Below, piece after piece: positions 1 to 64,000 of a stretch of 64,000 bases of DNA (position 1 is its first letter; every line of letters begins with the position of its first letter). A program made the translations under genes and the position numbers. Source of the stretch: Nitrospira tepida (GTDB lineage Bacteria; Nitrospirota; Nitrospiria; Nitrospirales; Nitrospiraceae). The DNA is taken from assembly GCF_947241125.1 (NCBI RefSeq), contig NZ_OX365700.1, forward strand, positions 1,892,001 to 1,956,000, written 5' to 3'. The notes under the pieces were generated by a model. The model had not been told where the DNA came from. It made no database searches and worked only from the letters and a program-made list of their open reading frames with translations.

Positions 1-1466
1 AGAAGAACGAGGAGCAGTCGCCGTTTGAAATAGCGATAGAGCGAACTCAGCTGTTGTTGACAAAGCTTCCAAAACAGCCTGATGGTTCTTTCGAGGTAAG
101 CCCAGCAGCGCTGCGTAACTTGCCAGAGGCAGAACGGATAGCAGCTTTTACTCCTTCGCCAGTGATCTGTCCTGCGACCGACATCCTGTTCGACGCGTGG
201 GCATTGACATCGGTTCTAGAAAAGCTCCCCGGCAGGCCACCCGTCGCAGATTGGCTGCACGGTGTGGCTGAGTGGGAACCGCCGGAAACCTACGTCGCCT
301 GGCGCGAGGAAGTCGAGGTATTGACGGACGATCTGCTGGCTCGATGCAAGCCCGAGGATCTCCTCGAAGACTATCCACTCAAACCACATGAATCGCTGCG
401 GGATCGTTCGGACCGAGTCCGCAAGGAGTTGGAGAATATTGCTGCACGGGAACCGGACTTCTTGTGCTGGCTGCTTGATGCCAATAATGAAATCCGCGTG
501 CTGAGGACGTGTGAACTTATCCAGAAAGACGAGCAGAAGAAGCCGGTAATTGATCTAAAAAACTGCACAGTGATTCTGCCTCCCAAAGCTGGAGGGTTGA
601 AAAAGGGCCTGTTGGACGGGGACGAGCCATTTGATGAAAACCACAGTGGCCTCTACGACGTGGCGGAGCAGTGGTGCGACGAGGATCGTCAGTTGAGGCG
701 ATGTCGGGTCTGGGATAATGCTGAGCCGCCAGCAGGCATGCGGCTTGTGAGAACAATTGATACCTATACAGGCAAGGAAGAGGGAATAGCAGAGGACGAT
801 GAACAGTACACTCGCCGTTACTGGTACTGGTATGCCCGGCCACGATCTGCAGACGATGATGGCTCACGCACGGCACGTGTGCCACAAGACTTGCAGGAGC
901 ATCTCCAAACAGTTGAAAACGTAGCGAGGCGATTCGTCACTAAGCTTGGTCTTAAAGAAAAAGAACCAGAAGCCAAGGCTGTTACGCTGGCGGCCAAGTG
1001 GCATGATCTTGGTAAGAACCGCGCGACCTGGCAACGGTCCATTGGCAACCACGACTATCCACGTCAAGTACTGGCAAAGTCGGGTGGTCAGATGCGACCG
1101 ATCGATATCACCACATATCGGCATGAGTTTGGCTCGCTGCTCGAAATGAAAACCCTGGCCGAGTTTCAACAGCTCGACCAGGAAACGCAGGATCTGGTCT
1201 TACATTTGGTCGCTGCGCACCATGGACGGGCTCGTCCTCACTTCCCGGCTGATGAGGCGTTTGATCCCGACCATCCTGAAGAAGACGCCGCTGAACTCGC
1301 CAGGCAAGTGCCTCGCCGCTTTGCCCGCCTGCAACGGAAGTACGGCCGCTGGGGATTGGCATATCTTGAATCGCTGGTGCGGGCTGCTGATGCGCTGGCA
1401 TCACAAGCGCTCGGTTCAGATGGCGTGGTGCAGCAAGCGAATGTCACGGGTAAGGTTGCGCGATGA
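1..1466 (+). CDS. cas3: Cas3, C-terminal part with HD nuclease domain (type I-G), 5' partial
   Basis: The frame is open to the left edge of the window, so the helicase part of the gene lies upstream and only the last ~488 codons are seen. The visible part ends in an HD phosphohydrolase-type nuclease domain: the HD pair in KWHDLGKN (codons at 1002-1007), a later AAHHGRARPHF motif (about 1215-1247) and a final RAADALA aspartate motif (about 1381-1398). A C-terminal rather than N-terminal HD domain is typical of Cas3 from subtype I-G/I-U (GSU0051-like). In the known system it nicks and degrades DNA once Cascade has bound a target. Its stop codon overlaps the next cas gene by 4 nt, so the effector genes are probably one operon. 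Confidence 0.85.
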   Translation, partial: KNEEQSPFEIAIERTQLLLTKLPKQPDGSFEVSPAALRNLPEAERIAAFTPSPVICPATDILFDAWALTSVLEKLPGRPPVADWLHGVAEWEPPETYVAWREEVEVLTDDLLARCKPEDLLEDYPLKPHESLRDRSDRVRKELENIAAREPDFLCWLLDANNEIRVLRTCELIQKDEQKKPVIDLKNCTVILPPKAGGLKKGLLDGDEPFDENHSGLYDVAEQWCDEDRQLRRCRVWDNAEPPAGMRLVRTIDTYTGKEEGIAEDDEQYTRRYWYWYARPRSADDDGSRTARVPQDLQEHLQTVENVARRFVTKLGLKEKEPEAKAVTLAAKWHDLGKNRATWQRSIGNHDYPRQVLAKSGGQMRPIDITTYRHEFGSLLEMKTLAEFQQLDQETQDLVLHLVAAHHGRARPHFPADEAFDPDHPEEDAAELARQVPRRFARLQRKYGRWGLAYLESLVRAADALASQALGSDGVVQQANVTGKVAR

Positions 1467-2272
1467 ACACAAAGTACGACCACGTCATCCGCGTCCGCGT
1501 GGACCCGACAAACCCCGGTCAATTCTTCGCATGCTGCGGGTTATTGGAATTGGCCGAACGTTTATGGAAAGAATGTGAAGGGTGGTTTGAAAAGGGAATG
1601 TTTCATCTTCGCACGTTTGGGGATGGAGAAGATAGAACATTGAGTTCGCTGCTGTGCAAGGTATCAAAGACGCCTCTTAGGCAGATTGACACTGAGGACG
1701 ACTTCTCATCTCCAATGGAGTTACCCACTCCATTCGGGCTACGAATTGATTGGTGGAAAGACGAAGACACGGGTGGGAATCAGCTTAAGGTGTGGGCAGG
1801 AAGCATGCGAAGCGTGCGGATCGCGCGAGCGATGCAAGCCACACTGAGTCGGACTGAGTTACACAACGAAGGCCTATTTGAATACGGTGCCGTCGTGTAT
1901 GACCCACAAGAGCCAGATAAAAAGGTCGAGCCTTTCTACTTCGATGCCCGTCGCGGATCGAATGCCTTAGCGATCGATATTGGGTTCATGCCTGACAGCC
2001 TCAGCATGACGACCGTTGCCTATCCGACAGTGGAATTTCTCTGCCTCGTGGGGCTACAGCGTTTTCGGCCAATGCCGACCGATACGAGACGTGTTTTTGA
2101 TTACTCCACCTGGCAGGTACCACTGGCGACTCAAGTGGCGCCTTTAGCCGCGTGTGGTGGTTTGCCCCACGCCAGCGATTGCAGCTACCGGTTTCAGATT
2201 GCCTTTCGCACAGATAAAAGGAAGCACAAGGCCTTTACCCCAGCGACACCTCTTGAAAGGAGCGAATTATGA
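1463..2272 (+). CDS. csb3: Csb3 / Cas8u2-like subunit of type I-G Cascade
   Basis: This 269-residue protein lies between cas3 and csb1, the place of GSU0052-like Csb3/Cas8u2 in type I-G loci. It opens with a basic stretch followed by DPTNPGQFFACCGLLELA, an N-terminal NPGQF..CCGLLELA pattern seen in Csb3 and Csx17 proteins. It is much smaller than ordinary Cas8. In the complex it would take the large-subunit role, recognising the PAM and contacting Cas3; that role is inferred from family and position. Its ATG at 1463 overlaps the cas3 stop (ATGA) and its stop overlaps the next start, which indicates translational coupling. The family call rests on context more than on motifs. Confidence 0.78.
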   Translation: MNTKYDHVIRVRVDPTNPGQFFACCGLLELAERLWKECEGWFEKGMFHLRTFGDGEDRTLSSLLCKVSKTPLRQIDTEDDFSSPMELPTPFGLRIDWWKDEDTGGNQLKVWAGSMRSVRIARAMQATLSRTELHNEGLFEYGAVVYDPQEPDKKVEPFYFDARRGSNALAIDIGFMPDSLSMTTVAYPTVEFLCLVGLQRFRPMPTDTRRVFDYSTWQVPLATQVAPLAACGGLPHASDCSYRFQIAFRTDKRKHKAFTPATPLERSEL

Positions 2273-3375
2273 GTGACGTGCTGACGAAGTATGATGCGTG
2301 GCTGGAAGACACCGGTCCAGCCGCAGTGGTCATCCGAGAATACCTGATGCCGGTCGAAGGGCATGATGGTGTCGTCTTTCCAGCGACCTTTGCGGCCGGT
2401 GATGGTTTCCCAGGTGGATACAACATTGACACTTTCCCTGACGGGACAAACGTGTGCCTGATAGATAGCGTAGGCTCGCAGGCCAACCGGATCGAGCCGT
2501 TGTTCGCCAAGAACGGCTACGCGGGTTTGGTGCCGCAGATCGTCATTAAGGCTGGCGAGAAGCGCGTGAATCTCCTTGAAGCCGGACACCGCGCGGGTGA
2601 TGCGATCATTCGCTGCTCGGCTTTAAAGCAGGAGTTGCAATCTGCCTTCAAGAAGGTGATGAACGGTAACGCCGAGCTATTGGCCAATGTCGCACCAACT
2701 TCAATGGTGTTCGGTGTGTGGGACTCCCGAGACACACAGGCGAAGCTACCTCGGCTTCTCTCGTCAGCAGTTCGCGCTTTTAATGTCCGAAAGCTAACCC
2801 GATCAGCTCAATACGTTCCGGCAGTCGAATATGTGAACGAGGATCTGCTAGAGCTACCTTCCGACCAAAGGACAAAAGATGCCTATGCCGTACGAGGGTT
2901 TATCCACGTTCCGGCCGCAGGAACACATGGCGGTGTGATTGCGACGGGTGGCATCCGTCGCGATGCGACTCTGCACCTTGCCGCCTTGCGTCTGTTGACT
3001 GCGGACCAGGATAAAGAGAAGACCCGCGCCTTGCGTCGGTACGTGTTGGGGCTTGCTCTAACGGCGTTCACCTATTCGCCAATTGGGTATCTCCGACAGG
3101 GCTGCAATCTTGTACTCGACCCGGACAAGAAACGGGAGTTCAAGGCGGTCTATCACGACGGCAGGCGTGAAGATGTGGACGTGAAGCATAAAGAGGCTTC
3201 CGATTACGCCAAGGATGCGGCGAAGGCTTTCGGCATCGACACAAATCGCAAGATAGACGATTGCAAGCCTCCCGACCGCGAGGTCGAGTTTGACAAGGAA
3301 CTCGCAAAGAAAGATGTGGCCGGTGATGATGCTGGTGAGGGAGGACGAAAAGCGAAAGGGAAGAAGGCGAAGTGA
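2269..3375 (+). CDS. csb1: Csb1 / Cas7 backbone protein of type I-G Cascade
   Basis: The 368-residue protein has the Csb1 (GSU0053) arrangement: an early DSVGSQANRIEP segment (residues ~64-75), a central FGVWDSR segment with a KLPRLLSSAVRAFNV stretch, and a GGVIATGGIRRDATLHLAALRLL block in the second half. Csb1 is the Cas7-type RAMP subunit that polymerises along the crRNA to form the backbone of the interference complex. The C-terminus is a highly charged tail rich in Lys, Asp and Glu. The ATG at 2269 overlaps the csb3 stop and has a good Shine-Dalgarno (GAAAGGAG) just upstream. It is third in the cas3-csb3-csb1-csb2 operon. Confidence 0.88.
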   Translation: MSDVLTKYDAWLEDTGPAAVVIREYLMPVEGHDGVVFPATFAAGDGFPGGYNIDTFPDGTNVCLIDSVGSQANRIEPLFAKNGYAGLVPQIVIKAGEKRVNLLEAGHRAGDAIIRCSALKQELQSAFKKVMNGNAELLANVAPTSMVFGVWDSRDTQAKLPRLLSSAVRAFNVRKLTRSAQYVPAVEYVNEDLLELPSDQRTKDAYAVRGFIHVPAAGTHGGVIATGGIRRDATLHLAALRLLTADQDKEKTRALRRYVLGLALTAFTYSPIGYLRQGCNLVLDPDKKREFKAVYHDGRREDVDVKHKEASDYAKDAAKAFGIDTNRKIDDCKPPDREVEFDKELAKKDVAGDDAGEGGRKAKGKKAK

Positions 3376-5015
3376 CGAGAAGCAGTATGCTCACACACTT
3401 TTGCATATCCATCCGTTTGCTCAACCGCGCATTTCACGGTCGGAAAGACCGCCGCGTCCCAGAATGGCCGCCGTCGCCGCTTCGCGTTTATCAAGCCCTG
3501 GTTGCTGCGGCTTCCAGAATGGGAGAAAACGCGTTAGGTGTCGGCGACACCCGATCGGCTTTAACCTGGCTGGAGCGAAGAACGGCTCCGTCCTTGATTA
3601 TTGCGCCGCAGGCGTATTCTTCCAGCCCCAATGGAAAGCGTCACGGACATGTGCTCTCAGTGCCCAATAACGCGATGGATATTGTCGCGAGAGCATGGGG
3701 TCGAGGAAATCTAGCTGGAACAGGAGACACCGATCCAGCAACCCATCGCACCATGAAAACTGTGCATCCAACGCATCTGCTGGACGGTGACACAATCCAT
3801 TACCTGTGGTTCCTTCCTGATCCTGCGTCCAACGGGGACGGCGTGTACCCAGACGTTTTGGCCAAGATTGCCAGCAATCTTGCGGCTCTTGGCTGGGGCA
3901 TCGATATGGCGATTGGGCATGCGGCGCTCCTGTCTGATGAGCAAGTGAGAGCGTTATGCGGAGAACGGTGGGTACCCGGAAGAGAAGGAGTCGAAGATGG
4001 GCTTCGCGTGCCGACGTCCGGGACACTCAACGCGCTCATCGATCGACATGAACGCTTTCTCATGCGGGTGCGGCCGAATGAAACGTTCGATCCCACCCCA
4101 CCATTGCCGGACTCTGCTTACAGGAGAATCGAATATCGAAGGGCCACTGATCCACCGAGGAGGATCGTCGCAGCGTTTTCACTCCTCAAGCCAGATGCCA
4201 GCGGCTTCCGGCCATTTGATACGGTGCGTAGCAACCTTACCCTTGCCGGAATGATGCGGCATGCCGTGACATGCGCCACTCGTCGAGCTGGGTGGCCTGA
4301 GTCGAAGATAGCTGCTTTCGTTCTTGGGCATCGTGAATCTAAAAATGAAAACCACATTCCTGTAGGATCTCGACGATTTGTCTACCTACCGCTTCCCAGT
4401 ATTGAAGGACGGGGCGAGGGGAACGCGCGTGTCGTTGGAAGCATCCGCCGAGTCCTGCTGACCGCATTCGCCGATGACTGTGCGGATGAGATTGCGTGGG
4501 CACGGCGTGCGTTGTCAGGGCGTGACCTTGTTAACGAGGACAGTGGGCAATCCGTGGCGTTGCTCTCGCTTCTGCCCGGCAATGAAAAGATGATCCGCTG
4601 TTATGTCGAGCCTGCTGACACATGGGCCACTGTGACGCCAGTAGTTCTTCCTGGTTATGACGACCCGTCACACTATCGGAGGCGATTAAAGAAAGGGGTC
4701 GAGGCTGAAGAGCAGAAGCGGCTGCTGGAACGTCTGAATGAGAGAATCGACGGACTGCTCCGCAACGCAATTGTCCAGGCTGGCTTTTCCAAAGAATTGG
4801 CGGACCACGCCGAACTTGAATGGCGCAAGGTTGGGTTCTGGGCTGGAACCGATCTGGCCGATCGTTATGGTGTGCCCGATCATCTCAAGCGTTTTCCCAG
4901 AATACATGTGAGACTTCGATGGTGTGATACACAGAATAGACCTGTCGCTGTTCCAGGGCCTATCTGTCTTGGCGGGGGACGATTCTATGGCCTGGGCTTG
5001 TTTGCGGCTGAATAG
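3372..5015 (+). CDS. csb2: Csb2 / Cas5-Cas6 fusion protein of type I-G
   Basis: The 547-residue protein is the GSU0054-like Csb2, a natural fusion of the Cas5 subunit (N-terminal half, which holds the crRNA 5' handle) and the Cas6 repeat endonuclease (C-terminal half). Its N-terminus, LTHFCISIRLLNRAFHGR followed by EWPPSPLRVYQALVAAA, is the usual Csb2 opening. A glycine-rich segment near the end (PGPICLGGGRFYGLGLF) matches the G-rich loop common in RAMP proteins. The GTG at 3372 overlaps the csb1 stop, but an ATG at 3387 gives the more typical N-terminus, so the true start is uncertain by five codons. It would cut the array transcript at the base of the repeat hairpin. Confidence 0.85.
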   Translation: MTRSSMLTHFCISIRLLNRAFHGRKDRRVPEWPPSPLRVYQALVAAASRMGENALGVGDTRSALTWLERRTAPSLIIAPQAYSSSPNGKRHGHVLSVPNNAMDIVARAWGRGNLAGTGDTDPATHRTMKTVHPTHLLDGDTIHYLWFLPDPASNGDGVYPDVLAKIASNLAALGWGIDMAIGHAALLSDEQVRALCGERWVPGREGVEDGLRVPTSGTLNALIDRHERFLMRVRPNETFDPTPPLPDSAYRRIEYRRATDPPRRIVAAFSLLKPDASGFRPFDTVRSNLTLAGMMRHAVTCATRRAGWPESKIAAFVLGHRESKNENHIPVGSRRFVYLPLPSIEGRGEGNARVVGSIRRVLLTAFADDCADEIAWARRALSGRDLVNEDSGQSVALLSLLPGNEKMIRCYVEPADTWATVTPVVLPGYDDPSHYRRRLKKGVEAEEQKRLLERLNERIDGLLRNAIVQAGFSKELADHAELEWRKVGFWAGTDLADRYGVPDHLKRFPRIHVRLRWCDTQNRPVAVPGPICLGGGRFYGLGLFAAE

Positions 5016-5249
5016 ATGCCACACCGACTCCCGGCCATTCCTCCCACTTCGGCCTCGGGCAGTTCGTGCCCGTGGAAGGTTGTGAAACGCAAAACATGAA
5101 ACGGGAGAGAGTGGGCGAAGATGAAAGCCTGAACGCTGAACACGGACGAATGACGATAGACGGGTGACGAATCGTGCAGTGAGGATGGCGCGTCAACGGC
5201 GGAGGAAAAGCTGTTGCGTGACAAGCGGACGGGAGAAAAAGCGCCAATC
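5016..5249. other. Intergenic gap between effector genes and the TA patch, with dispersed motif copy A
   Basis: No convincing gene is seen. Positions 5043-5073 carry a 31-nt motif (core GGCCTCGGGCAGTT) that recurs at 15944-15974 with three C/T differences and, more diverged, at 6033-6053. Around 5149-5170 there is a run of TGACG-type short repeats also seen at 28411-28441. Confidence 0.6.
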
Positions 5250-5459
5250 ATGGACTGGCGCCGGATCGAAGTGCTGGACGACGCGATGGCCGAGGTGCTG
5301 CGCCGGAAAACGCCGGCCGAACGCCTGGCGATCGGGTTTGGGCTGTGGCGATCGGCGAGAAAGATGTTACGGGGACAATTGGCATCGCTGCATCCGGAGT
5401 GGGATGCCCAACGGCTTGAGCGTGAAGTCGCCCGGAGGCTCTCGCATGGAGCTGTATGA
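5250..5459 (+). CDS. Small protein of the type found beside nucleotidyltransferase toxin-like genes
   Basis: This is a 69-residue protein beginning MDWRRIEVLDD with a PAERLAIGFGLWRSARKML segment and ending REVARRLSHG. Small proteins of this shape commonly precede AbiEii/MNT-like nucleotidyltransferase genes, which is recalled knowledge rather than a search result. Here its last codons overlap the start (5446) of exactly such a gene, but only a stump of that gene is left. The ATG at 5250 is preferred over an upstream TTG at 5214 because the conserved part begins there. It has no signal peptide or membrane segment. Its function is unknown; it may be the antitoxin-like partner of a lost toxin. 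Confidence 0.6.
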   Translation: MDWRRIEVLDDAMAEVLRRKTPAERLAIGFGLWRSARKMLRGQLASLHPEWDAQRLEREVARRLSHGAV

Positions 5460-5532
5460 ATTATTGGCGCAGGTGGTGGAGACTTTCGAACGGCTCCATA
5501 TTCCCTATCTGTCCATGGTAGTTGGAGCATGA
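5446..5532 (+). pseudogene. Truncated nucleotidyltransferase (AbiEii/MNT-like) remnant
   Basis: The 28 codons starting MELYELLAQVVETFERL and continuing HIPYL match the opening of small nucleotidyltransferase-fold proteins, in which HIPYL is normally followed by the VTGS catalytic loop. Here the reading breaks immediately after HIPYL into SMVVGA and a stop. The catalytic GS and DxD motifs are therefore missing. The next codon after the stop is the start of the RelE-like gene, so the 3' part was lost at a junction that fuses two toxin-antitoxin modules. The family assignment is inferred from about 22 residues and from the gene before it. Confidence 0.6.
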
Positions 5533-5781
5533 ATGAAATACAAGATTGAGTTCAAGCCAAGAGCGATCAAGGATTTGAAAACCATGTCTTTGCGTGAGCG
5601 TGAAAGGGTTGTCGCGAAGGTGGAAGCACTACAGACCGATCTTGCTGGAGATGTGAAGCGCCTGACTAACTTCACACCGGAATACCGGTTGCGCGTGGGG
5701 GACTACCGTGTGCTGTTTCAGGTTGAGGACGACAGGGTGATGATCTTTCGCGTATTGCCTCGTGATAAAGCCTATCGTTAA
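5533..5781 (+). CDS. RelE/ParE-family toxin
   Basis: The 82-residue protein begins MKYKIEFKPRAIKDLKTM and has the RelE-type order: a helical pair ending near residue 35, then LTNFTPEYRLRVGDYRVLFQVEDD and FRVLPRDKAYR. The R-x-R-VGDYRV-F strand and the basic C-terminus are typical of RelE ribosome-dependent mRNA interferases. It is followed 17 nt later by a Phd/YefM-type small protein, so the module is in toxin-first order. The ATG abuts the stop codon of the truncated nucleotidyltransferase, which suggests a recombination junction. The module sits between the effector and adaptation halves of the CRISPR-Cas locus. Confidence 0.85.
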   Translation: MKYKIEFKPRAIKDLKTMSLRERERVVAKVEALQTDLAGDVKRLTNFTPEYRLRVGDYRVLFQVEDDRVMIFRVLPRDKAYR

Positions 5782-5798
5782 GTCCTGAGGAGAAGTCT

Positions 5799-5999
5799 AT
5801 GATGACCTTACATCCTGAGATTCTGATCAAAGACGGGAAAAAACAGTTTGCCGTGCTGCCCTATGAAGAGTTCGTGTCATTAAAAGAACGGTTGGAGGAC
5901 ATGGAAGACCTTTTGCAACTCCGCAAAGCGAAGAAGGCAGAAGGCCGGAAACGATCCGTGTCCCTCTCCCGTGTGAAGCGTGAACTTGGGTTGAAGTAA
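5799..5999 (+). CDS. Antitoxin of the Phd/YefM-like type
   Basis: The 66-residue protein begins MMTLHPEILIKDGKKQFAV and continues LPYEEFVSLKERLEDMEDLLQLR, the usual layout of short antitoxins: an N-terminal strand with the KDGKxxFAVLPYEEF pattern, then a helix and a positively charged tail. A strong Shine-Dalgarno (GAGGAGAA, 5787-5793) stands before the ATG at 5799. It would neutralise the RelE-like toxin encoded just upstream and probably bind the module promoter. No promoter or operator could be identified. Confidence 0.75.
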   Translation: MMTLHPEILIKDGKKQFAVLPYEEFVSLKERLEDMEDLLQLRKAKKAEGRKRSVSLSRVKRELGLK

Positions 6000-6233
6000 G
6001 GCATCTTCCAGTCCATCGGTCCATCGCGCTGTTTCGGCCTGGGCGGTTCGTGGCGATCGGCACGGTGCGTGACGAGGGAGTCACCTTCACCCTGGCCTTC
6101 TCCTCGCAAGGATGAGGAGATCGCAGGCAACTCGAAGCGAAGATGCGTAACTAAACGATGATAGGTCTGGCCTATGGAGGCCTTCGTTCTTTGACAACTG
6201 AATATTTCCATCGCTCCTGCCGAAAAGGGGGGT
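6000..6233. other. Intergenic region before cas4-cas1 with repeat-like sequences
   Basis: This stretch carries a diverged copy of the dispersed motif (6033-6053), then a CACCCTGGCC-type hairpin sequence with arms CTCCTCGCA and GGATGAGGAG around 6100-6122. The same pairing of elements occurs downstream of the array (15944-16104). A short hairpin (GGCCT, AGGCC) lies near 6169-6182. GGGGGG at about 6228-6233 may act as the ribosome binding site of cas4-cas1. Confidence 0.5.
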
Positions 6234-7988
6234 ATGGAAATGGAATCACCGGACAAATTAGCGGGGAGCGACATCCCGTTGCTCCCCGCTCGGATGGTCA
6301 ACGAATTCACCTACTGTCCTCGCCTGGCCTATTTCGAATGGGTGGACGGCGAGTTCGCCGACAACGCCGAGACGGTCGAGGGGCGGTTTCATCACCGGCG
6401 CGTGGACCGGCCGCCGGCGCGCCAGACGCGGCGGACGGCGGGGACCGACTCCAGCGAGGCCGGCCCCGGTCCCGCTGAGGAAGAAAAGGCCGGGGCGATC
6501 CATCAGCGGTCGGTCTGGCTGTCCTCCGAGCGGCTCGGGGTGACGGCCAAGATCGACCTGGTGGAGGGCGACGCGGGCTCTGCCGGCGATGGGGTGTGCG
6601 CGGTTGTCCCTGTGGATTACAAGCGCGGGAAGCGCCCGCATACCGCCCAAGGCGCATGGGAGCCGGAGCGGGTGCAGCTCTGCGTGCAGGGGTTGCTGCT
6701 CAGGGAACAGGGTTATGCCTGCGATCATGGCGTGCTCTACTTCGTCGGCTCTCGTGAACGGGTCGAGGTACCGTTTGACGAGGCGTTGATCGCACGAACA
6801 CAGGAGATTTTGGAGGAGATGCGGGCCATGACGACGCGCTCCGTGGCCCCGCCGCCGTTGGTGGACAGCCCCAAATGTCCGCGTTGTTCGCTGGTGGGTC
6901 TTTGTCTGCCGGACGAAATCGGCTGGCTGCGAACGCCTCACGAGGGGGAAGCCCCGACACTGAGGAAGCTGGTTCCCACCAACGATGATGCCCTCCCGCT
7001 CCACGTGCAGACCCCCGGCGCGAAACTCGCCAAGGACGGGGAGTGCCTGAAGATCAAAGATCACGACGACACCATCGGGGAGGCTCGGCTGGTGGAAACT
7101 TCCCAGGTCGTCCTGTACGGGGCGGTGCAGGTTAGCACCCAAGTGATTCAGGAGCTGTGCAAGCGAGACATCCCGCTCGTCTACTGTTCGAGCGGCGGCT
7201 GGTTCTATGGTATGACCACCGGTCTGTCGCACAAGCACGTTGAGCTGCGGCGGCGGCAATATGCCGCGGCGGCCGATCCGGCTCGGTGCCTGTGCTTGGC
7301 GAGACGCTTCGTTCAGGCCAAGATCGCGAACTGCCGGACCCTGCTCCGCCGCAATCACCGGGCTGCGCCGGAGACGGTGATTCAGGAACTGAAGCACGAT
7401 CACCTGCAGGCCGGCTTGGCGGAGTCGTTGGAGTCGTTGCTCGGCATCGAAGGCACCGGGGCCCGGCGGTATTTCTCGGAGTTTGCCGGCATGTTGAAGG
7501 AGGCGGAGCCAGGCGCGCGGTTCGATTTCACGGGGCGCAACCGCCGGCCGCCGCGCGATCCCGTCAACGCCATGCTGTCGTTGCTGTATTCGATGTTGGC
7601 GCGGGAGTGGACGGTGGTGCTGCACAGCGTGGGGCTCGATCCCTATTTGGGGTTCTACCACCAGCCTCGCTACGGCCGCCCAGCGTTGGCCCTCGACATG
7701 ATGGAGGAGTTTCGGCCGTTGATTGCGGATTCGGCCGTGCTGACCGCGATCAATAACGGCGAGATCCGCCCGACGGATTGGATCGAGCGGATGGGCGCCG
7801 TGACCTTGACGCCGGAGGGGCGGCGCCGGTTGATCGACACCTACGAGCGGCGAATGGGCCAGGAGTTGACGCATCCGGTGTTCGGCTATCAGATCAGCTA
7901 CCGCCGCGTGCTGGAAGTGCAGGCCCGGCTGCTCGGGCGCTACCTGCTGGGCGAGATTCCGGAGTTGCCCGCGATCATTACGCGGTGA
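6234..7988 (+). CDS. cas4-cas1: Cas4-Cas1 fusion (CRISPR adaptation integrase)
   Basis: The 584-residue protein joins a Cas4 nuclease (about 1-230) to Cas1 (about 245-584), the fused form typical of type I-G. Cas4 has the iron-sulphur cysteines in YCPRLAYFEW (C28) and the cluster CPRCSLVGLC (about 214-224), plus the VDYKRGK nuclease motif near residue 126. Cas1 keeps its metal site: E406 in LGIEGTGARRYF, H476 in GFYHQPRYGRPALALDMMEE, with D488 and E491/E492. Cas4 trims prespacers at the PAM and Cas1 with Cas2 inserts them at the leader end. The ATG at 6234 follows a G-rich ribosome site; a second ATG at 6240 is possible. cas2 follows after 5 nt. Confidence 0.95.
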   Translation: MEMESPDKLAGSDIPLLPARMVNEFTYCPRLAYFEWVDGEFADNAETVEGRFHHRRVDRPPARQTRRTAGTDSSEAGPGPAEEEKAGAIHQRSVWLSSERLGVTAKIDLVEGDAGSAGDGVCAVVPVDYKRGKRPHTAQGAWEPERVQLCVQGLLLREQGYACDHGVLYFVGSRERVEVPFDEALIARTQEILEEMRAMTTRSVAPPPLVDSPKCPRCSLVGLCLPDEIGWLRTPHEGEAPTLRKLVPTNDDALPLHVQTPGAKLAKDGECLKIKDHDDTIGEARLVETSQVVLYGAVQVSTQVIQELCKRDIPLVYCSSGGWFYGMTTGLSHKHVELRRRQYAAAADPARCLCLARRFVQAKIANCRTLLRRNHRAAPETVIQELKHDHLQAGLAESLESLLGIEGTGARRYFSEFAGMLKEAEPGARFDFTGRNRRPPRDPVNAMLSLLYSMLAREWTVVLHSVGLDPYLGFYHQPRYGRPALALDMMEEFRPLIADSAVLTAINNGEIRPTDWIERMGAVTLTPEGRRRLIDTYERRMGQELTHPVFGYQISYRRVLEVQARLLGRYLLGEIPELPAIITR

Positions 7989-7993
7989 CCGCC

Positions 7994-8284
7994 ATGCGCC
8001 GGTGCTATTTGGTCACGTACGATATCGCCGATCCGAAACGGCTCCGGCGCGTGTTCAAGACGATGAAGGGCTATGGGGCGCATTTGCAGTTGTCGGTCTT
8101 TCAGTGCGATCTCCCAGAGATCGATCTGGTGCGCATGAAGGTCGCGCTGACGGAGATCATCCATCAGAGCGAGGATCAAGTGCTGATCATCGATCTGGGT
8201 CCGACGGAGAGCCGGCCGATCAAGCGGTTCGAGGCGCTCGGTCTTCGAGTCGAGGTGGAGGAACGACGCGCACGTGTGGTGTGA
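7994..8284 (+). CDS. cas2: Cas2, CRISPR adaptation protein
   Basis: The 96-residue protein begins MRRCYLVTYDIADPKRLRRV, with the conserved first-strand aspartate of YDI and a GYGAHLQLSVFQCDL stretch typical of Cas2. It forms the dimer core of the Cas1-Cas2 integrase. The chosen ATG at 7994 lies 5 nt after the cas4-cas1 stop and gives the normal Cas2 length; the longer open frame starting at 7778 only overlaps cas1 in another frame. It is the last cas gene before the array, 218 nt upstream of the first repeat. Confidence 0.95.
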   Translation: MRRCYLVTYDIADPKRLRRVFKTMKGYGAHLQLSVFQCDLPEIDLVRMKVALTEIIHQSEDQVLIIDLGPTESRPIKRFEALGLRVEVEERRARVV

Positions 8285-8502
8285 GGGGACATGGTCGCCG
8301 CATCTCACGCGAGCGGTCGAGTGATGAGGCAGGAACGGGAGGTGCTCGCAGAGAAGAACGAGTCGAAACAAGCAGAAACACAGTACAACTGGCTGCAAAA
8401 GGAGGTGGGAGACAGAAATGAAAGACTTGTGTTGGTCACATGACGGAAGCGCTCGCAACGTGCGGCAGAAGCCCAGGCCGATCGCTGCCTTGCATGAGAA
8501 CT
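8285..8502 (+). promoter_or_regulatory. CRISPR leader region
   Basis: These 218 nt separate cas2 from the first repeat, on the side where the repeat polarity (ATTGAAGC at the 3' end) and the cas operon place the leader. It is not AT-rich, unlike many leaders. I could not identify a clear -35/-10 pair or an IHF-like site. New spacers are expected to enter at 8503. Confidence 0.7.
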
Positions 8503-11500
8503 GATTCCACGGCAGCAATGCCGTGGCCCCATTGAAGCGGAAACAGGGCCGGCTCCGCCGCTCTGGGCCGCTCTGGGATTCCACGGCAGCAATGCCGTGG
8601 CCCCATTGAAGCTGGGAGGAACAGTCAGCGGGTTGCTGGCGGATCTCGTGATTCCACGGCAGCAATGCCGTGGCCCCATTGAAGCTGCCCAGGCGTAAGC
8701 GGATACAGCACTGCGGTGCGCGATTCCACGGCAGCAATGCCGTGGCCCCATTGAAGCCGGGGCGAGTTGTACGCCCAAGCGCAGCGTGAGGCCTAGATTC
8801 CACGGCAGCAATGCCGTGGCCCCATTGAAGCCGGATTTTCAACGCCTGCCTTGGGCGCTCTTCCCGGATTCCACGGCAGCAATGCCGTGGCCCCATTGAA
8901 GCCTTCAGCCCGCGTCCCATCGGCTCCCGCCATTCATCGGATTCCACGGCAGCAATGCCGTGGCCCCATTGAAGCAATGCAAACCCAGGAAGCTGCGCCG
9001 GCTCCTACGTCGATTCCACGGCAGCAATGCCGTGGCCCCATTGAAGCAACTGCATCTCCTTCGCTCGATTTCTGGAGAATGCCAGATTCCACGGCAGCAA
9101 TGCCGTGGCCCCATTGAAGCAGCTTCTCCAGATCGCGCATCCAATTTTCCAGGTCCTTGATTCCACGGCAGCAATGCCGTGGCCCCATTGAAGCTCCGAA
9201 TTGGTTGTCATAGGCATAGCACGTCACCGGATTCCACGGCAGCAATGCCGTGGCCCCATTGAAGCAACATGCTGCAGGCGCGAAAAAGAGAGCCGTTCTG
9301 GGTTCCTGATTCCACGGCAGCAATGCCGTGGCCCCATTGAAGCCGCACATGGAAAGGAAAGGAACAACATGAGCGAAAAGATTCCACGGCAGCAATGCCG
9401 TGGCCCCATTGAAGCAACTCCCCTCGATCGGATCACCACAGATCGAGTGGATGGATTCCACGGCAGCAATGCCGTGGCCCCATTGAAGCGACGATCAGAT
9501 CCGGCTCGCCAATATCCCGCCAGCGCGATTCCACGGCAGCAATGCCGTGGCCCCATTGAAGCCAGAACTTGGCCGGTCGCGCCGATGGCCTGCTTGTCCC
9601 GATTCCACGGCAGCAATGCCGTGGCCCCATTGAAGCCAAACTTCCCGTTCCCAGGCCTCGATTGCCACCCATGATTCCACGGCAGCAATGCCGTGGCCCC
9701 ATTGAAGCCTGCGGGGCCACTTGAACCATAACGGCCAGAACATTGATTCCACGGCAGCAATGCCGTGGCCCCATTGAAGCCTGGTTCTCGGTGTGGACAT
9801 CCCCGGTCGTCACGAGATTCCACGGCAGCAATGCCGTGGCCCCATTGAAGCGAATTCCACATACTTAGCCGGCATGATGGCCGCTATTGCGATTCCACGG
9901 CAGCAATGCCGTGGCCCCATTGAAGCACCATGATCTGCCATTCGTCGTGAACGAATGCTGCGGTGGATTCCACGGCAGCAATGCCGTGGCCCCATTGAAG
10001 CGGGTGACTTCGTACTCCCGGTTGAAGTGCCAGTCCCCGCGATTCCACGGCAGCAATGCCGTGGCCCCATTGAAGCCAGCGCGTCCATGAGCCGAACCAG
10101 TTCCACCCGCCCGATTCCACGGCAGCAATGCCGTGGCCCCATTGAAGCACCACACACCAAAAGCCAGCCCGCGGGCCTGACGCGGGATTCCACGGCAGCA
10201 ATGCCGTGGCCCCATTGAAGCCCTGGGTTGTAGTGTTTGCCCGGTAGCGTCCGCATGTCGATTCCACGGCAGCAATGCCGTGGCCCCATTGAAGCGTGTT
10301 CTTACTTACCCTTCATGTCCACCCGGACGGGGATTCCACGGCAGCAATGCCGTGGCCCCATTGAAGCCACAATAATCTCTTTGACCTTGTGGGTCGCGGC
10401 GATCGATTCCACGGCAGCAATGCCGTGGCCCCATTGAAGCCACGGTTAACCGGGCGCAACGAAAAGGAGGAGAACGATTCCACGGCAGCAATGCCGTGGC
10501 CCCATTGAAGCAGGCCCCTCCTCTTCAACTGTGTGGACGAGCGAAACGGATTCCACGGCAGCAATGCCGTGGCCCCATTGAAGCTTGTAGACTTGGAGAC
10601 GATGCGTCCGCGCCTCGTCCGACGATTCCACGGCAGCAATGCCGTGGCCCCATTGAAGCTCTGAGACTGCGACTGATCGGAACTCGCGCTGGCTCCAGAT
10701 TCCACGGCAGCAATGCCGTGGCCCCATTGAAGCGGAGCCTGTCCGGGGGAGCCATCATTCCGCTCCCGCCCGATTCCACGGCAGCAATGCCGTGGCCCCA
10801 TTGAAGCGGTCAACAACTCTGGCGGGACAGCGGGAAGATGGTGGGATTCCACGGCAGCAATGCCGTGGCCCCATTGAAGCTCCTGGATGGCATCAGCGCC
10901 CGTCACAGAGCACAGGCCGATTCCACGGCAGCAATGCCGTGGCCCCATTGAAGCTTGCTATTTTCCATCTTGACTCTGGTATAGCTGCGAGATTCCACGG
11001 CAGCAATGCCGTGGCCCCATTGAAGCGTGTTCTCCGCGATGACACGGCTGTTCTCCACGATCCGGATTCCACGGCAGCAATGCCGTGGCCCCATTGAAGC
11101 CAGGTCAAGCTCTTGACCGTCCTGGTAACGGGCTCGCAGATTCCACGGCAGCAATGCCGTGGCCCCATTGAAGCAGCCGTTCCCGTTGGTTGGCTCTCCG
11201 AACAATCCGCGTGATTCCACGGCAGCAATGCCGTGGCCCCATTGAAGCACCAAAGAGGTCTCGGAGAGTGGCAAGCTGTCCGACGATTCCACGGCAGCAA
11301 TGCCGTGGCCCCATTGAAGCCAGACCGTCTACACTCCCGATGGTCGGCAGATTGTGTGATTCCACGGCAGCAATGCCGTGGCCCCATTGAAGCCAGCCTC
11401 AAGGGGAAGATGGCTTCCGCTCGGGGCTGGAGGATTCCACGGCAGCAATGCCGTGGCCCCATTGAAGCTCCGTGATCAGGTCCTTCGCTTCCTCCAGAGT

Positions 11501-14500
11501 GAGGATTCCACGGCAGCAATGCCGTGGCCCCATTGAAGCGGGGTTGACCAGATACAGTACGATGGCACCTTGATTGCGGATTCCACGGCAGCAATGCCGT
11601 GGCCCCATTGAAGCTGGAACTGAGGCTGAACGCCATCACGAAGGCCATGCGGATTCCACGGCAGCAATGCCGTGGCCCCATTGAAGCGACTCGATCGTCA
11701 AGCCAGGCGGGCGGATCATCTTCCGATTCCACGGCAGCAATGCCGTGGCCCCATTGAAGCATCAATCGCAGCGTGAACGTACTGAAGTCGTCCGCCCGGA
11801 TTCCACGGCAGCAATGCCGTGGCCCCATTGAAGCGTGTCATGCTCGCATCACCACGATGATCTGGCTTGTTGGATTCCACGGCAGCAATGCCGTGGCCCC
11901 ATTGAAGCAAGGCGCGATTCAGCAACACCGGATTGACTTCGCACGATTCCACGGCAGCAATGCCGTGGCCCCATTGAAGCCGGTATTCTTCGCCGTAGAT
12001 CGCACCCGGGAGCGTCGATTCCACGGCAGCAATGCCGTGGCCCCATTGAAGCGCGAAAGGCTTTCACCCCTTGAGGGCTATGAAAATCGATTCCACGGCA
12101 GCAATGCCGTGGCCCCATTGAAGCTGACAAGCACACGGTACAGAGCCGCTCTCGACCATCGATTCCACGGCAGCAATGCCGTGGCCCCATTGAAGCCGTA
12201 AGAGTACTAGCCCGAACGACCGAACAGGCGTGTGGATTCCACGGCAGCAATGCCGTGGCCCCATTGAAGCAGAAAAATTCAGGTCAGTCGCTCGCGCGGC
12301 CAATAGATTCCACGGCAGCAATGCCGTGGCCCCATTGAAGCGAGCGTTTGCTGGTTCTGCGCCGTGGCGCTGCTGCCCGGATTCCACGGCAGCAATGCCG
12401 TGGCCCCATTGAAGCATCGGCCACGCGTCGCAGCTCGGGCTTCACCGCGGCGAAGATTCCACGGCAGCAATGCCGTGGCCCCATTGAAGCTCCCGATATT
12501 CGCAAATTACTTGGAGTTATCCACAGTGATTCCACGGCAGCAATGCCGTGGCCCCATTGAAGCAGCGCCTGCCGGAGATTACTCACACGAGCGAATTGCA
12601 GCGATTCCACGGCAGCAATGCCGTGGCCCCATTGAAGCTAGGCCAACATGCCCGCCACGATGCCCACGATCAACAGATTCCACGGCAGCAATGCCGTGGC
12701 CCCATTGAAGCGTTAGAATTCCCAGATGGTCCAGGTGGTCTCTAGCGTCGATTCCACGGCAGCAATGCCGTGGCCCCATTGAAGCTTACCAGGCTCGCGG
12801 GACGAATGCGGCGTGGTCCGCGGATTCCACGGCAGCAATGCCGTGGCCCCATTGAAGCATAGCGCGTTTGAGGAAGATGATCCTGTTATTGAATGATTCC
12901 ACGGCAGCAATGCCGTGGCCCCATTGAAGCGGCGCCTTTACGGCCTGCCCAAGCTTGGGGCTGGATGGATTCCACGGCAGCAATGCCGTGGCCCCATTGA
13001 AGCGCGAATGAGATTCGAGGTGTGATGTTGGGGATTGGGTGGGATTCCACGGCAGCAATGCCGTGGCCCCATTGAAGCATGTTGGACACCAACCTGTCCG
13101 ACATGGAGCGATACCGATTCCACGGCAGCAATGCCGTGGCCCCATTGAAGCACGCCCGCGTCCTCCAGTGCCTTCGCCACCGCTCGCTGATTCCACGGCA
13201 GCAATGCCGTGGCCCCATTGAAGCATCGGAAGCTGCTAGCCACACCCGGAATGGGCAGGGGATTCCACGGCAGCAATGCCGTGGCCCCATTGAAGCCCAC
13301 CGCCCCCTTAGCCGAGGTTGTTACCGTGCAATGCGATTCCACGGCAGCAATGCCGTGGCCCCATTGAAGCCCGGTGGACACGGCGAGCTCTACCACGTTG
13401 GCGGACCTGAAGATTCCACGGCAGCAATGCCGTGGCCCCATTGAAGCAGGATTATTTGACTGCCTTAGCTTCTTCTAGCCCGCTGATTCCACGGCAGCAA
13501 TGCCGTGGCCCCATTGAAGCCGCGAGGCCGCCTTCACTCATGGGAGTTGCGACCCATGGATTCCACGGCAGCAATGCCGTGGCCCCATTGAAGCACTGCT
13601 CGATCATTACGCCCCGCTCGCCCGCGCGCCCCGATTCCACGGCAGCAATGCCGTGGCCCCATTGAAGCGCATTCGCAGTCTGCACATTCTGTGTCGTGCA
13701 TGCCATACGATTCCACGGCAGCAATGCCGTGGCCCCATTGAAGCTGCTTTGAATTCTCGATGGCAATTCAGGAGGGCGAGACGATTCCACGGCAGCAATG
13801 CCGTGGCCCCATTGAAGCTTTTCCCAGGGGGGCGTATCGCCGGCCTCTGCCCGCGATTCCACGGCAGCAATGCCGTGGCCCCATTGAAGCTTCTCCCATT
13901 TCGCCCTCTCTTCCTCGAAACGACGCGATTCCACGGCAGCAATGCCGTGGCCCCATTGAAGCGGTCAAATGTCTTAGAATACTTTGCCTTTCTTGCAAGG
14001 ATTCCACGGCAGCAATGCCGTGGCCCCATTGAAGCATAATTAAATCTGGTTTAATTGCATGAATGAGCTCTGATTCCACGGCAGCAATGCCGTGGCCCCA
14101 TTGAAGCGGCATGTTCATGATTCTTCTCCTTTCTCATTCCAGGGATTCCACGGCAGCAATGCCGTGGCCCCATTGAAGCTTGATCCAGCACGGGTATGGC
14201 CGGATCGAAATCCAGGTGGATTCCACGGCAGCAATGCCGTGGCCCCATTGAAGCTGGACATCCGCGACCGGTTCGATCTCGTCCTCATCCGCGATTCCAC
14301 GGCAGCAATGCCGTGGCCCCATTGAAGCAATGCCGGATCCATTTTGGATTGCACTTCGACCGACTCAGATTCCACGGCAGCAATGCCGTGGCCCCATTGA
14401 AGCCTCAAAGCCCAAGTCGATAAGTTCATCTAGGGGGCCGATTCCACGGCAGCAATGCCGTGGCCCCATTGAAGCCTGAAGGAACGCTTGATTGTCCGAA

Positions 14501-15056
14501 AGTTGCGGCAGGGGCGATTCCACGGCAGCAATGCCGTGGCCCCATTGAAGCCGGCTTTGGCTCCGGCTTTGGCTCTTCACGGACCGGTTGATTCCACGGC
14601 AGCAATGCCGTGGCCCCATTGAAGCCTGATATCTCACCCCGGGCCAGACCCATGGCGAGTGGATTCCACGGCAGCAATGCCGTGGCCCCATTGAAGCGAG
14701 CTTTGGCGTTTTCGTGATGACACGTAGGTAGTAGATTCCACGGCAGCAATGCCGTGGCCCCATTGAAGCGCGCAGTTTGTAGGAGACGTGTTCTTCCTTT
14801 CCGCGATTCCACGGCAGCAATGCCGTGGCCCCATTGAAGCAATAATCGTAAAGTTCCATTTATTGCAACATCTTGGATTCCACGGCAGCAATGCCGTGGC
14901 CCCATTGAAGCTTGGACCGTCATTTTATTCATTTCTTAACGAGAATTGAGATTCCACGGCAGCAATGCCGTGGCCCCATTGAAGCTGAGATTCGTTCAGG
15001 CGTCATCACCTTCCCTCCATGATTCCACGGCAGCAATGCCGTGGCCCCATTGAAGC
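8503..15056 (+). CRISPR. Type I-G CRISPR array: 90 repeats of 36 nt, 89 spacers
   Basis: Counting repeat starts line by line gives 90 repeats from 8503-8538 to 15021-15056 and 89 spacers of 35-42 nt, most 36-39. Each repeat begins GATTCC, has 8-nt arms CCACGGCA and TGCCGTGG around a GCAA loop, and ends CCCCATTGAAGC. All copies read as identical, including the last. The ATTGAAGC end resembles the common 8-nt crRNA 5' handle, so transcription is taken as the + strand, continuing from the cas operon. The stem would be the Cas6-domain substrate. Repeated open frames in the array arise from translating the repeat and are not genes. Confidence 0.98.
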
Positions 15057-15194
15057 CAACCGCCCCTGCATGCCCTCTATTGGGTAGCCACTTGGAGCAG
15101 GAACGTCCGCCTGGAAAGACGAAAACATGAGGGATGGGAGACGATCACTGCTCGTGACCAGGGAACTTGGACTGGGGAGCAGGGAGTGAATCGT
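15057..15194. other. Array trailer flank, no feature seen
   Basis: This short region separates the last perfect repeat from the 3' end of hicA, which is on the opposite strand. I see no repeat remnant, gene or clear terminator in it. Confidence 0.5.
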
Positions 15195-15407
15195 TCAGAG
15201 CAGGTCTTTGAATTGTTCGGGAGAAATCTCTGCCGAGTCTAGGATGTGTTTCAAGGTGCCAGGCTTGATGGTGTGATGACGGGGGATGATGACGAGATGC
15301 TTGTCGTTGGTCATTGAAATATGCTTGCCCTCACGAAGTACGTAGAAGCCGGCGTGTTTGAGGGCTCTCACGACACGGTCATGAAAGACCTGGGGCAGTT
15401 TCGTCAT
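15195..15407 (-). CDS. hicA: HicA-family mRNA interferase toxin
   Basis: The 70-residue protein begins MTKLPQVFHDRVVRALKHAG, followed by the classic HicA core GFYVLREGKHISMTN and a VIIPRHHTIKPGTLKHIL segment. HicA is a double-stranded RNA-binding-fold endoribonuclease; its catalytic histidine is the one in the GKHISMTN-type motif. The gene starts within the stop codon of hicB (4-nt overlap), so it is the second gene of an antitoxin-first hicBA operon on the minus strand. The module sits between the last perfect CRISPR repeat and two decayed repeats. Confidence 0.9.
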   Translation of the reverse strand: MTKLPQVFHDRVVRALKHAGFYVLREGKHISMTNDKHLVIIPRHHTIKPGTLKHILDSAEISPEQFKDLL

Positions 15408-15607
15408 ACGCTGACTTCGACGGTCTTGAGCTTATGACGGCGTTTGAGATCCTCAATGCTTTCCAGGTAGGCCTTAATGGCGTCTTTGATATTTTCCAGG
15501 GCTTCTTCTTCGGTTTCGCCCTGGGAGACGCAGCCTTTTAGCGTGGGACAATATACGACATACCCGCCGGCCTCCTGATCTTGCTCTATGACGATTGGAT
15601 ATTCCAT
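15404..15607 (-). CDS. hicB: HicB-family antitoxin
   Basis: The 67-residue protein, starting MEYPIVIEQDQEAGGYVVYC, has the HicB partial RNase H-like fold signature: the GGYVVYCPTLKGCVSQGET strand pair followed by the helix EEALENIKDAIKAYLE. It would bind and mask HicA. The ATG at 15607 is preferred because GGGAGG lies just upstream; a longer frame to 15640 lacks such a site. It overlaps hicA by 4 nt. Confidence 0.9.
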   Translation of the reverse strand: MEYPIVIEQDQEAGGYVVYCPTLKGCVSQGETEEEALENIKDAIKAYLESIEDLKRRHKLKTVEVSV

Positions 15608-15702
15608 ATGGCCTCCCAAGTCATATGTTGTGGAGGTCATTATAACAGAGAGCGAGAGCGGTTAAGGCTTACTGATCAAATTCTGCAAGGTGAGAGCGAT
15701 AT

Positions 15703-15726
15703 GGTTCCATGACACCACATTGAAGC
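15703..15726 (+). repeat. Decayed CRISPR repeat with hairpin deleted
   Basis: It reads GGTTCCA at one end and CACATTGAAGC at the other, matching the two ends of the array repeat, while most of the central stem-loop is missing (24 nt rather than 36). It is separated by 37 nt, a normal spacer length, from the next remnant. Confidence 0.6.
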
Positions 15727-15763
15727 GAGCCGCACCCCCGACCCCTTGATCTTCGAGTTCCCA

Positions 15764-15796
15764 AATTCCCCTGCACAGCCGTGGCTCCATTGAAGG
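15764..15796 (+). repeat. Decayed CRISPR repeat
   Basis: This 33-nt copy matches the array repeat at about 28 positions: AATTCC at the start, GCCGTGGCTCCATTGAAG at the end, and a 3-nt gap in the hairpin region. The orientation is the same as the array. Confidence 0.75.
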
Positions 15797-16263
15797 CCGG
15801 CCCTCAACGGCGTGGGGCTCTGGACAGAGGCGTCCGGGTGAGATGTGAACGAAGAACGGAAGCGCGGGTCTTGTCCCGTGGCATGCGCGAGGGACAAGGC
15901 GCACGTACTCTTGTGAGGCTTCCGGTTACGTGGCACAATGCGGCCCACTTTGGCCTCGGGCAGTTTGTGCCTGTCCGCCGTGCTTGCACAGACAGGTCGA
16001 TGGGGGAGATAGTGTCGCGTGATGGGTGATCGGCGATGGCGGGGCACGAGTCGATGATATGTGATTGGCCCTCACCCGGCCTCTCCCCTCAGGAGAGAGG
16101 GGAATCGGAGGACTGTGATGCAGGATGGGGATGGGTAATGGTAAGGCGTAAGGGAGTCCGGTGAGACGTGCGGGATCGAATGATCAATAAGGCGTGACGG
16201 GGGGACAACGTTCCGGCGTGGGCGCCGCGAAGGGGATCCAAACCCTGTGTGAAGGAGGCGATG

Positions 16264-17430
16264 ATGGCGGACAATCAGACTTCCTTGTTCGATGCCGATA
16301 CCGCCGACCGGGGGATGACGGGTGAGCTGGTCCTGCGCGCGCAGCCGAACCGGCCGCTGACCAAGGCGCAACGCACGTTCAACCGGCTGGTGGGCAAGAT
16401 CGAGACATTGCGGAAGAAGCTGGCCGGCGACACGCGCCGCCTGGATGCGGCGCTCGCGTATGATGCACAGCATCTGCATCCGCGGCGGGTGAGGCTGACG
16501 GCCTTGCGCAAGGACCTGCTGCGCGCGCTGGGGCCGTTTCTCGACGATCCGCGCCTGCCGCGCAAGCGTGAGCGGAAGGCGCTGGAGGGCCTCATCGCGG
16601 ACCATTTGGACGCGCTCGTGCAGGCGGAGGGCTCGCTCGCCGATAGCGATCTTCGGGCGCTCTTCGAACGGGTGCATCGGATCAGCTTCGACCGCGCGGA
16701 ACGAGAAGGGTTCGAAGCCGTGCGCTCGATGATGGAGGAGGCCTTCGGCGAATTCGGTCTCGATGTGGATTTGTCCGACATTGAGCCGAATGCGAGCGAG
16801 GAAACGCTGGCCGCCAAGGCGGCTGAGATGGCGGACCGGCTCCAACGGCAGTTCGAGGAAGAGGCCGGCGCCCGGTCAGACCGGCCTCAATCGAAGCGCC
16901 AATCGGCGAAGGAGCTGCGGCTGAAGCAGGCGGAGGAGATGCGCAAGAAGAGCCTCACGACCATCTACCGACAACTCGCGAAGGCGCTGCACCCCGACCT
17001 CGAGCCCGATCCTGAACGGAGGGAGCGCAAGGTCGCGCTGATGCAGGAGCTGACCACCGCCTACCATGACAACGATCTGCACAGCCTCCTCCGTCTGGAA
17101 CTCGCCTGGCTCCAGCGGGAAGAAGGCGACATCGAGCGGCTGACCGACGAGAAGTTGGCGGTCTACAACCAGGTGCTCAAGGAGCAGGCCGACGAACTCC
17201 AGTGGGAGCTTGACGAGTTGCCGTACCATCCCCGCTATCAGCCGATCATGGTCGAGACCGGGCCGCTCGGGATCCCCATGCAAACGGACGGTCCGACGGA
17301 GGCGTGGCGGCTGGACCGGATGATTGTCAGCCTGGAGGCGGGGCTGGCGCGACTGCGGACCGACGAGGCGCTCGCGGAGGTGCGCGGCGCCATCCAGGCG
17401 TTCAGGGCCGTGAGTCAGGGTCGGTCTTAG
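16264..17430 (+). CDS. J-domain-containing protein
   Basis: The 388-residue protein is mostly helical and charged. A J-domain-like segment lies near residues 235-285: TIYRQLAKALHPDLEPDPERR followed by a helix that includes ELTTAYHDNDLHSLLRLE. The HPD tripeptide needed to stimulate Hsp70 ATPase is present. Unlike DnaJ there is no Gly/Phe region or zinc finger, and the J domain is internal rather than N-terminal. The start at 16264 (or 16261) is chosen because AAGGAGG lies 5-6 nt upstream. The N-terminal region has no recognisable domain. It is probably a specialised cochaperone whose client is unknown. Confidence 0.7.
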   Translation: MADNQTSLFDADTADRGMTGELVLRAQPNRPLTKAQRTFNRLVGKIETLRKKLAGDTRRLDAALAYDAQHLHPRRVRLTALRKDLLRALGPFLDDPRLPRKRERKALEGLIADHLDALVQAEGSLADSDLRALFERVHRISFDRAEREGFEAVRSMMEEAFGEFGLDVDLSDIEPNASEETLAAKAAEMADRLQRQFEEEAGARSDRPQSKRQSAKELRLKQAEEMRKKSLTTIYRQLAKALHPDLEPDPERRERKVALMQELTTAYHDNDLHSLLRLELAWLQREEGDIERLTDEKLAVYNQVLKEQADELQWELDELPYHPRYQPIMVETGPLGIPMQTDGPTEAWRLDRMIVSLEAGLARLRTDEALAEVRGAIQAFRAVSQGRS

Positions 17431-17497
17431 ACACGAGCAACGAATGGGGCGAGGGACGAGGGATGCGGAAGGGGACGCGTGGCGGGGAGCGCGGAGA

Positions 17498-18070
17498 TTA
17501 CGGCAAGAGGTCGGCGACAGAGACCGAGGCGTCGGGGCGGGCGAGCGGCGTGATCTTGTCGGTGGCCGTCAACCGTTGGCTGGCGTGGTAGCGAGCCGGC
17601 TGGTCGGCGGAGGACATCGGGTCGCGGTACACCTCGAGGCAGCGTTCCGCGAGATTGACGATCCAGTACTCAGGGACGCCGGCGCGGGCATAAATCGCCC
17701 TCTTCTGGTCCCGATCCAACGGGAGGGTGGTGTCTGATACCTCGACAAGGAGCAGAGCCGAGCGAGGGTGTTGGTTGCGATAATCGTCCGGGGCTCCTGG
17801 AACAACCGCAAGGTCTGGTTCCGGCTCCGAATCGGGATCAACGATAAGCGGCATTTGCACGCGGACCCAGACATTCGGTCCAAAGATGCGGTCGAGCACG
17901 CGTTGGGTCTTTCCGATGGCTGCGGCATGCGGGCTGTTTTGGGGAGTCATGGTGACGATTTCACCGTCGATCAGTTGGACACGGTCGTCCGGACTGAAGA
18001 TGCCCGCTTCGGCCATGCGGTCGTATTCCTGACGAGTCCAGCGTTTGGTTTGGATGGCCGGTGCAGCCAT
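17498..18070 (-). CDS. Uma2-family (DUF820) PD-(D/E)XK endonuclease-like protein
   Basis: The 190-residue protein has the Uma2 layout: RWTRQEYDRMAEAGIFSPDD at the N-terminus, LIDGEIV, then EPEPDLAVV (~residues 95-105) and LLLVEVSDTTLPLDRDQKRAIYARAGVPEYWIV. The D...ExSxxTlxxD pattern and the K of the DQKR helix form the PD-(D/E)XK-type site. Such proteins are common and often multicopy in cyanobacteria and Nitrospira; their biological role is unclear. The ATG at 18070 has CGAGGG upstream. A longer frame to 18142 would run into a CRISPR-repeat remnant and is unlikely. Confidence 0.85.
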   Translation of the reverse strand: MAAPAIQTKRWTRQEYDRMAEAGIFSPDDRVQLIDGEIVTMTPQNSPHAAAIGKTQRVLDRIFGPNVWVRVQMPLIVDPDSEPEPDLAVVPGAPDDYRNQHPRSALLLVEVSDTTLPLDRDQKRAIYARAGVPEYWIVNLAERCLEVYRDPMSSADQPARYHASQRLTATDKITPLARPDASVSVADLLP

Positions 18071-18125
18071 GAGCGCCCTCGGGTCGATGTGTGACCAGTC
18101 TAACAAAGCAACGGGTTGATCACAA

Positions 18126-18165
18126 GAATTCCACGGCATCACGGCCGTGGCGCCATTGCATGAAG
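18126..18165 (+). repeat. Solitary decayed CRISPR-like repeat
   Basis: The sequence begins GAATTCCACGGC and continues GGCCGTGGCGCCATTG, ending with a GAAG after a small insertion. It matches the array repeat closely and keeps 7-bp stem arms CCACGGC and GCCGTGG with a 6-nt loop. It lies about 3 kb beyond the array, in the same orientation, next to the start of the Uma2 gene. Confidence 0.7.
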
Positions 18166-18225
18166 TAACCGGGGTGGATTATCGTTAACGGGTGACGGCA
18201 ACGCGTGCCCGGCAAGTCCCCTGCC

Positions 18226-19245
18226 TCACGGTTTCCTGCGGCGCTGTTCATTCGTCGATGGGTCGCGGCCGGTTTTGCTGCGAACTGCTCTCGCGTCGCC
18301 TCGGTATCGGGCCGGCGGGAGGCCGAACTCGCGCTTGAAGGCGCGGTTAAAGGACGGCTCCGACTCATAGCCCACTTCCCCGGCAATTTGAACCACGCTG
18401 TCGTTCGTGGAGGCGAGCCGTTGCGCGGCGAGCTGCAGCCGCCAGCGCGTGAGGTAAGCCATGGGGGTTTCCGAAAGATACCGACGGAACCGCTCGGCCA
18501 GGACGGACCGCGAGGTTCCGACTTCGCTCGCGAGGGAAGCGATCGTCCAGGGATGGGCCGGTTGGCGATGCAGCAGGGCCAAGGCCTTTCCGACCTCCGG
18601 GTCGCGGACGCCGGCGAGCCATCCGGTCTGTTCCGGCGGAAGCCGCGCGATGTAGCGCCGCAGGGTTTCGATGAACAGGACTTCGGACAAACGGGCGAGC
18701 ACGGCCTCACCACCGGGCCTGGATGCATCGGCGTGCCCTACCGCATAGCGGACGGACTGCTCCAGCCATTGGCCGGAGTCGTCGTCTCGGATATGAACCT
18801 TCAGAATCGGCGGCAACCCTCCCAGAAAGATCCGGCTGAGTTGCGGCTCGCAGGCCATGTACCCGCAGACGACTCTGGTGATCTCCCCACCTCCGCCTCG
18901 GCGTGAGAGCGTGAGGCCCTCCGCTAACACCCGTTGCAGCTCTTGCGCGCTGTCGAACGGCGTGACGGGCGTCCCGTTTCCCATCAGGTGCGAATCGCCG
19001 CGCGGAAAGATGACGAGGTCGCCCGCGTTGAGCGGAAGCGGCCGATCGTCCCCCTCCACCTGAGCATACCCGCGGCCCTCGGTCAGCAGGTGATAGACGA
19101 TCACATGCCGGGAGTCTGCCGAAAGATAGGACGCCATGAGGCGCGAGGTGGGTGAGCGAAAACACCAGGGCGCGGAAAATTCGCCGTTGTAAAACAGGGC
19201 TCCGTCGAGCTTGATCGATTTGAGGACTTCGGAGAGGACATCCAT
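18226..19245 (-). CDS. AraC-family transcriptional regulator with cupin-type sensor domain
   Basis: The 339-residue protein has an N-terminal cupin-like domain (MDVLSEVLKSIKLDGALFY..., with VIVYHLLTEGRGYAQVEG and AGDLVIFPRGDSHLM near residues 45-90) and a C-terminal AraC double helix-turn-helix (about 215-315: HPWTIASLASEVGTSRSVLAERFRR and VVQIAGEVGYESEPSFNRAFKRE). This matches AraC regulators with the cupin_6 sensor. It is transcribed away from a methyltransferase gene with a 218-nt shared upstream region, so it probably controls that neighbour and itself. The ligand is unknown. Confidence 0.9.
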   Translation of the reverse strand: MDVLSEVLKSIKLDGALFYNGEFSAPWCFRSPTSRLMASYLSADSRHVIVYHLLTEGRGYAQVEGDDRPLPLNAGDLVIFPRGDSHLMGNGTPVTPFDSAQELQRVLAEGLTLSRRGGGGEITRVVCGYMACEPQLSRIFLGGLPPILKVHIRDDDSGQWLEQSVRYAVGHADASRPGGEAVLARLSEVLFIETLRRYIARLPPEQTGWLAGVRDPEVGKALALLHRQPAHPWTIASLASEVGTSRSVLAERFRRYLSETPMAYLTRWRLQLAAQRLASTNDSVVQIAGEVGYESEPSFNRAFKREFGLPPARYRGDARAVRSKTGRDPSTNEQRRRKP

Positions 19246-19463
19246 GCTGGTTCACACCGGTGCGATCGGCCTGTCGGCGAAGTCTATCGGACGCCTGGGT
19301 AAGTGATAGCACTTTCCGGCTAAGAGAACCAGACGCTCGGATAAGACAACGTGCGGCCTACGTCCTATAGTGCGCCGTGCGATGATGTCATGGCCGCAGC
19401 GGGGCCGAAGCGGCTGTCGATCGATCCGAACGATCCGACCCCCCCACACCAAGGAGGACCACC

Positions 19464-20285
19464 ATGTCGACCGGCGCTCTTTCGTCTGAAGCGGACAGTC
19501 TGAAGGCAAGGCTCAAGCAGACCTGGATGGCCGGCGACTACGATCGATTCTCGCGGTACCTGGAAGGCGGAGCGCGGGAGTTTTACGAGCGCCTCGCGGT
19601 CCCGCCTGGTTCCCGCTTACTGGATGTCGGTTGCGGCTCCGGCCAGCTCGTGCTGATGGCCGCGAAGGACGGTCTGGACGTGACCGGCGTGGACATTGCG
19701 AGCAATTTGATCGAGCGGGCGCGGGCGCGCGCGCAAGCGGAGGGGTTGCGGGTCCGCTTCGAGGAGGCCGATGCCGAGGCGCTCCCCTTCGAGGATGCAA
19801 GCTTCGACGCGGTCGTGAGCTTGATCGCCGCGATGTTTGCACCGCGGCCGGACTTTGTCGCCAAAGAACTGCTGCGAGTCTGCACGCCGGGCGGCACCAT
19901 TGCCATGGCCAATTGGACGCCGCAGGGTTTCGTCGGGCAGATGTTCAAGGCGGTCTCGAAATTCATTGCCCCCTCCGGGATGCCCGCGCCGGTCCTCTGG
20001 GGCGACGAAGCCACGGTCCGGGAACGATTCGGCCAGGGGCTGGCGGAGCTTCACCTGACAAAGCGCCACTATCTGTTCAGCTATCCCTTTCCTCCCTCGG
20101 AGGTGGTGGAGTTCTTCCGCCTCTACTATGGGCCGACCAATCGGGCCTTTGCGTCCCTTGACGGCGGCGGCCGTGAGCAACTTCGCCAGGAACTTGAGAC
20201 CCTCTGGTCGGCTCACAATCGAGCGGGCCTGGGCTGCACCATGGTCTTGGCTGAGTATCTGGAGGTGATCGGCGTTCGAGCGTGA
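19464..20285 (+). CDS. Class I SAM-dependent methyltransferase
   Basis: The 273-residue protein has the Methyltransf_11/UbiE pattern: RLLDVGCGSGQLVLMA (motif I, ~residues 50-65), VTGVDIASNLIERAR (motif II), RFEEADAEALPFEDASFDAVVS (motif post-II) and LLRVCTPGGTIAMANW. The substrate cannot be deduced. GGAGG before the ATG at 19464 supports the start. It is divergent from an AraC regulator with a cupin sensor, which suggests a small regulated module, perhaps for an aromatic or small-molecule substrate; that is inference. Confidence 0.88.
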   Translation: MSTGALSSEADSLKARLKQTWMAGDYDRFSRYLEGGAREFYERLAVPPGSRLLDVGCGSGQLVLMAAKDGLDVTGVDIASNLIERARARAQAEGLRVRFEEADAEALPFEDASFDAVVSLIAAMFAPRPDFVAKELLRVCTPGGTIAMANWTPQGFVGQMFKAVSKFIAPSGMPAPVLWGDEATVRERFGQGLAELHLTKRHYLFSYPFPPSEVVEFFRLYYGPTNRAFASLDGGGREQLRQELETLWSAHNRAGLGCTMVLAEYLEVIGVRA

Positions 20286-20347
20286 ATGGCCTCTCGCAGC
20301 AACGGATCGTGGAGGTCGATCGCGGGCTAAGTAGAGCTGGTTCCGGC

Positions 20348-21094
20348 TTAACCCAACAGGCTTCGGAGAAAGGCGCTCCATCGGCTCGCGAGATCGTACC
20401 CGTACACCCAGTAATAGAACGTGGTACCGACGAGCGCGTGCGACACCGCGAGGGGCCAGAGCCGGCGGTCGCGAAGGTACAACCAACTCCAGAGGGTTCC
20501 GCCCAGGGCCGCCAAGAGCATGATCTCGAGGTCGGTGGCGTGAACCAGACCGAAGATCAGCCCATTGAGCGAGGACTGCGCGAGCGGATGGAGTGAGGGA
20601 CAGAGCGCCCGCACCCGGCCGAGCAGGTAGAACTGAAAAAGAATTTGTTGGATCAAGGCCCAGGGCAAATACAGCAGGACGGCGGTGGGGATGTAGGGGT
20701 GGAGGATCCTGGCCTTCACGCCGGGCCAATCGGCTCCCTGATAGCCGATCACGGCTCCGACCGCGAACCAGACGAGCATCACGATCACCGTCATTGTCAT
20801 CGTGACGGCGACCCCCCGCCAGCGGCTTGCGTGGCCGACTTCGGCCGCTGGCGAGCCCCAACATTGCCCCTTGCGGTTGTTGGCGCCGAGGAGGACGAGA
20901 CCGACGGCAAAGAGGGCGAGGCCGAGATCCACGACGATGGGCCGTCGTGGAAACAGCGCCAGGAAGCAACCCGCCAGGATCCCCAACACCAATAACTCAA
21001 CCGCCGCTCTGCGCTGTCGAGGCGTCTGGCAAATGGCCTCGTCGGCCCTGGCTGAGAATATAGCCATGGAGACATCCGCCGCCCGCTTCATCAT
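20348..21094 (-). CDS. CPBP-family intramembrane protein, catalytic glutamates missing
   Basis: The 248-residue protein has about six to seven hydrophobic segments and a C-terminal CPBP/Abi-type core. The second motif FGLVHA (FxxxH) and the third motif SHALVG are present. The first motif, normally EExxxR, reads IQQILFQ, so both catalytic-type glutamates and the arginine are replaced by glutamine. This suggests a non-peptidase relative of the CAAX/bacteriocin-processing proteases. The start MMKRAADVS at 21094 is chosen because upstream codons in the same frame are low-complexity and run towards the neighbouring gene. It is convergent with the methyltransferase gene. Confidence 0.7.
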   Translation of the reverse strand: MMKRAADVSMAIFSARADEAICQTPRQRRAAVELLVLGILAGCFLALFPRRPIVVDLGLALFAVGLVLLGANNRKGQCWGSPAAEVGHASRWRGVAVTMTMTVIVMLVWFAVGAVIGYQGADWPGVKARILHPYIPTAVLLYLPWALIQQILFQFYLLGRVRALCPSLHPLAQSSLNGLIFGLVHATDLEIMLLAALGGTLWSWLYLRDRRLWPLAVSHALVGTTFYYWVYGYDLASRWSAFLRSLLG

Positions 21095-21170
21095 AGCAAA
21101 CCGAGCCAAGCGGAACGCAACGGCGTCAACGACTGGCTGAGGCCGGAGCCAAAGGGCAAGGCACGAGCGG

Positions 21171-21758
21171 TTACTCGGATCGGTTCTGAGCGACCGGATG
21201 GTCTTCGAACCGTTTGGGCGGATGATTCTGGAAGGCCACGTTGAAGACGGCGACGTTGAGATGTTGGAACTCCAGCCGTTTCTCTCGTGCCGGAAACGCG
21301 CGGTCTCCAATCGCGAGGAGCTGCTGCTTGTTGAGGACCAGATCCCGCTTGTCATACACGGACCATTCATATTCCCGCGTCATCCCGAGGGCATCGACCG
21401 GGCAGGCGGTCACGCAGAGCCCGCAAAACAGACATCGGGTCATATCCATGGTATAGGCCTTGGCATAGCGCTTGGTCGGCTCTCCCGGGACCTCGGCGCT
21501 TGTCACGGTGATCACGCGTGATGGACAGGCTGCCTCGCACAGATCGCAGCCCACGCATTTCTCCGTCCCATCGTCGTACCGCAGCAGCGCGAGCATGCCG
21601 CGAAAGCTCTCGGGCAGGAGGGGCTTTTCATGAGGATATTGAACCGTGAAGGGCTTATAAAAAAGCAGATGTCTCAGCGTGGTAGCCATGCTCATCACGA
21701 TTTCGTAGAGCAGCAGTCGCCTGGCCCACGCTCTGAGCCGATCCCATCGCGTTGACAT
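21171..21758 (-). CDS. nuoI: NuoI-like NADH-quinone oxidoreductase subunit I (orphan)
   Basis: The 195-residue protein has two 4Fe-4S motifs: EKCVGCDLCEAACPS (~residues 67-81) and TRCLFCGLCVTACPVDAL (~107-124), each with CxxCxxCxxxCP spacing. The N-terminal HLLFYKPFTVQYPHEKPLLP is typical of the NuoI arm that carries clusters N6a and N6b from NADH towards the quinone site. The ATG at 21758 follows GAGGCC, a likely ribosome site. No other nuo gene is nearby, so it is either an extra copy or serves a ferredoxin-like role. Nitrospira genomes are known to carry several complex I-type sets. Confidence 0.85.
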   Translation of the reverse strand: MSTRWDRLRAWARRLLLYEIVMSMATTLRHLLFYKPFTVQYPHEKPLLPESFRGMLALLRYDDGTEKCVGCDLCEAACPSRVITVTSAEVPGEPTKRYAKAYTMDMTRCLFCGLCVTACPVDALGMTREYEWSVYDKRDLVLNKQQLLAIGDRAFPAREKRLEFQHLNVAVFNVAFQNHPPKRFEDHPVAQNRSE

Positions 21759-21901
21759 CGTCAGGCCTCGTGTCATGACGCCTCGTAGTGGTTCGTCCCG
21801 GAAGTTCGTTCTCTTGATCTGCCAGAGCATTCCCCCTTCGACGGAAGCACTCTCCTCTCATGCTATGGCTTGCCGGTGGCGGTCCGTCACTGGAGGTTCC
21901 C

Positions 21902-22178
21902 CTAGCCCGCATTATTCACGATGATTTCTACTGCAACCGCCGTTCGACCCGTTGCTGGTAAAGAGCAACAGGTACCCCGGCTGCGACAAGGCTGGCCGTG
22001 CCCGAAGGGCCGCCAGCCGGGCGGGCTCGCCGCTCGCTCCCTCGACATACTGTCGCAAGTATGCCTCGGGCTCTCGTGGCTCCGCGCGAGGGTACCCATT
22101 GCTCTTCTCCGTGCAATGGGTCCAACGCGTGGCATCTCCGCGGTTTCGTCACGAATTCTCATGAATCATGCGGGCTAG
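21902..22178. mobile_element. MITE-like element, copy 1 (277 bp)
   Basis: It has terminal inverted repeats: left end CTAGCCCGCATTATTCA and right end TGAATCATGCGGGCTAG. The same ends bound a 199-bp element at 56835-57033. Both copies have CTAG at each outer edge, which may be a 4-bp target duplication or part of the inverted repeat. Inside is a hairpin with arms CATACT (22046-22051) and AGTATG (22058-22063). It carries no transposase, so it would need one supplied in trans. Confidence 0.75.
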
Positions 22179-22215
22179 CCCACATGATTCATGAGGGCTT
22201 CTACTGCAACCGCCG
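22179..22215. repeat. Partial second left end of the MITE-like element
   Basis: Directly after copy 1, the sequence CACATGATTCATGA followed by GGGCTTCTACTGCAACCGCC repeats the left interior of the element (compare GATTTCTACTGCAACCGCC near 21922). It looks like a truncated tandem copy. Confidence 0.6.
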
Positions 22216-22358
22216 ATAAGCCTTGCGCCGGTGGACCGTGCAAGCTCGCGCGAACGAGGAATGGCTGCCCAATCGAACTCACTGGGTGTAGACTGTCAGG
22301 GCTGGATGACCGGCCGGGCGGTCGAGCTGATCCACCGAGGCAGAAACGACCGGACAAG

Positions 22359-22832
22359 ATGGGCACCATGCGCTACCGATCCCATCTGGCGGAACTCAAG
22401 ACGACGCTGTCGGCCCATCAGCTTGAAGTGCTGAATAGCGAGATGGTCCGGCTCCACAAGTCCGCACTGACAGCCTATGCCCTATGGTTGGTGCTCAGTT
22501 GGTTCGGCGTGCATCACTTCTATTTGGAACGGCCCTGGAAGGCAATCGCCTATATTCTGGCCTTCACGGTGGGAGCGGCCGGGTTGGTCCTGGGGTTTCT
22601 GCTCTCATGGGTCATGGACGAGACCTGGAGCCTGGCGTTCCGCGGTGCGGCGGTCGGCGGCGGCTTGGTTCTGGCCGGTTGGTGGTTCGTCGATCTCGTC
22701 ACGCTCCATAAGCAGGTGGAGCGCTACAACGAAGAGATGGAAGCGCAGGTCATCGAGGCGCTTCGCGAGCCCGGCGGTCCGCCTCGCCCCGAGCAGCGAA
22801 GCAGGCCGTGGCCGTTGTATCTGAACAACTAA
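22359..22832 (+). CDS. TM2 domain-containing membrane protein
   Basis: The 157-residue protein has three hydrophobic segments: ALTAYALWLVLSWFGVHHFYL (~27-47), AIAYILAFTVGAAGLVLGFLL (~52-72) and a third that includes GGGLVLAGWWFVDLVTLHKQV. The pattern GVHHFYLERPWKA...DLVTLHKQVERYN matches the TM2 domain. Its function is unknown; TM2 proteins are small membrane proteins of unsettled role. The start (ATG 22359, or 22368) is uncertain because no strong ribosome site is seen and upstream codons run into MITE sequence. The acidic/proline C-terminus is cytoplasmic by prediction. Confidence 0.75.
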   Translation: MGTMRYRSHLAELKTTLSAHQLEVLNSEMVRLHKSALTAYALWLVLSWFGVHHFYLERPWKAIAYILAFTVGAAGLVLGFLLSWVMDETWSLAFRGAAVGGGLVLAGWWFVDLVTLHKQVERYNEEMEAQVIEALREPGGPPRPEQRSRPWPLYLNN

Positions 22833-22928
22833 TCTCAATCCGAGAAGAATCATGGTTCGGCGATCCATTTGCTCCTCTCATCCGAAATTCTTCTCGGAAG
22901 ACAGCGAACCACGTCGGCATGGGCGCTC

Positions 22929-23573
22929 ATGATGCATCGCATCCTTGTGGCCGGACTGTGGACGCTTCTCTCCGGGGGCTTCGCCTGGGCCGCCGGCTAC
23001 GACTTGCTCATGAGCCGGGAGGAGCGGCTGTGCCGGCAGGTGGGAGAGGCGCTCATCCCGCTCTCCGATGGGTCGGTCGGATTCAGACCGGATGATGAGC
23101 GGATTCGTCCCTTGGCCTGGCAGCCGGTTCAGTTGGGAGGGGATGCGCCCAAGACCACCCGCTGTTCCGAATTGCAGCAGGCGCTGGTCGATCTGAACAA
23201 CGACGGGCGGCAGGACCTGGTCATCCGCACCCGTTTCTGCATGAAGGGGAAACCGAGCGACAGTCTGTACCTGTTTCCGGAAGACAGTCCGGTGTTGCAA
23301 CAGGCGACCTGGCAGGATCTGACGCCCCTTCACGCCACGCCGGACAAGTTCGAGCGGACAGGCGGGACGTATCTCTTACAGGTTGGGGAAGCCGGCGGCG
23401 CCTCGGCCGTGTTGCGCACGCTGTTTGCGATCGAGTCGTTCGTGATGGATGGGCGGGCCTACGTGAGCCTAACTTCGCCGCCCTATATATACGTGGTGAT
23501 CGCCTCCTACCAAGGCGGCGATTCGTTCCGGGATCTGTGCTATCTGCGGAGGCAGCCGTCCCCCATCCGCTAG
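22929..23573 (+). CDS. Exported protein of unknown function
   Basis: The ~214-residue protein starts MMHRILVAGLWTLLSGGFAWAAGYD, a clear signal peptide with an AWA-A cleavage site. The mature part includes LVDLNNDGRQDLVIRTRFCM, which resembles a single FG-GAP/VCBS-type calcium-binding loop (D-x-N-x-D-G). No enzyme motif is visible. The start at 22929 (or 22932) is chosen because it gives the signal peptide; the open frame continues upstream to 22869. It ends overlapping a convergent small membrane-protein frame by 4 nt. Confidence 0.65.
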   Translation: MMHRILVAGLWTLLSGGFAWAAGYDLLMSREERLCRQVGEALIPLSDGSVGFRPDDERIRPLAWQPVQLGGDAPKTTRCSELQQALVDLNNDGRQDLVIRTRFCMKGKPSDSLYLFPEDSPVLQQATWQDLTPLHATPDKFERTGGTYLLQVGEAGGASAVLRTLFAIESFVMDGRAYVSLTSPPYIYVVIASYQGGDSFRDLCYLRRQPSPIR

Positions 23574-23734
23574 CGGCGCCGGGAGCCTCCCGCGTTGACC
23601 CTGTTCCTGCCGAACAACCTCCGCCTCTTCACCCATGCTGCACCTTGGAGCGCTTTCATCGCGTCCTTCATCAGGATCACGAGAATCGCGGATGGGAAGA
23701 GGAGCAGCAGAACATACCACCAGGTCCACAACAT
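23570..23734 (-). CDS. Small membrane protein, 54 residues
   Basis: On the minus strand an ATG at 23734 opens a frame that reads MLWTWWYVLLLLFPSAIL, then VILMKDAMKAL and a basic tail rich in Arg. A strong Shine-Dalgarno (GGAGG, 7 nt before the ATG) is present. It has one transmembrane helix followed by a positively charged cytoplasmic tail. I do not recognise the family. It lies convergently against the exported protein gene. It is short, so the call depends on the ribosome site and hydrophobic pattern. Confidence 0.5.
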   Translation of the reverse strand: MLWTWWYVLLLLFPSAILVILMKDAMKALQGAAWVKRRRLFGRNRVNAGGSRRR

Positions 23735-23973
23735 GACCGGGCCTCCATTCGTGAAGTAGCGATGACTTCAGCAAGGCCTGTGCCGTTGTGCGCCGTCGTG
23801 GGCCTGGCTGATAGAGAGCAAGGGCTAAGCCATTGGCTTCGCAAGGAAAAGCGGGGGCAAGGTCCCCTGGCAGGAAGGGAGAACCGGAAAGACGACGTCA
23901 GTGGGTTGCCCGAACGCCGTCCCGCAAACGAAACAGCCTGTTGAGGGAATCACACGGACTTGGTCCAGAATTG
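23735..23973. other. Intergenic region, nothing recognised
   Basis: It lies between the small membrane protein start and the 3' end of the aminotransferase gene. I see no hairpin, repeat or gene. Confidence 0.4.
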
Positions 23974-25143
23974 TTAGGTGAGGCGGGCCAAACGGTCGCA
24001 GGCGTCGGCGAGGTCCTTCTCGGTCTTGGCGTAGCAGAACCGGATGAAGCGATGGCCGGTCTCGCCTTGAAAGAAGGCTTCGCCAGGCACGCCGGCCACG
24101 CCGGTCTTTTCGAGCACATACATCGCCCGCTCTTTTCCGGTCTTTCCCGGTATAAGGGAGACATCCGCCAGGACATAATAGGCTCCTTGGGGAACCGATG
24201 GGGGCAGGCCCGCCCGTTGCAGCGCCTCGCAGAACCGATCGCGCTTGGCCTGATACTCGGTCGCAAGTTCGACATAGAACTCCTGCCGCAATTCATTGAT
24301 CCCCGTCGCCACCGCATGTTGCAGCGGGGCCGGCGCGCAGACGTACAGCAGATCGTTCATCGACCCGATGGCTTGGGCCCAGCGCGGCGCGGCGATGGTA
24401 TGGCCGATCCGCCAGCCGGTAATCGCAAAGGTTTTCGAATAGCCGGAAATCGTGATCGTCCGCTCGGCCATGCCGGGCAGCGATGCCAGGCTCACATGCG
24501 GGCGGCCGTCGTACAGGAAGTATTCATAGATCTCGTCGGTGATGACGAACAGATCCCGTTCCATGGCGATCCGGCCGATCTGCTCCAGCTCGGCGCGGCT
24601 GAAGACCTTGCCGGAGGGATTCGACGGGGTGTTGACCACGATGGCCTTGGTGCGAGCGGTGACGGCCTCCTCGAGCGCGCGGAGGTCGAAGGCCCAGTCG
24701 GGCGGGAGCGTCGGGACGATGCGCGGAACCGCATCAACCGAGGCCAGCGCATGCAGATGGTAGGCATAGTAGGGTTCGAACACGATGACTTCATCGCCGG
24801 GATCGAACAGGGCCATGCAGGCGCAGTGGAACGCGCCGGTCGCGCCCGCCGACACCGTGATATCGGTCTCGGGGTCCGGGGAAAAGCCGTTGTAGTGGGC
24901 CGTCTTTCTCGCCAAGGCCTGGCGTAACTGAGGCAACCCGTCGAACCTCGTATAGATGTTGTAGCCGAGATCAACCGCATGTTGGACGGCGTGGGCGACC
25001 ACCGGGGGCACGCCCGTATCGCACACGCCCTGCGCCATGTTGATGCCCTTGATCTGGACGCAGGCCTGGGTCATGGCGCGAATGTCCGATTGCCCCAGGC
25101 TGGCTGTGCGCTGACTCCATGCTCGCCTCGTGTCTCGCGTCAT
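23974..25143 (-). CDS. PLP-dependent aminotransferase, class I/II
   Basis: The 389-residue protein is a fold-type I aminotransferase of the aspartate aminotransferase kind. Visible marks are SAGATGAFHCACMALFDPGDEV (PLP phosphate loop), VVNTPSNPSGKVFS (N and P of the cofactor pocket), ITDEIYEYFLYDG (D contacting the pyridine nitrogen), ISGYSKTFAITGWRIGH (K forms the Schiff base) and a C-terminal FIRFCYA arginine. The amino acid substrate cannot be assigned. The ATG at 25143 is chosen over a frame running to 25206 because AAGGG lies upstream and the family starts here. Downstream of the hpnE gene with a 16-nt gap, so it may share its transcript. Confidence 0.9.
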   Translation of the reverse strand: MTRDTRRAWSQRTASLGQSDIRAMTQACVQIKGINMAQGVCDTGVPPVVAHAVQHAVDLGYNIYTRFDGLPQLRQALARKTAHYNGFSPDPETDITVSAGATGAFHCACMALFDPGDEVIVFEPYYAYHLHALASVDAVPRIVPTLPPDWAFDLRALEEAVTARTKAIVVNTPSNPSGKVFSRAELEQIGRIAMERDLFVITDEIYEYFLYDGRPHVSLASLPGMAERTITISGYSKTFAITGWRIGHTIAAPRWAQAIGSMNDLLYVCAPAPLQHAVATGINELRQEFYVELATEYQAKRDRFCEALQRAGLPPSVPQGAYYVLADVSLIPGKTGKERAMYVLEKTGVAGVPGEAFFQGETGHRFIRFCYAKTEKDLADACDRLARLT

Positions 25144-25159
25144 GATTGATCCCTTCGAA

Positions 25160-26527
25160 TCAGGCGGTGCGTTGGCTCCGTTCGGATGCCGCCGCTCTCG
25201 CGGCAATCACCTGCGCGCAGCGGTCGGCGCTGAGGATGGCTCCCTCGACCGAGTCCGGTAGGCCGGTATCGGTCCAGCCGCCGGCCAGCAACAGGTTGGA
25301 AAAGGGCGATTCCGTCACGGGCCGGTAGGCGGTGGCGCCGGGACGGGCCATGAGGCAGGCTCGCTCCCGCTTGATGACCTGCGCCTTGGCCAGGCGCGCC
25401 TGGCTCAGCTCGGGGAGCGCCGTCTTGACGTCCGTCCACGCGAAGTCCGCCAGCGCCTGGTCGGAATGGTGCATCAGATCGGCCCGGCCGGTCGCGACCA
25501 GCGAAACGAGCGCGTTCTTCTCTGATCCAGGCGCCCGACGGATGACGAGCCAATGGAAGGTGTGGCCGACCAACAGGGCCAGGCGAGGCGTCTCGCTCGG
25601 CGCCTCCAGCCAGAGATGGACGGTGAGGCCGACGGCGTCGGCAAGCTTGCCCAGTTGATGAAAAGTCGCATAGTGCGTGACGACTCCCTCGGGCAACAGG
25701 TCGGAGAGGCGCCGAGGCGGCACCGCTGCGACGTACCAATCGGCGGTCAATACCCGCCGGTCTTTCACTCGCACGCCGGTCACGAGTTGGCCCTTCACCT
25801 GAATCTGGTCGAACAGGCAGCCGGTGTGCAGGATCACCTGCCGTTTCTTGTATTGCTCCACGACCGGCCTGATCAGCAGGCTGGACCAATCCCGGTCGGG
25901 GATGCCGACGCGCGAGTTGGCCCTGGTGGTCAAGAAGCTGCGCCGGAGCATTTCGACCAGCAGGCCGGCCGAGGCCGAGGACAGCTCGCTACTCAACAGA
26001 AAGCGGGAAAGCGGCGCCCACACGTTGACCTGAGCCTCCTCCGATTGCCGGATATCCGTCAGCCATTGATCGGCGCGGCGGCTGTCCAGATCCAGTGGAA
26101 GCCCCGGATCCTCTTCCCAGGTCCGTTCGAGAAATACGAGCGCCCGCCAGAGATCGCGGAGCGTGAGGCCGCGCGACGCGGCCAGGCCGAGGATGCTGTG
26201 GAACGGAGCGGGCAGCCAGAGGTTGCGCAGCCGCTTGGCCCCATGATCCCTTGTCCGGAACTCGATCTGGCCCGGCGTGCGGAATTGGGCATGTTTGAGC
26301 GTGCCGAGATCCTTGAGAAGCTGCAATGTCGCGGACTGGTGTCCGAAAATCACGGGCGGGATCGCGTCCACGAGGCTCTGATCCTCTCCGGGCGCGACGA
26401 GACCTCCGCCGAGGCGGTCGCGCTCTTCGAGCAGCGTGACCGAGTGGCCCTGTTGGCCCAGGCGAAAGGCCGCCGCCAATCCGGCCGGGCCGGCGCCGAG
26501 CACGAGGACCGAAGCAGGACGTGTCAT
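25160..26527 (-). CDS. hpnE: HpnE-like FAD-dependent hydroxysqualene dehydroxylase
   Basis: The 455-residue flavoprotein opens with a Rossmann dinucleotide fold, VLVLGAGPAGLAAAFRLGQQ followed by VTLLEERDRLGGG, and ends with the second FAD motif LLLAGGWTDTGLPDSVEGAILS. It belongs to the amine oxidase/phytoene desaturase-type family. Its ATG overlaps the stop of the squalene synthase-like gene by 4 nt. This hpnD-hpnE coupling fits the HpnCDE route to squalene, in which HpnE reduces hydroxysqualene with FAD. Squalene would feed hopanoid synthesis. No hpnC is visible in the window. Confidence 0.85.
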   Translation of the reverse strand: MTRPASVLVLGAGPAGLAAAFRLGQQGHSVTLLEERDRLGGGLVAPGEDQSLVDAIPPVIFGHQSATLQLLKDLGTLKHAQFRTPGQIEFRTRDHGAKRLRNLWLPAPFHSILGLAASRGLTLRDLWRALVFLERTWEEDPGLPLDLDSRRADQWLTDIRQSEEAQVNVWAPLSRFLLSSELSSASAGLLVEMLRRSFLTTRANSRVGIPDRDWSSLLIRPVVEQYKKRQVILHTGCLFDQIQVKGQLVTGVRVKDRRVLTADWYVAAVPPRRLSDLLPEGVVTHYATFHQLGKLADAVGLTVHLWLEAPSETPRLALLVGHTFHWLVIRRAPGSEKNALVSLVATGRADLMHHSDQALADFAWTDVKTALPELSQARLAKAQVIKRERACLMARPGATAYRPVTESPFSNLLLAGGWTDTGLPDSVEGAILSADRCAQVIAARAAASERSQRTA

Positions 26528-27411
26528 GCCGAGGCCTGGGACAGGAGACGTGATCGAAGTCGGGACCGAAGCCAGATCGCCGCTGCGACCCCCAGCCGGT
26601 GAGGAGACGAAAGACGGATGCGCGGCCCGAACACCTGGTAGTTGGACGATTCAATGCGCATGAGGATGCGGCTGTAGACCCCGCGCATGATTTCCGCGAC
26701 AGTCAGGAGCTGTCGATCCGATGCCGGCAACTCCTCAAGGGTCTGCCGGGCCTTGGCATAAAACTCCCGAGCCCGCTCGCATTCAAACCGCATCAAGGCA
26801 TGGAAGGCCGGCGTCATGCGCTCCGCGAGCAGATCTTCCTCCGTGTACGCAAACCGGGCCAAGTCCTCCAGCGGCAGATAGATGCGGCCGTTGCGCGCAT
26901 CGACGCCCAGGTCGCGGAGGATGTTCGTCAATTGAAATGCGAGCCCGAGGTCGATGGCATAGGCCGTGGCTTTAGGCGATCGAGCGCCGAAGATGCGAAG
27001 ACAGATCAAGCCCACCACCGACGCCACCCGATAGCAATATTGGTAGAGGTCGGTGAAGGTCTGGTAGCGGGTCATGCTCAGGTCCATCTCGACCCCGTTG
27101 ATCAGTTCCTCGCACAACTCCTGCGGAATGTCGAACAGCCTCGCCTGTGCCGACAGGCTGATCGTCACCGGATGGGTGGGCTGGCCCTGGTACGCCGCGG
27201 TCAGTTCCTGCCGCCACCGCCGTAGCTCCTCCTGGGGGTTGCTTCCGGCCGGCGGTTCATCCACGGCGCTGTCCACTTCCTTGCAGAAGGCATAGACGGT
27301 ATACATCGCCTCCCGTCGCTCGCGCGGGAGAAAGAAGAACGAGTAGTAGAAGTTGCTGCCGCTCCGTTTGGTGAGCGTCGTGCAGTAGGCTTGGGCCTCG
27401 GCCGGCGTCAC
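26524..27411 (-). CDS. hpnD: HpnD-like presqualene diphosphate synthase (squalene/phytoene synthase family)
   Basis: The 295-residue protein has the two aspartate-rich motifs of trans-isoprenyl synthases: CKEVDSAVDEPP (~residues 43-54) and LTNILRDLGVDARNGRIYLP (~155-175). Other marks are SNFYYSFFFLPRERREAMY near the N-terminus and a central RVASVVGLICLRIFG. It would condense two farnesyl diphosphates to presqualene diphosphate; the step to hydroxysqualene belongs to HpnC. It overlaps hpnE. The first motif is DxxxD rather than the more common DDxxD. Confidence 0.88.
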   Translation of the reverse strand: MTPAEAQAYCTTLTKRSGSNFYYSFFFLPRERREAMYTVYAFCKEVDSAVDEPPAGSNPQEELRRWRQELTAAYQGQPTHPVTISLSAQARLFDIPQELCEELINGVEMDLSMTRYQTFTDLYQYCYRVASVVGLICLRIFGARSPKATAYAIDLGLAFQLTNILRDLGVDARNGRIYLPLEDLARFAYTEEDLLAERMTPAFHALMRFECERAREFYAKARQTLEELPASDRQLLTVAEIMRGVYSRILMRIESSNYQVFGPRIRLSSPHRLGVAAAIWLRSRLRSRLLSQASA

Positions 27412-27414
27412 GGC

Positions 27415-28350
27415 TTACACCTTGATATGGTCTTGCAGCCAGGTGACGAGCTGCGCACCTGGCGGCGTGGATGCCGGGGGGCGTTCATGTGCCAGCAGAA
27501 CTTCCAGGATTTCTAAGCCATCGACGAGCCGGGGACCGGGCCTGGAGAAGTGCGCGTTGCCGTCGAGCGCAAACACCAGCCCGTGACGCACGGCCTGCAA
27601 CTGATCCCAGGGGAGGGCCGGGCAAGAGGACCGGAGTTCTTCGACCGTGCGCTCCAGCGTGAAGCCACAGGGCATCACGAGCAGCACGTCCGGCTCCGCC
27701 GCAACCATGTCGTCCCACGAGACTTTCCGAGAGGGCGCCCCGGCTGTTCCCAGCACGGCTCGTCCTCCGGCCAACGCGACCAACTCGGGAGTCCAGTGCC
27801 CCGCCACATAGAATGGATCGAGCCATTCCACACACACGACCTTGGGTCGCCGCGTACGGGCCGATTGGCGATTCCGCACCCTTTCGCAGCGACTGCGCAG
27901 ATCATCGACCAGGGACTCGGCCGCCTCCGTCCGGCCGGTTGCCTGGCCGATCTGCAGGATATCCAGAAAGACCTCCTCCAACGTGACCCCTCCCACCGTC
28001 ACCACCTGCGGCTTGGCCGGCAAGCAGGTGAGCGCCTGGTCGAGGTGTTCGGGGGTGATGCCGCAGACGTGACAAAGGTCTTGCACGATCAGCAGATCCG
28101 GCCCGGCTGTTGCCAACGCGGCGGCATCGATCTCGAACAGCGGGGCTCCCACGGCCAGCCGTTCCGTGACGGTCCGGTCGATCTCGCGGCAGGAGGCCGT
28201 GGTTGGGGCGGTGAACGGTCCGGTCACCACCGGCAGGCCGGCGATCGTTGGGGGATGATCACACTCGTGGCTCACGGCCACGAGGTGATCGGTCAGTCCC
28301 AAGGCCGCGATGATCTCGGTCGCGCCGGGCTGGAGTGAGACGATGCGCAT
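27415..28350 (-). CDS. BtuF-like ABC-type substrate-binding protein (cobalamin or metal chelate)
   Basis: The 311-residue protein begins RIVSLQPGATEIIAALGLTDHLVAVSHECDHP, the helical-backbone metal receptor fold of BtuF/FecB-type proteins. It continues with PDLLIVQDLCHVCGI, RPKVVCVEWLDPFYVAGHW and WDDMVAAEPDVLLVMPCGF. No signal peptide or lipobox is visible, so either the start is misplaced or the protein is cytoplasmic. No btuC/D transporter genes are nearby. Members of this family are often annotated cobalamin-binding; that fits with the B12-dependent reductase in the window but the ligand is unproven. Confidence 0.75.
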   Translation of the reverse strand: MRIVSLQPGATEIIAALGLTDHLVAVSHECDHPPTIAGLPVVTGPFTAPTTASCREIDRTVTERLAVGAPLFEIDAAALATAGPDLLIVQDLCHVCGITPEHLDQALTCLPAKPQVVTVGGVTLEEVFLDILQIGQATGRTEAAESLVDDLRSRCERVRNRQSARTRRPKVVCVEWLDPFYVAGHWTPELVALAGGRAVLGTAGAPSRKVSWDDMVAAEPDVLLVMPCGFTLERTVEELRSSCPALPWDQLQAVRHGLVFALDGNAHFSRPGPRLVDGLEILEVLLAHERPPASTPPGAQLVTWLQDHIKV

Positions 28351-28442
28351 GGCCGGTAATCGTCAAGCGTCAAGGGTGAGACAACGCAGCCTTATCCACT
28401 CGGTCATGTGCGAATGACGGTTGACCATCGACGAGTGACGGT
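28351..28442. repeat. Inverted arrays of TGACG-type short repeats
   Basis: Positions 28358-28380 read CGTCAA-type units and 28411-28441 the opposite orientation (TTGACC, GACGAGTGACGG). Similar units are at 5149-5170 and inside the P-type ATPase gene at 58331-58356. Confidence 0.5.
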
Positions 28443-29141
28443 TCAGCCTGTCCCCCACAGCCGTCCGCTCAGCTCGTGGAGGTTAACCTGATCCAAGCCG
28501 GGCGTGATGGCGTCTGCCTCGTCCAATTCGCCGATCGCATGGGTGTTGGCCACGGCCAGGACCTTCATGCCAGCGGCCTTGCCGCTTCGGATGCCCGGAA
28601 TGGAATCCTCGATCACCAAACATTCATCGGGCTTGATGGGAGCGGTTGTCGCGATCCCATCGGGTTTGTTCAACAGCTCCAATGCCAGCAGGAAGGGCTC
28701 CGGGTCCGGCTTTCCCCTGGCCACGTCCTCGGCGCTGGCGATCTGTTGAAAACAATCCCGCAAGCCGATCGTCTGCAAAATCAACTCGATTTCAGGCCGG
28801 AGCGCGCCCGAGGCGATGGCCAGCGGATACTGCCGGCTGGCCTGCCGGACGAATGTGGGCACCCCGGGCAGCACCACCAAATGGTTGCGCACCGCCTCCA
28901 AATAGGCGACGGCCTTCCGTTCCATCAAGGAACGGACCGTCTCGGCCGGCGTCGGGCGGCCGTTGGCGGCGAGAGCCGTCATGAAACAGCCCCGGTCGTC
29001 GAAACCCAAATAGTTGGCGTAGTAGTCGGTCTCGCTGAGCGAGAGGCCGATCCCTTCCAACACCTGCTGGAAGGCTCGAAAGTGCAGCGGTTCGGTATCG
29101 GCGATGACGCCGTCGAAGTCAAAGATGATCGCGCGCAGCAT
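28443..29141 (-). CDS. HAD-superfamily phosphatase/phosphomutase
   Basis: The 232-residue protein has the four HAD motifs: FDFDGVIADTEPLH (nucleophile D, motif I), IASGALRPEIE (motif II), K in ARGKPDPEPFLLALE (motif III) and LVIEDSIPGIRSGKAAGM (motif IV). The alpha-helical cap between motifs I and II places it with the phosphoglycolate phosphatase / beta-phosphoglucomutase group (subfamily IA). The substrate is unknown. It is downstream of the SH3-protein gene and on the same strand; the terminator at 29261-29289 separates them. Confidence 0.88.
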   Translation of the reverse strand: MLRAIIFDFDGVIADTEPLHFRAFQQVLEGIGLSLSETDYYANYLGFDDRGCFMTALAANGRPTPAETVRSLMERKAVAYLEAVRNHLVVLPGVPTFVRQASRQYPLAIASGALRPEIELILQTIGLRDCFQQIASAEDVARGKPDPEPFLLALELLNKPDGIATTAPIKPDECLVIEDSIPGIRSGKAAGMKVLAVANTHAIGELDEADAITPGLDQVNLHELSGRLWGTG

Positions 29142-29260
29142 GGTTGGACTCTCGATGAGAGCGGCAGTATAGCACAGGAGTCCGGGCGAGAGAGAAGACG
29201 AATGCGGATCGGCTGATTGAAGCGGAAGAATCGTCGGTGAGGCGCCGGACTTATAACGGA

Positions 29261-29289
29261 GCCGAGGCTGCCTTTCGGGCAGCCTCGGC
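29261..29289 (-). terminator. Strong hairpin, likely terminator of the SH3-protein gene
   Basis: Twelve-nt arms GCCGAGGCTGCC and GGCAGCCTCGGC enclose a 5-nt loop. It lies 41 nt beyond the SH3 gene stop codon on the minus strand; the following sequence has only a weak T run. Confidence 0.7.
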
Positions 29290-29330
29290 GCATCGGGGCT
29301 TACGCAGGGTTGCGGGAGACGAGTGTTCCG

Positions 29331-30014
29331 TTACGGCATGAGGCGCAGCATCTTTTCAGGAATCCATCCCTTGGTTCCCTGCTCGGTGCGCACGGAGTAG
29401 ACCCACCCCGTCGGTTGGAGATCGCCGTCCAGCACGATCAACGCGCTGCCCGGCTTGACCGACGGACCGGGCTGCCGTCCGGCCGGATCCTGTGACAGGA
29501 TCAACGGGCCGGCCGTGCCGACGATGGTGACGCGCTGGCCTTCGCTGAATTGCGGATCGATGAACGGTTTGGCGGCGGCGGTCGGTCCCGGGGCCGGGGT
29601 CGGCGAAGGCGCGGGAACGGCGCTCGGTCCCGGCGGCGCCGAGTCCGTCGGAGCCGGCGCGGGGGACGAGGGCGCAGGCTTGGGAGCGGCCGGCTTCGGC
29701 GGCGGAATTTGCGCGAGCGGCGGCGTGGCGACCGGTTCTCCCAAGAGAGGATTGAGCAGATCCATGACGATATCAGGGTCCATCGCGACATAGGCTCCGC
29801 CGCCCAGGAGCAGCAACAGCAGGATCCACATCACCGGGCTGCTGCCCTTGCGCTTCGGCGGCTTGTTCGCAGGGGAAGGCTGCCCCGATCCCGATTCCGC
29901 CTCTTCCAACACATCCTCTTCGAATTCCAAATCCGGTTCGGGCGCTCGGGCAAAGAGGAGATTCCATTGTGGAAATTGCGCGACGCCAGTTGACCACCCG
30001 CTATGAGCGAACAT
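29331..30014 (-). CDS. Membrane-anchored SH3-domain protein with proline-rich linker
   Basis: The 227-residue protein has an acidic N-terminal region (~residues 28-42), one transmembrane helix (VMWILLLLLLGGGAYVAM, ~61-78), a long Pro/Ala linker (~95-150) and a bacterial SH3-like domain at the end (FSEGQRVTIVGTAGPLILSQ, then GWVYSVRTEQGTKGWIPEKMLRL). It is probably anchored in the inner membrane with the SH3 domain in the periplasm, binding cell wall or a protein partner. GAGAGG before the ATG supports the start. Confidence 0.75.
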   Translation of the reverse strand: MFAHSGWSTGVAQFPQWNLLFARAPEPDLEFEEDVLEEAESGSGQPSPANKPPKRKGSSPVMWILLLLLLGGGAYVAMDPDIVMDLLNPLLGEPVATPPLAQIPPPKPAAPKPAPSSPAPAPTDSAPPGPSAVPAPSPTPAPGPTAAAKPFIDPQFSEGQRVTIVGTAGPLILSQDPAGRQPGPSVKPGSALIVLDGDLQPTGWVYSVRTEQGTKGWIPEKMLRLMP

Positions 30015-30173
30015 GGATCACCTCTCGTGGGCTGTGTGAAACGCGGTCTGAGCAGTCTCTTTCGTTGCTTGTGATAGCACCCTCATCCGGCCCTGTCAAA
30101 CTTCCGCTGAAATCGTGCGGGGTTAGCCCAAGCGGCTTTCTGTCGATTGAACGCTCGGCGCTGCTCCACGGAC
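30015..30173. other. Intergenic region, nothing recognised
   Basis: It lies between the start of the SH3-protein gene and the 3' end of nrdJ, both on the minus strand. No repeat or gene was seen. Confidence 0.4.
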
Positions 30174-31919
30174 TCAGCAGTATTGAATGTTGGCGCACGA
30201 AAGTACTTGTTTCTCGCGGCTGCCGGTTCGAAATACGGTCAGCCCCTTGCAACCCAGGTGATAAGCCAAGCGGAACGCCGCGGCGACATCGGCCTGTGAG
30301 GCGCCGGCCGGGAGGTTGATGGTCTTGGAGACGCCGCTGTCGCTGTACTTCTGGAACGTCGCCTGCATTTTGACATGATGTTCCGGGCTGACATCGTGGG
30401 CGGTCACGAACAACCGGCGCAGGTCCGGCGGAATCTCCGTCAGGTGCTGAATCGATTCCTGTTGGGACACCTCCCGGATCAAGGCGTCGGTCGCAATGCC
30501 GTGGCGGCGCGCCAGGCGCAGGAACTCGGGATGCACGGTGGCCAAGCGCACGTCGTCCATCACGGTTCGGACGAAGCTCACGCCGTAGAGCGGCTCGATG
30601 CCGGCGGAGCAGTCGGCGATGATGCTGATGGTCCCGGTCGGGGCAATGGTCGTCACGGTCGCGTTGCGGCGGCGTTCCCCGCTCTCTTTCAGGCGGCTTT
30701 TGGCGTAGTTGGGAAACACGCCCCGCGCCCGCGCCAGGTCGGCCGAGGCTTGATGCGCATGTTCGCGGACGAACCGCATCAGCGATTCGCCGAGTTTCAA
30801 GGCCTCTTCGCTGTCGTAGGGGATGTTCAGCAAGATCAACAGGTCCGCGAAGCCCATGACGCCCAGGCCGATCTTGCGATTGCGCGTTGTCACCTCCGCA
30901 ATCGCCTCCAGCGGGAACCGGGTCATGTCGATGACGTTGTCGAGAAACCGCACGGCCAGCCTGATCGTCTCGGCCAGCCGCTCGTACTCGATATGCCGCG
31001 TCTGTTCCGGCCCCGCGACGAACTTCGACAGGTTGATCGAGCCCAACACGCAGGATTCGTAAGGCAATAGCGGCTGCTCGCCGCAGGGATTGGTGGCTTC
31101 GATCTCGCCGACGGCCGGCGTCGGTTGGGTCCGGTTGATCTGGTCGAGGAAGATGATGCCCGGTTCGCCGCTGGTCCAGGCCGCTTCGATGAGCGCATCG
31201 AAGACCATCTGCGCGGAAACCCGGCGCACGACCTTGTTGGTCCGAGGATTGATCAAGGGATAGTCGCGCCCGCGGGCGACGGCCTGCATGAACGCATCCG
31301 TGACGCCGACCGAGATGTTGAAGTTGGTCAATTCCTGGGGATGCCGCTTGGCCTGGATGAATTCCAGGATGTCGGGATGGTCCACGCGGAGAATCCCCAT
31401 GTTGGCGCCGCGGCGGGTGCCTCCCTGCTTGATCACGTCGGTGGAGGTGTTGAAGATCCGCATGAAGGACACCGGACCGGAGGCGATGCCGTGAGTTGTC
31501 GCGACGACGTCGTCCTTCGGCCGCAGCCGGCTGAACGAGAAGCCGGTGCCGCCGCCGGATTGATGGATCAGCGCCTGATGCTTGAGGGTCTCGTAGATCG
31601 ATTCGAGCGAATCCTCGACGGGGAGCACGAAGCAGGCGGAGAGTTGCTGCAACCGGCCCCCGGCGTTCATGAGTGTCGGGGAGTTCGGCAGGAACTCCAG
31701 TTTCGCCATCATGTCATAAAACGAGCGGGCCAGGCGGGCGGGCGGCACCCGCTTGCGGTAACCCCGTTCCGCCTCGGCGATATTGGCGGCCACGCGATGG
31801 AACATCTGGGCCGGTGTTTCGACGAGACGCCCCTGCGTGTTCTTCATGAGATAACGCCGCTCCAAGACGGTCAGCGCATTGCGAGAGAGTTGGGGAACTG
31901 TCGGTCGAGGAGTGGGCAC
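30174..31919 (-). CDS. nrdJ: Vitamin B12-dependent (class II) ribonucleoside-diphosphate reductase
   Basis: The ~581-residue protein is a class II reductase: LSACFVLPVEDSLESIYET with the first active-site cysteine, QSGGGTGFSFSRLRP, GGTRRGANMGILRVDHPDI, NPCGEQPLLPYESC (the N, thiyl C and E), LGSINLSKF and PTGTISIIADCSAGIEPLYG. It makes deoxyribonucleotides without oxygen or a separate radical subunit. A GTG at 31919 (PTPRPTVPQLSRNAL) is taken as the start: AGGA lies 6 nt upstream and a TATAAT box at 31953-31958 would lie within any longer protein. A longer frame reaches 32015. It ends CANIQYC without the usual zinc-ribbon tail; the two cysteines could act in re-reduction. Confidence 0.9.
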   Translation of the reverse strand: MPTPRPTVPQLSRNALTVLERRYLMKNTQGRLVETPAQMFHRVAANIAEAERGYRKRVPPARLARSFYDMMAKLEFLPNSPTLMNAGGRLQQLSACFVLPVEDSLESIYETLKHQALIHQSGGGTGFSFSRLRPKDDVVATTHGIASGPVSFMRIFNTSTDVIKQGGTRRGANMGILRVDHPDILEFIQAKRHPQELTNFNISVGVTDAFMQAVARGRDYPLINPRTNKVVRRVSAQMVFDALIEAAWTSGEPGIIFLDQINRTQPTPAVGEIEATNPCGEQPLLPYESCVLGSINLSKFVAGPEQTRHIEYERLAETIRLAVRFLDNVIDMTRFPLEAIAEVTTRNRKIGLGVMGFADLLILLNIPYDSEEALKLGESLMRFVREHAHQASADLARARGVFPNYAKSRLKESGERRRNATVTTIAPTGTISIIADCSAGIEPLYGVSFVRTVMDDVRLATVHPEFLRLARRHGIATDALIREVSQQESIQHLTEIPPDLRRLFVTAHDVSPEHHVKMQATFQKYSDSGVSKTINLPAGASQADVAAAFRLAYHLGCKGLTVFRTGSREKQVLSCANIQYC

Positions 31920-31952
31920 GGGTGATCCTGTCGAGAGTGGGCTTGTCCTGCA

Positions 31953-31958
31953 ATTATA
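31953..31958 (-). promoter_or_regulatory. Candidate -10 box of the nrdJ promoter
   Basis: The minus strand reads TATAAT here, about 33 nt before the proposed GTG start of nrdJ. No good -35 match stands at the right distance. Confidence 0.45.
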
Positions 31959-32149
31959 TGCGATGCAAGGCGTCAGTGCCAGCAAGGCGGTGACGGCCAT
32001 GCGTCCGACCACCATCCGATTGCGAGCCGAGCCTCATTCGACCGTGACCCGATCATCCGTCTGTCTTCCGAAGCCGCGTCGTCGGCGGCGGGCTTGCAAC
32101 TCCGGCGGAGCGTGAGGCATCATCGTGCAACGGATCGTCCGTCGCCCCC

Positions 32150-32563
32150 ATGAAACACTATCGGGAAGAACTCTCGTTCGAAACGTCGACTCGCCGCGCC
32201 TATCTGAACATCACGCCGCAGGTGGAGGGGGCGGTGCGGAAGAGCGGCATCCGGGAAGGGTTCGTCCTCGTCAATGCCATGCACATCACCGCGAGCGTCT
32301 ACATCAATGACGACGAGCCGGGCCTGCTTCAGGACTACGACGAGTTTCTCGAACGGCAGGCTCCTCAGACCGGCTCCTATCGCCATAATCTGACGGGAGA
32401 AGACAACGGCGACGCCCACATCAAACGCCAACTCATGGGGCGGGAAGTGGTCGTGGCGCTGACCAACGGGCGATTGGACTTCGGTCCCTGGGAACAGATC
32501 TTCTACGGCGAGTTCGACGGGCGGCGCAAAAAACGCGTCCTGATCAAGATCATCGGGGAGTAA
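32150..32563 (+). CDS. yjbQ: YjbQ/UPF0047-family protein (secondary thiamine-phosphate synthase enzyme)
   Basis: The 137-residue protein has the UPF0047 pattern: [24 protein letters not shown] (~residues 38-61) and [24 protein letters not shown] followed by [16 protein letters not shown]. The His residues of MHITAS and AHIKRQ and the NGD loop are the conserved site. E. coli YjbQ shows weak thiamine phosphate synthase activity in vitro; the cellular role is unsettled. It is the normal family length. It stands alone, divergent from nrdJ. Confidence 0.9.
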
Positions 32564-32697
32564 CCATGACCGGATGAGGTCGGATGCGTCGATGATGAAA
32601 CTTTGAGAAGCTTGCCTCTCCATTCAATCTTTGGCAACATGATCTCGGCCGGTTCGCAAGTCCGCGCGAGCCGGCGCGACATTCGAAGGAGCACCAC

Positions 32698-33714
32698 ATG
32701 TTCAGTTGGACCCGTCCCGATCCCCTCACGCGGGACCTGATTCACCTCATCAACGCCCGCCGGCACGATCACGGGGACAACGATGCGGCCGTCGATACGC
32801 TCCAGGCGTTCTTGGACCAGGGGCGGGAGCAGGAACTGCTCATGGTCATGGCCGCGCTGGACGAAGAGATGGCCGAATGGTTGTTCGACCTGCTGGCGGA
32901 AGCGGCCTGTTCGGTGATGATGGAGGTCCACGATCCGGACGAGAAACCGTCCTATGCGATCATGGGCGCCCTGGCGTTGCCGTTGCAGGCCAACCTCGCG
33001 TTGCCGCTCGGCTTAAAGGTCGATCCGGTCGCGACGGCGAACCTGCTGCACCAGTATTTGCGCGTGCCGCCCGGCACGGTCATCACGGTCGAGCCTCGCT
33101 TATTGACCGATGCGACGCTGGACCTGCTCAGCCTGCAAACGATCCATGATCATTTGTCGCTGTTGGCGGAATCACAGCGGCCGCAGCCGGTGGCGGCGCG
33201 GCTCCATCCTCCCGTCGAAAATACCGCGTTTCTCATGTTCGAGTTGATCGGAGCGACGGAGCCGGGGCTGCCCGAGGGGATGGAAGAACAGGATCGGCGC
33301 GCGCTGTTGGCCGGCTTGATGGAACAATGCGCCGAATTGGCGCAGGCGCCTCATATGATCGAAGCGCCGGTCTACGCCGCCTATGCGCTCTACGACGCGC
33401 AAAACGCCGTCCGCCTGCACCGGTTGGCCGATGAAACCGCGGCGGTCTGGCGCGAATTGGATCCGGCCGTGCGCGCCCGCACCATCGTCCATCTCCACAC
33501 GCAATGCGGCAACGGGGTGTACATGCCCATCTGGACCGACCTGTTCGATCCCGATCTGCCTGAAGACCATGGGCCGGTCTGGACCTCGCCGGACGTGTGG
33601 GTCTTCACAGCCGATCTTCCGATCGAATGGCCTGGCGAAATGTTGACGAACCGCCTGCTCGCCGAAGGCTGCACCAAGTTCGAGAACCACATCGTCGAAA
33701 CGCCGGACAATTGA
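32698..33714 (+). CDS. Protein of unknown function, 338 residues
   Basis: It starts MFSWTRPDPLTRDLIHLINA after GGAGCACC, a good ribosome site (ATG 32698). It is a soluble, acidic, mostly helical protein with no signal peptide, membrane segment or enzyme motif I can name. The middle is rich in Leu and Ala (ALALPLQANLALPLGLKVDP); a His-rich patch, IVHLHTQCGNGVYMPIW, is near residue 265. Codon use looks like its neighbours. It may be a lineage-specific gene. Confidence 0.6.
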   Translation: MFSWTRPDPLTRDLIHLINARRHDHGDNDAAVDTLQAFLDQGREQELLMVMAALDEEMAEWLFDLLAEAACSVMMEVHDPDEKPSYAIMGALALPLQANLALPLGLKVDPVATANLLHQYLRVPPGTVITVEPRLLTDATLDLLSLQTIHDHLSLLAESQRPQPVAARLHPPVENTAFLMFELIGATEPGLPEGMEEQDRRALLAGLMEQCAELAQAPHMIEAPVYAAYALYDAQNAVRLHRLADETAAVWRELDPAVRARTIVHLHTQCGNGVYMPIWTDLFDPDLPEDHGPVWTSPDVWVFTADLPIEWPGEMLTNRLLAEGCTKFENHIVETPDN

Positions 33715-33773
33715 CGCGCGGCCGCTCGCCGCGCCGGCATTCGCGCGACCGGTCATGAGATGGAGTGCCTCCC

Positions 33774-34385
33774 ATGCCTGATCCTCGCCCCGGGCGATCG
33801 TCGTGGCCGGCCAAATTGGTCACGTGTTGCGTGCTGGGGTTCGTCTGGTCGTTGATCTGGGTCAACCTGCCGAAAACTCTCTTCAGCGCCTGGACCGGAA
33901 CCAGGTTGGAGACCGGTTTCGAGTCCCGCCCATCCCTCATCATGGCGCCGGAATCGCGGCCGGGTCCTGAGAGAGGGCAGCCGCCAGGCGGCACGCCCGC
34001 CGTGTCGCGGGACGCGACCGGATCGCCGGCTTTCCCACGCGACCAGCCGGTTCTCTCACTCGAACGGGAGCCGGAGTTGAACTGCGCCGAGGAAGTCAGA
34101 AAGCTCTGTGGCGAGGTGGAACCGGGAAGCGGGCGATTCCGAGATTGTCTTCGCATGTACGGGAGTTGGCTGCCCGCCGCGTGCCAGCGCCGTCCTGGCG
34201 ACCAGGAGGGGCGTTCTCCAGACGGAGCCCGCGCCGTCCTCGCGTCCTGCCGAGCCGATATCCGGAAGGTGTGTCCGCAGGCGCCCCTGCGCGGCGGACC
34301 CATCTTGCACTGTCTGCGGACTCACGCGGAGGAGCTATCCTCCACATGCACGGAGGTGCTGATCCAGCAGCGCGTGCTGGACTGA
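33774..34385 (+). CDS. Membrane-anchored protein with cysteine-rich GLG1-type repeat
   Basis: The 203-residue protein has one N-terminal transmembrane helix (WPAKLVTCCVLGFVWSLIWV), a Pro-rich spacer and a C-terminal region with regularly spaced cysteines: NCAEEVRKLCG, FRDCLRMYGSWLPAAC, LASCRADIRKVCP, ILHCLRTHAEELSSTC. This matches the Cys-rich GLG1/FGFR repeat (PF00839), known as two disulphide pairs per repeat, so the domain should be periplasmic. An ATG at 33774 is 8 nt after GGAG; an upstream GTG at 33765 is possible. Confidence 0.7.
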   Translation: MPDPRPGRSSWPAKLVTCCVLGFVWSLIWVNLPKTLFSAWTGTRLETGFESRPSLIMAPESRPGPERGQPPGGTPAVSRDATGSPAFPRDQPVLSLEREPELNCAEEVRKLCGEVEPGSGRFRDCLRMYGSWLPAACQRRPGDQEGRSPDGARAVLASCRADIRKVCPQAPLRGGPILHCLRTHAEELSSTCTEVLIQQRVLD

Positions 34386-34393
34386 CGACAGCC

Positions 34394-34415
34394 AGCCGGG
34401 TTACGCGGCTTTTTT
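34394..34415 (+). terminator. Short hairpin with T-run between convergent genes
   Basis: Arms AGCCG (34394-34398) and CGGCT (34406-34410) are followed by TTTTTT. It could end the plus-strand Cys-rich gene. It overlaps the last codons of the convergent FHA gene. Confidence 0.5.
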
Positions 34416-35123
34416 CGATGTGACGAGAATTCGCAACGAGACTCCGGCCAAATCGATTTGATCCCCGTCCTTCAATTCCACCTGCGTCGTCACCTGAGCC
34501 TGGTTCAACAGCACCTTCTTGCCGTGATTGGGCGGAATGAGGGTCCAGGTTTCTTTCCGCCTGGCGATCATGGCCGCGACTTTGGGGGCAAACCATCCGG
34601 TCAAGCGGATCGTGGCGTCCTCCTGGGAGCCGATCACGGTCACGAGTTTCGTCAAGTGATATTCCGTCCGGTCGGTCCGGCCCGAGAGCACTTCGACCTT
34701 GGCCGCAGGAGAGGCTGCAGCCGGTCCCCGATGTGCCTTGCCGGTCAGGACCATCGTCTTGTCCAGGTCCATCGCGCCCATCTCGCCGGAGGATGACGCC
34801 TGCAGCGGAACGGCGCTCTGATCCCGGAATACCAATCGAGCATGACCGATCGCGATGACGTCCGCGTCCTGCAATTGGCGGCGGTCCACGGCCCTTGAGT
34901 TCAAGAGGGTGCCGTTCGTGCTCTTCAAATCCTCAAGAAAGTAGGCGGCCTGAATTTTCACGATACGGGCGTGGTGTCCGGAAACCGCGGGATCGTCCAG
35001 GACCAGATCGTTGTCGGGTTTTCGTCCGATGGCGAAGGTCGGCTTGGCGATGTCGATCTCTTGCATCGCGGCATCCTTCGACTTCAACAACAGTTTGGCA
35101 TGGGAGGCAATGACCTCAGGCAT
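34401..35123 (-). CDS. FHA-domain protein (two FHA-like domains)
   Basis: The 240-residue protein has an N-terminal FHA domain (~residues 18-95): FAIGRKPDNDLVLDDPAVSG, then HHARIV and STNGTLLN. These are the G-R, S-x-x-H and N-G motifs that bind phosphothreonine. The C-terminal half (~135-235) looks like a second, degenerate FHA domain (VIGSQEDATIRLTG; NHGKKVLLNQ). It is third in a kinase-phosphatase-FHA operon, overlapping the phosphatase gene by 8 nt, so it is likely the phospho-reader of the kinase. Confidence 0.88.
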   Translation of the reverse strand: MPEVIASHAKLLLKSKDAAMQEIDIAKPTFAIGRKPDNDLVLDDPAVSGHHARIVKIQAAYFLEDLKSTNGTLLNSRAVDRRQLQDADVIAIGHARLVFRDQSAVPLQASSSGEMGAMDLDKTMVLTGKAHRGPAAASPAAKVEVLSGRTDRTEYHLTKLVTVIGSQEDATIRLTGWFAPKVAAMIARRKETWTLIPPNHGKKVLLNQAQVTTQVELKDGDQIDLAGVSLRILVTSKKAA

Positions 35124-35979
35124 GGGAATTCTCCTTGCTGATCGTCATGGATAGTGGATGGCGGCGGACATGCCGGCGGATGCGATCCCATAGGGTTGGC
35201 GTTGTTGCCGCCTGGATGGCCAGAACAATGACGGTGATGTTGTCGCGTCCTCCAGCGGTTTTGGCGAGCGACAGGAGGCGTTCGGCGATCGGCTGCGGGG
35301 TTTTCCGATCGATCATGGTTTCCAAGATGGCGTCCGGCATGACCTCACGGGTCAGACCGTCCGAGCAGAGCAGCAGCACGTCGCCCGGCATCAACGGGAT
35401 CTCGGACAATTCCACCTCGACGGAGTTGGCGATCCCCACCGCGCGGGTCAGAACGGATGTCCGGCGGGAGCCCTCGATCGTGCCGCTGCCAGACGAGTCC
35501 AAGCGAGTCCGTTCGATCTCCGCCGAATGGTCCCTGGTCAGGCAGTCGAGGCGCCGGTCGCGCACCAGGTACAACCGGCTGTCGCCCACGTGGGCGATGG
35601 AGGCAACCTGATCGTGAATCACAACGGCAACGACCGTCGTGCCCATGCCCGCGCAGGCCAGCCGTTGCCGCGCTTCACAATGAATCACGCGGTTGGCATA
35701 ACGGATCGCCCCGCCCAACCGGTTCGTGACCGGGGAAACGGACTCGTCGGATGGAGCATCAGCGGCCGACCCTGGCCCGTCTGGAGCGTCGCGAAGGTAG
35801 GAGCAGATGCTGTCCGCGGCGAGGCGGCTCGCGATGTCGCCGGCCGCGTGGCCACCCAGGCCGTCGCAGACCAGGTAACACCCAAGCGACGTCTCGATCG
35901 CATAGGCGTCTTCGTTTCGCTCCAGAATGAGTCCGGGGTCCGTCAGGGCTGCGACGGAGATTGAAAAGGGAGGAGTCAT
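35116..35979 (-). CDS. PP2C-type serine/threonine protein phosphatase
   Basis: The 287-residue protein has the PPM motifs: DPGLILERNEDAYAIE (motif 1, D/E metal ligands), LVCDGLGGHAAGDIAS (motif 2), MGTTVVAVVI, VGDSRLYLV, LLCSDGLTREV and a final GGRDNITVIVLA. It would remove phosphates added by the kinase encoded 4 nt upstream. It is soluble and the length is usual for a bacterial PP2C without extra domains; a hydrophilic insert with Pro/Ser (~residues 72-90) sits after motif 2. Confidence 0.9.
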   Translation of the reverse strand: MTPPFSISVAALTDPGLILERNEDAYAIETSLGCYLVCDGLGGHAAGDIASRLAADSICSYLRDAPDGPGSAADAPSDESVSPVTNRLGGAIRYANRVIHCEARQRLACAGMGTTVVAVVIHDQVASIAHVGDSRLYLVRDRRLDCLTRDHSAEIERTRLDSSGSGTIEGSRRTSVLTRAVGIANSVEVELSEIPLMPGDVLLLCSDGLTREVMPDAILETMIDRKTPQPIAERLLSLAKTAGGRDNITVIVLAIQAATTPTLWDRIRRHVRRHPLSMTISKENSHA

Positions 35980-35983
35980 GGTG

Positions 35984-37429
35984 TCAGGCTGCCATGGCGC
36001 GCAGGCAGTCGCGCAATGATCGGCTCAGGTCGCCGGCCTTCGCGAAGCGATGGGCCGGGTCTTTCTGGAGCGCGCAATCCACGATACGGTACAGTTCGGA
36101 CGGCAGCGAGGGCCGGTCGTCGGCCAGACGCCGGTGCGGTTCGCGCGCAATCCGATAGAGCAACGTCGTCACGTCGTCGGCTTCGAAGGGCCTGCGTCCC
36201 GCCAGCAACTCGAACAGCACCACTCCCAACGAGAAAATGTCGGCGCGGCCGTCGGCTTTTCGGCCGGCCACCTGTTCCGGGGATATGTAGGAGGGGGTGC
36301 CCAGGACGGCCATGGAACGGGTCTTGATCGAATTCGTCACCGTGGCGATCCCGAAATCCATGACCTTCACACGGCTGTCGGAAGTCAGCATGATATTGGC
36401 GGGCTTGATGTCGCGGTGCACCACGCCTTGACGGTGGGCATAGTCGAGCGCGTCGGCCACGGTGGCCACGGTGTCCAGCACGGCGGCGAGCGGCAACTGG
36501 TTTTGAGCACGGCCGTAGGGCCGCAAGGTTGTCCCTTCCAGATATTCCATCGCGATGAACCCCAGACCGTCCTGCTCGCCGGCGTCGTAAATCGTCACGA
36601 TATTCGGATGGGACAGCCGGCCGGTGGATTCGGCTTCGCGAAAAAACCGGGCCTTCACGGCATCGGCCTCCTCCGCATCTTCCGCCCCATCCAGCCGCAC
36701 GGTCTTGATGGCCACGAATCTCTGAATGGTGGGGTCCTTGCCAAGGTAGACCGTCCCCATCGATCCTCGGCCGATTTCCTTCAGCACCCGGTAGCGCCCC
36801 AGCGACAATCCGATGAGACCGGCGCCGGAGCGGGACAGGGGTGGAGCCGGTGCAGGGGACCGGCGGGCATGGGACAAGATCTGCGTCCTCTCTTCGCCTG
36901 CCTGTTCCGTGACCGAGGGTGCTTCCTCTTCCTGTTGGTCCGCATTCGGCATGCTGGTGCCTTGGAAGCGATCTCCAAGGAGGTGGTGGAGGGAATCGAG
37001 GCGGCTGAGCCAGGCCAGGGTGAACCACAGCCCACTACCGACCAGGACCCCGCTAAACACGAACAGGAGAGGGACATGGGCCTGTGCGCCGGCAGCCGTT
37101 CCGATCGCACGACGGATGGACGGTGCGGCCAGCAGGAATCCTCCCAGCAAGACGGCGGGCGGCACGATCGTCCGCGCCCATGTCCCTCCTCGTCCATCGT
37201 CCGGACGAGTGCCGACGATGTGGCGGGCAAGCAGGAAGGTCCAGAAGACAACTAGGGTGTTGCCGAGCAGCAGGCTTGAGGCTCCGGCCGTAAAGTCGGA
37301 CTGGCCGATCCGCAGGTCATGCAGCAGCGGGTGGCGGCTGAGAACGGAGCCGCCGATCAGTGACACCGCGCCGGCTATCGCGCAGAAGCCGACCCAGCCC
37401 CAGGACACTGTGCCGTGAGTCGTTGACAT
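35984..37429 (-). CDS. Membrane-bound Hanks-type serine/threonine protein kinase
   Basis: The 481-residue protein has about four N-terminal hydrophobic segments (~residues 8-145), a hydrophilic linker, and a kinase domain (~212-478): LGRYRVLKEIGRGSMGTVYLG (G loop), FVAIKTV (catalytic K), HRDIKPANIML, KVMDFGIAT and GTPSYISPEQVAG. All catalytic residues are present. Most bacterial PknB-type kinases place the kinase at the N-terminus with one C-terminal membrane helix; here the order is reversed. First gene of the kinase-PP2C-FHA operon. Confidence 0.92.
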   Translation of the reverse strand: MSTTHGTVSWGWVGFCAIAGAVSLIGGSVLSRHPLLHDLRIGQSDFTAGASSLLLGNTLVVFWTFLLARHIVGTRPDDGRGGTWARTIVPPAVLLGGFLLAAPSIRRAIGTAAGAQAHVPLLFVFSGVLVGSGLWFTLAWLSRLDSLHHLLGDRFQGTSMPNADQQEEEAPSVTEQAGEERTQILSHARRSPAPAPPLSRSGAGLIGLSLGRYRVLKEIGRGSMGTVYLGKDPTIQRFVAIKTVRLDGAEDAEEADAVKARFFREAESTGRLSHPNIVTIYDAGEQDGLGFIAMEYLEGTTLRPYGRAQNQLPLAAVLDTVATVADALDYAHRQGVVHRDIKPANIMLTSDSRVKVMDFGIATVTNSIKTRSMAVLGTPSYISPEQVAGRKADGRADIFSLGVVLFELLAGRRPFEADDVTTLLYRIAREPHRRLADDRPSLPSELYRIVDCALQKDPAHRFAKAGDLSRSLRDCLRAMAA

Positions 37430-37594
37430 AGGGAACAGTCCCAGTCTAACGGAGGGAGGAGCAGAGTCAACGATTCGGGCGGTTTTCGACGAGACACTGT
37501 CAGAACGTGGAAAGGATGAATTGCTGGCGCCTGCCCGAGGAGTTGCTAAGATTCAAGCACATGTTCTACAGGACCCTGTAAGGAGGAAACACCG

Positions 37595-38182
37595 ATGAAA
37601 CTGTTTGGTCCGCATCGCTCGATTGTCTCGGGAATGGTCCTGGCCGCTTTGCTGGCGACGACCAGCGCCTGTTACGGCCCCTTCAACCTGACGCGCAGCG
37701 TCTATAAATGGAACGGCAACGTCAAGGGGAGCGGGGAGGTCAACGAGAAATGGATGAAGGAGATCATCTTCCTCGCGCTGGTCATCATTCCGGTCTACCA
37801 ACTCTCCACCTTGGCTGACGCGTTCATTTTCAATTCCGTCGAATTCTGGACCGGCCAGAATCCGGTGAAAGTCAGCCAGTCGTCACCGTCCAACGGCACG
37901 AAGACGGTCCGGGTCGGCGATCTGCGAACGGAAGTGGTGTTGGTCTCGGACGGGCCGTCGAAACGGGTCGAATACCGGCGGGATGGGCTGGTCGTCAAAA
38001 CCGGCAGGGTGATCGAGGAGGGCGGACGTCTGAAGCTGGTCGATCAAAACGGACAGGAACTCTTTTCCGCCGAGGTCTCGCGCGAGGGACAGGTGATGAT
38101 CCTGGACGGTGATTGCCGGCCAGTCGAAACGCTCTCTCCGGAACAGGTGAAGGTGCTTGGCCAACAGGCAGAGAAATTGTAA
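37595..38182 (+). CDS. DUF3332-type lipoprotein
   Basis: The 195-residue protein has a signal peptide with a lipobox-like LLATTSACYGPF (cysteine ~27). It continues GPFNLTRSVYKWNGNV and a hydrophobic stretch IIFLALVIIPVYQLSTLADAF, the arrangement of DUF3332 proteins. After FWTGQNPV there is a beta-rich C-terminal part. The function of the family is unknown. GGAGG just before the ATG supports the start. Confidence 0.8.
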   Translation: MKLFGPHRSIVSGMVLAALLATTSACYGPFNLTRSVYKWNGNVKGSGEVNEKWMKEIIFLALVIIPVYQLSTLADAFIFNSVEFWTGQNPVKVSQSSPSNGTKTVRVGDLRTEVVLVSDGPSKRVEYRRDGLVVKTGRVIEEGGRLKLVDQNGQELFSAEVSREGQVMILDGDCRPVETLSPEQVKVLGQQAEKL

Positions 38183-38205
38183 GAAGGAGGAATCCCGTCA
38201 GGGGC

Positions 38206-38634
38206 TCAGCGTCCGCGAAAGCTACCGCCAGGCCCGCCAGGATTCACGCCCGGCGCAAAGGGAACCGACGGGGTTGATGATCCTGGTCCCGGCATCAGAG
38301 GGGCATGGGGTTGAAAGGGGAGTACGGGAGCGGGCGTGAGGTTCGAAGGAGGAAGCGGCATCCCGAATGGCGTTTTGGCCCCCTGGGCTGGTTGACCCGG
38401 GGGTAGAGTGAGCGTCGATGGAGAATCGCCACGCTCCTGAACCGGCCCAAACGTACCGTGCGGATCCGAGTAGAGCCCCGTCCCGCTTCCCAGATCCGTG
38501 ATCGTTCCGCTGGTTCCGTCCTGGCCTCGAAACACCGTGACATCAGCCGCTGCATCGGGCCAGGGCGCGAGGCTCAGCGCCATCGTGACGGCAATCACGA
38601 TGATGTATGATCGTCCTGCCAGAGCCGGCCTCAT
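38206..38634 (-). CDS. Exported proline/glycine-rich protein of unknown function
   Basis: The 142-residue protein has a signal peptide (YIIVIAVTMALSLAPWPDAA, cleavage after AAA). The mature part starts DVTVFRGQDGTSGTITDLGSG, which suggests a beta-turn-rich DUF4124-like start, and then becomes Pro/Gly-rich to the end (PGVNPGGPGGSFRGR). No catalytic motif is visible. It is convergent with the DUF3332 gene. Confidence 0.6.
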   Translation of the reverse strand: MRPALAGRSYIIVIAVTMALSLAPWPDAAADVTVFRGQDGTSGTITDLGSGTGLYSDPHGTFGPVQERGDSPSTLTLPPGQPAQGAKTPFGMPLPPSNLTPAPVLPFQPHAPLMPGPGSSTPSVPFAPGVNPGGPGGSFRGR

Positions 38635-38671
38635 GGTCGATGCCGCTCCTTACAGACAGGGTTCCCGACGG

Positions 38672-39535
38672 TCAGCCCGCCACCTCGGCCGCGCGCCTCA
38701 GCGGCTCCAACAGCTTCTCCGGCACCTTGAGATCCCCTCGGCCCGTGCCGACATCGATGTCCGGTTTCGTGAGCCCGTGAAAATCGCTCCCGCCGGTCAC
38801 CAATAGATCCAGGCGTTGCGCGAGTTGCAGATATTCGGCGGTCTGCTTGGGCTTATGCGTGCTGTAGTGGGCTTCGATCCCGCCAAGGCCCGCTTCCTTC
38901 AGCTCCTCGCATAAAGAGACCAGCGCCGCGCCGGTCGCGGGCACCCAGGTGGGATGGGCCAGGACCGGGACCCCTTGGGCTTCGCGAATCCATTGGATCG
39001 CCGTTGTGGGGTCAGGCAGATCGCGGGGCACGAACGCCGGTCCGCCGTTCGCGAGGTAGCGGTCGAAGGCTTCCTTGGCCGAGGAGACATAGCCCTTCGC
39101 CATCAACACCCGCGCAATGTGCGGGCGCCCGACCGATTCCGTCCCGGCGAGTTGCTGCACCTCGTCATAGGTAATGGCCAGCCCGAGTTCCTGCAATTTC
39201 CGGATGATCTGAGGATTCCGTTGGTGGCGGCCCGCGCGCAGGCGGATCAGCCGCTCGTTCAACAGCGGGTCCCGCCAGTCGAGGAAGTACCCCAGAATGT
39301 GCAGTTCCGTGTCGAGATAGCGGGAGCTGATTTCGATGCCGGGGATGACTTCGATGCCGTAGTCGGCTCCCGCCTTCATCGCCTCGGGCAGGCCGGACGT
39401 AATGTCATGGTCGGTGATCGCGAGCGCGGTGACATTGGCCTCGTGGGCCAGGGCCAGCACGGCGGCCGGCGGCAGGCTGCCGTCCGAATGGGTCGTGTGC
39501 AGATGGAGATCGATGCGGCGGGCCCGGTCGCTCAT
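38672..39535 (-). CDS. PHP-domain phosphoesterase
   Basis: The 287-residue protein carries all PHP motifs: DLHLHTTHSDGSLPP (motif I), ALAITDHD (motif II), VLAHPTWVP (motif III) and TGGSDFHG (motif IV), giving the nine metal ligands of a trinuclear site. It resembles RNase AM/YciV-type nucleoside 3',5'-bisphosphate phosphatases, but the substrate is not decided by sequence. The ATG at 39535 is taken as the start because the fold begins at RIDLHLH; the frame continues to 39622. It is downstream of the FolB-methyltransferase gene by 13 nt. Confidence 0.88.
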   Translation of the reverse strand: MSDRARRIDLHLHTTHSDGSLPPAAVLALAHEANVTALAITDHDITSGLPEAMKAGADYGIEVIPGIEISSRYLDTELHILGYFLDWRDPLLNERLIRLRAGRHQRNPQIIRKLQELGLAITYDEVQQLAGTESVGRPHIARVLMAKGYVSSAKEAFDRYLANGGPAFVPRDLPDPTTAIQWIREAQGVPVLAHPTWVPATGAALVSLCEELKEAGLGGIEAHYSTHKPKQTAEYLQLAQRLDLLVTGGSDFHGLTKPDIDVGTGRGDLKVPEKLLEPLRRAAEVAG

Positions 39536-39548
39536 GCGGATCGCTTCG

Positions 39549-40487
39549 TCAGACCTTTTGTGCGAGAAGCTGCGCCGTCCAGAGGGGGGCGGCGCCGTCG
39601 CTGCCCGCGTGCTCGCCTTCATCGTAACACAGGATATGCAGGGGGTGGATGAGGCGGATCAACTCGTTCGGTTCGAGACAAAATTCCCGGCGCCGCGGAT
39701 GCTGGTGCTTGAGATGGTTCGCGACCGTGAACGTCTCGTAGACGAGCATCCCGCCCGGTTTGAGCGCCTGAATCAGGCGCGGAAACAGCGGGCGATACAG
39801 ATAGAAGAACACCAACACGACATCATATTGCTCGGTCCCCAGGTCCGGAATATGGACCGGGTCGGTTTCCAGATCGATAGTCTTGGTTGACAGCGTCGCC
39901 AGATGCCGCTCCTGCGCCATCGTATTGAGCGCGATCAGCGCCTGCTCGTCCCGATCGATACAGTCGACCTGGAATCCGTTGGCCGCCAGGTACATGGCAT
40001 TCCGCCCCGCGCCGCTCGCCACATCGAGCGCGCGGCCGCGCGGAAGGCGGTGGAGTTGTTCGATCAGGAACCGTGCCGGAAGCGGATCTTGTCGCTGATT
40101 CATATGGGCCTGCCTCGTTCGTTTGAGCTGAACACCGACCGAACCCTGCACGGACTTGACCGGCGGATGGACCTTGCGCACCCACAGGTACGCCGCCTCG
40201 ACCGGAAACTCCGCAAACAGGGTCGCGAGCATGCGCTCGGCCATGGTCTCAAGGAGGTGGCACGGAGCGCCGGTGCCGACCTGGACCAGCCGCTCCGCCA
40301 CCTGGGCATAGTCGATCGTGCGGCGCAGGTCGTCGGTAATTGCGGCCTCGCCGGCCTTGTCGGGTCGGCCCTCCAATTCCACATCCACCGCGATGGGTTG
40401 CGGAATGCGGCGCTCCTGGTCGGTGACGCCGCAAGAAGCTTGGAACTCCAGCCGTTCGATGACAATCCGTGCCGGCATGGGGGCCAT
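39549..40487 (-). CDS. folB: FolB (dihydroneopterin aldolase) fused to a TehB-like methyltransferase
   Basis: A 312-residue single frame joins two domains. Residues ~4-122 are FolB-like: IERLEFQASCGVTDQERRIP, then QPIAVDVELE, IDYAQVAERLVQ, LLETMAERM and VRKVHPPVKSVQG. Residues ~130-312 are a class I methyltransferase: ALDVASGAGRNAMYLAANGF (SAM loop), VDCIDRDEQAL, YDVVLVFFYLYRPLFPRL and LKPGGMLVYETF. FolB makes 6-hydroxymethyl-dihydropterin for folate; the methyltransferase substrate is unknown. No frameshift is seen at the join. The start may be ATG 40478. The PHP gene follows. Confidence 0.85.
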   Translation of the reverse strand: MAPMPARIVIERLEFQASCGVTDQERRIPQPIAVDVELEGRPDKAGEAAITDDLRRTIDYAQVAERLVQVGTGAPCHLLETMAERMLATLFAEFPVEAAYLWVRKVHPPVKSVQGSVGVQLKRTRQAHMNQRQDPLPARFLIEQLHRLPRGRALDVASGAGRNAMYLAANGFQVDCIDRDEQALIALNTMAQERHLATLSTKTIDLETDPVHIPDLGTEQYDVVLVFFYLYRPLFPRLIQALKPGGMLVYETFTVANHLKHQHPRRREFCLEPNELIRLIHPLHILCYDEGEHAGSDGAAPLWTAQLLAQKV

Positions 40488-40576
40488 TCTTAAAGATTGC
40501 CGCCGGCCAAGTCAAATGAGGATCACGAGATGGATACGAAGACAGTTCGATGGCGGTCGGGATGATCCTGAAGGTC

Positions 40577-41491
40577 TTACGCAACTTGAGGAACAGGCTG
40601 GAGGACCGGTTGGGATGCCAGAAGGGGCAGCAGGTTCTCGGTGATCCGTTCGAGCGCCCTGGCGGCGGGGGACTGTGGAAAGGCTTCCGCGACCGGGAGA
40701 TAGCCGCGGACGGCCCGCTCCATGGCCTGGTCTTCGGGAATCTCTCCAATCAAGGTCAAGTCCCCGCCGACGTAGTCGCGAAGGAGCTTGCGCAGATGCA
40801 GGATGTTGACGTGGGTGTGGCGAACGGTGCGGTTGATGATCAAGCCGGGCCGAAAGGTGGACAAGGCCGCTTCCGCGGCGACCCGCCCGGCTTCGTCGGT
40901 CTGGCCGGCCGCGTCCAGCACCTCCTGCACGCTGTTGAAGTCCCGCTCGGACAACGCCTCCGCCATCGGATCGCGGGCCAGAAAGTGAGACAGCACCCGG
41001 CGGATCGCGGCGAGCTTGATGAACCGGTAGAGGTCCAACACCGAGGTGGGGTCCGGCGTGGCCACCGCCAGATGGAGGTCGGCCATCAGGAAGAAGTCGA
41101 GGGCGTGAAAGCCGGTTCCCGCTCCGATGTCGATCACGACCACGTCGGCCTGAAGATCCTGAAAGTGGCGGATCAATCGCTTCTTGCGCGCATAGGGCAT
41201 GTTCGCCGTGGCCAGCGTGTCGCCGGTTCCGGCGATCAGTTTCAGGGCCGGATGGATCGTCACCGGTTGGGCCACCTCGTCCAATCGTGCGACGTGCTTG
41301 TTCAGAAAATCCGTCAGTGTCGCGGCAGGGTGAAAGAGCCCGAACAAGACATGCGCATCGGCGCCCCCCACGTCCAGGTCGGCCAACACCACCTGCTTCC
41401 CCTTCTTGGCCAGCAACAGGGAGAGATTGGCGGCAATGACGCTCTTTCCAACCCCGCCTTTACCCGAGGCAACGGAGATCATGATCGGCAT
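40577..41491 (-). CDS. MinD/ParA-family P-loop ATPase
   Basis: The 304-residue protein starts MPIMISVASGKGGVGKSVIA, the deviant Walker A of MinD/FleN-type ATPases. VVLADLDVGGADAHVLFG (switch I) and DVVVIDIGAGTGFHALDFFL (Walker B) follow. It resembles FleN/YlxH proteins; no flagellar or cell-division gene is nearby, so its partner is unknown. The ATG at 41491 is chosen; the frame continues to 41713 but the extra residues are not P-loop-like. It is divergent from the histidine kinase gene. Confidence 0.82.
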   Translation of the reverse strand: MPIMISVASGKGGVGKSVIAANLSLLLAKKGKQVVLADLDVGGADAHVLFGLFHPAATLTDFLNKHVARLDEVAQPVTIHPALKLIAGTGDTLATANMPYARKKRLIRHFQDLQADVVVIDIGAGTGFHALDFFLMADLHLAVATPDPTSVLDLYRFIKLAAIRRVLSHFLARDPMAEALSERDFNSVQEVLDAAGQTDEAGRVAAEAALSTFRPGLIINRTVRHTHVNILHLRKLLRDYVGGDLTLIGEIPEDQAMERAVRGYLPVAEAFPQSPAARALERITENLLPLLASQPVLQPVPQVA

Positions 41492-41715
41492 GGGGTGCGC
41501 TTTGGTCCTATGCTGGTCGAGAACGGCTCTGCGGCGCGGCGCGAAGCCCGAAATCGGAGGCTCGCCGCCTCTGGGGCGATGCGTGTTCAATCTTACCTGC
41601 GGAAGTCCCATTCCCCAAATGAATTGCCAGATTGAGAAATGGCCGCGCACGACCGCCGATCCATCTACTTGCATAGCCTCAGGTCCCACCCTACGATGGG
41701 ATATCGGAGCCACCT

Positions 41716-43686
41716 ATGATAGATCGGGGTTTCGCTACGGATCACGTGGAGCGCCGTAGCGGACGGGGCGTGACCGACGACCTTCAGCACACCTCGCTCC
41801 TGCGCCGCTGGGCCGAGGCCTTTTGGCATGAGTGGGAACAGACTGCGCAGGCCGGCCGCGCGCTTGAAGGTTTGCTGATCGCGTTGGTGCTGGCGATCTT
41901 TGCGCTGGATGTGGAATTGCCGAGAGGGGCGGCCCCGGAATTCCTCTACAGCGGTGCCATCTATTTCTCCCTCTGGTCCCGCAGGCGTGGATTTCCGGTC
42001 CTCATGACCTGCGGCTGCACGATCTTCACCGTCTTGGGGGCGGGCCTGTCCGCCCCTGGCACGCTGCTGTGGGTTGATCTGGCCAACCGGTTTTTTGCCA
42101 CGGTCGTGATGTGGATCACGTTGGAACTCGGGGTGACCAGGCGCGAAGCCCATCAGGCGCTGCAACAGTCTCATGCCGAGTTGGAATCCATGGTCCGGCA
42201 GCGCACGGCCGAACTGTCCCATGCCATCGAGGCGCTCCAGGCCGAATTGGCACAGCGGACTGAAGCGGAGCGGTTGTTGGCCGAGAGCCGGGAAGAATAC
42301 CGTATGCTCTTTGAACATGCGCCCTATCCGATGTGGGTTGTGGACCTGGAGACCCTTCAGTTCCTGGACGTGAATGAGACCGCCGTCCGCCACTACGGGT
42401 ACTCGCGGGAGGAGTTCCTGGCCATGACGATCAAGGATATCCGCCCTCCCGAGGATATTCCCCGATTGTTGCAGGCCTTACAGACTGTGAAGGATACTCC
42501 CCGCGCGGAAGGCGTTTGGCGCCACCGCAAGAAGGATGGGTCGTTGATTGACGTCGAGCTGGGTCTCTATTCGCTCGACTATGCGGGGCGGCGAGCCAGG
42601 TTGACCGTGGTCAACGATGTCACGGAATCGAAGCGCCTGCTGGATCGCCTCACGGAAAGCGAGGAACGGTTCCGGAAGGTGTTCGACGAGGCCCCGATCG
42701 GGATGGGTATTGTGGGAACGGACGGACGCTTTCTGAGAGTCAATGGGGCCTTGTGCAGCATGGTCGGATACGCCGAATCCGAGCTGACGGTGAAAACCTT
42801 CAGCGAGATCACCCATCCGGACGATCTGGAGCATGACCTGCGGCTCGCGCAGGAGGTTTTTGAAGGGATACGGCGGTCGTATCAGATTGAAAAACGGTAT
42901 CTCACCAAGAGCGGCGGCGTGGTCTGGGGCCATCTGACTGTCGCCGTGCTGCGCGAGGGGAACGGGAAACCCGGGTACGCGTTGGGCATGATCAAGAATA
43001 TCTCAGAGCGCAAACGAGCCGAGGCGATCAGGACCCGGCTGCTCAACAAGATCATGGTCGTCCAGGAGGAGGAACGCCGGCACGTTGCCCGGGAGCTGCA
43101 TGACGGGATCGGCCAGATTCTGACGGGTCTGGCGGTGGGACTGCGCTCGCTCGAAGACGGGACCCGGCCGGAGCTGCTGGTGCCTCAGGCCCGCAGACTC
43201 CGGCAGGTGGCCACAGACGCCGTGGAGGAAGTACGCCGCATCGCCAGGGGGCTCAGGCCCAGCGTGCTCGACGATCTGGGCTTGGAAGAGGCTTTGCGGC
43301 AATATGTCTGGGACTATATCCGGTCTTACGGGATCGAAGCCGACGTCCAGTTCATGGGAGAGAAGCACAGCCGGTTGCCGAACGTGGTGGAGACGGCGTT
43401 GTACCGGATTATTCAGGAAGCGATGACCAACGCCGCCAAGCATGCAGCCGCCAGACATGTCAGCGTCGTGCTGCATCGGGGCGATTCGGTCGTGACTACG
43501 ATCATCGAGGATGACGGATGTGGGTTTGAGGGGGAAGGAACTGTTTCCGGCGGTCCTTCCGGGCTCGGCATTCCGGGCATGCGTGAACGGGCGAGCCTGC
43601 TGAATGGAACGGTGGAGATCGAATCGTCTCCCGGGAAAGGGACCACTATCTATGTGTGGATACCGGTAAAGGAGGGCGCTCCATGA
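41716..43686 (+). CDS. PAS-domain sensor histidine kinase (NarL/DegS type)
   Basis: The 656-residue protein has an N-terminal membrane region (~residues 45-135, three or four helices), a coiled coil (~138-190), two PAS domains (~195-305 and ~315-435, each ending in a PAC-like part), a HisKA_3 domain with RHVARELHDGIGQILTGLAV (phospho-acceptor H) and a HATPase domain (ALYRIIQEAMTNAAKHA; DDGCGFEG; GLGIPGMRERASLLNG). It signals to the response regulator whose ATG overlaps its stop. The sensed signal is unknown; no cofactor is evident in the PAS domains. Confidence 0.92.
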   Translation: MIDRGFATDHVERRSGRGVTDDLQHTSLLRRWAEAFWHEWEQTAQAGRALEGLLIALVLAIFALDVELPRGAAPEFLYSGAIYFSLWSRRRGFPVLMTCGCTIFTVLGAGLSAPGTLLWVDLANRFFATVVMWITLELGVTRREAHQALQQSHAELESMVRQRTAELSHAIEALQAELAQRTEAERLLAESREEYRMLFEHAPYPMWVVDLETLQFLDVNETAVRHYGYSREEFLAMTIKDIRPPEDIPRLLQALQTVKDTPRAEGVWRHRKKDGSLIDVELGLYSLDYAGRRARLTVVNDVTESKRLLDRLTESEERFRKVFDEAPIGMGIVGTDGRFLRVNGALCSMVGYAESELTVKTFSEITHPDDLEHDLRLAQEVFEGIRRSYQIEKRYLTKSGGVVWGHLTVAVLREGNGKPGYALGMIKNISERKRAEAIRTRLLNKIMVVQEEERRHVARELHDGIGQILTGLAVGLRSLEDGTRPELLVPQARRLRQVATDAVEEVRRIARGLRPSVLDDLGLEEALRQYVWDYIRSYGIEADVQFMGEKHSRLPNVVETALYRIIQEAMTNAAKHAAARHVSVVLHRGDSVVTTIIEDDGCGFEGEGTVSGGPSGLGIPGMRERASLLNGTVEIESSPGKGTTIYVWIPVKEGAP

Positions 43687-44366
43687 CCATTCGGGTATTG
43701 CTGGCGGATGACCATGCCGTGTTGCGGGCCGGCCTCGCGATGCTGTTGAACGCCCAGTCGGATATGGAAGTCGCGGGGGAAGCCGGGAACGGCGCCGAGG
43801 CCGTCCGCAGCGTTCAAACAACGGCCCCCGATCTTGTGGTGATGGACCTGTCGATGGGGGAACATTCGGGACTCGAGGCGATTTCCAAGGTCCGCAGTTC
43901 CAGCGTGGGAACTAAAGTGCTCGTGCTGAGCATGCACACCGACGCCTCGTACGTCCGCATGGCGCTGGCGGCCGGTGCCTCCGGGTATGTGGCGAAAAGC
44001 GTGGCTGATACGGAACTGTTGACCGCGATTCGGGCAGTTGCGCAGGGGCGGACCTTTGTCGATCTGGCTTTTGAAGCCCAAGCCGTGCGAAGTGAGGTGA
44101 TGGAGGAGTATCGCCAGGAGTCGGAGTCCCGGCCGGCCGATCCCATACGCCGGCTCAGCGGACGGGAGCGCGAGGTATTAAGCCGCGTGGCACAGGGGTT
44201 TACCAATAGCCAGATCGCCGAATCGTTGGGGATCAGCGTCAAATCGATCGAGACCTATCGGGCGCGAGTGCTGGAGAAGCTGGGCCTACGGACCCGCGCC
44301 GAACTGGTCCGATTTGCACTGGGGTCGGGTCTGCTGACATCGGAACGAGGCGTTCATGGCGCGTAA
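43683..44366 (+). CDS. NarL/LuxR-family response regulator
   Basis: The 227-residue protein has a receiver domain (~residues 1-118: IRVLLADDHAVLRAGLAMLL; PDLVVMDLSM with the phospho-acceptor D; VLVLSMHTD; GYVAKS) and a LuxR-type HTH (~155-215: LSGREREVLSRVAQGFTNSQ, IAESLGISVKSIETYRARV). The ATG at 43683 overlaps the histidine kinase stop (ATGA), so the pair is translationally coupled. Its target genes are unknown. Confidence 0.93.
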   Translation: MTIRVLLADDHAVLRAGLAMLLNAQSDMEVAGEAGNGAEAVRSVQTTAPDLVVMDLSMGEHSGLEAISKVRSSSVGTKVLVLSMHTDASYVRMALAAGASGYVAKSVADTELLTAIRAVAQGRTFVDLAFEAQAVRSEVMEEYRQESESRPADPIRRLSGREREVLSRVAQGFTNSQIAESLGISVKSIETYRARVLEKLGLRTRAELVRFALGSGLLTSERGVHGA

Positions 44367-44497
44367 CAGGATGGTGAAAGGCCTGCCGGCCCCATTCCGG
44401 CCGGGCTGGTGGTCGAGGCGTCGAAAGACACCGATACCGTCGCCCGGTGACCTTTCTCAGCCGTCTACGTGAGCCAGGTCCCATCTGCCTAAGTCAT

Positions 44498-47400
44498 ATG
44501 GAGCGCAACCGCCGTCCTCCCCTCGGCATCCCCCGCTGGTTTCTCATTCTTGCTTGCTTCATTCTTCTTGGCCCTGCGGTTCAGGCCTTGTTGAATCTCG
44601 CGCCGGTGCGAGGGGCGCTTGCGCAACTGTTGGCGGGCGAGACCGGACTCGAAGCCGGAGACCTGCATATCCGCCTCGTCCCGCGCCCAAGGGCGCAACT
44701 GCTTGATGTCGTCATGCGCGATCCGGTTCGGCAGGAGCCGGTCTTCCGCGCGCAACGCGTAGAGGTGGTGTTGGCGCTCCGCCCCTTGCTGCGGAGGGAA
44801 TTCTCGTTGGCCAAGGTGCTGGTGGTGGACCCGCGCCTGACGATACGTCGGGATTCCGGCGGACGCTGGCACCTTCCGTTCGAGGGCCAAGCCGATGCCG
44901 TTCCGGAGCCGGATCAGAAACTGGAAGACCGTCTCGCGGACCTGCCACCGGTCGTAGAATGCCGCGGGGGCGAGATCCTGCTGGTCGTGGAGCGGGAAGG
45001 ACGGGCTCCTGATTCGCTTCAGATGACGGAGATTCATTTCTCGTCCGTGAGGTCCGCCGTACTGCAGCGCATCGAGCTTTTCTTGGGCGGGCGGATCGAG
45101 TCGGGCGGAGCTGTTTCGACCTTGAGCGTGACCGGAGCGATCACGAGTCTTGATCAAGCGAAGACCGTGCTTCCCAGCCAAGACATCCCTCAAGCAACTC
45201 GGCTGTCTTTTACGGGAAGGGTCGAGGTTCACGGGATGGCGACCAGGGAGTGGAGCCGATGGCTGGGAGCGGGTTCAACGCGTCAAGACCTTGATGGAGT
45301 GACGGATCTGACCTCCCATGTCACCCTCGCCCCGGGGACAGGCGGCTATGACCTCAGCCTCTCTTATCTCGAATTGCGGCTGGATTGGTTAACCGTCCAA
45401 GGGCATGGGGGGATTCAAGGACTTGGGACCGAGAGTCCGCGCTACACGGCGACGCTCTCCTCTTCACCGTTCAGTTTTGAAACCCTTGTCCAGCATGTTC
45501 CCGCCCTCTGGGTCGATCCGGAGGTCAGGGCGATGTTGGCCCGCCACGAGGGGGCCGGACTGTTCGAGGTGGTGAAGGCCAGCGTGAGCGGGCGGGTCGG
45601 CGAAGCTCAGGCGGATGAGTGGAAAGGGATCGTGAAATTGTCTCAGGGGCATGTCGTGCTCGGAACGGACCGCATCCCGGCTCGGGATCTGTCCGGCACG
45701 ATCTTTTTTGATTCCCACACCATTCAATTCATGGAGGTAAAGGGCGCCTACGGGCCGATCCGAATCTCCAACGGCACATTGAAATTGTCCCATGCACAGG
45801 TGGCGCCGACGTTGGATCTGGAGGTGACAGGTGAGGTTCAGGCCGGCGATCTTCTCCGGCTCATGCGGCAAACGGGCGAATCTGAGGTGCAACGGGTGCT
45901 GCGGGAGAGGATTGACGATGCGGCGGGACCGCTCCGGCTGTCGGTTCGTCTGGCGGGAGGGCTCACGCCGGAGCCCAAGGTGGCGCTAGTGAGGGCCGAG
46001 ATTTCCGGGCATGGGGTCGAAGTTCGAACCACCGAGTTACCGCAGGCGATCGAGCAGATCGATGCTCATGTGATTGTGACGCCGCGTGCCGCCGAAGTGC
46101 GGCAATTCAACGGCGTGGTCGGGCCGCTCCGCTTCGAGACAAAGGGTGCGGTGGAATTGGAGCCACTCTCAAGGCTGCATGATATCTCGGTTCGTTTGGA
46201 GGGGAAGGGTGAGGAACTCCTCCCGTTTGTCGGCGTCGACCCGTCGGCCTATACGGGATTTGTCTTGAAGGGACCTCTCCGCGCGATGGTGACCATCCAG
46301 GGTCTTTGGTCGGCTCCTCGATTCAAGGGAATGGTCGAATTAGATCAGGCGACATTGGCCGTAGCTCCCGTGATTGACAAACCAGTCGGCGTCGAGACCA
46401 CCGTCAAATTTGCGGGGAGCTTCTCAGGCCGGGACGGACTCACGTTCTCCCGGCTCGATGTCCGGTTGCCGTTCGTGCGTTTGGATGGGAGGGCCAAGAT
46501 CGGTTTGAAGCCTCCCCATCGGTTCAACGCTCATCTGGCGGCGGGGCCGGTCTCGGTTGCGAGGCTGGAGAGCGGGTTTTCGGCCGGTTCCCTCAAGGAA
46601 GGGGTGTTAAAGGTGTCGGTGGATGCCAAGGGGCGGTGGCCGGATTGGGCCTCGTCCCGCTTCTACGGGTGGGTGGAGCTGAGAAACGGCGTGATCCAGG
46701 ACGAACGGATGAAGGATGCGCTCCAGGATGTCGGGCTGCGGATGCAATTGGCGGGACAGGAAATCAACATCGAGCGGCTGGCCTTCAGAATCCGCGAAAG
46801 CGACCTGCGGGTGAGGGGGTACATCAAGCGTTGGATGCGCGAACCCGATATGGTGCTCACGATCGAGTCGTCGAAGCTGGATCTCTGGCGGCTGCTGTCG
46901 CAAACGGACAAGGCCGATGGAGGGGAGGCCGAAGCAGGCGAGCCGCTGCTCGATCGCTTGCGCCGGTGGGTACAGGCCGGTCATGCCGACGTGGGCCTGA
47001 TCATCTCGCAGGCTCGGTATCGGCAACTCCTGGTCGAGAAGGTCAGCGGGCACCTGCGGATGGGCGAGGGGCGGATCGAGATCGACCGCGTAAGCGGCGA
47101 CACGAAGGAAGGGACGATCGCGGGGGATGCCTTGCTGGACTTGCGTGCCTCTAAGGCGGATCTCACGGGAATGTTCCGGATCGACGGGGTGCCGGTTCAG
47201 CGTGTCGTCTCGCTGTTCGAGCCGGAAGAGGAGATCCTGAGAGGCCTGCTATCGGTGACGGGAAAAATGCAAGGCACGTTCCAGGAAGGAACTCGCTTCC
47301 TCGGCACCCTGCGCAGTCTCGATCCGGTGGTGGTGCGGATCGAGCGCGGACAGATCGTGCATGGCAGGGTCCTGCCGAAGGTCCTCAAGATCCTCAATGT

Positions 47401-47842
47401 GCCGGCGCTGTTGAAGGGGAAAATCGATCTTGACCACGACGGCATCCCATTCGAACATATCGCGGCGACGGTGTCGATCAACGACGGGGTGCTGGCCTCC
47501 GAGGACATTCGGTTCGACAGCCCGATCGTCAAGGTCAGCGGTGCCGGGACTCACAATCTGATGACCGATCAACTCGATCTGGCCCTGGCCGTGAGTCCCT
47601 TGGGAGCCTATTCCGACACCATCGCCAGCATTCCCCTGTTCGGCAAGCTGTTCGCGGGTGATCGCCCCGGCGTGACGACGGCGCTCTTCGACGTCAAGGG
47701 GCCGTGGAGCGATCCTGATGTCCGTTATCTTCCCGTCGAATCCCTTGCCAAGGGCCTGACCGGCTATCCTCGGCTGGCCATCGACGTGCTGACCAATCTG
47801 CTGACGCTCCCCCAGACACTCACCAGTCCCGATTCTCCCTGA
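44498..47842 (+). CDS. AsmA-like outer-membrane-homeostasis protein
   Basis: The 1114-residue protein has one N-terminal membrane helix (WFLILACFILLGPAVQALL) followed by a long beta-rich region. Repeated LxIRxxxGRWHLPF-, LRGYI- and GxxSFDALL-like strands and the C-terminal LLSVTGKMQGTFQE, then LKILNVPALLKGKIDLDHDG..., YSDTIASIPLFGKLFAGD, match AsmA/YhdP/TamB-type proteins with an AsmA_2-like C-terminus. Such proteins form periplasmic bridge-like grooves thought to carry phospholipids to the outer membrane. The ATG at 44498 is chosen; a GTG at 44447 is also in frame. Confidence 0.8.
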   Translation: MERNRRPPLGIPRWFLILACFILLGPAVQALLNLAPVRGALAQLLAGETGLEAGDLHIRLVPRPRAQLLDVVMRDPVRQEPVFRAQRVEVVLALRPLLRREFSLAKVLVVDPRLTIRRDSGGRWHLPFEGQADAVPEPDQKLEDRLADLPPVVECRGGEILLVVEREGRAPDSLQMTEIHFSSVRSAVLQRIELFLGGRIESGGAVSTLSVTGAITSLDQAKTVLPSQDIPQATRLSFTGRVEVHGMATREWSRWLGAGSTRQDLDGVTDLTSHVTLAPGTGGYDLSLSYLELRLDWLTVQGHGGIQGLGTESPRYTATLSSSPFSFETLVQHVPALWVDPEVRAMLARHEGAGLFEVVKASVSGRVGEAQADEWKGIVKLSQGHVVLGTDRIPARDLSGTIFFDSHTIQFMEVKGAYGPIRISNGTLKLSHAQVAPTLDLEVTGEVQAGDLLRLMRQTGESEVQRVLRERIDDAAGPLRLSVRLAGGLTPEPKVALVRAEISGHGVEVRTTELPQAIEQIDAHVIVTPRAAEVRQFNGVVGPLRFETKGAVELEPLSRLHDISVRLEGKGEELLPFVGVDPSAYTGFVLKGPLRAMVTIQGLWSAPRFKGMVELDQATLAVAPVIDKPVGVETTVKFAGSFSGRDGLTFSRLDVRLPFVRLDGRAKIGLKPPHRFNAHLAAGPVSVARLESGFSAGSLKEGVLKVSVDAKGRWPDWASSRFYGWVELRNGVIQDERMKDALQDVGLRMQLAGQEINIERLAFRIRESDLRVRGYIKRWMREPDMVLTIESSKLDLWRLLSQTDKADGGEAEAGEPLLDRLRRWVQAGHADVGLIISQARYRQLLVEKVSGHLRMGEGRIEIDRVSGDTKEGTIAGDALLDLRASKADLTGMFRIDGVPVQRVVSLFEPEEEILRGLLSVTGKMQGTFQEGTRFLGTLRSLDPVVVRIERGQIVHGRVLPKVLKILNVPALLKGKIDLDHDGIPFEHIAATVSINDGVLASEDIRFDSPIVKVSGAGTHNLMTDQLDLALAVSPLGAYSDTIASIPLFGKLFAGDRPGVTTALFDVKGPWSDPDVRYLPVESLAKGLTGYPRLAIDVLTNLLTLPQTLTSPDSP

Positions 47843-48243
47843 CCTGCGCCGATCAGCGAGGTTGGGCCTCCGGCGACCATTGGCGGAAACCATCAACCGA
47901 ATCGGCGGCCTCGCTAGGAGGCCGCCGATGGTTGCGCTCGATCTCCGGGGAATGACGAAGAGGCTTCATCGGTGTCTGTGATCGGTCATCGGGTACGGGT
48001 TGTACCGTTTTCGCCACAGGGTGTGGCATTACGCTGTGGCTAGGAGGGGATAGGGTGTCGGTGTCATGGATACGGTCGGCGGGAGTTGATCCTGATCCTC
48101 ATGATTCTACGTGGCTTTCAATAGGAGTTAGCAACGACACTCAGTCGGCATGCCTCTTGATTAAGCCCATCTGCGGATGGATATTAAATCAATGGGACTG
48201 TGACAGTTACTAAGGTCAATTAACCTCAGGAGAGGAGGAAGTC
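47843..48243. other. Intergenic region with hairpin and a palindrome before a lipoprotein gene
   Basis: No gene is seen. A hairpin lies at 47901-47929. Near 48212-48225, AGGTCAATTAACCT is a near-palindrome that could be an operator, just before the GGAGAGGAGG ribosome site of the next gene. Confidence 0.5.
47901..47929 (+). terminator. Strong hairpin after the AsmA-like gene
   Basis: Arms ATCGGCGGCCTC and GAGGCCGCCGAT (12 bp) enclose a 5-nt loop. No T-run follows, so it may act as an RNA-stabilising stem or a weak terminator. Confidence 0.55.
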
Positions 48244-48669
48244 ATGAACAAGGTCAAGGTGTATGCCATGGCCGCGGTCGCGCTATCCATGAGCATGGTA
48301 GCCTGTGCTGGTCCGCAAACCTCACGGAGCGGGCAGATTCACACGGTGAAGGTTGAGGAGGCGCCTCAGCCGGCCGACCTGGTCGTCAATGTGGGCGACG
48401 AGGTCCGGTGGGTGAATCATCGGACGTTGCCCGTGCGCCTGGATTTGGTGACCGGCGATCCGCGGGAAACCCTGTCCTGTGAGCGCGGGTTTTCCAATTT
48501 CTTCGGCATGAAACGGGATTTCGCCGAAATTGCGCCCAACGAGTCCGCCGCGGCCTGTTTCAGCAAGGTCGGCGTGATCAAGTACAACTTGCGCATGGAA
48601 TCGGCGCTGCCCGGGGGGAAGGCCATCACCTCGGGGACCGTGCAGGTCGGAGACCCCACCAAGCGCTGA
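48244..48669 (+). CDS. Cupredoxin-like lipoprotein, copy 1
   Basis: The 141-residue protein has a lipoprotein signal (AVALSMSMVACAGPQ, Cys ~21) and a beta-sandwich body: LVVNVGDEVRWVNHRTLPVR, SCERGFSNFFGMKRDF and ACFSKVGVIKYNLRMES. The DEVRWVNH strand resembles cupredoxins, but the usual C-x-x-x-x-H-x-x-x-M copper loop is not seen. So it may not bind copper, or may bind with other ligands. A paralog with the same layout lies 410 nt downstream. Strong AGGAGAGGAGG before the start. A hairpin follows at 48693-48720. Confidence 0.75.
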   Translation: MNKVKVYAMAAVALSMSMVACAGPQTSRSGQIHTVKVEEAPQPADLVVNVGDEVRWVNHRTLPVRLDLVTGDPRETLSCERGFSNFFGMKRDFAEIAPNESAAACFSKVGVIKYNLRMESALPGGKAITSGTVQVGDPTKR

Positions 48670-48692
48670 CGAACCGAATCTGAGGTGTGCGG

Positions 48693-48720
48693 ACTCTCCG
48701 CCGCGTTTGGGGCGGAGGGT
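48693..48720 (+). terminator. Hairpin after the first lipoprotein gene
   Basis: Arms ACTCTCCGCC and GGCGGAGGGT form a 10-bp stem with one G-T pair and an 8-nt loop, 24 nt after the stop codon. Confidence 0.6.
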
Positions 48721-49078
48721 CTGCCCCCATCTCCCATCTCCTGTCAGTCATCATCCAGCCTGTTGATTCTCCTTCATTCAGTCGCCCTCCGACTCGAAGC
48801 GGTCACGCCGTTATCGTCTCCGATGGGGTAGAGGATGGCGTTGCGACCGCGATAGGCGGGTGTTCGAATCGCTCAGTCAGATCGGGCGCAATACGGAGTT
48901 GAGCGGCGTTGGGCCGCGTGCTGTCAGGACTTTCCTGACAAAGTGACATTCTTGTCGGACTTTCCCCGCTACCCCAGCCCACTGCTTGATGGTATTCAAC
49001 ACAAGAGGTGCCTTGGCCTTTGAACCCATGCCGGAAACCGTCCGGAGGCCGAAGCAAGACTTTCAACCCAGGAGGATC
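48721..49078. other. Intergenic region with a perfect inverted repeat
   Basis: No gene is supported. Positions 48922-48940 hold a perfect inverted repeat, TGTCAGGA and TCCTGACA around CTT. AGGAGG lies before the next ATG. Confidence 0.6.
48922..48940. promoter_or_regulatory. Perfect 8-bp inverted repeat, possible operator
   Basis: TGTCAGGA and TCCTGACA are separated by 3 nt, about 140 nt upstream of the second lipoprotein gene. It may be a binding site for a dimeric regulator; a hairpin role is also possible. Confidence 0.45.
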
Positions 49079-49507
49079 ATGATGAAGATGATGATGATGA
49101 CCGCCGTCGCAGTCGTAGCCTTCGCAGGAAGCCTGATGGCCTGTGCCGGCCCGCAAACCACGAGGAGCGGGGAGATTCACACCGTGAAAATCGAAAAGGA
49201 GCCCGAGCCGGCCGATCTGGTCGTCAATGTCGGCGACGAAGTCCGGTGGGTGAATCACCGGACATTGCCCGTCCGATTGGATTTGATCCTGGGAGATGCG
49301 AGTGAGCAGTTGTCATGTCAACGGGGCTTTTCGAATTTCGTCGGCATGAAGCGGGATTCCGCCGAGATCTCGCCCAACGACTCCGTCGCGGCCTGCTTCA
49401 GCAAGGTCGGGGTCGTGAAGTACAACATTCGCATGGAATCGGCCCTGCCCGGCGGAAGAGCGATCACCTCCGGGACAGTCCAGGTGGGTGATCCGACCAA
49501 ACGATAG
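49079..49507 (+). CDS. Cupredoxin-like lipoprotein, copy 2
   Basis: The 142-residue protein is a close paralog of the 48244-48669 product. It has a lipobox (SLMACAGPQ), the same VVNVGDEVRWVNHRTLPVRL core and the same last ~20 residues. The mature parts are nearly identical while the leader sequence differs in length. The ATG at 49079 follows AGGAGGATC. The longer frame to 48986 includes upstream non-coding sequence. A 13-bp hairpin follows. Confidence 0.75.
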   Translation: MMKMMMMTAVAVVAFAGSLMACAGPQTTRSGEIHTVKIEKEPEPADLVVNVGDEVRWVNHRTLPVRLDLILGDASEQLSCQRGFSNFVGMKRDSAEISPNDSVAACFSKVGVVKYNIRMESALPGGRAITSGTVQVGDPTKR

Positions 49508-49522
49508 TCGGTGGGAACCGAG

Positions 49523-49568
49523 GACGCCCTCGTCGGCTCGGAGCCCATCGGAGAACGACGAGGGCGTC
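49523..49568 (+). terminator. Long hairpin after the second lipoprotein gene
   Basis: Arms GACGCCCTCGTCG and CGACGAGGGCGTC (13 bp) enclose a 20-nt loop and are followed by TTATC. Confidence 0.7.
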
Positions 49569-49691
49569 TTATCAGGCGGCCAAGTGTGGTCATGCGCCGA
49601 CGATTCCATGAGAGGATCTGTTGGTCACGGCCGCTCATGAGCCCATTATCCGGCCGCAACGAGCGAAAACCGTTTAGGAAAGGAGGAAGCA

Positions 49692-50150
49692 ATGCCACGA
49701 TGGATAGCGGGAGTATCGGGTATGGGAGCGATTCTACTGGTCGGGACTCTTGCGTTGTCCGCGCCGGAAAAGGACCCGCTGAAGCCTCGCGTGCCGGCCG
49801 ATCAAATGGAGGAGGCTAAGAAGCTGTCGACGTCGTTGTTCAAGGATGCCAAGCAAGCGTCCGCCGACATCGTCAAGGAAGGAAAGGTGCTGTATGACGG
49901 CAAGGGGACCTGTTTCAACTGCCATGGCAAGAGCGGCAAGGGCGATGGGCCGGCCGGCGCCATGCTGGATCCTGTCCCGCGAGACTTGACCAACTGCGAA
50001 TTTCAGAAGAAGCGGACCGACGGCGAACTGTTCTGGGTGATCAAGAACGGGAGCCCTGGAACCGGCATGGTCGCGCTCATGCCGGGCTCGGTCAATGAAG
50101 AGGAAGCCTGGAAAATTATCGCTTACGTACGGAGTCTCTGCAAATCGTGA
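49692..50150 (+). CDS. Mono-haem cytochrome c
   Basis: The 152-residue protein has an N-terminal signal/anchor (WIAGVSGMGAILLVGTLALS) and one haem-binding motif, TCFNCHGKSGKGDGP (CxxCH ~residues 77-81). A likely Met ligand is in GMVALMPGSVNEEEAW. A ~40-residue helical linker precedes the haem domain. It would be a periplasmic electron carrier; its partner is not known. AAAGGAGGAA before the ATG supports the start. Confidence 0.9.
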   Translation: MPRWIAGVSGMGAILLVGTLALSAPEKDPLKPRVPADQMEEAKKLSTSLFKDAKQASADIVKEGKVLYDGKGTCFNCHGKSGKGDGPAGAMLDPVPRDLTNCEFQKKRTDGELFWVIKNGSPGTGMVALMPGSVNEEEAWKIIAYVRSLCKS

Positions 50151-50181
50151 TGTGGCGCATCCGGCATCCAGGCGGTGACGA

Positions 50182-50868
50182 GTGACTGTGGCTTCCCCAT
50201 GGATCGACGTCACGGTACCCATTCGGGATGGCATGGTCCGATGGCCGGACAACCCGCCCGTGCGCGTGACACGTGTCCAGGACCTCGATCGCGGCGATGA
50301 CTGTACCCTCACCGCCCTTTCGCTGGGGGTGCATACGGGCACGCATATGGATGCCCCGGTGCACTTTCTCCGGGGAGGAAAAGGGATCGACGCGATGCCC
50401 CTGTCGGCCACGATCGGGCCGGCGAGGGTCATCGCGATCAAGGATCGGGAGTCGATCACGCCGGAAGAACTGCGGCCGCATCGCGTCCGGCGCGGCGAAC
50501 GGTTGCTGTTCAAAACCCGCAACTCTCCCCGTTGCTGGTTGACGGACCGGTTTGTGGAAGATTTCGTGTATCTCGGCGAGGAGGCCGCCCGCTGGCTGGT
50601 GGCGCGCGGGGTGCGCACGGTCGGCATCGATTATCTGTCGGTGGCGGGGTTCGAATCTGACACGGCCGCCATCCATGCCACATTGCTGAAGGCTGGCATC
50701 TGGATCATCGAGGGGTTGAATCTGACGAACGTCCGGCCCGGCCCATACGATCTGCTCTGCCTGCCGCTCAAAATCGCGGGTGGGGACGGCGCGCCGGCCC
50801 GCGCGGTGATCAGGGCCCGCGGCCAAGATGTGACGAAGCGGAGTTGGAGACGCTCGGCGAGACGATGA
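50182..50868 (+). CDS. Cyclase-family protein (kynurenine formamidase-like)
   Basis: The 228-residue protein opens WIDVTVPIRDGMVRWPDNPPV and has the metal-binding motif LGVHTGTHMDAPVHFL (HxGTHxDxPxHF, ~residues 50-65). These are the marks of the KynB/cyclase fold, with metal-dependent hydrolase activity. No tryptophan degradation genes are nearby, so the substrate is open. The start at 50182 is a GTG. It is followed by zwf after 13 nt. Confidence 0.85.
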   Translation: MTVASPWIDVTVPIRDGMVRWPDNPPVRVTRVQDLDRGDDCTLTALSLGVHTGTHMDAPVHFLRGGKGIDAMPLSATIGPARVIAIKDRESITPEELRPHRVRRGERLLFKTRNSPRCWLTDRFVEDFVYLGEEAARWLVARGVRTVGIDYLSVAGFESDTAAIHATLLKAGIWIIEGLNLTNVRPGPYDLLCLPLKIAGGDGAPARAVIRARGQDVTKRSWRRSARR

Positions 50869-50881
50869 CAAGAGGTCGCGC

Positions 50882-52300
50882 ATGATCAAGAGGCTCGTCA
50901 TTTTGGGCGCTTCGGGAGATCTGACCTCGCGTTTCCTCATGCCCGCCATTGCCCGCCTCCATCAGGCGGAAAAGCTGCCGTCCGGCTTCCGGATCATCGG
51001 GCTTGCGCGCGACGATTGGGATACGGAGGCCTTCCGCCGTCATCTTGCGGAGAAGATGGTTCCCTCCGCGTTGTCAATCCTTGCCGGCGCACGCGACGCC
51101 GTCCTCGCCCACACGGAATACCGCCGTGTCGATATCAAGGACCGCGACCAGCTTGCCGAGGCCTTGGGCAAGATGACGGAGCCCCTGGTTGCCTACCTGG
51201 CCCTGCCGCCGTCTCTCTTTGCGCCGACCGTGGAGACCGTGGCGGCGCTCAGGCTGCCGAGGGGCAGCAAGCTCGTGCTGGAAAAGCCGTTCGGGACCAA
51301 TCTGGCTTCGGCGCAGAATCTGAACCGTCTGCTGCATGAATCGTTTCCGGAACAGGACGTGTTCCGGCTCGACCATTTCCTGGGGATGCAGACGGTGCAG
51401 AACATTCTGGGGTTACGGTTTGCGAACCGCGTGTTCGAACCGTTGTGGAACGCCCAGCATGTCGAATGGGTGGATATTGTCTGGGACGAAACGCTGACGG
51501 TGGCGGGGCGAGCCTCTTTCTACGACGGCACGGGCGCCTTGCGCGACATGATCCAGAACCATCTGCTCCAGTTGCTGGCCCTGATCGGGATGGAGCCGCT
51601 GCATAGGCTCGACGAGCGGAGCTTGCGCGATCGCAAAGTGGACCTGCTTCGCGCGGTCCGGCGACTCTCGCCGGAAGAGATCGCCCTGCAGACGGTCCGC
51701 GGCCGATACGGGCGCGGCGCGATCGAGGAACGGGAGATCGTGGCCTACGTACGCGAGCGAGGGGTCGATCCGGCGCGGCGGACCGAAACGTTCGCCCAGG
51801 TGACGTTGGCGGTCGATAACTGGCGCTGGGCCGGCGTCCCGTTTCGGCTCCGCACGGGCAAGGCTTTGAAACGGGACCGTCGCGAAATCGCGATTCACTT
51901 CAAGCCGGTCCCGCTCCTGACGTTCGGGCAGCAGACCCAACCGAAGCCGAACGTCCTCACGATCGAGCTGGACCCGGACCGTATCGGGCTCTCGATCAAC
52001 GTCAATGCGCCCGGCGATCTTTTTGACCTGGACCGGGCTGAGTTGGACAGCCGGTTGGGATCAGGGGGGGTGCCCGCCTATGCGAGGCTGCTGCTCAACA
52101 TCTTGAGCGGCGATCAAACTCTCTCAATCCGCGACGACGAGGCCGAGGAATCGTGGCGGATCGTCGAGCCGATCCTGGAGTCGTGGGCCGCAGGCGCCGT
52201 GCCGTTGCTGGAGTATCCGGCCGGATCGAGCGGCCCGCCGGAGGCGCAGCGGATTCTACGTCACGTCGATCGGCTGCGTCCGGACAGCGCCCGACCATAG
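50882..52300 (+). CDS. zwf: Glucose-6-phosphate 1-dehydrogenase
   Basis: The 472-residue protein has the family motifs: LVILGASGDLTSRFLMPAI (nucleotide-binding loop), VLEKPFGTNL, FRLDHFLGMQTVQNILGLR (active-site D-H, the His being the base) and FANRVFEPLWNAQHVEWVDI. Length is normal. It converts glucose 6-phosphate to 6-phosphogluconolactone and makes NADPH. The phosphoketolase-like gene follows after 199 nt; the two could share pentose-phosphate intermediates. Confidence 0.95.
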   Translation: MIKRLVILGASGDLTSRFLMPAIARLHQAEKLPSGFRIIGLARDDWDTEAFRRHLAEKMVPSALSILAGARDAVLAHTEYRRVDIKDRDQLAEALGKMTEPLVAYLALPPSLFAPTVETVAALRLPRGSKLVLEKPFGTNLASAQNLNRLLHESFPEQDVFRLDHFLGMQTVQNILGLRFANRVFEPLWNAQHVEWVDIVWDETLTVAGRASFYDGTGALRDMIQNHLLQLLALIGMEPLHRLDERSLRDRKVDLLRAVRRLSPEEIALQTVRGRYGRGAIEEREIVAYVRERGVDPARRTETFAQVTLAVDNWRWAGVPFRLRTGKALKRDRREIAIHFKPVPLLTFGQQTQPKPNVLTIELDPDRIGLSINVNAPGDLFDLDRAELDSRLGSGGVPAYARLLLNILSGDQTLSIRDDEAEESWRIVEPILESWAAGAVPLLEYPAGSSGPPEAQRILRHVDRLRPDSARP

Positions 52301-52499
52301 GAGGCTATGCTCACCGGATTCGCGCATGAATCCGGGTTCCCGGTTGGGGATGAATGCAGAGAGTCAAGCGGCATGACGATGCAGGTGCAGAACCGCGGTC
52401 GTTTCTCGCCGCGATGCTTGTCCAGCGAGCGGGGACGGCAGGTCGGGACCGGGAGCTGCGAAACCGTGTGATGCCTACGGGCGGGGAAGGAGCAAAACG
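52301..52499. other. Intergenic region, no feature seen
   Basis: It lies between zwf and the phosphoketolase-like gene. No hairpin or promoter stands out; GGGAAGGAG lies just before the next start. Confidence 0.4.
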
Positions 52500-54983
52500 G
52501 TGAACGAAGCACAAGACGAGCGGGACGTGGCGGAGCAAGCGGCTCGGTGCCGCCAGGAGGACCCGGTGTTCGCCCGTTGGGCGGAAGGCTACGGGGTCAT
52601 TCAGCACCAAGACCTGACCCAGGTGCGCGTGCAGGAACTCGCGCAGTCTCTTGGGGAGCGAAGCGGCACCGCGAATGGAGCTGCCTTCTACGATCTCCTG
52701 ATGGCCTTGGACCGCCTGGCCAGCGCCGGGCTGTGGCTGGTCGTCCATCAAACGTATACCCGCAACGTCTACCTCGACGGACGGCCTCTCGACACCGAAG
52801 ATTTCAAGGTGCGCCCTGAAGGCCACACCGGCGGCTCGCTCAACATGGTGCCGGCCTATGCCGGCTACCTCGCCGCCAACGCCGTGACCGGCTGTACCAG
52901 AGCCTGGCTCATGGGGCAAGGCCATTGCGTGGCCGCGATTGATGCGTTGAATCTGCTCGTGGGCAACATGACAGAGGCCCACGCCGAACGGTACGCCGTC
53001 ACCGACAAGGGGCTGACCCGCTACGTGCGGGATTTTTATTCCTACCGGTTGCGCGACGACGGTCGACAGGATTCGCCGCTGGGTAGCCACGTGAATGTCC
53101 ATACGGCGGGAGGGCTCTCGGAAGGCGGCTATTTGGGGTTCGCGGAGCTTCAGTACGTGCACATGCCGTTGCCCGGAGAAAGGCTCGTGGCATTTCTCTC
53201 CGACGGCGCGTTTGAAGAGCAGCGGGGCAGCGACTGGGCCCCCCGATGGTGGCGCGCCGAGGATTCCGGGTTCGTAGCGCCGATCATGATCAAGAACGGA
53301 CGCCGGATCGACCAGCGGACGACGATGTCCCAGCAGGGTGGCGCGGCCTGGTTCAGCGAGCATCTGACATTGAACGGCTTCGATCCGATCCTGTTCGACG
53401 GCCGCGATCCGGCCGCATTCCTCTGGGCGATTCTGGAAATGGAGCGGCGCCTCGACGCGGCGGCGGAGCGGATCAAGGCCGGGCAAGGCCGCTACCCGGT
53501 CCCGCTTCCCTATGGCATCGCGGTCGCGCCGAAGGGCGCGGGCTTTCCGGGCGAGGGGACGAACCTCGCGCACAATCTGCCGTTGATGGCCAATCCACGG
53601 ACCGACGCCCGCGCGGCGGATCTGTTCAACCAGGGAACCAAGCGGCTGTGGGTTCCGATCAACGAGCTGACCGCTGCGGCCGGGTTGTTTCAACAGCACC
53701 GGGCCTCCGGACGCCCCCGCGAGCGAGACCATGTCTTGGCCCACCGGGACGTCTTGGTACGAACGGTTCCCGAGCCCACGTTCCGGCCGGTCTCCGAGGA
53801 GGCGCGGTGCGATCCCGCCGCCTGGACGACCGCCTCGCCGATGACCGCCGTGGACCGGATGTTCGTCGCGATCGTCGAGGCCAATCCCCACCTGCGACCG
53901 AGGGTTGGCAATCCGGACGAGATGCTGTCCAATCGCCTGGTCGCGACGCTGGGTCTGCTCAAGTTTCGGGTCACCGATCCGGAGCCGGCCGTGCCCGAGT
54001 CCGTGGGTGGCGCCGTCATCACGGCGTTGAACGAGGAGGCGGTGGCCTCCGCGGCCCTGGCCAACAAGGGCGGGATCAATTTGATCCACACCTACGAGGC
54101 GTTCGGCAGCAAAATGCACGGGGCCGTGCGGCAGGAAATCATCTTCGCGAACCATTGTCTGGAAGCGGGCCGCTCGCAGCGGTGGCTTTCGATGCCGCTG
54201 ATTCTCACCTCGCACACCTGGGAAAACGGTAAGAACGAACAGTCGCATCAGGACCCCAGCATGGCGGAAGCGATGTTGGGCGAGCCGTCGCACGTCTCGC
54301 GCGTGCTCTTTCCGCCGGACTTCAACAGCGCGGCCGCGGTCATGGAGGAGTGCTATCGCACGCACGGGCAGATTTGGACGTTGGTGGTGCCCAAGGCGGA
54401 CCTGATCCCGGACCTGTTCACCGCGGACGAAGCGCGGCGGCTGGTGAAGGAGGGCGGCCTTCGATTGGACTGGGCCGGCTACGAGGTCGAGCAGGCCCGC
54501 CTCCTCCTGGTCGCGGTCGGCGCCTATCAGCTCATCGAGGTGCTCACCGCCTCGCGCCGGCTGGCGGAACGAAAGATTTCCCATACGGTCGTGTATCTCC
54601 TGGAGCCGGCCCGGTTCCGCGCCCCCCGCTCGCAGGCCGAGCAGGCGCATCAGGCATCCCCGGAGGTCATCGCCCGGCTGTTCCCGGCCAAGGTGCCGGC
54701 ACGTCTGTTCGTCACGCACACGAGGCCGGAAACGATCCTGGGCCTGCTCGGTCCGCTGCATACGGGCACGCGGACCAGCGGGCTCGGCTATATCAACCAG
54801 GGCGGCACGTTGAGCACGCCGGGGCTCTTCTTCATCAACCGCTGTAGTTGGGCGCATTGCCTGCGCGAGGCGGCGCGGCTGCTGCAACTCCCCGACAGCG
54901 AGGTGCTGAGCCACGAGGAGCGCCAGGCGCTGGATGGCCGGCGAAGCCCGCACGGCGTCATTATTCCGGAGGCGGTCATATGA
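52500..54983 (+). CDS. Phosphoketolase-like thiamine-diphosphate enzyme
   Basis: The 827-residue protein follows the XFP plan. It has RPEGHTGGSLNMVPAYAGYL and WLMGQGHCVAAIDALNLL (N-terminal), a ThDP-binding-like FLSDGAFEEQRGSD...IKNGRR, and the C-terminal SHTWENGKNEQSHQDPSM with RVLFPPDFNSAAAV. In true phosphoketolases the ThDP motif reads GDGEAETG and a GHGG motif occurs earlier; here they read SDGAFEEQ and GQGHC. Some databases give this family another name, xylulose-5-phosphate 3-epimerase. It may act on pentose or hexose phosphates. The stop overlaps the nrfH ATG by 4 nt. Confidence 0.7.
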   Translation: MNEAQDERDVAEQAARCRQEDPVFARWAEGYGVIQHQDLTQVRVQELAQSLGERSGTANGAAFYDLLMALDRLASAGLWLVVHQTYTRNVYLDGRPLDTEDFKVRPEGHTGGSLNMVPAYAGYLAANAVTGCTRAWLMGQGHCVAAIDALNLLVGNMTEAHAERYAVTDKGLTRYVRDFYSYRLRDDGRQDSPLGSHVNVHTAGGLSEGGYLGFAELQYVHMPLPGERLVAFLSDGAFEEQRGSDWAPRWWRAEDSGFVAPIMIKNGRRIDQRTTMSQQGGAAWFSEHLTLNGFDPILFDGRDPAAFLWAILEMERRLDAAAERIKAGQGRYPVPLPYGIAVAPKGAGFPGEGTNLAHNLPLMANPRTDARAADLFNQGTKRLWVPINELTAAAGLFQQHRASGRPRERDHVLAHRDVLVRTVPEPTFRPVSEEARCDPAAWTTASPMTAVDRMFVAIVEANPHLRPRVGNPDEMLSNRLVATLGLLKFRVTDPEPAVPESVGGAVITALNEEAVASAALANKGGINLIHTYEAFGSKMHGAVRQEIIFANHCLEAGRSQRWLSMPLILTSHTWENGKNEQSHQDPSMAEAMLGEPSHVSRVLFPPDFNSAAAVMEECYRTHGQIWTLVVPKADLIPDLFTADEARRLVKEGGLRLDWAGYEVEQARLLLVAVGAYQLIEVLTASRRLAERKISHTVVYLLEPARFRAPRSQAEQAHQASPEVIARLFPAKVPARLFVTHTRPETILGLLGPLHTGTRTSGLGYINQGGTLSTPGLFFINRCSWAHCLREAARLLQLPDSEVLSHEERQALDGRRSPHGVIIPEAVI

Positions 54984-55450
54984 ACGGAGCCGGCTGGTCC
55001 GCTCGTCGGTTGTCGCTGTTGCTCTGGGCGGCGACCCTCGCGCTCGGCACGCTCATCGGCGTTGGAGTCTACACGTTCGTCTACGCGCGCGGCGGCTCCT
55101 ACCTCACCGACAAGCCGGAAGCTTGCATCAACTGCCACGTGATGCGCGAGCAGTACGCGGGCTGGATCAAGGGCAGCCACCGGTCGGTGGCGGTCTGCAA
55201 CGACTGCCACACGCCGGACGGCATGATCGAGAAATATGCCGCCAAGGCGATGTACGGCTTCCTGCATGCCTATGCCTTTACGAGCGGCCGCTTCCCTGAC
55301 GAAATCCAGATCACGCCGCACATGCATGCGTTGACCGAACGAGCTTGTCTGAAGTGTCACGCGGCCATTGTAGAAGCCATGACCGTGACCGGCGCTGGGC
55401 GGGAGAACCTGACCTGTCTCCGATGTCACGGCGACGTCGGTCATCAGTAA
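54980..55450 (+). CDS. nrfH: NrfH-like tetrahaem cytochrome c quinol dehydrogenase
   Basis: The 156-residue protein has one N-terminal membrane helix (LLLWAATLALGTLIGVGVYTF) and four haem c motifs: CINCH, CNDCH, CLKCH and CLRCH. Its length and helix fit NapC/NrfH proteins that draw electrons from the quinol pool and pass them to NrfA, encoded 17 nt downstream. The ATG at 54980 overlaps the phosphoketolase-like stop (ATGA). The pair suggests nitrite reduction to ammonium. Confidence 0.92.
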   Translation: MNGAGWSARRLSLLLWAATLALGTLIGVGVYTFVYARGGSYLTDKPEACINCHVMREQYAGWIKGSHRSVAVCNDCHTPDGMIEKYAAKAMYGFLHAYAFTSGRFPDEIQITPHMHALTERACLKCHAAIVEAMTVTGAGRENLTCLRCHGDVGHQ

Positions 55451-55467
55451 GAGCCTGCGAGGAATCT

Positions 55468-56834
<1,367 letters not shown>

Positions 56835-56838
<4 letters not shown>

Positions 56839-57033
56839 CCCGCATTATTCATGAACGCTTCTGCTGCAATCGCGGATTCGCCGCTGCGACAGAGCCTGAC
56901 GGCGGGCGTGCTCGCCGCTCAGTCCCTCGACGTACTGTTTCAAGTACGCCTTGGTTCTTCGCGGCTGTGCTTGCCCGTCTCGCCTGGCGACTGCGCGATT
57001 TCGCCACGAATCGTCATGAATAATGCGGGCTAG
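56835..57033. mobile_element. MITE-like element, copy 2 (199 bp)
   Basis: Ends CTAGCCCGCATTATTCA and TGAATAATGCGGGCTAG are inverted repeats, matching copy 1 at 21902-22178. The left CTAG supplies the TAG stop codon of nrfA (56836-56838). An internal hairpin has arms CGTACT (56931-56936) and AGTACG (56943-56948). The small frame inside it is not a gene. Confidence 0.75.
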
Positions 57034-57220
57034 CTGATGCCGTCTTTCAAAGAGCCGCTTGGTGTCACCGGCGTGTCGTGGGTTGGGACGCCGAGCAGAA
57101 GGGACACGAAGATGACCCCTCATGCGCACGGTGTGGTGTTGGCCGCGGAGACGCAGGTAAGGGGCAAGGAGGCTGGACCCGCAACGGGAGCCGGTTGGTC
57201 CGGCTGACAGGGAGTGACCG
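57034..57220. other. Intergenic region before the P-type ATPase
   Basis: Nothing beyond a weak AGGGAG ribosome site before the ATPase start is visible. Confidence 0.4.
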
Positions 57221-60019
57221 ATGGCCGATCTTGCCGAACGCCCTTTACATCATCTCCCGGCCCACGAGGTCGTCCTGCTGCTGGAATCGGATCCGGACAA
57301 GGGGCTCACGTCCGAGGAGGCTGGCCGGCGGCTCGAACGGTTCGGGCCCAATGTCCTGCCGAAGTTTCGCCGCCATGGCCCGCTGGTCCGTTTTCTCCTC
57401 CAGTTCCATCATCCGTTGATCTACGTCCTGCTGGCCGCGGCGGCGATCACCGCGGTCCTCGGCGAATGGGTGGACGCCGGGGTGATCTTCGGCGTGGTGT
57501 TGGTCAATGCGATGGTCGGGTTCATCCAGGAATCCCGGGCCGAGAAGGCCTTGGACGCGCTGGTCTCGATGATGAAGACCGAAGCGACGGTCCGGCGCGA
57601 TGGGCGGAGGACGAAGATTCCGTCCGCCCAGATCGTGCCGGGGGATGTCGTCCTCCTGGAGTCCGGCGACAAGGTGCCTGCGGACCTGCGGCTGGTCGCG
57701 GTCCGCGAGCTGCGGATCGACGAATCCGCCCTGACCGGCGAGTCCGTGCCGGTGGAGAAGGCCGACCTGGTGCTGGCGCCCGAGACCGTGGTCGCGGACC
57801 GGAGGAACATGGCCTTTTCCGGCACGCTGGTCGCCTACGGACAGGGGAGGGGCGTGGCGGTGGGGACCGGCGCCGCCACGGAGCTCGGCCGCATCCACCA
57901 ACTGATCGGCGAAACGACGGAGATCGCGACCCCGCTGACGAAGAAGCTCGCCTATTTCAGCAAGGTCCTCACGGCGGCGATCCTGGGATTGGCCGCGGTG
58001 ACCTTTCTGCTCGGACTGTGGCGCGGGCAGAATCCGGCTGAGATCTTCATGGCGGCGGTGGCGCTCGCGGTCGGCGCAATTCCGGAAGGGCTGCCGGCCG
58101 CAGTGACAATCACGCTCGCCATTGGCGTGAGCCGGATGGCCCAGCGGCATGCCGTCATCCGCAAGCTGCCGGCCGTTGAGACCCTGGGCAGCACGACGGT
58201 CATTTGCTCTGACAAGACCGGCACGCTGACGAAGAACGAGATGACGGTCCAAGCCATCCTGGCCGGAGACCGGACGTTCGACATCGAGGGGGCGGGCTAT
58301 GAGCCGGCGGGGGAAATCCGGGAAGTCGGGCGTCAATCGTCAACCGTCAATCGTGAAGAAGTTGCTCGGCAAGCGGTGACCGTCGGAAGTCACGTTCCAC
58401 TCGATACTGCTCTGTGTGAACTCCTGACGGCCGGCGCGCTCTGCAACGACGCGCAGCTCGTGGAGCAGGAGGGACGATGGACCATCGTCGGCGATCCGAC
58501 CGAAGGGGCCCTGCTCGTGGCGGCGAAGAAAGCCGGGATCGATCCCGGCCAGGCGGGCGAGCGATTCCCTCGGATAGATGCGATTCCGTTCGAATCGGAG
58601 CGTCAGTACATGGCGACGCTGCATCGAGGCGACTCGGGCCGTGAGGCCGTGATCTATCTGAAGGGGGCGGTGGAGAAAACGCTTCGGCTCTGTGATCGCA
58701 TGCTTACGGCGGAGGGATCGGAAGGAGCGCTTGATGCGCCGAGCGTCCTCGGTCAGACGGACGCGTATGCCGGGCGAGGGCTGAGGGTCCTGGCATTCGC
58801 GCGGAAATCGGCGCCCGCGGATCGGGCGACCCTGTCGGACCGCGACGTGGAGGAGGGCCTGACCTTCTTGGGGCTCCAGGCCATGATGGACCCTCCGAGG
58901 CCCGAGGCCATCGCCGCGGTGCGGGCCTGCCGGACCGCCGGCATCGCCGTGAAGATGATCACCGGCGACCATGCGCTCACGGCGAGGGCGGTCGCCGCGC
59001 AAGTCGGGCTGGACGGGCGGAAGCGTCCTGAGAACGGCGAGCTCGTCGCCATGACCGGCCAGGAGTTGGCGGCGACTCCGCCGGAGGCGCTCGCGGACGC
59101 GGCCGATAATACCGCGGTGTTCGCCCGGGTGTCTCCGGAGCAGAAGCTCCGCTTAGTGGAAGCGTTGCAAGCCAGGGCGCACGTGGTGGCGATGACGGGA
59201 GACGGGGTGAACGACGCGCCGGCGCTGAAGCAGGCGGACATCGGCGTGGCGATGGGGCTGGGGGGGACCGAGGTGGCCAAAGAGGCCGCCGACATGGTGC
59301 TGACCGACGACAACTTCGCCTCGATCGAAGCGGCGGTGGAGGAAGGGCGCTGCGTCTTCGATAACCTGACGAAGTTCATCGTCTGGACCCTGCCGACCAA
59401 CATGGGAGAAGGGCTCGTGCTGCTGACCGCCATCGCCGCCGGCTCGGTGCTCCCGATCCTGCCGGTGCAGATCCTCTGGATCAACATGACGACGGCGGTG
59501 GCCCTGGGGCTTATGCTGGCGTTCGAGCCGAAAGAGCCGGGCATCATGCGGCGGCCGCCCCGCGATCCGGGACAGCCGATCCTGACCGGCGTCTTGGTGG
59601 AACGGATCGTCCTGGTGGCGCTCCTGATGCTGGCGGGCGCCTATGGCGTCTTTCTTTGGGAACAGCAGCGTGCCTTGTCGATCGAAGCGGCGCGCACGGC
59701 GGCGGTGAACGTGTTCGTCATGGTCGAGCTGTTCTATTTGTTCAACTGTCGCTCGCTGGATCACAGCATGTTTCACGTGGGGGTGTTCAGCAATCCCTGG
59801 ATCTGGCGCGGGGTGGCCGCCATGGTCGGGCTGCAACTGCTGTTGACGTATGTCCCGGTCATGAATCGGTTGTTTCACACGGTGCCGATCGATGGCACGG
59901 CCTGGCTCTTGATCGTGACCATCTCGGTCCTGGTCTATCTGATCGTGGGATTCGAAAAACGGTTGCGGCGGTGGTGGTTGCAGGCTCCGCCGGAAAGACC
60001 GACGGTGGCTCAGCCCTAG
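57221..60019 (+). CDS. Cation-transporting P-type ATPase (P2A, Ca2+-ATPase-like)
   Basis: The 932-residue protein has the whole P-type set: LTGESVPVEK (actuator), a proline-bearing AVGAIPEGLPAAVTITLA membrane motif (PEGL), ICSDKTGTLTKNEMT (phosphorylated D), VMTGDGVNDAPALKQADIG and ten hydrophobic segments. The N-terminal LLLESDPDKGLTSEEAGRRLE is a cation_ATPase_N domain. PEGLP and the layout point to P2A or a related group; the ion may be Ca2+ or Mn2+. Residues ~371-379 are encoded by CGTCAAY repeats that look inserted. It is followed by a small membrane peptide. Confidence 0.9.
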   Translation: MADLAERPLHHLPAHEVVLLLESDPDKGLTSEEAGRRLERFGPNVLPKFRRHGPLVRFLLQFHHPLIYVLLAAAAITAVLGEWVDAGVIFGVVLVNAMVGFIQESRAEKALDALVSMMKTEATVRRDGRRTKIPSAQIVPGDVVLLESGDKVPADLRLVAVRELRIDESALTGESVPVEKADLVLAPETVVADRRNMAFSGTLVAYGQGRGVAVGTGAATELGRIHQLIGETTEIATPLTKKLAYFSKVLTAAILGLAAVTFLLGLWRGQNPAEIFMAAVALAVGAIPEGLPAAVTITLAIGVSRMAQRHAVIRKLPAVETLGSTTVICSDKTGTLTKNEMTVQAILAGDRTFDIEGAGYEPAGEIREVGRQSSTVNREEVARQAVTVGSHVPLDTALCELLTAGALCNDAQLVEQEGRWTIVGDPTEGALLVAAKKAGIDPGQAGERFPRIDAIPFESERQYMATLHRGDSGREAVIYLKGAVEKTLRLCDRMLTAEGSEGALDAPSVLGQTDAYAGRGLRVLAFARKSAPADRATLSDRDVEEGLTFLGLQAMMDPPRPEAIAAVRACRTAGIAVKMITGDHALTARAVAAQVGLDGRKRPENGELVAMTGQELAATPPEALADAADNTAVFARVSPEQKLRLVEALQARAHVVAMTGDGVNDAPALKQADIGVAMGLGGTEVAKEAADMVLTDDNFASIEAAVEEGRCVFDNLTKFIVWTLPTNMGEGLVLLTAIAAGSVLPILPVQILWINMTTAVALGLMLAFEPKEPGIMRRPPRDPGQPILTGVLVERIVLVALLMLAGAYGVFLWEQQRALSIEAARTAAVNVFVMVELFYLFNCRSLDHSMFHVGVFSNPWIWRGVAAMVGLQLLLTYVPVMNRLFHTVPIDGTAWLLIVTISVLVYLIVGFEKRLRRWWLQAPPERPTVAQP
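58331..58356. repeat. CGTCAAY heptanucleotide repeat inside the ATPase gene
   Basis: Three 7-nt units of the form CGTCAAY and a fourth altered one are in frame inside the P-type ATPase, where they encode about nine residues. The same units occur between genes at 28358-28441. Confidence 0.55.
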
Positions 60020-60098
60020 TCGGTTCAGGGTGACTGAATCAAAGGAAGAGCAGGCGCAGCGGGTGCCGGAGGGGCAACCGCCGGCGGGGAGGACGGAC

Positions 60099-60191
60099 AT
60101 GGAACCATTGGCATTGCTCGGAGTCTTGGCGGTCGTGATTGGGATCTTGGGGATCATCGTGCTCGTCAAAGGACGCAAGAAAGTCCGCTGA
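60099..60191 (+). CDS. Single-helix membrane peptide, 30 residues
   Basis: The reading is MEPLALLGVLAVVIGIL followed by GIIVLVKGRKKVR: one transmembrane helix and a basic tail. GGGGAGG stands before the ATG. An in-frame GTG at 60030 could give a 53-residue form with an extra hydrophilic N-terminus. It lies just after the P-type ATPase and may be its small partner, as other small membrane peptides are for other pumps; that is only inferred. Confidence 0.55.
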   Translation: MEPLALLGVLAVVIGILGIIVLVKGRKKVR

Positions 60192-60246
60192 GCGGTCGGC
60201 GGCCCCAACGGGGGCGAAAGGTCAACACTTTTAACCTGAGAGGTTG

Positions 60247-60705
60247 ATGATGCGGTATCGGCGATGCGGCGGCGCGTGCGGGGGGTGGAGGAGCTGTGGG
60301 CGCGTGGCGTTCCTGGCGTTGGTCTGGGCCGGCGTGCTTCTCGCGTCAGGACCGGACGCGTTCTCGATTCAGGAGCAGCAGATCGAGATGACGATCAAGG
60401 ACTATTCGTTCCTGCGAACGAAGACGGCGGCCATGCGGCGCGGCTTGCCCACGGTGATCATTCTGCGCAACGAGGATCAGGTCCGGCACGGGTTCACCTC
60501 GTCCTTGTTTCAGGGACTCATGGTGCGAGGCGAAGGGGACGGATTGATCTCGTATGGCAAGGGTCTGGAGGGATTCTATCTCGATCCCGGCAAGACGCTC
60601 GTGATCCGTTTTACCACGGACCGGCCCGGCAGCCATCCGTTCCGGTGCGACCTGCATCCGGACATGAAGGGAGAGCTCTATCTGCTGGAGGTTCCGGTCG
60701 TGTAA
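60247..60705 (+). CDS. Cupredoxin-like exported protein
   Basis: The 152-residue protein has an N-terminal signal peptide (VAFLALVWAGVLLASGPDAFS) and a cupredoxin-like fold: MTIKDYSFLR, TVIILRNEDQVRHGFTS and the copper loop HPFRCDLHPDMKGELYLLEV. The H (RHGF), C, H and M of type 1 copper are all present, in contrast to the two lipoproteins near 48-49 kb. GAGAGG before the ATG at 60247 supports the start. It may be an electron carrier or a copper shuttle in the periplasm. Confidence 0.82.
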   Translation: MMRYRRCGGACGGWRSCGRVAFLALVWAGVLLASGPDAFSIQEQQIEMTIKDYSFLRTKTAAMRRGLPTVIILRNEDQVRHGFTSSLFQGLMVRGEGDGLISYGKGLEGFYLDPGKTLVIRFTTDRPGSHPFRCDLHPDMKGELYLLEVPVV

Positions 60706-60738
60706 GGCGGAGAAGGGCGCGAGAGGCCGAGGGAGGTC

Positions 60739-61881
60739 ATGATCGGGCAATCCATCAGGGTGGGAAGGATTCGAGGGATCGAGGTCGGGGTCCATTATTC
60801 CTGGTTCATCATTTTCTTTCTTATCACCCTGTCCCTGACCACTCGCTTCGCCTCGGAGCACCCGCACTGGTCGCTGGCCGAGCATTACGCCGTCGGGATC
60901 GCGACGAGCCTGTTGTTCTTCGTGTCGATCCTGCTGCATGAGCTGGCGCACAGCCTGGTCGCGCTGGCGAAGCAGATTCCGGTCCGCTCGATCACGCTCT
61001 TCGTGTTCGGGGGCGTGGCGCAGATTGCGCGGGAACCGGACCGCCCGCTGACCGAGTTCCAGATTGCGATCGCGGGCCCGGCCGCCAGCGCTCTGCTTTG
61101 GGTCGGATTCGGGGCGGCGGCCGCTCTGGCCGGGCACCGGTTCGAGCACGTCGCAGCCTTGGCGGGCTGGCTGTCGTCGATCAACCTGGTCCTGGCGCTC
61201 TTCAACCTGCTTCCGGGTTTTCCGCTCGACGGGGGACGCGTCTTCCGGGCGGCCTTGTGGCATTTCACGGGCAACCTGGCCAAGGCCACGCGCATTGCCG
61301 CGAGGGCCGGACAGGTCGTGGGGTATGCCTTCATCGTATTCGGGATCTGGACCGGGTTCACGGTCAACTGGTTCGGCGGGCTCTGGTTCGCCTTCATCGG
61401 ATGGTTTCTCCTGAATGCCGCGCAGGAAAGCGTGTTGCAGGTCAGCGTGCGCTCTGCGCTCACCGGCCTGACGGCGGAAGACGTCATGTCGTCTGAATGC
61501 GCCACGGTCGCGGGCGATCGAAGCCTTGGCGACCTGATCGAGCGGGAGGTCCTGCGAACCGGAGGCCGGTGCTTCCTCGTGTCATCCAACGGCCGTATCG
61601 AGGGCCTGGTCACGCTGCACCAGGTGAAGACGGTGCCGCGGGAGCAATGGAGTCGCACGCCTATCCACGCCGTCATGACCCCGCTGGACCGGTTGCGGGT
61701 CGTTGGTCCGGAGACGGCGATTACGGAAGTCCTGCAGATGATGGAACGGGACGACATCAATCAGGTTCCGGTCACGAGGTCGGGGCGGTTGCTGGGCCTC
61801 ATCACGAGGGAACATCTGTTGAGGGTCATTGCCGCGCATCTGGAGTTCGGCGACCGCCCGCCGGTCCGTGCGCCACGTTGA
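60739..61881 (+). CDS. Site-2-type M50 metalloprotease with CBS domains
   Basis: The 380-residue protein has about six membrane segments. LLHELAHSLVALA holds the HExxH zinc site and NLLPGFPLDGGRVFRAALW the third ligand (D in the LDG motif). After ~residue 240 come two CBS domains (VMSSECATVAGDRSLGDLIE; AVMTPLDRLRVVGPETAITEV). Such S2P proteins cut transmembrane helices of regulators; CBS domains may bind adenosine ligands. No sigma/anti-sigma partner is near. It leads the M50-AI-2E-YihY run. Confidence 0.92.
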   Translation: MIGQSIRVGRIRGIEVGVHYSWFIIFFLITLSLTTRFASEHPHWSLAEHYAVGIATSLLFFVSILLHELAHSLVALAKQIPVRSITLFVFGGVAQIAREPDRPLTEFQIAIAGPAASALLWVGFGAAAALAGHRFEHVAALAGWLSSINLVLALFNLLPGFPLDGGRVFRAALWHFTGNLAKATRIAARAGQVVGYAFIVFGIWTGFTVNWFGGLWFAFIGWFLLNAAQESVLQVSVRSALTGLTAEDVMSSECATVAGDRSLGDLIEREVLRTGGRCFLVSSNGRIEGLVTLHQVKTVPREQWSRTPIHAVMTPLDRLRVVGPETAITEVLQMMERDDINQVPVTRSGRLLGLITREHLLRVIAAHLEFGDRPPVRAPR

Positions 61882-61886
61882 GGCGG

Positions 61887-63008
61887 ATGCCGTTGTCGAG
61901 GAGGCCGTCTGTGGCTGGGGGACGAAGCCAGGAAGGAGAGCAGTGGGCCGGCCGGGTCGTGCGGCTGGCCTTGGTGGGGAGCATTCTGGGCCTCGGCCTG
62001 GCGGTGTTTAGCCCGTTTGTCTCGCCGCTCCTATGGGCGGGGGTCCTCTGTTACGCCCTCTATCCGCTCTATGCCAAATTGGTTCGCGCGACCGGCGAGC
62101 GTCGCGCGCTCAGCGCGCTGGCGATGTGCCTGATCCTGACGGTCGGCGTCATCGCGCCGCTGGTCTATCTGTCGCTGCTCATCGCGGAAGACCTGACGGA
62201 CGCCTATCGAACGCTGATCGCCACCTTGAGAGGGGGAGACGAGCCCCTCCTCCAGAGCTGGCGGCGCTATCCGCTGCTCGCGGCGCTGGCCGAGGCGCTT
62301 CAGAATTTGGAGCGGCTGACAGGAACCGATTTGCGGACGAGCATCGCGGAGAACCTGGCGGAGTTGGGCAAGGTCCTCGTCGGCCAGGTAACCCGCATCG
62401 TGACCAATGCGCTGTATGCCCTTGTGCAACTGGGCATGATCCTGTTGTGCGCTTTTTATTTCTTCCGAGACGGGGATGCGATGATCGGCTGGCTTCGCGC
62501 GCACCTGCCGATCGTGCCGGAACGCCAGGAGTTGCTGGTCCGGCGGTTCGACGAGGTCGTCAAGGGGGCCGTCTACGGCAATACCGTCATTGCCCTGACA
62601 GAGGGTCTGATCGGCGGGGTCGGCTTCTGGTTGGTGGGCTTGCCCTCCGCGGTGCTGTGGGGGGCAGTGATGGCGCTGCTGGCCTATCTGCCGCTGGTCG
62701 GGGCCGGGCTCATTTGGATGCCCGCCGCGTTCTATCTGTTCTGGCAGGGCTCGTACCTCAAGATGGCGGTGCTGATCGGAGTCGGCGCCCTCATGGCCGT
62801 GATCGATTACCTGGTCCGCACGATCGTCGTGGGCGGCCGCTCCCATCTTCACACGTTGCTGGTGTTTTTCTCCGTCCTGGGCGGGCTCCAGCTCTTTGGG
62901 CTGGTGGGCATCGTGGCCGGTCCTTTGGTCGTGGCGATGGGGATTACGTTGGTTGAAAGTTATCGGGGGCCGGCGCCGCCGACGTTGGTGTCCGCCTCGG
63001 AGGCGTAG
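61887..63008 (+). CDS. AI-2E-family transporter
   Basis: The 373-residue protein has about eight membrane segments, among them LALVGSILGLGLAVFSPFVS, LLWAGVLCYALYPLYAKL and AVLWGAVMALLAYLPLVGAG. The last is the LP-LG-A motif of the AI-2E (formerly UPF0118, YdiK/PerM) family. Members export a range of small molecules or Na+; AI-2 transport itself is proven for TqsA only. The ATG at 61887 is 5 nt after the M50 gene stop; a longer frame inside M50 is not used. Confidence 0.9.
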   Translation: MPLSRRPSVAGGRSQEGEQWAGRVVRLALVGSILGLGLAVFSPFVSPLLWAGVLCYALYPLYAKLVRATGERRALSALAMCLILTVGVIAPLVYLSLLIAEDLTDAYRTLIATLRGGDEPLLQSWRRYPLLAALAEALQNLERLTGTDLRTSIAENLAELGKVLVGQVTRIVTNALYALVQLGMILLCAFYFFRDGDAMIGWLRAHLPIVPERQELLVRRFDEVVKGAVYGNTVIALTEGLIGGVGFWLVGLPSAVLWGAVMALLAYLPLVGAGLIWMPAAFYLFWQGSYLKMAVLIGVGALMAVIDYLVRTIVVGGRSHLHTLLVFFSVLGGLQLFGLVGIVAGPLVVAMGITLVESYRGPAPPTLVSASEA

Positions 63009-63019
63009 CAGGTGGTGGT

Positions 63020-63967
63020 TTGGGCAGGCCATCCGTGACGAAAGGCTGGGACTGGGTGTCGCCTCTCACAAGGCTCGGACGGACGGGAATCCTGGCCTGG
63101 CGGATGGCCCGGGAGGTGATGCTGAAGTTCAGCCGGGATCACGGATTGTTTCTGGCAAGCGGGTTGGCCTTCAGCCTGCTGCTCTATGCGATCCCGCTGG
63201 CGCTGATCATGATCTCGGCCTTGGGGTACACGGTGCTCGAATCGCAGCAAGCCATGCAGGAGGTGCAATCGGTCATCCGGCAGTTTCTCCCGAAGTCGGA
63301 ACAGATCTTCGCGGAGAACGTGGAGGCCGTCGTGGCGGACCGAGGTCTGCTGGGGGCAGTCGGATTCACCCTGTTCGTGGCGCTGAGCACGACCCTGTTC
63401 GGGTTCGTCCGGCATGTGTTGAATGTGGTCTTTCAGGCCGGCCCGGGCCGGAGCCTGTTGCGCGGCACGGCGCATGATCTGCTCATGTTGGCGTTCTGCG
63501 TGGCGCTCCTGATCGCGGCCATCGGCTTGGCGTCGCTGTTCGCGGTGATCGGCAACATCGGCGCCCATGTTCCGGCCGTGGGCTTCCTGTGGGGGAAAGG
63601 CATCCGCATGATCCACCGGATCACGGGAATTCTGTTGGGAACCGGCTTGATCCTGGGCCTCTACCGATTCTCGCCGGTCAAGACGCTCAAGCTCGGCTCG
63701 CTCGCGGTCGGCGCGGCTGTGGCGGTCTCGTTGTTCGGGCTCGCGAAGCAGGCCTTTGCCTGGTACGTCCAGTTTGCCCAGGCCAACATCGCCCTCTACG
63801 GAGCGCTGGGGGCCTTTCTGTTTTTCTTCCTGTGGCTCTACTACGTCTCGGTGCTTTTTGTGGTGGGCGCGGAGGCGGCTTGGGTCTTTGAACATCGGCG
63901 GACTCTCGTCCCATCGGCTGGTGGAGCGGCGCAAGACGCGATCGAACCTTTCATCCATAGGCCATGA
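63020..63967 (+). CDS. YihY/virulence factor BrkB-family membrane protein
   Basis: The 315-residue protein has six hydrophobic segments and the YihY/BrkB pattern: FLASGLAFSLLLYAIPLALI, GFVRHVLNVVFQA and a late NIALYGALGAFLFFFLWLYY. Family members were once called RNase BN, a mistake; the function is unsettled. The start is a TTG at 63020 or a GTG at 63035. It follows the AI-2E gene closely and overlaps a possible next start. Confidence 0.85.
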   Translation: MGRPSVTKGWDWVSPLTRLGRTGILAWRMAREVMLKFSRDHGLFLASGLAFSLLLYAIPLALIMISALGYTVLESQQAMQEVQSVIRQFLPKSEQIFAENVEAVVADRGLLGAVGFTLFVALSTTLFGFVRHVLNVVFQAGPGRSLLRGTAHDLLMLAFCVALLIAAIGLASLFAVIGNIGAHVPAVGFLWGKGIRMIHRITGILLGTGLILGLYRFSPVKTLKLGSLAVGAAVAVSLFGLAKQAFAWYVQFAQANIALYGALGAFLFFFLWLYYVSVLFVVGAEAAWVFEHRRTLVPSAGGAAQDAIEPFIHRP

Positions 63968-64000
63968 GGGACACCATGACGAATTCTGGATTCACATCGC
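63964..64000 (+). CDS. Possible start of a next gene, cut by the window edge
   Basis: An ATG at 63964 overlaps the YihY stop (ATGA), and another in-frame ATG stands at 63976 after GGGACACC. The reading MTNSGFTS is too short to identify. Confidence 0.3.
   Translation, partial: MRDTMTNSGFTS

Follow-up and report, generated by a model that had tools for sequence, protein, structure and literature searches.

The repeats of a CRISPR array are commonly identical with the exception of the terminal repeat, from which the 3' end is often missing, and the polymorphism of this last repeat was reviewed together with the collapse of arrays (PMC8047081). The authors of CRISPRDetect likewise described distal ends with mutations and deletions (PMC4869251). 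Another arrangement of degraded repeats is CreTA, which possesses two degenerate repeats, the first of them the more diverged one (PMC8501985, PMC9458426).

The window analyzed here, a stretch of 64,000 nucleotides at positions 1892001-1956000 of a single-contig genome of 4.73 Mb, carries a type I-G CRISPR-Cas locus (formerly I-U, GSU type). It resembles the type I-G systems with a Cas4/1 fusion in its full set of effector and adaptation genes, the 36-nt hairpin repeat, the leader, and the location of the array right after cas2, and it differs from them in nothing essential; toxin-antitoxin genes are located both in the interval from csb2 to cas4/1 and past the array.

The type I-G locus and its array

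The effector gene block as a whole occupies positions 1-5015 of the + strand. The features up to the distal end of the array are as follows:

From 1 (+), 3' part of the Cas3g gene, whose start lies about 1.3 kb upstream of the window (NCBIfam, Pfam, and PADLOC)
1463-2272 (+), Cas8g2 (NCBIfam, Pfam, and PADLOC)
2269-3375 (+), Cas7g/Csb1 (NCBIfam, Pfam, and PADLOC)
3372-5015 (+), Cas5/6g/Csb2 (NCBIfam, Pfam, and PADLOC)
5164-5532 (+), small open reading frame without family match, between csb2 and cas4/1
5533-5781 (+), ParE-family toxin gene, between csb2 and cas4/1 (Pfam PF05016)
6234-7988 (+), Cas4g/Cas1g fusion for adaptation (NF049935, 795.9 bits at a cut-off of 560)
7985-8284 (+), Cas2 (Pfam PF09827, E value of 8.5e-18)
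8393-8502 (+), leader, conserved in 18 related arrays, where it adjoins the first repeat
8503-15056 (+), CRISPR array of 90 identical 36-nt repeats and 89 unique spacers, with a perfect last repeat

The locus is an ordinary, complete type I-G immune system: the signature genes for Csb1/Cas7g, Csb2/Cas5-6g, Cas8g2, and Cas3g are all present, as are both adaptation genes, for the Cas4/Cas1 fusion and Cas2, and the leader and an array with regular spacers, as expected of this type. A broken Cas3g gene, suspected from the list of open reading frames in the window, was ruled out because the frame is open across the window edge. The ParE-family toxin gene and the small open reading frame (5164-5781) occupy a slot that is taken by HicAB or Uma2 in the relatives.

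The sequence at 8393-8502 corresponds to the leader found in 18 related arrays, so the array runs from its leader end at 8503 to its distal end at 15056. The preliminary description had stated that the 90 repeats are identical from first to last, and this was confirmed: the 36-nt repeat GATTCCACGGCAGCAATGCCGTGGCCCCATTGAAGC is present in exactly 90 copies, with zero mismatches up to and including the final repeat at 15021-15056. The 89 spacers are all distinct and 35 to 42 nt long. Elsewhere in the 4.73-Mb genome, no further copy of GATTCCACGGCAGCAATGCCGTGGCCCCATTGAAGC with up to three mismatches was found, and the exact repeat was absent from all other genome contigs and viral contigs searched. 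With zero changes over 3,240 nt of repeat, the 95% upper bound on change lies at about 9e-4 per site, which limits the mean divergence to about 0.1%. Per-generation mutation rates of bacteria are many orders of magnitude below 9e-4 per site, so this bound constrains the age of the array only loosely. The 90-repeat array is probably active.

A search with the spacers gave no match to phage records and weak matches only to plasmids, and two spacers compared with viral contigs had no exact match there. Confident shared spacers or targets were not found in 175 genomes of the family, in which the best partial matches outside the own genome reached 88 to 91% over 32 nt and 100% over 22 nt. The own genome contained a single 24-nt match to a spacer, at 96%.

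Repeat decay in related arrays

The array was compared with arrays of related type I-G loci of the same family, with each repeat measured against the consensus of its own array. Among the nonterminal repeats of 19 arrays, that of the window counted, 593 of 597 matched the consensus, and the four exceptions were variants common to several repeats (G153) or to the last two repeats (G024) of an array. The last repeat was changed in G002, G013, G026, G141, and G153. In G024, G063, and G079 and, weakly, in G011, the array is followed one spacer further on by a copy that is truncated or worn. Eight of the 17 related arrays with a covered distal end (G030, G164, G080, G095, G085, G077, G122, and G139) displayed no trace of a worn end. 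The array of the window groups with these eight perfect-ended ones, with no worn copy within 110 nt of its last repeat. Repeat decay in this family is thus a step at the terminal copy and not a gradient, in line with the published descriptions cited above. Since the internal repeats of the relatives are nearly invariant and 8 of 17 ends are perfect, identical repeats need no special process. The expectation that the trailing end of an old array is usually mutated held insofar as the terminal copy is often worn, but not for the perfect ends of eight relatives, and it goes too far to demand mutated repeats of every long array.

Worn ends were more common in longer arrays (P = 0.018, one-sided rank test on 17 arrays), in a test that was post hoc and in which G011 was scored as worn on weak evidence. 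The 90-repeat array is the longest of the comparison set. Two other arrays are present in the same genome, with their polarity deduced from the cas genes. In the one with 49 repeats (L013), the last two repeats are variant. In the one with 57 repeats (L014, 4328-8452), ten repeats at the end away from cas1 are of an alternative version, with one standard repeat standing among them; because these ten keep a variant at the presumed distal end, the repeats of this array are not homogenized. A worn end should be expected for the array of the window because longer arrays tend to have one and both other arrays of the same genome keep variants.

The type I-G array of the relative G063 is split between repeats 42 and 43 by 1.25 kb of inserted DNA with a transposase-like frame (L079:5172-6387), an event comparable to the split proposed below for the window. 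The worn copy past the last repeat of G079 (L083) has the loop CTCAAATG, as in the repeat of G063, while its own array has CAGAGATG, so that terminal copies can preserve older versions of a repeat.

Worn repeat copies beyond the array

Downstream of the array, toxin-antitoxin genes and other reading frames alternate with degraded copies of the repeat:

15195-15407 (-), HicA toxin (Pfam match; PF07927 and PF15919 for the HicA/HicB pair)
15404-15640 (-), HicB-like antitoxin (Pfam match, same pair)
15703-15726 (+), worn copy 1, with the 3' 12 nt kept (11 of 12) and the hairpin deleted
15727-15763 (+), 37-nt stretch of spacer length between worn copies 1 and 2, a putative fossil spacer
15764-15796 (+), worn copy 2, with a 3-nt deletion and a broken hairpin; score of 19.5
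16249-17430 (+), open reading frame of 393 amino acids, with DNA 77 to 80% identical in five other genomes of the family
17498-18070 (-), Uma2-family gene (Pfam PF05685, E value of 2.1e-30), with a conserved 5' flank up to 18126
18127-18162 (+), worn copy 3, with 8 of 36 positions different, 14 of 14 stem bases intact, and the 3' end lost; score of 23

The 393-amino-acid frame had no match in Pfam, NCBIfam, or PADLOC. The worn copies are situated 0.65 and 3.1 kb past the end of the array and on the same strand. Copies 2 and 3, the two clearest, score 19.5 and 23, and none of 300 resampled 5-kb sequences scored higher than 16.5, so the decayed copies at 15703-15796, reported earlier from inspection, are real. 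Copy 3 had been missed and is newly found here. Its eight changes leave the stem untouched, which has a probability of about 0.011 if the changes were random, and its predicted folding energy of -13.3 kcal/mol comes close to the -14.9 kcal/mol of the true repeat. Copy 3 has the appearance of a repeat that once terminated an earlier version of the array. In the relatives, the 5' flank of Uma2 runs into other DNA from the exact base where copy 3 begins in the window, indicating a junction at this position.

With its invariant internal repeats and worn copies lacking the 3' end, this region resembles the arrays with polymorphic terminal repeats or of the "collapse and repopulate" kind (PMC8047081). 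Unlike in those arrays, the worn copies of the window do not adjoin the array but sit behind other genes. The unit at 15703-15796 is also similar to CreTA in that a stretch of spacer length is flanked by two degenerate repeats near a toxin gene, here HicAB, and in the stronger divergence of the first repeat (PMC8501985, PMC9458426), and might be read as a CreA-like guide RNA instead of a fossil. This is extremely improbable, and the unit was rejected as CreTA-like on three grounds. As indicated by folding, the processing hairpin is lost in both copies. Complementarity of the 37-nt stretch to local promoters or to those of the cas genes did not exceed that of shuffled controls, and in the test for complementarity to the toxin promoter, its best local seed match was inside the shuffled range. 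The unit is not conserved, the HicAB or Uma2 genes of relatives having no such repeats alongside. Moreover, the neighbor is in this case a pair of proteins in which the toxin comes with an antitoxin of its own, unlike in CreTA.

Origin of the uniform array

The array is probably an ordinary one in which turnover keeps the repeats young, and its old distal end would have been split off by gene cassettes. Following established CRISPR biology, each unit added at the leader end would be a copy of the first repeat, and older units would be lost by deletion through recombination between repeats, so that all 90 standing repeats would be recent copies free of private mutations. HicAB, followed by the 393-amino-acid frame and Uma2, would have parted the old distal end from the array, and its likely remains are the copy of terminal type at 18127 and the fossil unit with its two worn copies at 15703-15796. 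The perfect last repeat may be either a former internal repeat or the sole repeat that survived a collapse of the array. Turnover and displacement are supported by the perfect repeats, the unique spacers, the complete cas genes, and the conserved leader. Further support comes from the same-strand worn copies, which score well above chance and of which two are separated by the length of one spacer and the third, with its stem intact and its 3' end missing, is similar to the terminal copies of relatives. The junction at the start of copy 3, the other two arrays of the genome, which keep variants at one end, and the reviewed cases of array collapse and polymorphic terminal repeats (PMC8047081) also agree with this reading. 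The proposal in the preliminary description that the original trailer was cut off remains the best reading of the displaced copies and is strengthened by the copy at 18127, but a perfect end taken alone is not strange, as 8 of 17 related arrays have one and truncation is not required to explain the last repeat. A long uniform array can arise without special repair, with the record of its age kept only in the terminal copy. A displaced terminal copy would mean a lost clock, and uniformity alone is no evidence of fast acquisition.

The frequency of perfect ends in the family (8 of 17) also fits plain growth from a single repeat that never had a worn end, as do the zero changes in 3,240 nt, which are compatible with a modest age. 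The downstream copies could then derive from a separate older array. This is unlikely, because most arrays that lack a worn end are short, according to the post hoc test mentioned above (P = 0.018), whereas that of the window is the longest, and because the worn copies follow shortly downstream of the array in the same orientation, with none elsewhere in the genome within three mismatches. Gene conversion among the repeats, offered earlier as one option, would hold all 90 copies uniform and would agree with the invariance of 593 of 597 internal repeats across the family. It is very improbable and not needed: copying from the leader repeat accounts for uniformity unaided, ten variant repeats persist in the 57-repeat array of the same genome and two in the 49-repeat array, at one end each, and shared variants are retained in G153 and G024. 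The assembly of long arrays of repeats carries a risk, and repeats may have been smoothed or units collapsed. The array sequence contains no sign of a collapse, with no duplicated spacer among the 89 and no irregular unit, and a general smoothing is contradicted by the variant repeats kept in two other arrays of the same assembly, which makes an artifact extremely improbable. Turnover combined with displacement of the old end is preferred to these explanations.

HicAB and Uma2 genes near type I-G loci

The HicAB copies of the relatives are located beside the type I-G cas genes or past the array. A Uma2 gene was found no more than about 3 kb from the locus, beside cas4/1 or past the array, in 9 of the 21 genomes with the system (that of the window, G011, G024, G026, G079, G080, G095, G141, and G153), and HicA adjoins the locus in 7 of the 21 (that of the window, G002, G024, G026, G063, G139, and G164), both figures being inflated by the shared descent of the loci. 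For Uma2, the chance expectation was about 0.1, given about 25 Uma2 genes in the 21 genomes and a span of 15 kb, which was the analyst's choice. A motif by the Uma2 genes of relatives, GAGGATTGAAAA, was dropped as a candidate CRISPR repeat, since it also occurs far from arrays and precedes a conserved gene.

Tentatively, the distal side of the family's type I-G arrays and the slot before cas4/1 might be a preferred landing place of HicAB and Uma2, maybe as accessory or addiction modules, the arrival of which could detach an old array end, as proposed for the window. The recurrence of both at type I-G loci is a side lead that can be tested. Several of the HicA copies adjoining the locus are broken or truncated, and further hicAB-like DNA is present in G036, G077, G085, and G141.
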